Source: a virus. Taken from it: a stretch of 22,943 nucleotides of DNA. Positions 1-22,943 of the stretch are shown piece after piece (position 1 is the first letter of the stretch; the number at the start of each line of letters is the position of its first letter). Location of the stretch: IMG/VR virus record IMGVR_UViG_3300033144_003539, positions 1 to 22,943 of that record; one strand, given 5' to 3'. Position numbers and translations under genes: made by a program. The notes under the pieces are model-generated. The model did no database searches. It was not told the DNA's origin and worked only from the letters and a program-made list of their open reading frames with translations.

Positions 1-105
1 TTTTTCTTCTTTATACATTTTAAGAAGTTGCCAAATTGCAAGTCCACAGCCGATAATTAAGGGGGATTGCTCGGCAAATCTTTGAAATAATAATGTAAAG
101 TCCAT
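1..105 (-). CDS. Small membrane protein, holin-like (3' end outside window)
   Basis: This is an open frame of 35 codons from an ATG at 105, running off the left edge of the window, so the C-terminus is missing. The peptide has a short amphipathic start, a hydrophobic segment around residues 14-28 (PLIIGCGLAIWQLL), then a charged start of a cytoplasmic or coiled tail (KMYKEEK). One membrane span followed by a lysine/glutamate-rich tail at the end of a fibre gene block is the usual look and place of a small phage holin or spanin-type lysis protein. The function is inferred from topology and position only. The gene lies 13 bases downstream of its neighbour and is on the same strand, so it is probably co-transcribed with the fibre genes. 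It could equally be an unrelated small membrane protein. Confidence 0.55.
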   Translation of the reverse strand, partial: MDFTLLFQRFAEQSPLIIGCGLAIWQLLKMYKEEK

Positions 106-118
106 TGTTAAGGGTTTG

Positions 119-529
119 TTAATAATTATCAGTTATATATAGATCAATACTACTTTGAATACTACTTTTCATAGCAGCGTTATATATCCCATCAAGTATT
201 AAGTTTTGATTAATGTTCTGAGCAGTTAACCACCACCCGTTACCAAGTGCAGAATATAAATCTTTAATGTGTGCCTCTAAAGCAAATACCTCAGCTTCTG
301 TATAAACTTCATTTATAACATCTATATACCTATCTGCTGTAAAATCTTTTACATACTCATTCCCATCATCTATTCTATAAGAATACTGTATTAGATATAA
401 CTGTTTAATTTCAGCAGAATCTGCCACTTCAGCAAATACTTTTCCATCAGCTGACGGAAGTGGTTGTGTTTCTGAAAATACAATAGCGGGTATATTAATT
501 GCATCTACTTCTTTCCAAAACTTCTTCAT
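119..529 (-). CDS. Hypothetical protein at the end of the fibre block
   Basis: A 136-residue protein starting with ATG after an A/T-rich leader (AATTAATTAAATATC), which suits a Bacteroidota host. I do not recognise the family. The N-terminal third looks beta-rich (residues 12-60). The middle and C-terminal part (residues 65-125) looks helical, with a WW pair near residue 99. There is no signal peptide or membrane span. In tailed phages the small gene between the receptor-binding fibres and the holin is often a fibre assembly chaperone or a fibre-associated protein. That possibility rests only on position. Confidence 0.6.
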   Translation of the reverse strand: MKKFWKEVDAINIPAIVFSETQPLPSADGKVFAEVADSAEIKQLYLIQYSYRIDDGNEYVKDFTADRYIDVINEVYTEAEVFALEAHIKDLYSALGNGWWLTAQNINQNLILDGIYNAAMKSSIQSSIDLYITDNY

Positions 530-594
530 GATATTTAATTAATTTATTTTTCTTTTAAAATATGAAAGTATTCTTTGCCATGTTAATTTTTTTA

Positions 595-1164
595 TTAATT
601 CTTTTTACTTGCTATCGTTCTCCACATTGATATAGACCCATCATATATAACCTCGCAAGTTCCGTATGCTTTAACTTTGTAATCAGCTTGTTCAACTGTC
701 CATATTCTATTTTGAGAAAGGCTACCAGAGTCATTATAAGAAAGTTTTAACTCATAAGCACTTGTATTAACTATAAGTTTTCTATCACCATTTTTACCTG
801 CTAACATTCCTTTGATTTCTTTTATGCCTGATAAATCTACATTAATAATAGATGCAGTTGCAAACCCTAAAGGATTCCAATCATTTACATGAGATGTAAG
901 TTGAGGCGGTGTTATCTTTATAGGTATAATACCAAAATATAATCTTAAACTACCAACAATACCTCCGTTTTCGTCAGTTACCGCAATAGCATCTGTGTCC
1001 ATTAAATCTTGTATCTCTATATTATTAACAACATCGGATAAAGTAAATTTACCATTAGCTGCAGAAAATACATCTTTAGTAGCCCCGTTAATAATACTTG
1101 TATTATCTAATGAAACTATTACTATAGTTCCTCCGGAATTATTTGTTATATTAAAACTATTCAT
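595..1164 (-). CDS. Fibre-tip-like beta-rich protein (putative receptor-binding appendage)
   Basis: A 189-residue protein. The second half (about residues 93-185) follows a pattern I recognise from fibre and appendage ends of Bacteroidota phages: NDWNPLGFATASII (94-107), then a hydrophobic turn with G and D residues (ISG/GMLAGKNGDRKLIVN, about 113-133), an 'S..QNRI' segment (150-154) and a closing 'VIYDGSISMWRTI' (172-184). The N-terminal half is also beta-rich, with a predicted short NITNNSGGT start. The role is inferred to be at the tip of a virion fibre, contacting the cell surface. The gene lies two bases from the preceding fibre gene, which suggests tight co-expression. No catalytic motif is visible. 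Confidence 0.65.
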   Translation of the reverse strand: MNSFNITNNSGGTIVIVSLDNTSIINGATKDVFSAANGKFTLSDVVNNIEIQDLMDTDAIAVTDENGGIVGSLRLYFGIIPIKITPPQLTSHVNDWNPLGFATASIINVDLSGIKEIKGMLAGKNGDRKLIVNTSAYELKLSYNDSGSLSQNRIWTVEQADYKVKAYGTCEVIYDGSISMWRTIASKKN

Positions 1165-1166
1165 TT

Positions 1167-2024
1167 TTATACTTTTGTTAGGGTTATATTTGCTTCAAAA
1201 ATTCTACCATCTCCACCTCCCACGTTTGATAATTCTAAATTAATAGTATTATTGCCTGCCGCTAAAGTTACTCTTTTAGATATATTAATATAAAGAATAT
1301 CAGTACTATCTTTTGGCTTTTTTGTATATGGTTGAACAAATACTGAAGTTGCTCCAATTTTAGGTTCTATTATTATACTCCCTCCAGTAGATGTATTAGT
1401 GCACACTACGGATATGTCCATACTATACGTACCACCAACGGCATTAACCACATTACTTATTTCTGTACCGCCTTGAACTTCTGTAAAATATTCAATTGGA
1501 GAAGTAGAATTTTCGTCAATTGTTTCTATTCTTTCTAAATAAAATGTCTCAGTTATTCCGACATCAGAAAGTAAAGCAATTGTCCCGCTAGCATCTTGAA
1601 ATGTTTGTGTTTGAGGCGCAGATAAAACTGCATTTTTTAATGCAAGTTTATTTACAGCAGTAGAATAAAACTCTATTGTTGTTTGTGTTAAAGCTCCACT
1701 TTTTAATAAAAGTCCATTAGCTTTTGCTTCTATTGTCCCCCCATTAGTGTCATTTGACTTAATTACTACATCACCACTTTCAACTTCAATAACACCTGAC
1801 GACTTTATAAAAAAATCACCACCTGCTTCACCTTCTATTGAATGTCCTGCAACAAGATCTTCAAAACCAAACCATATTTTTTGTCCATCTGCTATTGTAA
1901 TATTATTTGCGCCTGTTGCGTGACCTAGCGCCAATGTACTTGCTAAATCTCCACCTCCTGTACCTGCAGGATTAAGTTCTTGAAAATTATCCTCTAATAA
2001 AGGATTATATATTTGCTTTCCCAT
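1167..2024 (-). CDS. Putative tail or head fibre protein
   Basis: A 285-residue, glycine- and threonine-rich, beta-rich protein. The N-terminal region (about 30-135) has short repetitive strands typical of a trimeric beta-helical shaft. Residues 139-155 (TQTFQDASGTIALLSDV) are a motif very common at the shaft/head boundary of phage fibres in Bacteroidota prophages and phages. The C-terminal 120 residues look like a compact beta-sandwich (VGGTYSMDISV; KRVTLAAGNNTINLEL) that could bind a receptor or carbohydrate. The start ATG overlaps the stop of the upstream gene by one base (TAATG), a coupling arrangement. The fibre role is inferred from composition, motif and neighbours. Whether it decorates the capsid or the tail cannot be told. 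Confidence 0.65.
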   Translation of the reverse strand: MGKQIYNPLLEDNFQELNPAGTGGGDLASTLALGHATGANNITIADGQKIWFGFEDLVAGHSIEGEAGGDFFIKSSGVIEVESGDVVIKSNDTNGGTIEAKANGLLLKSGALTQTTIEFYSTAVNKLALKNAVLSAPQTQTFQDASGTIALLSDVGITETFYLERIETIDENSTSPIEYFTEVQGGTEISNVVNAVGGTYSMDISVVCTNTSTGGSIIIEPKIGATSVFVQPYTKKPKDSTDILYINISKRVTLAAGNNTINLELSNVGGGDGRIFEANITLTKV

Positions 2025-2308
2025 TATGATAAAGTTATTTGATCAACGTGATAAGTACCTGCACCTCCGTAATAAGTAAATGTTTTTGTAACAGTTAATC
2101 CAAGTGTAACAGAACTATATACAATAGTATCTATTCTTTGGTCTGATGTTCCCCCACTTAGCCAAGTATGTTTAATTACTAAATCATCGGCTTGCGTTTT
2201 TAAAATCTGAAAATTACTATTTGTCGTACTACCGCCACTAGTATTAGTTTTAATACTAGAAAGAAGTTCCGTTTGTTTAGTTAATATTTGTCTTTGATCA
2301 GTATTCAT
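2024..2308 (-). CDS. Small virion-module protein, unknown
   Basis: A 94-residue protein with a helical, charged N-terminus (MNTDQRQILTKQTELLSSIK), a serine/threonine/glycine linker (residues 22-32), and a beta-rich C-terminus with YYGGAGTYHVDQITLS at the end. I recognise no family. A short N-terminal coiled coil followed by a beta head is a layout used by small trimeric fibre adaptors. It sits between two fibre-like genes and shares a base with the next one, so a role in the same appendage is plausible but unproven. Confidence 0.6.
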   Translation of the reverse strand: MNTDQRQILTKQTELLSSIKTNTSGGSTTNSNFQILKTQADDLVIKHTWLSGGTSDQRIDTIVYSSVTLGLTVTKTFTYYGGAGTYHVDQITLS

Positions 2309-2326
2309 TTTATTTTAATTTTTATA

Positions 2327-3388
2327 TTACATTACAATTAATACACCGTCAAAATTACCACCTGTTCCGGAATTGATTGTAATTTCGCCAATTTCTACTT
2401 TGATAAAATCAACATACACCGTACCAGCTCCAACAGTAATTAAATTATTAGCGCCCCCACTTGTATAGTAAATTTGTACAAGAGGGAATAAACCTCTTTT
2501 ATGTACATTAGCAGGTATAATTAATTTTATACCCGACCAATCAGCTACACCAAATTCTTGAACATATTTAGGAGTTTCCCACTCAGTTTCGCCTGTAGTA
2601 TTATCTATTAAAGAAAGATAATCTCCATTTACAGCAGTACTAGCTGAAATAGCGGCAGTTCTCATATTAATTCCGCTACCTCCATTTGACATTTCAATTG
2701 ACGTAGTATTACTTAAATTTAATATTTTAACACCGGATGAAGCCCAAATCTCAGCATCTGTTACAGGGTTTGGAAAATCGCCTATGGAAAAAGTAGAACC
2801 TAACGTATCGCCTTTGATTACAGTAGGACCAGGATCTAATGTACCTCCTAATGTAACAGTACCGCCGCCGTCAACAGTAGTTCCACCTCCAGCTCCTGTA
2901 ACAACACTATCAGCATTAACAGTATATTTAATATAATAACTTTGAGTATCACCAGGAGGAATACTTGCTACAACAACATCATCGCTAGAGCGTACAATCT
3001 CTGCAACAACAGTTATATTAGTACCACCTTCTACTACTGGTAAAGTACTAGGTACAACAACAGTTGCAAAAGTTTCAGTACCATCTAAAATAACATCTTC
3101 TCTAGCTACTATACCTTCTCCTGTAACTATACGAACTAAACCTTGTTGCGACACAGTTGCAGTATCTTCAGGATTTATTTTAAAAGCTATGGATTCAAAT
3201 AATTTCTTAAATACATCTTCACTAGGAAAATGTTCTTTAAGGAATCTATTGAACGCCATAATTTGCTTACCATTAATATCAGTAACTTGATACTGAGCGG
3301 GATAATTTATTTGCTTATCAGCTTTAGTACCAATCGGCACTTGAATTGCTCTGAGGAAGAATTCTCTATATTCTTTTATTATTGACAT
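2327..3388 (-). CDS. Putative virion appendage or fibre protein
   Basis: A 353-residue protein. The N-terminal 90 residues are mostly helical (SIIKEYREFFLRAIQVP; FNRFLKEHFPSEDVFKKLFESIAF) and probably form the virion-anchoring part. A typical fibre-start phrase follows (DTATVSQQGLVRIVTG, about 95-111). The centre is low-complexity and rich in G, T and V (GAGGGTTVDGGGTVTLGGT, about 165-185). The segment NGDYLSLIDNTTGETEWET (about 255-275) precedes a C-terminal beta domain of about 75 residues. This anchor, shaft and head arrangement indicates a trimeric fibre or spike. No enzymatic motif is seen, so it looks structural rather than a depolymerase. The family assignment is an inference. Confidence 0.65.
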   Translation of the reverse strand: MSIIKEYREFFLRAIQVPIGTKADKQINYPAQYQVTDINGKQIMAFNRFLKEHFPSEDVFKKLFESIAFKINPEDTATVSQQGLVRIVTGEGIVAREDVILDGTETFATVVVPSTLPVVEGGTNITVVAEIVRSSDDVVVASIPPGDTQSYYIKYTVNADSVVTGAGGGTTVDGGGTVTLGGTLDPGPTVIKGDTLGSTFSIGDFPNPVTDAEIWASSGVKILNLSNTTSIEMSNGGSGINMRTAAISASTAVNGDYLSLIDNTTGETEWETPKYVQEFGVADWSGIKLIIPANVHKRGLFPLVQIYYTSGGANNLITVGAGTVYVDFIKVEIGEITINSGTGGNFDGVLIVM

Positions 3389-3389
3389 G

Positions 3390-3887
3390 TTATGTTATTA
3401 ATATTGTACAAGAATTATTTTGACTAATTAAATCATCAAGGTTTACTGTTTCGCCAGTAGAAGGAATGACAGGTTCATCGCAATATACTACTTCAATTTG
3501 AAGACTACCTTCGACAATAACTGATTCAATACCTTCAACACAATCGTAGTCAGCTAGTATATCAATTCCTACAGTATCGAATAGTAGTTTTAAATCAATA
3601 CCGACACAACGGAAGCATTCTCTTAATTCATCAATTTTATAAATCTTTAAAAGATTTTCTATTGTATCAACTCCATTTACAAAATCATTATAAAATAAAG
3701 TTACAAGTAAATTAGCCATTTGGTATTGAACTATTCCAGGGATTAATTTACTCTCTCCTTCAATGTCTTCATCTTTAATTTGTTGTGCAACTAAAGATAA
3801 AACTTTTTCAGAATAAACTTCATAAAGTTTAGAGTGTACTAAATTTAGTTCTGAGCAATAAAGTAACGGTATATTAAGAACAGCCAC
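3390..3887 (-). CDS. Virion-module protein, start uncertain (non-ATG or frameshift)
   Basis: The frame is open from a TTG at 3953 to a stop at 3390 but contains no ATG before residue 79 of that reading. From 3953 to about 3876 it overlaps the end of the upstream cysteine-rich gene, and its hydrophobic translation there is simply the other frame of that gene's Cys/Asn/Thr-rich end. I therefore place the start at the GTG at 3887, preceded by GGAG, giving about 165 residues. The body is largely helical (VHSKLYEVYSEKVLSLVAQQ; YQMANLLVTLFYNDF; two cysteines in ELRECFRCVGI) with a beta-rich C-terminus. The family was not recognised. A +1 frameshift fusion to the upstream protein is an alternative explanation for the missing start. 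Confidence 0.55.
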   Translation of the reverse strand: MAVLNIPLLYCSELNLVHSKLYEVYSEKVLSLVAQQIKDEDIEGESKLIPGIVQYQMANLLVTLFYNDFVNGVDTIENLLKIYKIDELRECFRCVGIDLKLLFDTVGIDILADYDCVEGIESVIVEGSLQIEVVYCDEPVIPSTGETVNLDDLISQNNSCTILIT

Positions 3888-5748
3888 AATCTCCAGTATT
3901 TGTATCAACAGTAGTATTACTACAATTACCACAATACTCTTTAATTCTGTCAAGATATTGATTCATGGTAAGTAGTGTACTTATATCGCTAGGTGTAAAA
4001 ACAGTAAATATAAAATTCTTTACATATAAATCATTAAGTAATGCGAAATAATTATACACAAGAATTGAAAAAGCATTAAAGTCGTAAACGTCAGTAGGAA
4101 TTTTATTACAAAGCCCACTACAATTTCCACCGCAAGCGCAATCAGCTTTTGGATTACAAACTCGCTTTTTAGTGAATTCAATAAAACAAGCTTTCATTGC
4201 ACAATCTTGCACTATAATTTTATATTCAACTAAAGCAAGTATTTTTGCTGAAATTCTATAAACTCCATCATCAGGGGTTAAAATTTCATATGAATTACAA
4301 GGTGTAATAATTTCGTTACTTATATATAAAACCCAATTACCATCTTTATCTAAAGTTTCAACGTCAAGTTCTAAATCAACAGAAGCAAGATTTGTTATAG
4401 TGTGTTTCCCACAATCATCTTTAACTAATTTGTAAAAAGAACACCCTTTAAATATTTCAGTATGTAAACATTTAAAAGCATCTGAACTTACTTCACAAGA
4501 TACAGCATAGTCTCCTTCACTTGGGAAAGTAATAGGTAATTGACTTCCTGCTAAAGAAGGTAAAGGGTTAAGTGAAATTACTGCGGAATTGTCACTAACA
4601 TAACTACCGCATCCATTATAAACAGTAGCTTTTATTGTTACAGTATTTGTACTAACAATAGCAATATCTGAAGAATTTAGAGGGGTAATAGCTGAGACAT
4701 CAAGTACAAATTGAGCATAATTTGTACCGATATTAACTAAGCAATCATCAGTACAACAATCCACGCAAGTAACTCCACAACTAAAAGTAGGGATAAGATT
4801 TAATGAATTAAAGGTTAAAGGTCCGAATATACAAGTATCTAAAATAGTTGTACCGTGACAAGCGCTACCTTCATATATAGTAGAGGTAAGCGTAATGGGA
4901 GTTTCGCTATAACAAAATAAAATAGCAATATGAGTAGAAGCTAATGTATCTGTTGTATTTTTGTACTCAACACCATCGTTTATTTCTGAGTAATTAGCAT
5001 ACAAATGTAAATCATTGGTAAAAGGTTTTCTCCAACCTACAAAATTAGCATAAGCTAATTCAGTAGTAATAGCAACATCTGTACCACCAGTTAGTGGATA
5101 AACTTCTAAAATACCAGGGATATAACCTGTGCCGATAGTATAAGTTATAGTAGCAGTATTTGCCGGGTTTGCTATATTCCAAATATTAACTAAACTTTCT
5201 AAAGTCTCTATACCGTCAGGTACAATAGAAATAGTATTGCCAATTTCCCCTAAAGTATCTGCAACAATAGTTAGTTCATAACCAACAGCAGGAGTAGAAA
5301 CACCAGTAGTAGCAGCTACAGTCCCATAAACTTCAGGGATCATAACAAGGCTCATATCAGGATTAATACTTGTTATAGCGATGTTTGGATTTTTTCCAAT
5401 ATCATACCCAAAAACAGTAAACGTCCTATTTAACGTTTTATAGTCAGTTTTATTTAAAGTAATAGTTACTTCTGTTGAATCCCAAAGATTGGGAATATCA
5501 ATTTCTAAAGCTACGTAAAAAATATTCTCTAAAGTAATTCCTATAACATTAATTCCGTTAGCATCAATAGGAAACGGAGAAACAGGTGTAAATACTCCTG
5601 TAGCTAAGTCAGTAAAATCAATAACAGAAATGCCATTTACAATTATATTACCACTAATTCCATTATAATCTGCTTGAATAGTTGGATTACAAAAGGACGG
5701 AATAATAGAATCATAAACAGCATCTTGAATGTTAAATCTTAATTTCAC
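3874..5748 (-). CDS. Large cysteine-rich beta-domain virion protein
   Basis: I choose the GTG at 5748, giving about 624 residues starting MKLRFNIQDAVYDS. It follows an A-rich leader (TTTTAAAATCCAATAAC), whereas the longer reading from TTG at 5796 would begin inside a terminator hairpin. The protein is a chain of beta-sandwich-like domains. One (about residues 155-230) has the 'GEIGNTISIVPDG ... LTGGTD' pattern found in many phage tail and sheath-like proteins. Cysteine clusters occur mid-protein (CGVTCVDCCTDDC) and near the C-terminus (CNPKADCACGGNCSGLC, then CGNC and CGCS at the end), suggesting metal binding or disulphides on the virion. The C-terminal 90 residues include a helical stretch (SILVYNYFALLNDLYVKNF). 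The exact role (baseplate, tail hub or capsid decoration) is unknown. Confidence 0.65.
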   Translation of the reverse strand: MKLRFNIQDAVYDSIIPSFCNPTIQADYNGISGNIIVNGISVIDFTDLATGVFTPVSPFPIDANGINVIGITLENIFYVALEIDIPNLWDSTEVTITLNKTDYKTLNRTFTVFGYDIGKNPNIAITSINPDMSLVMIPEVYGTVAATTGVSTPAVGYELTIVADTLGEIGNTISIVPDGIETLESLVNIWNIANPANTATITYTIGTGYIPGILEVYPLTGGTDVAITTELAYANFVGWRKPFTNDLHLYANYSEINDGVEYKNTTDTLASTHIAILFCYSETPITLTSTIYEGSACHGTTILDTCIFGPLTFNSLNLIPTFSCGVTCVDCCTDDCLVNIGTNYAQFVLDVSAITPLNSSDIAIVSTNTVTIKATVYNGCGSYVSDNSAVISLNPLPSLAGSQLPITFPSEGDYAVSCEVSSDAFKCLHTEIFKGCSFYKLVKDDCGKHTITNLASVDLELDVETLDKDGNWVLYISNEIITPCNSYEILTPDDGVYRISAKILALVEYKIIVQDCAMKACFIEFTKKRVCNPKADCACGGNCSGLCNKIPTDVYDFNAFSILVYNYFALLNDLYVKNFIFTVFTPSDISTLLTMNQYLDRIKEYCGNCSNTTVDTNTGDCGCS

Positions 5749-5770
5749 GTTATTGGATTTTAAAATTGTT

Positions 5771-5801
5771 AAAAAGGGTGCTACAGGAAGTAGCAACCCT
5801 T
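5771..5801 (-). terminator. Intrinsic terminator between virion gene blocks
   Basis: On the minus strand an 11-bp stem (AAGGGT/ACCCTT joined through GCTAC/GTAGC, one bulged A) with a five-base loop is followed directly by TTTTT. It lies about 20 bases before the chosen GTG of the cysteine-rich gene and after the 314-aa gene. It should end or reduce transcription leaving the major capsid block. Confidence 0.7.
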
Positions 5802-5818
5802 ATGAAAACATGGAAAGA

Positions 5819-6763
5819 TTAAAGCGTACTAAATGGTGAACCGCCACTGCCCGTACTAGGGATTACAGTAACTAATGTAGCGAGTATTGTATCAATATCG
5901 GCTACAACTGCAGCACCATCTGGAAGGAACATTGATAGTCCTTGGATAGTTGAATTCTGAGAATTAATTGCGCTCATACTTTCTTGTTCCCAATTGAATT
6001 GATAACAAACATAAGTTTCTGCACTAACCACTTCATCAGGTTGACTAAACAATTGACGAGGAAACCAATAAGGGCTTGTATCACCATCGTAAATTTGACC
6101 TTCACTTTCAAGAAGTACTAAATCGTCGCCATCACCTACAGAAAAAACCGGAGGAGTAGTGTAAGTAATAACGGCATTTCCAAGTACACCGAGTGCGCCA
6201 ACTTCAAAAGTTTGATTTTTCAATTTAGCTTCTAAAGTAAAAGAAACACCAGGTGTCACAATAACTGCATTTACAAATTTACTACCTGCGTTGATTTTAT
6301 CAACCATCTTCTGTAGATAAGTAGTTGGTGTATCAACGATTGTAGCACTTACGCTAAATCTTTCTTTTGCTACTGCAGGTTCAATGCCGGGTTGTCTTTG
6401 GTATACTGTAATTTCGCCCTCTTCGTTAGCTGTAAATGTAGCAGGTAAATTAAGCGGAGTCAAAGTAACTAACTGTAAAACTGCAGCTTGATATGCACAT
6501 TTAGCTCTGTGAAAAGCGTCTCTGTCAATTAGTTGAGAAACTTTTACATCTGTAGCACGCCCTACTGCAATACGAAATGATTTAACATCTGCAAGTGCAG
6601 CAGCCGTAGTAGCTGTTTCAACCATTAAACCACTTTCAGCAAAAATGGCAACAGCTCCTGGAGCAAGTAAATCAACTTCGTTGATATCAGCGATTGTACC
6701 GCCTCCTGTTTTAGTTTTGTAAGCAACGTCCTTGCCTACAATTAAATCGAACATACTATTCAT
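5819..6763 (-). CDS. Virion structural protein, unknown type
   Basis: A 314-residue protein starting MNSMFDLIVGKD (ATG). It is alanine/valine/threonine-rich with many predicted strands. A helix-turn in the middle (YLQKMVDKINAGSKF, about 153-167) and surrounding strands resemble the sub-domain used by tail-tube and sheath-type phage proteins. A 'PYWFPRQLFSQPDE' segment follows at about 231-245. Position after the major capsid and putative connector genes, and before a terminator, suggests an abundant virion component such as a tail or neck ring or a capsid-associated protein. I do not recognise a named family. It is clearly a real gene by length, composition and spacing of 12 bases from its neighbour. 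Confidence 0.65.
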   Translation of the reverse strand: MNSMFDLIVGKDVAYKTKTGGGTIADINEVDLLAPGAVAIFAESGLMVETATTAAALADVKSFRIAVGRATDVKVSQLIDRDAFHRAKCAYQAAVLQLVTLTPLNLPATFTANEEGEITVYQRQPGIEPAVAKERFSVSATIVDTPTTYLQKMVDKINAGSKFVNAVIVTPGVSFTLEAKLKNQTFEVGALGVLGNAVITYTTPPVFSVGDGDDLVLLESEGQIYDGDTSPYWFPRQLFSQPDEVVSAETYVCYQFNWEQESMSAINSQNSTIQGLSMFLPDGAAVVADIDTILATLVTVIPSTGSGGSPFSTL

Positions 6764-6775
6764 TGTTATAATATT

Positions 6776-7858
6776 TTATTCGTGTGATTGATTAATAAAA
6801 TTTGTTAAAGTCTTAACTTCTCTTGGATTACCAATAAAAGCACTAGCTGCTTCTACAGCTATATCAATAATTTTATCATGACGACCTTCATGTAATTCAC
6901 AAGAGACATCAAGAAAGTAATTTATCAATTTTGGTTTTCTATAATAAACAACCTCTAAACTATCAGTAGCAAAATTTGCAGTATGATGGAATAAAATCTG
7001 ATTGTCTGTTAATTCAGTAATAGGACTGTCAGCAGCCGTTGTTTGATACGGATTAGCAAGAAAAGAATAAATAAATTGACTTTCAATTAATCTTGTTTCT
7101 TTCCTAGCCATTGTACCTGTTAAAGCAGAATATTGTTCAGCATTTAAATCACTAAACACACCTTCAGCTGTTAAAGCCCCTTTTACATTCATTAGAATTT
7201 TATCTAAATTTATACTCGTACTAACAAAGATAAAATTATTTGGTTTATAAATTGAACCAAACTTCTCCCAATAAACTTTTACTTCAGTTGCCTTACGATT
7301 GGTTTCATAAATTGCAAAGTTGCTAATTAAAAACTTTTCGTTATTTGCAGATAAAGTAGGAAATTTAGGGTAATCACTAACTTGTGCAAGAACTAAATCA
7401 GGAGTTGCATCACTATACTCTAAAGTCCATTGAAAATCAGAGTACAAATCTGTTACTGCAACATCATCTATAAAAGGGAGATAAGCAATGTGTAAATTTG
7501 CATTTGCTTTAGTCGTTAAATCAACGCCCTTGCAATTATCTGTAAGTAAACTATTAGCGGTTATAAAATCAAAGAAATCATAAGGTAGTACCCCAGATAA
7601 AACATATTGTTCTAAAATAACCATCGGAATAGTTTTTTTAGTAACTAATGTTTGTAAATCATCATAACGTTTAGTAGTTGTTTGTGAACCTTGTTGCTTT
7701 CGATTAACTTCATTAGGCGGTAAAGTAATTCTAATTAGCTTATTTTGAGCATAATTTAAAAGAATATCTTTTTCAGCCGGATAAAAAATATCAAAAGCAT
7801 TGGAGTTCATCCGTTGCAATCTACTGTCAAACTGTACGTGCATCTCTTGTACTAACAT
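6776..7858 (-). CDS. Putative neck/ring (connector) virion protein
   Basis: A 360-residue protein. The N-terminus MLVQEMHVQFDSRLQRMNSN, then 'FYPAEKDILLNYAQNKLIRI' (about 25-45), matches a layout I associate with connector or ring proteins of crAss-like and other Bacteroidota phages. In these an amphipathic strand is followed by a helix of the type 'EKD..LN.A...'. The C-terminus contains YRKPKLINYF and a helical end (KIIDIAVEAASAFIGNPREVKTLTNFI) of the kind seen in phage head-tail connectors. It follows the capsid genes with an 8-base gap to the upstream gene. Role inferred: completes the portal vertex and links it to the tail. Moderate certainty on module, low on exact position in the virion. 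Confidence 0.6.
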   Translation of the reverse strand: MLVQEMHVQFDSRLQRMNSNAFDIFYPAEKDILLNYAQNKLIRITLPPNEVNRKQQGSQTTTKRYDDLQTLVTKKTIPMVILEQYVLSGVLPYDFFDFITANSLLTDNCKGVDLTTKANANLHIAYLPFIDDVAVTDLYSDFQWTLEYSDATPDLVLAQVSDYPKFPTLSANNEKFLISNFAIYETNRKATEVKVYWEKFGSIYKPNNFIFVSTSINLDKILMNVKGALTAEGVFSDLNAEQYSALTGTMARKETRLIESQFIYSFLANPYQTTAADSPITELTDNQILFHHTANFATDSLEVVYYRKPKLINYFLDVSCELHEGRHDKIIDIAVEAASAFIGNPREVKTLTNFINQSHE

Positions 7859-7865
7859 ATTATTC

Positions 7866-8912
7866 TTATTGTTTAGCCGATGTTAGTCTAGCTTTGATTT
7901 GTTGTCTTGTTTCTAGATTTTTTTCATCTTTTAAAAACATGACTGCTTCATTTATACTATTACCTATCTTTACATTATCTCCGTAATACAAAGTATCAGT
8001 GTGTGGAATTCTGCGAAGTATATCAAAATTTACACATTGTTCAACAAAAGCTTTTATAACAAGATTATCATCTTTGACAACTTCGAGAAACTTTGTTGGA
8101 AAAGCAGTAACAACCGCATCCAGTAAAATATCTTTCTCATCATTAGTTGCAACTTTGAACTCTTTCTTCTGTGAACGTTGTACATTCGCAATTTCCTTTT
8201 TCATTACATCAAGAACAAATCCAACCCGGTCTCTATCACCGAGTAATTCTGCGAAAGCAATAGTGGCGTCTTTTTTAGCAATAAGTTTTGCATGATCTAA
8301 TTTAAGACTAGCAGAAGAATCAAGGATATAAAAACGGATTTTAGCCGAATTATCAATATACTTAACATCTAATGCAACGATTGAATAAACAAGACAATAA
8401 CGATATAAAATATAATCATTAAGATTAATAGGTCTGCCTGTTTCTTGGCGTATTGAAAAATCTTCTTTGAATCTTCGTACACCACCCGGCATTTTACCGA
8501 TTAACCCAGCTTGCCATTTTTCATATCTTTGCATTTCTTTTTCTGCCTCTTTCTGTCCTTTCTTAGCATCAGCTTGAGTATCATACTCAAAACCTACTTC
8601 TAACTTTAAACCACCTCCTTTTCCTTCACGATTATGCGCCGGTACAGAAACTCCTAAATTTAACCAGAAGTTTTCAGCGTGCTTTTCAAATGACACATCC
8701 TTTTCAGAAATTCCTAAAATTCTAGGTAGATACTGTCTCTCTTCAAGTTTATTAAGACCTCTTAGAATAGACCCATTTTTAGTAAACGCACTACCTATTT
8801 TTTCTTTATTATGAATAACTTCCAATTCAAGTCCTTGACCCATACGAGCAATTTTTGCGGAATTTGGTCTAAGATGTATTTCAACTGTCTTACTATGTTG
8901 TATAATTTTCAT
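7866..8912 (-). CDS. Conserved virion-module protein downstream of major capsid gene
   Basis: A 348-residue, lysine- and glutamate-rich protein. The N-terminal beta part (MKIIQHSKTVEIHLRPNSAK) is followed by a glycine-rich turn (REGKGGGLKLEVGFEYDT, about 96-113), a charged helix (QADAKKGQKEAEKEMQRYEKWQ), and a mixed alpha/beta second half ending in a basic helix (NLETRQQIKARLTSAKQ). I do not recognise a family with certainty. Placement immediately after the major capsid gene is typical of capsid auxiliary or head completion proteins. It has no membrane segment and no catalytic signature. Confidence 0.6.
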   Translation of the reverse strand: MKIIQHSKTVEIHLRPNSAKIARMGQGLELEVIHNKEKIGSAFTKNGSILRGLNKLEERQYLPRILGISEKDVSFEKHAENFWLNLGVSVPAHNREGKGGGLKLEVGFEYDTQADAKKGQKEAEKEMQRYEKWQAGLIGKMPGGVRRFKEDFSIRQETGRPINLNDYILYRYCLVYSIVALDVKYIDNSAKIRFYILDSSASLKLDHAKLIAKKDATIAFAELLGDRDRVGFVLDVMKKEIANVQRSQKKEFKVATNDEKDILLDAVVTAFPTKFLEVVKDDNLVIKAFVEQCVNFDILRRIPHTDTLYYGDNVKIGNSINEAVMFLKDEKNLETRQQIKARLTSAKQ

Positions 8913-8931
8913 TGTATTCTTTTATTTTCTG

Positions 8932-8949
8932 TTAACTAAATATAGTTAA
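8932..8949. repeat. Inverted repeat between capsid gene and next gene
   Basis: TTAACTA and TAGTTAA are perfect inverted arms separated by AATA. The repeat is in the 67-base gap downstream of the major capsid gene. There is no T-tract, so it is not a clear terminator. It could be an RNA processing or stability hairpin that sets capsid mRNA levels. Confidence 0.4.
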
Positions 8950-8979
8950 ACTAATTTCTAGAATTATTTATTGTTCACT

Positions 8980-10449
8980 CTAATCTGCTAAGTCACAACG
9001 TAGAGTAAAACAATGAGTATTTCTGCGAATACAAATTGACTTACTACACATAAAGTGAATGTGTGAAGCATCTTGTTCTGTACCAAGTGCAATCATTTTG
9101 TTACCTCCAAAAGAATATGGAGTATCAGCCATACCTTGTAAGATACCAGTTTTCATAGCACGTCCTTCTTGATGATACATTTGAACGTTTTTCTTACCGT
9201 CATAAACAGACATATCAATAAAGTACATCTCATATGAAGTCATAGGTAAAGAAGTCACAGGGTGACGAGGGGCTTTGTTTGCTCTACTGCCTAAATCAAG
9301 AAGTGGCAAATGTTGAACAGTAATTTTGTGACCATCTTTGTGATGATACTGAGTAAAGTATCCGCCAAGTGCAAGGTTGTAACCTTCTCCAGTAACAAAT
9401 TTATCACCTGTATCCTGAATGAAACCCATTGCTTTAGCTTCATCTTTCATAGCTTCGTCAAATTCTTCAGCACCGCCAGTACCGGTAAATAAACGAACAT
9501 CCATGTTTTCAGTATCACTTGCACCAAACATTACATCTCTTACTACATCTTTTACTTTACGTGCTGTAAGTTTAGAGTATGTATCATTGTTTGGGATTTG
9601 GTCAAGAACACCTGCGCCAATAGGAATAACTAAACCTGTCTTAGGGTCTTTTGTTGGAATAGAGCCGTCAGGTTTACGATTATAACGTGAGTACCATAAA
9701 TGTTCCTCTACTGATTGTTTCCATTTAATCATGAACTGCCATTGTTCAAAAGCAACCCAAAGATTAGTTTGTTTACCGCCGATGTTAAATTTACATTCAA
9801 CAGTTCTATTAGAAACATTACCACCTAATCTCCATGACTTTCTAAGAAATGATAATTGATTCTTCATTTTACCAGGAGCAACAAAGTTAGATTCATTACC
9901 CATAGAAAGTGATTCAGAAACTGCAGCTCCACCGACCATAGCCCACGGAGTACCAGACACAAGTTCACTTAAAGGACAAAAATCATAACGACCGTCATAC
10001 ATAAGTTGAAGTTCATATTTATAATATAAACCAACTTGTACAGGACGACTTACAACTCTAGCCTGAACATCATTTTGTGATTCAATTGTATGGTCAACTT
10101 TAAACCAATTGGTCTTAAATGTTACAAAAAAGTTTGTATTATTTAAACCAGGTTTATCGCCAGCAGTATATTGAGTACTGATTACCATATCTGCTTTATC
10201 AAGTTTGTTAATCACGTCATACGTGTATTGAACATCTTGAATACCTGTACTTCCTTCATAACCTTCACTAAGGAAAGATAAAGGGAATTGTTTGTCTTGA
10301 CGACCCATTAAATGAGTGAGTACAGGATCTAGTTGGTCAGGCTTTGTAAGAAGCGCATTAACTAAACTATTTTGGTCTGTAAACCCACGTCCATCAAATG
10401 TATCGTGATAAACGACTTTAGCAGTCGTCTCAATGTTTGTAAAAGCCAT
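8980..10449 (-). CDS. Major capsid protein, crAss-like HK97-fold
   Basis: A 489-residue protein, the usual size for crAss-like major capsid proteins. It begins MAFTNIETTAKVVYHDTFDG. Recognisable phrases are 'LSMGNESNFVAPGKMKNQLSFLRKS' (in part, about 180-205), 'WVAFEQWQFMIKWKQSVEEHLWYSRYNR' (about 231-258), and a C-terminal P-domain-like run with 'TSYEMYFIDMSVYDG' and 'MIALGTEQDASHIHFMCSKSI'. The assignment rests on these phrases, the length, and the order portal, scaffold, capsid. It assembles into the icosahedral shell around the scaffold. A 41-base A/T-rich leader precedes the ATG. Three cysteines cluster in the last 30 residues, which is not common for capsid proteins and may be worth noting. 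Confidence 0.85.
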   Translation of the reverse strand: MAFTNIETTAKVVYHDTFDGRGFTDQNSLVNALLTKPDQLDPVLTHLMGRQDKQFPLSFLSEGYEGSTGIQDVQYTYDVINKLDKADMVISTQYTAGDKPGLNNTNFFVTFKTNWFKVDHTIESQNDVQARVVSRPVQVGLYYKYELQLMYDGRYDFCPLSELVSGTPWAMVGGAAVSESLSMGNESNFVAPGKMKNQLSFLRKSWRLGGNVSNRTVECKFNIGGKQTNLWVAFEQWQFMIKWKQSVEEHLWYSRYNRKPDGSIPTKDPKTGLVIPIGAGVLDQIPNNDTYSKLTARKVKDVVRDVMFGASDTENMDVRLFTGTGGAEEFDEAMKDEAKAMGFIQDTGDKFVTGEGYNLALGGYFTQYHHKDGHKITVQHLPLLDLGSRANKAPRHPVTSLPMTSYEMYFIDMSVYDGKKNVQMYHQEGRAMKTGILQGMADTPYSFGGNKMIALGTEQDASHIHFMCSKSICIRRNTHCFTLRCDLAD

Positions 10450-10490
10450 TCTTTTTAATGTTTAATAATTTAAAAAAAAATTAACAGAAA

Positions 10491-11768
10491 CTATTTTTTC
10501 TTTCTTCCGTAAAGATTATTAATATTAATTCCCGTTATATCGTTAGAAGTTTTAGTTATTGGAAGTCCTCCAGAAACTTTAATTCTTCGTTTGTTGTTAA
10601 GTAATTTAAGATCTTTTACTTTATCGTTTGCAACTTCCATTTTAATAAGTTTATTTACGTCAAATTTTAAATAACGTAATAAAGCGAGTTGCATATTTAA
10701 AGTAATATTATCTTCGGATGTTTGAGATGCGTCAATATACTCTTGCGTATGACCGTACTCATTAACTCCTCTACTAATATAATCATAAAAATTTTCTCTT
10801 ATATCAGCAGGTATTTTAAGATTTCCAAGTTGTCCGCTATCTACAACTGCACTTCTAACTCCATCCCAATATACTTGCTCTTCTTGTTCTCTTTGTGCAA
10901 TTACTTGTTGATTCCTTTGGTCTCTTTGTATTTGAATCTGTTGCTCTTTTGTAGCTAAAAGCTTTTGAGCAGTAATTGCAGAATCTCTTTCCATCCCAGC
11001 TTGCTCTTGATATACATACCAAGCGTTAGCTTGTTTATCTACTTCTTGTCTTTGAACATCGTTTAGATTATTATAATCATAACGCTCTCTGTACTCAGAT
11101 ATTATTAAGTCACGATACAATGGTTTTAAACTTGAAGCATTGTTTTCTGTTTCTTGTGGAATCTGAATGTTACTATAATTAGTAGGAACATTGAAAAAAG
11201 ATTGTGAATCATACCCTGCCGCTAAGTGATTTAAAAAAGCTTTAGCTTCAGGGTACGCAGCAAATGTTTGTTGTTCCATTTGATAAGCTTTACGCTCACT
11301 TGCATCACCAATCATTTTAGCAAGACCATCATGGTTATTTTCATAAATTATAGGATTACCTTCCCTATCACTTAAATCAATTCCATAATTATCTTTTATA
11401 AGATTTCTAAGAACTGCTGTGTCTTCATCAGCAACAACTTCAACTTCCTGTGTACCGTCTTCGTTTTGTACAACTTCAAATTCTCCTTTTTTATAAAGAA
11501 CGTCACCTGTCGCATTAACTAAATTACCTTCATCGTCAACATTAAGCTGGATACTTTCTGCAGATTCATCTGTATCAGCTTCAACAGTAGTAGTAGTTTC
11601 AGTACTTTCTTCTACTGCCGGTTGCTCCGTAATTTCAGTTTCAGTTTCAGTTACATTTTCTTCTACAGGTTTTTCATTTTCGCCAGTAGGAGTAAGAATT
11701 GTACTCTCCGGATTAGTAAGGTTTCCAAGAGTTATGTCATTAATGTTCAAATCATTTTCGTTTGACAT
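10491..11768 (-). CDS. Putative scaffolding protein
   Basis: A 425-residue protein with the classic composition of a phage scaffold. The N-terminal region is highly acidic and threonine-rich (residues about 25-75, runs of E and T). The centre is helical and glutamine-rich with a probable coiled coil (residues about 265-300, TKEQQIQIQRDQRNQQVIAQ). The C-terminus is basic, ending NLYGRKKK, and could bind the capsid interior. It lies between portal and major capsid genes, the position of scaffolds in many tailed phages. There is no serine-protease signature in the sequence, so it does not look like a fused maturation protease. Function is inferred from composition and position. Confidence 0.65.
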   Translation of the reverse strand: MSNENDLNINDITLGNLTNPESTILTPTGENEKPVEENVTETETEITEQPAVEESTETTTTVEADTDESAESIQLNVDDEGNLVNATGDVLYKKGEFEVVQNEDGTQEVEVVADEDTAVLRNLIKDNYGIDLSDREGNPIIYENNHDGLAKMIGDASERKAYQMEQQTFAAYPEAKAFLNHLAAGYDSQSFFNVPTNYSNIQIPQETENNASSLKPLYRDLIISEYRERYDYNNLNDVQRQEVDKQANAWYVYQEQAGMERDSAITAQKLLATKEQQIQIQRDQRNQQVIAQREQEEQVYWDGVRSAVVDSGQLGNLKIPADIRENFYDYISRGVNEYGHTQEYIDASQTSEDNITLNMQLALLRYLKFDVNKLIKMEVANDKVKDLKLLNNKRRIKVSGGLPITKTSNDITGININNLYGRKKK

Positions 11769-11799
11769 AGTTAAACAATTTTGAGTTAATTAAAAAATA

Positions 11800-14190
11800 T
11801 TATTTATCGTAACGATTTCTGTTCTCTTTTGCAATAGCCATTTGATTAGCCATTTGCTCACGCTTTATTTGATCTCCTTCACTTTGTGAATTTCTTTTAA
11901 ACATATCAGCGTTTTTCTTTGCTAAAGCAGATTCTGTATTAGCGACTGCATTACTCTCCATGTTAGCTGTATCGTTCATTAAATCATCCATTCCCACTTC
12001 TTCTTGATTATTCATTGAAGTAGTAACTGCTGCTTGCATTTTAGCATTAGCTTGTATTTGTGCAACTTGAATATCAGTTTGATTTTTAGAATCTTGTTTA
12101 GCTTTTTCCGCTTCAACTTGCATTTGCGCTGTTTCAGATTGTTGTTGTTGAGCTTGTTGTTGAAATGCTCTCTCAGCTGCTAAACCTTCTTTAACATAAT
12201 GTTTCATTTTAGACATACTACTTGCATCTAAAACTTCTAACATAGTATCCGGAGTCATACCGTTTTGCCCCATTGTTAAAATAAGATTTTCAGCTTTGTC
12301 AATTTTTTCTTGTTCAAATATACTATTACGTGCGAAAATATTAAATTCACTTTCCATGAAATCAATAATCTCTTCATCAGCTATTTCAAACCAAGCAGTC
12401 TTACCTTCTGAATTAACATAAGCAGACTTTTTACCATCCGCATAAGCAATTTTACTACAATCTAATAAACCTTTATAATCTTGTTCTAAAAATTTATCAA
12501 ATTGAAAATACATAGGTGCAGTTAAAATAGCACTTCTAAAAATTGCTTGTTCAGTATTGCCTTTACCATCACTAGCATATGTATCTCCATAACGCTGTCT
12601 ATTCATTCCAATTAAATCCCAACATTCTTGTTTAATAGCTTGGAGATTAGTCCACATTTTATCCATTGCATTTCCAATACTCATATCAATAGATTTAATT
12701 CCTTGAATGAATTGTTGTGCATTAGGCGCAGTTTCATCATATACCATAAAACTCATAGCTTCCATAAAATAAAAGAACTTATCTTCATCCCAACCTCTTC
12801 CTCCTCCATCTGGAATCATACCTAAGGGAAGAGCCATAATCTTATCTTTGTTCTTAGCTAATAAAAGTTCCCAACGATAATGGAAAATATTATATAGCAT
12901 TTGATAAGGTAACATTTGTTTTACTTTGCTATCAATTTCAGAAATACGATAGCCATAAAGTACACCGTTATATGGCAATTTACAACTTGCAAGATTGTTT
13001 ACTAAATGTCTTTGTGCAAGTCCTCTACCACCGTCAATATAAAATTTATCATCAATTCTATAATTCTCATACCATTCAGTAATATAAATAACTTCTAATT
13101 CCTTATCGCCATTTTCTTTGTCTAACTTATATGTATCATCAACATACATTTCTTTAATCTCTCCAAGTTCCGTTTCATAATGTAATATGTACGCCTTAGT
13201 TATAGTGTTCCATACTACGTGGTATAAAGTAATATTTCCGGTATCATTCAAATTTAAACTATCACTTGAACTATTCCTTGAATCAAAATGATGTGAAGTC
13301 ATACTTATAGTATCATAAGCTGCACTTCCCGTTTCAAACATTTGTTGGTCAATATACTTTAATATATCTTCTTTTTCTTTATGCTCTCTTATTTCTTCAT
13401 AAAATCTAGCAAGTAGTTCACTACCTGTAACTTTATAAGAAACAACAATAGCTTCAGCGTCTTCAGCATATGTAGCATCACCCCATCCTATAACGCATAT
13501 ATCTCTTGGGTCAATAACTCGATAAATTACATCATCATAACGTGGTTCTTTAAATGTAAATATCCTCCCAGCTACAACCCAATCGTACATTAATTGAAGA
13601 ATTTTTTGATCTAGATTTACATTATGTTTAATATAATCTAAAGCTTCTTGTCCTACAATAGCTCTTTTATCATCGTAATTTTCTTCAAATTTTGCTTGCT
13701 CTTCCTCTGGGTTTACTTCTTGAGATGGTAGCCCTGAATCTGTTAATTTATTAATTTCATTAACAATGCTTTGAGCCATTACACTCTCCATTGCTTTACT
13801 TAGTTCTTCTTTCCGTTTATTTTCTGCATCAGGATTACCGACTGTTACACTTGCTCCGTATTCTCTTTTAGAAGTTTCTCCTATAAAACTTGCAACAATA
13901 GGTTTAATAATATCATAATTCTTTAACTTTGCAGGGAATCTTTGATATTTTTCATTAGATACATTTAATGGATTAGTAACATAACTGTAATCACTTGAAT
14001 CAATTAATCCTTGTGCCGCATCGTAAAGTACTTGTAGTTCAGTGCGTTCAATAGATGACATATTATTGTGTCTAATATAATGGTCAGCCATACCATTTAT
14101 ATAGTCCTCAGTCTTTTTAGACTGTGAGACAAGATGTGATAAAGTAAAATCTCTACCACTCTTCATATAACCTTTATTATTACTTGACAT
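11800..14190 (-). CDS. Portal protein, crAss-like
   Basis: A 796-residue protein, matching the long portals of crAss-like phages. The N-terminal part has the portal-type phrase 'KLKNYDIIKPIVASFIGETSKR' (in part, about 88-110), with wing and stem regions following. 'VYRVIDPRDICVIGWGDATYAEDAEAIVV' style strands occur at about 222-250. The C-terminal 130 residues are glutamine/alanine-rich and coiled-coil (FQQQAQQQQSETAQM; IQVAQIQANAKMQAAV), consistent with a barrel inside the head. It forms the dodecameric ring through which DNA enters and leaves. It starts nine bases after TerL ends, so packaging genes are co-expressed. The confidence comes from length, context and phrase similarity. Confidence 0.8.
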   Translation of the reverse strand: MSSNNKGYMKSGRDFTLSHLVSQSKKTEDYINGMADHYIRHNNMSSIERTELQVLYDAAQGLIDSSDYSYVTNPLNVSNEKYQRFPAKLKNYDIIKPIVASFIGETSKREYGASVTVGNPDAENKRKEELSKAMESVMAQSIVNEINKLTDSGLPSQEVNPEEEQAKFEENYDDKRAIVGQEALDYIKHNVNLDQKILQLMYDWVVAGRIFTFKEPRYDDVIYRVIDPRDICVIGWGDATYAEDAEAIVVSYKVTGSELLARFYEEIREHKEKEDILKYIDQQMFETGSAAYDTISMTSHHFDSRNSSSDSLNLNDTGNITLYHVVWNTITKAYILHYETELGEIKEMYVDDTYKLDKENGDKELEVIYITEWYENYRIDDKFYIDGGRGLAQRHLVNNLASCKLPYNGVLYGYRISEIDSKVKQMLPYQMLYNIFHYRWELLLAKNKDKIMALPLGMIPDGGGRGWDEDKFFYFMEAMSFMVYDETAPNAQQFIQGIKSIDMSIGNAMDKMWTNLQAIKQECWDLIGMNRQRYGDTYASDGKGNTEQAIFRSAILTAPMYFQFDKFLEQDYKGLLDCSKIAYADGKKSAYVNSEGKTAWFEIADEEIIDFMESEFNIFARNSIFEQEKIDKAENLILTMGQNGMTPDTMLEVLDASSMSKMKHYVKEGLAAERAFQQQAQQQQSETAQMQVEAEKAKQDSKNQTDIQVAQIQANAKMQAAVTTSMNNQEEVGMDDLMNDTANMESNAVANTESALAKKNADMFKRNSQSEGDQIKREQMANQMAIAKENRNRYDK

Positions 14191-14199
14191 ATTTTTATT

Positions 14200-16533
14200 T
14201 TAAAAAAGAGGTCTATTAAATATACTATTTGTTTGATATGCTTTTGGAGCAGCTCTTTCAATATGTTCAACCTCTTTGATAATATACTCACCTATTATCA
14301 TTGCTGATACTCTATCAAAATTGCCCTTTTTATTCCATTTCAGCAACTCTTTTAATAGTGCTGCATCGTATATATAAGATAAAAATGTTCTTGGCTTATC
14401 ACTACTTGTATCTTTATTAATTACTTCAAGAAGATGATCTCTAAGGTAGATAACACCTTTTTCAAGTCTTGCAGGAGTCATGTGCATACCGTATCCACGT
14501 CCTGCTTTGCCGCTTATATCTTTAGCAAATTGCATTTCAGGTTCTTTACAAAGTAAATGAAGAGCTTTCTTTTTACGCATGAAAGGAATTACATCACCCC
14601 TATCATTCTCAAACATTAATTTAGCATTGTAACGTTGGAGCAAATAAAGTACTTGTTGATTATAATCATCTTGTCTTTCAGGTCTCCCTATATAACTTGC
14701 AACAATCATGCCTCCTTTACTTCCCGTATACTTATTTGGAAGTTGTATAATATATGTCGCCGCTACAGAGTTCTTTGTAGTTATATAATCTGACGTTTTA
14801 TCAACTCCATAAGGATCTTGAAAAGCTATATAAAGTCCATCAGGTACTTTACCTCTTACATCTCTCCAAGGACTTTGATATTCTACAATGCAACCATGAG
14901 GGTCAGTACCTTTTCTTCTAGGAAATTCATCTAATGGTTCATGAACTTTTTTTCCTTCAGCTCTCAGTTCATCATTTGTTTTTAATATAACTCCGTATTT
15001 ATTATTAGGCACTAAAACACCACAACGTCTAGCGTCATTTATATGTTTATTTCTTGTAACAAAATTAAGTTGCGCTTGTATTTCTTCGGTAGGGAATATA
15101 TTATTACTATCTCTAGCAAATGCTTCAGATGGGCTATTAGCTCTCTGTCCGCACCATCTCATAAATGAAGACTCAGTTGCAGAAACAAGTCTTTTAATTT
15201 CTTTCTTTTTAACGTGAGAATCCCAGGCGGTCTTAAAGTTTGTATTACCATTGTAATCCATATGTCCTTCTAATCCATCTACGTGTGCATAAAAATAACA
15301 ACAGGGTGTTCCTTCTGCTCCTTCATCCCACACATTATTACAAGCTAGTATATTAAATGAATCAGGATTATAACAAACTTCTTCAAACGCAGCCCAGTTT
15401 GCATCTTTAGTACCACCTGTACCCCAACCGGTTAAGAATCCTACAATATTATCTCCGGCTTCTGTAGCTGATACTGTTACATCGTATGTTTCTACAAAGT
15501 TAGGAAATTTACCCATCTCCTCAAATTGTGCTTCAACCGTATCTTTACCGATTAAACAATCTGGATTATTCATCGCAGAAAGTGCAAGTATCTCTGATTG
15601 ATACCCTCTTTTAATATTTTCTCCTTTAAGTTTATACCCAAAAGATAATTCACTGTTTGTATCTTTTTGTCTATGTTTACCCCAATCAGTATGCTCCCAA
15701 ATATGATCAGCGTATGATTTAGTCATATTAAACAAAGCTTTCTCACCAGTATTTAAATACTTTAAATCAGAAGCTACTTGCGCTGTAGTACTAAAAGGGT
15801 TTAAGTCAGCGTTATTAAAAGCGCACCAAGCATTCCAATAAGATTGTCCTTTACGTCTTGCTTTACCATAAAAAAAATTTTTACCAATACGTTTTGCAAA
15901 AGCTCTTGCAGTACTAATGTGATATTGTGCATCAAAAAAGTCAGGAAAATCTATTGTCTTACTGACTACACTAACTGCAGAAATCTTTTTCATTAAATCT
16001 GCTACAATAGTTGTTTCTTTTGATATTTGTTTTTTAGAGGCTTTATTTAAATCTTCTTCTGTTATATCAGTATCGTCTGCTGTTCTTTTAATTGGACCGT
16101 AATTTAAGAATCCATACATTTCACTATTAATATAAACTTTTCTTCGCTTACCTTCTTTATCAATTCCTGCCCAAGCTGTCATTCCATTTTTACGTCTATA
16201 CTCTTCTCTGTCGTACCAAGATTGATATTCAAGTCTGTCATACTCAGGATGTAATTTAGTGTACACACCGTGTTTCTTAAAATGCAAAGCAGCTTGTCTA
16301 AATACATCTACATCAATAAATTTTAATTCACTTTGAGGTTCACGCTCGTAAAGAGGTCTTGGAACGAAATCACCTTTTAAATTAGTAGTACCGTATTTTT
16401 GTCCATTATCATAGTATCTTTGAATTACCCAAACAAATGCAATATCCGGATTATTAAACTCTACTTCCGCCTCAAAAGATTGTTTGAGCAAAGCAATGTT
16501 TTTATCATCTGTTATTTTACCGAGTATTTGCAT
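14200..16533 (-). CDS. terL: Terminase large subunit (TerL)
   Basis: A 777-residue two-domain packaging motor. The ATPase domain carries a deviant Walker A typical of crAss-like TerL (GKARRKGQSYW, residues 223-233), a Walker B with the catalytic acid pair (AQFEEMGKF, about 336-343) and a coupling motif (TGWGTGG, 368-374). The RNase H-like nuclease domain shows its acidic residues at D573 (FQDPYG), E642/D644 (FENDRGD) and D740 (NFDRVSAM). It cuts concatemeric genomes and pumps DNA through the portal encoded next door. The start ATG follows an A/T-rich leader of about 85 bases after a terminator. No small terminase gene is obvious; candidates are the unknown genes upstream. Confidence 0.92.
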   Translation of the reverse strand: MQILGKITDDKNIALLKQSFEAEVEFNNPDIAFVWVIQRYYDNGQKYGTTNLKGDFVPRPLYEREPQSELKFIDVDVFRQAALHFKKHGVYTKLHPEYDRLEYQSWYDREEYRRKNGMTAWAGIDKEGKRRKVYINSEMYGFLNYGPIKRTADDTDITEEDLNKASKKQISKETTIVADLMKKISAVSVVSKTIDFPDFFDAQYHISTARAFAKRIGKNFFYGKARRKGQSYWNAWCAFNNADLNPFSTTAQVASDLKYLNTGEKALFNMTKSYADHIWEHTDWGKHRQKDTNSELSFGYKLKGENIKRGYQSEILALSAMNNPDCLIGKDTVEAQFEEMGKFPNFVETYDVTVSATEAGDNIVGFLTGWGTGGTKDANWAAFEEVCYNPDSFNILACNNVWDEGAEGTPCCYFYAHVDGLEGHMDYNGNTNFKTAWDSHVKKKEIKRLVSATESSFMRWCGQRANSPSEAFARDSNNIFPTEEIQAQLNFVTRNKHINDARRCGVLVPNNKYGVILKTNDELRAEGKKVHEPLDEFPRRKGTDPHGCIVEYQSPWRDVRGKVPDGLYIAFQDPYGVDKTSDYITTKNSVAATYIIQLPNKYTGSKGGMIVASYIGRPERQDDYNQQVLYLLQRYNAKLMFENDRGDVIPFMRKKKALHLLCKEPEMQFAKDISGKAGRGYGMHMTPARLEKGVIYLRDHLLEVINKDTSSDKPRTFLSYIYDAALLKELLKWNKKGNFDRVSAMIIGEYIIKEVEHIERAAPKAYQTNSIFNRPLF

Positions 16534-16618
16534 TTTTAAATCTTATGTGTTTATTAACTATATTTACTATATATAAAGGTATATAAATTCAATTTGATAT
16601 TACTACGTAACAAAGAAT

Positions 16619-16680
16619 AAAAAAGCCTACTACCGCAAACCTCGCAACAAATATAGTGTTTAAAGGTAGCCAGTAGTAGG
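16619..16680 (-). terminator. Intrinsic terminator upstream of terL
   Basis: On the minus strand, perfect 8-bp arms CCTACTAC (16680-16673) and GTAGTAGG (16633-16626) enclose about 39 bases and are followed by C then TTTTTT (16624-16619). An alternative inner pairing of CTACC with GGTAG is possible. It separates the nuclease/small-protein group from the terL-portal operon. The loop is unusually long and contains a TATATTTG box. Confidence 0.55.
16648..16655 (-). promoter_or_regulatory. Candidate -7 promoter box inside terminator loop
   Basis: TATATTTG on the minus strand matches the Bacteroidota -7 consensus TAnnTTTG. No TTG lies at the expected 19-21 bases upstream, so the promoter is incomplete by the host consensus. 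It would start terL transcripts just inside the terminator hairpin. Confidence 0.3.
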
Positions 16681-16703
16681 AGAAAATCACTTACAGCATT
16701 TGT

Positions 16704-17027
16704 TTACTTTTTATAAACTTCGGCTATACGTGCGAATAAATCAGCGTAATAACTTGTTGTTTTACCCATTAACCTCCAAGATGCTGGGTTAAACCATTGA
16801 AACTTTTTAACTTGACCTTCTTTTTTACCCTTAGTATGAATCCAATTACTCTCAAAGAAATGAAGTCCTTCAGTAAGTAAAGCGAGTACTTTCTTAATAC
16901 GCTCAATTTGAATGTTAGTAGATGAACTTGAGCGTGCATCAGAACTTAAAAGAATACCTTCAAAAAATTGTTTCTGACTTGTTAATCCTTCATACGTTTG
17001 TTCAATTTTCATTTTAGTTAGTGCCAT
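16704..17027 (-). CDS. Small unknown protein of the packaging region
   Basis: A 107-residue, lysine-rich protein. The N-terminal half is helical (TYEGLTSQKQFFEGILL; NIQIERIKKVLALLTEGLHFFE). Then comes a basic linker (HTKGKKEGQVKKF) and an aromatic segment (QWFNPASWRLMGKTTSYYADLFARIAEVYKK). I do not recognise it. Its size, charge and position one gene upstream of TerL would suit a DNA-binding packaging accessory such as a small terminase subunit, but no helix-turn-helix is evident. It is followed by a terminator. If the upstream nuclease frame is read through its apparent frameshift, only six bases separate the two genes. Confidence 0.6.
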   Translation of the reverse strand: MALTKMKIEQTYEGLTSQKQFFEGILLSSDARSSSSTNIQIERIKKVLALLTEGLHFFESNWIHTKGKKEGQVKKFQWFNPASWRLMGKTTSYYADLFARIAEVYKK

Positions 17028-17071
17028 TTGTTATTAATAATTAAGTGGTTTACGAAAAGATTTTTTCTTCT

Positions 17072-18058
17072 TTATCTTTTTCTTTTTCTGCACATCAAGG
17101 ACTTTATCAATATGAGAACTAAGATAAGATATATCGTAAAAAATGGGTTAATTTCTTTATTGTTTACAACTTCGATTCTTAAATGACACAAAATAAGTCC
17201 TAAGCATTTTAATCCCCATAGTTCACATAATTTAGCATATAAACTAAGTTGTAATGTATATAAGCTGCCTTTACAATTTTGTAAATCATCTATTGGAGCA
17301 AACATTCTTTCGTCTTTATCTACCCATTCGTCAGTTTTTAATTTTTCTGTTCTTGTACTATTCCAAGCTTTTTTAAAATAACCACTTTTAAATTGTAAAG
17401 GATCTTTGTTTGTTTTCCAATCTACAATATAGAATTCATTATTTGCATTAACTGCTAAAATATCTATCATTCCACTAACTAAGTGGTCATAAGAGTATAT
17501 ACGTTTTTCAGCAAATAAAGTAAAACCTTTTAGTAAAAGTTTTTTAAATACTTCAAAAACAGGTCTATGTGTTTCGGCTAAAGGACTCTTCTCAAGTTCT
17601 TTAATGTCTTTTATTCTAAGTGAAAAAGAAGGCAACTCATTAATTGCTAAAGAATGGTCTACAGTTTTTTCATTATAGATTCCATTAACGCAATTCTCAA
17701 GATAGTCATGTTCTTTATTTCCTCTATCGCAAGCAGCTTGGGCATTTTCTGCCCATTCATGATTTATTAAATCAGGGTGTTTTTTAAGAGGAATAATGCC
17801 GGTTGCGAGTTCTTCTAAAGAATAGTATCTACCGCTATCACTAGGGAATCTTTTACACCAAATCCTATTTGGAATATCTGGTCTTGGTTTAGCGTACATT
17901 CCATATTCTTGGTCAACTGCTCTATACCATGCCCAAAATTCTTTTTGAAACTTTGGCTTATATTGATCTATAAGTTGTGTAGCACTAGTGTACACATTAC
18001 CTTCTTCATCTGTGTATTTATGCTCTACAGGTTCAAAGAATATTTGAACTTTCTTCAT
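17072..18058 (-). CDS. RecB-like PD-(D/E)XK nuclease, C-terminus frameshifted
   Basis: As read, 328 residues. Nuclease motifs appear in order: GNKEHDYLE (113-121, motif I helix with H117), AEKRI (183-187), GMID (196-199, D199), DWKTNK (213-218, D213 and K215), and a Q270-xxx-Y274 helix, as in RecB/Cas4-type nucleases. Such enzymes act in recombination or DNA end processing, and related genes often sit near TerL in these phages. From residue 306 the translation turns into a hydrophobic artefact ending at 17072. Shifting by -1 at the T6 run (17143-17138) instead gives a sensible end: SYLSSHIDKVLDV, a lysine-rich tail, stop at 17034. The shift is a sequencing error, a mutation or programmed slippage. 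The ATG overlaps the previous small gene (ATGA). Confidence 0.8.
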   Translation of the reverse strand: MKKVQIFFEPVEHKYTDEEGNVYTSATQLIDQYKPKFQKEFWAWYRAVDQEYGMYAKPRPDIPNRIWCKRFPSDSGRYYSLEELATGIIPLKKHPDLINHEWAENAQAACDRGNKEHDYLENCVNGIYNEKTVDHSLAINELPSFSLRIKDIKELEKSPLAETHRPVFEVFKKLLLKGFTLFAEKRIYSYDHLVSGMIDILAVNANNEFYIVDWKTNKDPLQFKSGYFKKAWNSTRTEKLKTDEWVDKDERMFAPIDDLQNCKGSLYTLQLSLYAKLCELWGLKCLGLILCHLRIEVVNNKEINPFFTIYLILVLILIKSLMCRKRKR

Positions 18059-18195
18059 AATTTATTTTTTAAGTTTACAAGTTCATCTAATATTAATTTC
18101 AATATTATTAGTATTTCTTGCATTATTAAGAATAACGCAAATATGCTAACAACCATAGGTGTAAATATTATTAGTATCAATAGATAATCAGTCAT
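18055..18195 (-). CDS. Tiny membrane protein (46 aa)
   Basis: An ATG at 18195 opens a 46-residue frame, MTDYLLILIIFTPMVVSIFA then a second hydrophobic helix, ending in an amphipathic charged tail (LDELVNLKNKL). Residues about 5-25 form a clear membrane span. The stop TGA overlaps the ATG of the nuclease gene by four bases (ATGA), which argues for translation and coupling. The start follows an A/T-rich leader (AATTAATTAAACT). The function is unknown. Small membrane proteins of this kind in phages are holin-like, superinfection-related or of unknown role. Confidence 0.6.
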   Translation of the reverse strand: MTDYLLILIIFTPMVVSIFALFLIMQEILIILKLILDELVNLKNKL

Positions 18196-18389
18196 AGTTT
18201 AATTAATTAAAATAAGGAAGGGGTAGTTTAATCTAGCCATAAAAGAAACATTTTAACCCATTATTAATTAATAAAATTAAAAATTAAATAAAGAATCTCC
18301 CTTCCCTATATTTTTTAAAGACAGGCTGACATTAAAGAATCATTAAACACTTGATATATTAAATAAATAAATTAATATCTAACCTGCCT

Positions 18390-18503
18390 TTATTTCTTTA
18401 ATTCTTTTATTATTACAAATATTAATGTTCCAATAAATAAACCTAAATAGAATGATATTATTGACGCTATTAATATTATTAGTATAGTAATTATTGTATT
18501 CAA
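18390..18503 (-). CDS. Tiny membrane protein (37 aa, TTG start)
   Basis: Six bases after the upstream gene's stop, a TTG at 18503 opens a 37-residue frame beginning (M)NTIITILIILIASIISF and ending in VIIKELKK. It has one long or two short membrane spans and a positively charged cytoplasmic end. The leader AATAAAATAAA is a good Bacteroidota initiation context. Isoleucine-rich frames can arise by chance in AT-rich DNA, but the tight spacing and the charged KELKK end favour a real gene. Function unknown. Confidence 0.5.
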   Translation of the reverse strand: MNTIITILIILIASIISFYLGLFIGTLIFVIIKELKK

Positions 18504-18509
18504 TTTATT

Positions 18510-19172
18510 TTATTTAGGGTCTTCTCTATTACGTTTAATTTTATCTCCTTGTAGTTTCTTAGCAGTACCTAATTCTTTACGTACTTTATCTTGTAAGGCA
18601 GTAACTCCATCAATTGTTTTTGGTAGTTTAGTTCCAAGACTTAATATTTCATTAATATTAATTTGTATTACTCTATTAGATTCCATAATTTCTATTGCTA
18701 CTTCAGGAGAAAGATTACTCCCTTTTAGTCTAGCATTGTTCATTCTAATTACAGTTTCCATTTGCGCAATATAAGATTCAACTGCGGTGGCAGACATTGA
18801 TAAACCTTTTTCTATAGCAATTAGTATTCTAGCAGAAGGCATATAGTAATCTATTACTTCTTTATATTTTGCAATACACGCTTTAACTACTTCGTCCGGT
18901 GTCCAATTAGCTGGTAATCCACAATCCTTTTTAGCCTTTCTTGGCTTATCATAATCAGAAAGTCCTCTATGATAAGTATCCCAATCAGCCATAAAGTAAA
19001 CGTACTTTAGTTCCTTTAAGTTTATAATCTTTTTTCTACCATCAGCGTCTCCTTTAGTTTTACGCTGTCTTTTAATAAGCGTAGTAAAAGGTTCAATACC
19101 TCTAATAGCATCATGATTAATTATTAGTTCACCATGAGAATCAACAATAAGAGGTTTTTCTATTCCAATCAT
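18510..19172 (-). CDS. Conserved packaging-region protein, unknown function
   Basis: A 220-residue protein. The phrase LKELKYVYFMADWDTYHRGL (about residues 52-71), followed by 'LPANWTPDEVVKACIAKYKEVIDYY' (about 86-110) and a basic C-terminus ending KRNREDPK, resembles a family seen upstream of the terminase in crAss-like and other Bacteroidota phages. The rest is helical, with a likely coiled coil at 125-175. A head-assembly or terminase accessory role is plausible. I have no motif to prove it. The ATG lies 18 bases after a terminator T-tract, so its expression may be controlled by that structure. Confidence 0.6.
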   Translation of the reverse strand: MIGIEKPLIVDSHGELIINHDAIRGIEPFTTLIKRQRKTKGDADGRKKIINLKELKYVYFMADWDTYHRGLSDYDKPRKAKKDCGLPANWTPDEVVKACIAKYKEVIDYYMPSARILIAIEKGLSMSATAVESYIAQMETVIRMNNARLKGSNLSPEVAIEIMESNRVIQININEILSLGTKLPKTIDGVTALQDKVRKELGTAKKLQGDKIKRNREDPK

Positions 19173-19190
19173 TATAACATGTTTATTAAC

Positions 19191-19231
19191 AAAAAGAAGC
19201 CTGCTGGATATATTTCTATATTAGCAGGCTT
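19191..19231 (-). terminator. Strong intrinsic terminator in leader of the 220-aa gene
   Basis: On the minus strand AAGCCTGCT (19231-19223) pairs with AGCAGGCTT (19205-19197). The inner ATATA/TATAT arms extend the stem to nearly 15 bp with a four-base loop. C and TTTTT follow at 19195-19191. A perfect TTGGCGCCAA palindrome (19230-19239) abuts the stem. It lies between the IHF-like gene and the 220-aa gene. Confidence 0.75.
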
Positions 19232-19247
19232 GGCGCCAACATATTTA

Positions 19248-19289
19248 CTACTGTGACATCAATAACAGTAGCATTAGCGTGGCAGACAT
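19248..19289 (-). promoter_or_regulatory. Possible 13-residue leader peptide before terminator
   Basis: An ATG at 19289, after AATAAACGATAATAA, encodes MSATLMLLLLMSQ followed by tandem TAG TAA stops. The frame contains a 7-bp hairpin (CTACTGT/ACAGTAG) and ends 17 bases before the terminator stem. The layout of peptide, hairpin and terminator recalls attenuation leaders. It could be chance. Confidence 0.25.
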
Positions 19290-19394
19290 TTATTATCGTT
19301 TATTAATCCTTTTGTAAAAATGGTACATAATTAAGTTACATTTTTGTTCGGTTACATCTTTGTGCCGTTCTTAATTACACTGAAGAGAATTTAG

Positions 19395-19664
19395 TTACTT
19401 TTCTTCTTCAGAAGCATTAGAATTACTACTTTTCATATGAGGTTCGTAAAACCTTTTCTCAGGCTCTATATGCTTATCCCTACCTTCTTTTACATAAAAT
19501 CTTCCAAAATGTGGAAGTTCAACAAAACGCTTTTGCTCCATTGCATTCTTTATAGTTTCATATTGAAAATCTACTATTGAATAAATGTCTTCATCGGTTA
19601 GCTCATTACCGATTTCATTAGCGATTTGTTGCAGGATCTTAATATTTGTTTTATCCGTTAGCAC
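19395..19664 (-). CDS. IHF/HU-family DNA-bending protein
   Basis: An 89-residue protein of the right length for one IHF/HU subunit. The helical N-terminus (IKILQQIANEIGNELTDEDI) and a second helix (IVDFQYETIKNAMEQ) lead into the family's core strand phrase 'FVELPHFGRFYVKEGRDKH' (about 48-66), equivalent to the 'V.L.GFG.F.V..R..R' signature. crAss-like phages commonly carry such IHF-like genes in the virion module. It may organise phage DNA for packaging or act at the adjacent origin-like region. The start is GTG, overlapping the upstream gene's end by 14 bases, so the two are translationally coupled. The usual proline-tipped arm is not obvious, so the fold may be a shortened variant. Confidence 0.75.
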   Translation of the reverse strand: MLTDKTNIKILQQIANEIGNELTDEDIYSIVDFQYETIKNAMEQKRFVELPHFGRFYVKEGRDKHIEPEKRFYEPHMKSSNSNASEEEK

Positions 19665-20025
19665 TCCTCGCTTTTATTTTTTGCTCAGCAATAATCCCAA
19701 AAACTCCTATACACTCTTTTAAAAAAATTAAAAAACATTGGTCTATTGTTCTTTTAGTAACTTCCTTTGATGGTACGACACCTACTTGAATTTGAGTTTG
19801 CCATAGTCGTATAGGTTTTAATGAAGAATCTAAATAAAATTCCATTTTAATAGTTACCGCTTTATCTTTCTTAGCACCTATTATCGGAGATTTATTTTTA
19901 TCATAAATATTTATTTCTATACGGTATTGTTTATCTATCTTTCTCTTCTTTAGTTCAGTATTATAAAAGTCTATACAATTAAGTACTGTTTGTTGTACAA
20001 CACTCTCTTCTGTTTTAATTGCCAT
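19651..20025 (-). CDS. Unknown protein, first gene of the left arm
   Basis: I choose the ATG at 20025 (MAIKTEESVVQQTVLNCIDF, 124 residues), which follows AAAATATAAAACATAGC. A TTG eight codons upstream also keeps the frame open. The protein is lysine-rich with strands in the middle (YRIEINIYDKNKSPI; AVTIKMEFYL), a helix near the end (TIDQCFLIFLKECIGVFGIIAEQKIK) and no membrane span strong enough to call. The family was not recognised. It lies about 40 bases downstream of a good promoter match and is coupled to the IHF-like gene, so a DNA-binding or regulatory partner is possible but unproven. Confidence 0.6.
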   Translation of the reverse strand: MAIKTEESVVQQTVLNCIDFYNTELKKRKIDKQYRIEINIYDKNKSPIIGAKKDKAVTIKMEFYLDSSLKPIRLWQTQIQVGVVPSKEVTKRTIDQCFLIFLKECIGVFGIIAEQKIKARSANG

Positions 20026-20065
20026 GCTATGTTTTATATTTTGTAACAAGTATAACTACTATTCT

Positions 20066-20103
20066 TGTACTACAAATATATATCTTTTCTCCCTCTTATA
20101 CAA
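20066..20103 (-). promoter_or_regulatory. Candidate Bacteroidota-type promoter for the left arm
   Basis: On the minus strand TTG (20103-20101), a 20-base spacer, and TATATTTG (20080-20073) match the Bacteroidota -33/-7 consensus (TTG, TAnnTTTG). The predicted start near 20066 gives a leader of about 40 bases to the ATG at 20025. Confidence 0.6.
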
Positions 20104-20179
20104 TTATTAAACGTATTATATTAAAGAATAGTTTCAATAAAGTTTATATATTCTATATTTATTTCTATAAGTTCTGTAC

Positions 20180-20216
20180 TATTGAGTTCAGCAGTTGTTA
20201 AATTATTGAGTTCAGC
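20180..20216 (+). repeat. Direct repeat pair, 24-bp period
   Basis: TATTGAGTTCAGC occurs at 20180-20192 and again at 20204-20216, exactly 24 bases apart. The second copy runs into the hairpin at 20215. It lies upstream of the left-arm promoter and may be a binding site for a regulator. Confidence 0.7.
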
Positions 20217-20255
20217 CAGTAGTAGAAGAAGTTAATTATCATTTCCTCTACTGGC
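20215..20255. repeat. Hairpin with motif shared with the terL-upstream terminator
   Basis: GCCAGTAG (20215-20222) and CTACTGGC (20248-20255) are perfect inverted arms. The left side, AGCCAGTAGTAG plus AGAA after one variable base, is 16/17 identical to 16668-16684. No T-tract follows on either strand, so this is not a plain terminator. Confidence 0.5.
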
Positions 20256-20327
20256 GATATATTATAAATAAAAAAATATGTTAAAGTTCTTGGATTTCCG
20301 GAAAATTTTGTTATATTTATATATTTA

Positions 20328-20387
20328 TAGTACAATATACTACACAACTAATAGTACAATATATTATAGAATTAATAGTACAATATA
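20328..20387 (+). repeat. Three iteron-like direct repeats, 24-bp period
   Basis: TAGTACAATATA occurs identically at 20328-20339, 20352-20363 and 20376-20387. The spacers are 12 bases, similar to each other (each of the first two ends in CTAA or TTAA). The exact period and identity point to an array of protein-binding sites. The period also keeps a plus frame open with an eight-residue repeat (NSTIYY), which I regard as a by-product. Confidence 0.75.
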
Positions 20388-20432
20388 TAATGTAAATTTT
20401 TATTTGAGTGTTTATTTAAATGGTTTTTGTTG

Positions 20433-20450
20433 TGATAATGAAAGTTATCA
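20433..20450. repeat. Small operator-like inverted repeat
   Basis: TGATAA and TTATCA are perfect inverted arms separated by six bases (TGAAAG). The spacing suits a dimeric repressor site. It lies between the iteron-like array and the plus-strand terminator. Confidence 0.35.
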
Positions 20451-20501
20451 TTTAAGTGACTAGATTGGGAATTTAGTCGTTTCTGCATAATTAATTAGTT
20501 T

Positions 20502-20534
20502 ACCCTAATCGGATTTATTCGGTTAGGGTTTTTT
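20502..20534 (+). terminator. Strong plus-strand intrinsic terminator
   Basis: ACCCTAATCG (20502-20511) pairs with CGGTTAGGGT (20520-20529) over 10 bp with one G-T wobble, an eight-base loop and TTTTTT. It implies plus-strand transcription enters from the repeat region to its left, although no convincing gene lies there. Confidence 0.8.
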
Positions 20535-20568
20535 ATGTGTATGATCGAAATTAATTTATAAAAATATT

Positions 20569-20600
20569 TTAAAGGTTGGATTTTATATATTAAAGGTTGG
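20569..20600 (+). repeat. 11-bp direct repeat pair, 21-bp period
   Basis: TTAAAGGTTGG occurs at 20569-20579 and 20590-20600. A spacing of two helical turns places both copies on the same DNA face, as expected for cooperative protein binding. Confidence 0.5.
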
Positions 20601-20731
20601 GTTTAAATTAATACCCCCCTGGTTGTTTTAATTAATTTGAGTGTGTATATTATCAGCGTGAACCATATTAATAAAAACCCCCATCAAAAAAATCAAAATC
20701 AAATACCCCCCACACTTAATCAAGAAAAAAC

Positions 20732-20740
20732 TTATTCACA
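20732..20740 (+). promoter_or_regulatory. DnaA box (TTATTCACA)
   Basis: A perfect match to TTATNCACA, 168 bases from a second box in the same gene-free region. It is possibly bound by host DnaA during phage replication. Confidence 0.5.
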
Positions 20741-20744
20741 AAAC

Positions 20745-20787
20745 AAAAGCACATTAAAAATTCTTATGGAATTTTTAATGCACTTTT
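20745..20787. terminator. Two-way terminator hairpin
   Basis: CATTAAAAATTC (20752-20763) and GAATTTTTAATG (20769-20780) are perfect 12-bp arms around TTATG. Outer AAAAG/CTTTT arms lie beyond two mismatches. U-rich ends exist in both directions (CTTTTG on plus; CTTTTGTTTTG on minus). It insulates the two arms. Confidence 0.6.
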
Positions 20788-20899
20788 GTAGTCGCTGGTT
20801 TATTTGCAGGTATGCTCTGTAGTGTTACATATATTAGTAGAGCCTTAAATTTCTGTTTTGGGTATATTGCCTTAAAGTGAAATGGGACTAATCAATTAA

Positions 20900-20908
20900 T
20901 TATCCACA
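20900..20908 (+). promoter_or_regulatory. DnaA box (TTATCCACA)
   Basis: An exact copy of the strongest E. coli-type DnaA box, just left of the conserved hairpin element. Confidence 0.55.
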
Positions 20909-20917
20909 CCCATCCGG

Positions 20918-21015
20918 CGCAAGATACCATAAACATTGTTACATTGATTGTGATATTCATTCATTCTTCATGAATCTCACAACCAATGCAACAATTAACC
21001 TTCGACTTAGTTTTG
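20918..21015 (+). ncRNA. Conserved hairpin element, copy 1 (candidate structured leader)
   Basis: A 61-base hairpin (20935-20995) is built of perfect short stems, ATTGTT/AACAAT, CATTG/CAATG, TTGTGA/TCACAA and ATTCAT/ATGAAT, separated by single mismatches. It is flanked on the left by CGCAAGATACCATAAA and on the right by AACCTTCGACTTAGTTTTG. Both flanks and the loop (TCATTCATTCTTCAT) recur in the second copy near the right window edge, while the arms differ. Orientation is inferred from the downstream gene. It could act as RNA (leader or small RNA) or as a DNA cruciform or phage promoter. Confidence 0.65.
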
Positions 21016-21051
21016 ATGATAGAGGCGATATTGCCGTAGTTGCTGTCATCA
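21014..21051 (+). promoter_or_regulatory. Second leader hairpin before the first right-arm gene
   Basis: TGATGATAG (21014-21022) pairs with CTGTCATCA (21043-21051) over 9 bp with one T-G wobble. A small inner GGC/GCC stem lies within the loop. It ends 13 bases before the ATG at 21065 and directly follows the conserved flank of the larger hairpin, so the leader has two stacked structures. Confidence 0.5.
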
Positions 21052-21064
21052 CTAATACTAAGAA

Positions 21065-21340
21065 ATGATACACAATGATTATATCTCCGGTACAATAGGG
21101 GTTTGGGAAGAAAACCCAACAACAGGAATATTCCAAGCTCCTGTAATGGGTTGGGCTTATGACCCAACAACATCTACCCGCAATAAAAAACAAATTGATA
21201 TTTTAACAAGGGAAGAAGCTCCTTCAGGAGAAGTAGTTTACTTCCTCGAATCAAACAAAGACTTCGAGTGGTTTGGAAATAACCAAATCTATCTTGCAAA
21301 ATATCAAAGAAACGAGTCTGACAATGACTTACCATTTTAA
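21065..21340 (+). CDS. Unknown small protein with SSB-like C-terminal tip
   Basis: A 91-residue protein from an ATG after CTAATACTAAGAA. It is beta-rich (DYISGTIGVWEENPTTGIFQ; APVMGWAYDPT; GEVVYFLESN), possibly one small barrel. The last residues NESDNDLPF closely resemble the acidic C-terminal tip of single-stranded-DNA-binding proteins (DDDIPF), used to recruit replication and repair partners. At 91 residues it is shorter than a usual SSB, so it may be a mini OB-fold or a mimic that carries only the tip. First gene of the right arm, next to the origin-like region, which fits a replication role. The assignment is tentative. Confidence 0.7.
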   Translation: MIHNDYISGTIGVWEENPTTGIFQAPVMGWAYDPTTSTRNKKQIDILTREEAPSGEVVYFLESNKDFEWFGNNQIYLAKYQRNESDNDLPF

Positions 21341-21355
21341 AAACAATTTTCTAAC

Positions 21356-21379
21356 GCAGGCACTGTAACAGGTGTCTGC
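21356..21379 (+). promoter_or_regulatory. Hairpin 16 nt upstream of start codon
   Basis: GCAGGCAC (21356-21363) pairs with GTGTCTGC (21372-21379), 8 bp with one G-T wobble and an eight-base loop. It is followed by ACTAATACTTATTATC and ATG. There is no T-tract. ACTAATACT also precedes the previous gene's ATG. Confidence 0.55.
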
Positions 21380-21395
21380 ACTAATACTTATTATC

Positions 21396-21665
21396 ATGAA
21401 AGAGTTTATAGCTTTGTTTCTCGGAGGAGTGTTAATGCTACTATTATGCTACCCAGGTTTGGAGCATGACGTAGTTGTAGAGTTACCAATTACAGAAAAC
21501 AAACCATTCGGTGGTACACTGAATGGTCAATTCGTAGGAACTGACATTTGTTGTGAGTATTGGTTAAACAAATCTAACCAAGATTCTGTAACAACATGGA
21601 CTATCTATTACAGTCCGATTGGTTATCTTACAGGGGACGTATATAGTGTCCAAAAACATAAATAA
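21396..21665 (+). CDS. Small membrane-anchored or exported protein, unknown
   Basis: I choose the ATG at 21396 (89 residues) rather than the GTG at 21372, which lies inside the hairpin. The N-terminus MKEFIALFLGGVLMLLLCYP is a signal peptide or membrane anchor of about 15 hydrophobic residues. The cysteine at 18 is not in a standard lipobox. The remainder is a short beta-rich domain with CC at 52-53 and paired aromatics (TTWTIYYSPIGYL). It is probably placed in the host envelope early in infection, for example to alter surface properties or exclude other phages. Function is inferred from topology only. Confidence 0.6.
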   Translation: MKEFIALFLGGVLMLLLCYPGLEHDVVVELPITENKPFGGTLNGQFVGTDICCEYWLNKSNQDSVTTWTIYYSPIGYLTGDVYSVQKHK

Positions 21666-21675
21666 TTATCTAATT

Positions 21676-21702
21676 AACCCTGTACATATCGTGCAGGGTT
21701 TT
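21676..21702 (+). terminator. Terminator-like hairpin 17 nt upstream of start codon
   Basis: AACCCTGTAC (21676-21685) and GTGCAGGGTT (21691-21700) form a 10-bp stem with one T-G wobble and loop ATATC, followed by TTTT in total then AAAA. The T-tract is short, so termination may be partial. Confidence 0.55.
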
Positions 21703-21717
21703 AAAACTTTATCAATT

Positions 21718-21975
21718 ATGACTAATTTAGAAATTTGGGTTATTAAGCTTATAGGAGTATTTGCAATTGCTTGTCCATTTATTATTGGACTTGAGGCATT
21801 CGGTGGTGTACTTTGTTTAACGATATGGACCGGAGGGTTTACATGTTATTGCATAGGCAATATTATGTTACGTGAACAAAAAGAAGCTTTGCAAAATGAA
21901 AATACTAAACTCGAGAAAAAGTGCAACGATATGTTTAACAGAATAGTAGCACTTGAAGAAGAATTACGTAAATAA
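21718..21975 (+). CDS. Small membrane protein with coiled-coil tail
   Basis: I choose the ATG at 21718 after TTTATCAATT (85 residues). An upstream TTG reading would overlap the previous gene and the hairpin. Two hydrophobic spans lie at about residues 8-24 (IKLIGVFAIACPFIIGL) and 28-49. They are followed by a charged heptad-like helix from residue 51 to the end (REQKEALQNENTKLEKKCND; RIVALEEELRK). This is an integral membrane protein with a cytoplasmic coiled coil, an architecture also seen in spanin- or holin-regulator-like and superinfection proteins. The family was not recognised. Confidence 0.65.
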   Translation: MTNLEIWVIKLIGVFAIACPFIIGLEAFGGVLCLTIWTGGFTCYCIGNIMLREQKEALQNENTKLEKKCNDMFNRIVALEEELRK

Positions 21976-21976
21976 C

Positions 21977-21993
21977 TTATTTCGAAGAAATAA
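21977..21993 (+). promoter_or_regulatory. AT-rich hairpin upstream of start codon
   Basis: TTATTTC and GAAATAA are perfect arms around GAA, ending eight bases before the ATG at 22002. It is weaker and closer than the other right-arm hairpins. Confidence 0.35.
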
Positions 21994-22001
21994 TTAAAAA
22001 C

Positions 22002-22349
22002 ATGGAACTACAGACAAGATTACAAGAACACACTGATATGAAAAAACTTATTGAAAAGCATGTTTACACGCTTCTCCCATTACTATCATCAGGTATAGAA
22101 ACAACACCTGATGATAGTTATAAAATCGGTTTTAAAGAAGCTGGGTATGGCTTTAATGGCGAGAGTAGGATTTGGATATGTGCGGGTATTAGGGGTATTA
22201 CTAATCCGTATGAGGAATTTATGATTACTAAAAGCAACGTGAATTACGTTGTGAAAGTAATCACAAAGTACTTCAAAGAAAAGCCATTCTCATATGATTT
22301 GTTTAAGAGTATTATAAACAAATTGAACAAAGTTTACAAATTTATCTAA
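22002..22349 (+). CDS. Unknown small protein
   Basis: A 115-residue protein from an ATG after AATTAAAAAC. The N-terminal helix is charged (MELQTRLQEHTDMKKLIEKH). It is followed by a mixed middle with strands (DSYKIGFKEAGYGFNGESRI; WICAGIRGITN) and a C-terminal helical region (VVKVITKYFKEKPF; LFKSIINKLNKVYKF). It is basic overall, with no membrane span. No family was recognised. The neighbours suggest an early accessory role. Confidence 0.6.
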   Translation: MELQTRLQEHTDMKKLIEKHVYTLLPLLSSGIETTPDDSYKIGFKEAGYGFNGESRIWICAGIRGITNPYEEFMITKSNVNYVVKVITKYFKEKPFSYDLFKSIINKLNKVYKFI

Positions 22350-22363
22350 ACAATTTCTTAAAC

Positions 22364-22387
22364 ATCCTGCACCAATTGGTGTGGGAT
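22364..22387 (+). promoter_or_regulatory. Hairpin 17 nt upstream of start codon
   Basis: ATCCTGCACC (22364-22373) and GGTGTGGGAT (22378-22387) form a 10-bp stem with two adjacent wobble pairs and loop AATT. It is followed by ATAAAATTATATCAATT and ATG. There is no T-tract. TATCAATTATG is shared with the gene at 21718. Confidence 0.55.
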
Positions 22388-22404
22388 ATAAAATTATATC
22401 AATT

Positions 22405-22752
22405 ATGCCGACATACAGAATTAATACTTGGGAAGGAACAGCAAAAGCTGTTCAAGTAATTGAAAAACTTCTTAGGGATGTAAATCCTAACAATAAACTA
22501 AGAGGTATTTTCAAATTTCTACAAGACACTAAGAAAGTAGAATTTTCTTGGGAAGAATTACTCAATATGAGTAAACTTTATCTTCCGTATGAAACAGTTG
22601 TTGCGGGAACAAATACTTCAGGACAGTTTTATCAACAAAACTCAAACACCGATTGGTGGCTTAGAACCGCTGAGAGGCAAGGAGTTTTTGAACTTATTTG
22701 TGGGAGAGGAGAAGAAGTGGTTTACCTTATGGGTAAGCCAGGTCTTGGTTAA
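22405..22752 (+). CDS. Unknown small protein
   Basis: I choose the ATG at 22405 (115 residues, MPTYRINTWEGTAKAVQVIE). The GTG at 22381 lies in the hairpin. The N-terminal half is helical (AVQVIEKLLRDVNPNNKLRG; IFKFLQDTKKVEFSWEELLN). The C-terminal half has WW at about 90-91 in NSNTDWWLRTAERQGVFELI and ends YLMGKPGLG. There is no membrane span. The helical start and 'WL.TAER.GV' phrase might be a small winged-helix-like fold, but I cannot claim a family. A strong terminator follows within a few bases, so this is the last gene of its transcription unit. Confidence 0.6.
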   Translation: MPTYRINTWEGTAKAVQVIEKLLRDVNPNNKLRGIFKFLQDTKKVEFSWEELLNMSKLYLPYETVVAGTNTSGQFYQQNSNTDWWLRTAERQGVFELICGRGEEVVYLMGKPGLG

Positions 22753-22756
22753 TGAT

Positions 22757-22796
22757 AATATCAATAGGTCTTTACAACCTATTGGTATTGTTTTTT
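22757..22796 (+). terminator. Strong intrinsic terminator ending the right-arm unit
   Basis: AATATCAATAGGT (22757-22769) pairs with ACCTATTGGTATT (22777-22789) over 13 bp with one T-G wobble, a seven-base loop, then G and TTTTTT (22791-22796). It lies immediately after the 115-aa gene. Confidence 0.85.
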
Positions 22797-22825
22797 AACA
22801 TATTAATATTGTTTTATCAGTAGTA

Positions 22826-22943
22826 CGCTAGATACCATAAAGACTGTCAAATCAATTATTGTTAAATGTTACACTCATTCATTCTTCATTCGTTGCACAT
22901 TGAACAATAATTGATTTAACACTTAACCTTCGACTTAGTTTTG
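22826..22943 (+). ncRNA. Conserved hairpin element, copy 2 (cut by window edge)
   Basis: Left flank CGCTAGATACCATAAA (22826-22841) and right flank AACCTTCGACTTAGTTTTG (22925-22943) match copy 1, as does the loop TCATTCATTCTTCAT. The arms are different but again self-complementary: AAATCAATTATTGTT (22849-22863) pairs with AACAATAATTGATTT (22903-22917) over 15 perfect bases, then AATGT with ACATT. Copy 1 precedes a gene, so another plus-strand gene is expected just beyond the window. Confidence 0.65.

Follow-up and report, generated by a model that had tools for sequence, protein, structure and literature searches.

Background

Crassvirales are among the commonest phages of the gut, and their giant polymerase is ejected together with the DNA. 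Integron attC sites are imperfect palindromes with arms that vary but still pair, and they function as a folded single strand. Early promoters of the N4 virion RNA polymerase (Schitoviridae; PMC4496689) stand upstream of the early genes of a phage with its own virion polymerase, contain an inverted repeat whose pairing is more stable on the template strand, and allow stem positions to vary as long as they remain paired; these hairpins have a stem of 5-7 bp and a 3-nt loop near -11. N4-type promoters also involve gyrase, for extrusion, and SSB, for activation. Within the Crassvirales, early transcription in phi14:2 is resistant to rifampicin and has been shown to be carried out by the virion polymerase (review PMC10136315), and PMC10770324 identifies the structure 6VR4 as this enzyme. 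Our literature search, made without the primary polymerase paper, found no published description of a promoter for the phi14:2 gp66-type polymerase.

Here, we analyse a stretch of 22,943 bases, hereafter the window, which is the entire deposited IMG/VR record IMGVR_UViG_3300033144_003539, so that the window edge is a contig end. The window is a Crassvirales fragment, with a terminase at 14200-16533 and a major head protein at 8980-10449 (both minus strand; PHROGs matches of 1e-93 and 1e-96). Its terminase is about 30% identical to those of named crAss-like phages, and a DNA similarity search against named phages gave no match. Towards its right end lies a repeated, directional element made of two boxes, immediately 5' of right-arm (early) genes. 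A hairpin, optional between phages, is inserted between the boxes and takes up exactly the room between them. It is quite possible, although we say so tentatively, that this is a lineage-specific early promoter module, which the virion polymerase may read and in which a spacer hairpin on the template strand is optional.

The repeat copies in the window

An earlier note on this DNA had described two copies of a hairpin element, and their positions, 20918-21015 and 22826-22943, proved exact. The flanks and apex that it took to be common are so: the left flank differs at a single A/T position, while neither the 15-nt apex (TCATTCATTCTTCAT) nor the 19-nt right flank differs at all, the right end common to both copies spanning 21 nt (TTAACCTTCGACTTAGTTTTG). 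The second copy does run up to the window edge, its last base being the last base of the contig (22943), as expected of an assembly break at another copy. The features of this region are as follows, P1 denoting the hairpin between the boxes and G001 the longest relative introduced below.

20743 to 20789, minus strand: hairpin of 21 bp in the region between the divergent arms, its T-run on minus; by pattern a leftward terminator
20923 to 20933, plus strand: box A of copy 1 (GATACCATAAA), from a weight matrix of the seven known copies; joint score of boxes A and B 47.2 (shuffled G001: 21.3 or less)
20935 to 20995, minus strand: hairpin P1 of copy 1, with a 26-bp stem, a 9-nt loop and one mismatch when the minus strand is read
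20997 to 21015, plus strand: box B of copy 1 (AACCTTCGACTTAGTTTTG)
21016 to 21049, plus strand: possible 5' leader hairpin of copy 1, directly 3' of box B; weak (z 0.03), and clearer in the G001 copies
21065 to 21340, plus strand: first right-arm gene, 91 aa, without a family match
21396 to 22752, plus strand: four more small right-arm genes (ATG at 21396, 21718, 22002 and 22405), most with a hairpin in front
22757 to 22789, plus strand: terminator hairpin upstream of copy 2, followed by TTGTTTTTT
22831 to 22841, plus strand: box A of copy 2 (GATACCATAAA), from the joint box model
22845 to 22921, minus strand: hairpin P1 of copy 2, with 25-nt arms that are 92% complementary and unlike those of copy 1
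22925 to 22943, plus strand: box B of copy 2, ending on the last base of the contig

A terminator had been claimed before each copy, which holds for copy 2, directly preceded by the hairpin at 22757-22789, but not for copy 1, where the closest preceding hairpin, at 20743-20789, carries a minus-strand T-run and the closest plus-strand terminator is that at 20502-20529. The latter is a rightward terminator (ACCCTAATCGG..TTAGGGT-TTTTT) with a similar one at the same place in both relatives described below; between the late arm and copy 1 there is thus probably a short transcript running rightward (20.3-20.5 kb). The hairpin between the divergent arms adjoins a AAATACCCCCCA motif and has a longer counterpart of 51 bp in the relative G003 (L016, 9455-9560), likewise with a minus-strand T-run. 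Additionally, a direct repeat with TAGTACAATATA occupies 20312-20387 in the AT-rich divergent region, possibly as a leftward late-gene promoter. Within 21016-22405, several right-arm genes have a hairpin of their own just before the start codon, and ACTAATACT is common to two of the gene leaders; three of the small genes in 21396-22752 were tested against PHROGs and gave no match.

Relatives and the conserved unit

Terminase and helicase searches of viral contigs and GTDB genomes yielded a handful of contigs of this lineage, two of which, besides the window, reach the element; shorter fragments matched as well. G001, of 80,496 bases and near-complete by gene content, has a terminase 84% identical to that of the window, and G003, of 24,800 bases, one that is 76% identical. 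Exact and gapped motif scans of IMG/VR gave true matches in these two only, the remaining matches being without box A or without the hairpin and looking like chance. A search with only the right flank of the window first revealed the G003 copy and two of those in G001; the other two G001 copies were spotted by reading the region.

Across the three phages there are seven copies, all on the plus strand, and what is conserved among them is the pair of flanking boxes, box A (ATACCATAAA, preceded by CTTAAA in G001) and box B (RACCTTCGACTTAGGTTTR), the hairpin being an optional insert. A joint model of boxes A and B scores the copies at 39.9-47.2, everything else in these genomes at 19.3 or less and shuffled G001 at 21.3 or less; trained on the same seven copies, it serves to exclude further copies rather than to prove each one. 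Exactly four copies are present in G001, within 10.26-11.93 kb (box B ending at 10290, 10617, 11088 and 11933). The earlier note had named, as grounds against a selected structure, homologues with arms that do not pair, and the finding goes halfway in that direction: all four G001 homologues are without any hairpin, their boxes standing only 2, 4, 4 and 6 nt apart. The single G003 copy has an 18-bp hairpin of unrelated sequence and lies 29 nt from the contig end. In the three copies that bear a hairpin, one in G003 and two in the window, the gap between the boxes is 41, 63 and 83 nt. The hairpins begin one to a few bases past box A and stop one to a few before box B, and subtracting them reduces the gap to about 1, 2 and 0-6 nt; with the hairpin thus flush with both boxes, folding it out leaves 0-6 nt, close to the spacing in G001.

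This geometry bears on whether the boxes could form an ordinary double-stranded promoter or operator, used by the host RNA polymerase together with a factor from the phage, in which case the hairpin would be incidental or a cruciform with no role in initiation and perhaps a product of replication template switching. We consider this rather doubtful. It accommodates the conservation of the boxes both with and without a hairpin, the presence of the Bacteroidetes -7 motif TAnnTTTG in three of the seven box B copies, and the lack of significant common ancestry between the hairpin arms. However, duplex spacing that ranges from 2 to 83 bp is hardly compatible with binding of the two boxes as a pair, the hairpins occur flush with the boxes in all three copies of two phages, and the 15-nt apex is identical in both window copies; TAnnTTTG is moreover not fitted by the G001 copies, and no TTTG stands at -33 at the usual spacing. 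As a candidate class, the Bacteroidetes sigma promoter (TAnnTTTG at -7, TTTG/TTG at -33) was rejected, TTG occurring at loose spacing in one copy only.

All copies lie where the rightward arm starts, at its left end. Comparison with crAss001 and phi14:2 (PMC10136315, PMC8375218) identifies this arm as the early/middle one; in G001 it leads on to DUF932 and helicase genes, and every G001 copy is upstream of small genes. The expectation that more copies should stand upstream of right-arm genes is thus borne out in the relatives. Both the window contig (22943) and the G003 contig (24800) end at or just 3' of box B, and since assemblers break at repeats, further copies probably follow beyond these ends in both genomes.

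It is quite improbable that the element is instead a site of replication or recombination, either a single-strand initiation signal or a repeat for the exchange of early gene cassettes. Gene sets of differing content are flanked by the direct repeats, and the cumulative GC skew of the window has its turning point at 20112, which is 0.8 kb from copy 1 and near the switch in gene direction; the turn follows the gene direction and therefore says little on a replication site. Four dispersed copies in G001, each before genes, fit promoters better than an origin. The imperfect palindrome, with arms that vary yet pair, does resemble integron attC, which was rejected as a class because inspection of the flanks revealed no RYYYAAC/GTTRRRY core sites, an absence that also speaks against a recombination site.

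Pairing of the hairpins and the strand that folds

The earlier note was right that each copy pairs with itself over arms that differ from those of the other: the stems are real, and the arms are not significantly alike. Stems in the window have minimum free energy z-scores of -3.0 to -5.8 as RNA and -3.1 to -6.2 as DNA, and none of 2000 dinucleotide shuffles folds as well as the sequence enclosed by the flanks, in either copy or on either strand. No short-loop hairpin in the entire window is stronger than that of copy 1, and the arms of copy 2 (25 nt, 92% complementary) are the best among the inverted repeats listed for it. Stem lengths are 26 bp in copy 1, 25-33 bp in copy 2 and 18 bp in G003, with loops of 4-27 nt, and each of the three hairpins is a different sequence. 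Likeness between the arms of copies 1 and 2 was not significant, 6% and 9% of shuffles reaching the observed alignment score, so that homologous arms with compensatory changes are not supported. An Rfam search of the window at gathering score gave no match. P1 was likewise rejected as an intrinsic terminator, for which a T-run should come after a G+C-rich hairpin, being followed by AACCTTCG on the plus strand and by TTTATGG on the minus strand and absent from the terminator scan.

Arm mismatches of the hairpins between the boxes are mostly A-C on the plus strand, that is, G-T wobbles on the minus strand, which is the template for the right-arm genes. In a strand-neutral count, these three hairpins have six G-T wobbles on minus against one on plus, whereas seven leader and terminator hairpins, taken as expected plus-strand RNA, have 11 on plus against three on minus. 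The contrast (Fisher p 0.016) is suggestive only, since three further leaders, whose stems are weak or imperfect, were excluded, and the 6:1 split taken alone gives p 0.125 on small numbers. The pairing of P1 may favour the template strand. A 5' leader or small RNA read from the plus strand, as the earlier note had proposed among its options, is disfavoured because the mismatches are A-C on that strand and mRNA-like leader hairpins start only past the right flank.

Wobbles on the minus strand are equally expected of a leftward RNA, and P1 could then be part of a small RNA or antisense RNA whose start lies in box B or to its right and which folds on the minus strand, the one from copy 1 ending at 20743-20789. 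The T-run of that hairpin is indeed on the minus strand, and the 51-bp hairpin at the same place in G003 has, read by eye, mostly minus-strand wobbles. We nevertheless regard such an RNA as unlikely: copy 2 has no nearby leftward terminator and its RNA would be antisense to the gene array, the flanks are conserved in G001 without any hairpin, and Rfam holds no match.

Comparison with virion polymerase systems

The earlier note saw no virion RNA polymerase in the window, and its gene indeed falls outside it: the nearest long relative encodes a homologue. In G001, positions 39260-55363 (L012) hold a single protein of 5367 aa with DFDVD, which contains the virion RNA polymerase domain and whose central part matches PDB chain 6vr4_A, the phi14:2 DNA-dependent RNA polymerase (E 2e-33). 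The lineage thereby shares with phi14:2 the phage order, a homologous polymerase and a genome plan with a divergent early/middle arm (PMC10136315). In phi14:2 and three other Crassvirales (Carjivirus, crAss001 and cr127), by contrast, the early regions have no comparable repeated intergenic motif and nothing clearly above shuffles, so that if the virion polymerase reads the element, the promoter must be lineage-specific. The early module of crAss001 does have a TCTGGAGTGTTAAT-like motif in three intergenic regions (L055, 19122-21986, minus strand), slightly above most shuffles. Two-barrel polymerases and short lineage-specific motifs at pre-early and early genes are also features of the virion and non-virion polymerase promoters of P23-45 (PMC10770324); the motifs there are AT-rich or GC-rich, and the text searched contains neither a two-box plan nor the word 'hairpin'.

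With the N4 promoters (PMC4496689), the element shares its place before the first right-arm genes of phages whose lineage has a virion polymerase, an inverted repeat, with pairing that may be more stable on the template strand, and stem positions that can vary while remaining paired. If the base after TTTR is +1, the 7-nt centre of box B lies at -11 with short inverted repeats on either side, as in N4; box B as a small conserved hairpin was rejected, however, its inverted repeat being broken in three of six distinct sequences without a compensating change. P1, by contrast, has a stem of 18-33 bp against 5-7 in N4 and a loop of 4-27 nt against 3. It stops some 20 nt short of the presumed start, on the 5' side, and is absent from G001, and these sizes, this position and the hairpin-free phage rule out an N4-type hairpin promoter. 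The N4 enzyme is T7-like, while the crAss enzyme is a two-barrel polymerase and that of this lineage matches the two-barrel 6vr4, so an N4-type system by way of a T7-family virion polymerase was rejected as well.

We infer that the two-box element is a predicted promoter module of the early genes, with the start right after box B. A purine stands directly 3' of box B, and in three of the four G001 copies a 7-9 bp stem of mRNA type starts at the first base 3' of it, which we read as the start of the mRNA. Box B would then end at about -1 and transcription would start at the purine after TTTR, the early mRNA often beginning with a protective hairpin of its own. Less certainly, the crAss-like virion RNA polymerase may encounter the promoter while the template strand is single-stranded or extruded; P1 would fold on that strand, so that only a few bases separate boxes A and B, the arrangement seen in the hairpin-free phage. 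Folded P1 could be simply tolerated or could help to keep the region open, and its arm sequence would drift freely while pairing on the template strand was kept. That the virion polymerase reads the single-stranded template strand at this candidate promoter is speculative; the location of the element and the presence of the polymerase gene are consistent with early transcription by a gp66-type enzyme. Against the promoter reading as a whole stand the small number of copies, only seven in three phages, and the fact that G001 does without the hairpin.

Significance

In its strongest form, the promoter reading would amount to the first class of promoter for the virion RNA polymerase of a crAss-like phage: two boxes that act as a signal on single-stranded template, with an exactly fitting hairpin of free sequence that is gained and lost because it folds away; we think it on the unlikely side that all of this holds. 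The lineage nevertheless offers a short and sharply defined promoter candidate with natural variants that carry or lack the hairpin, and owing to these variants the promoter question can be addressed directly in vitro. A hairpin inserted between two promoter boxes would make most sense if the form that is recognised is single-stranded.
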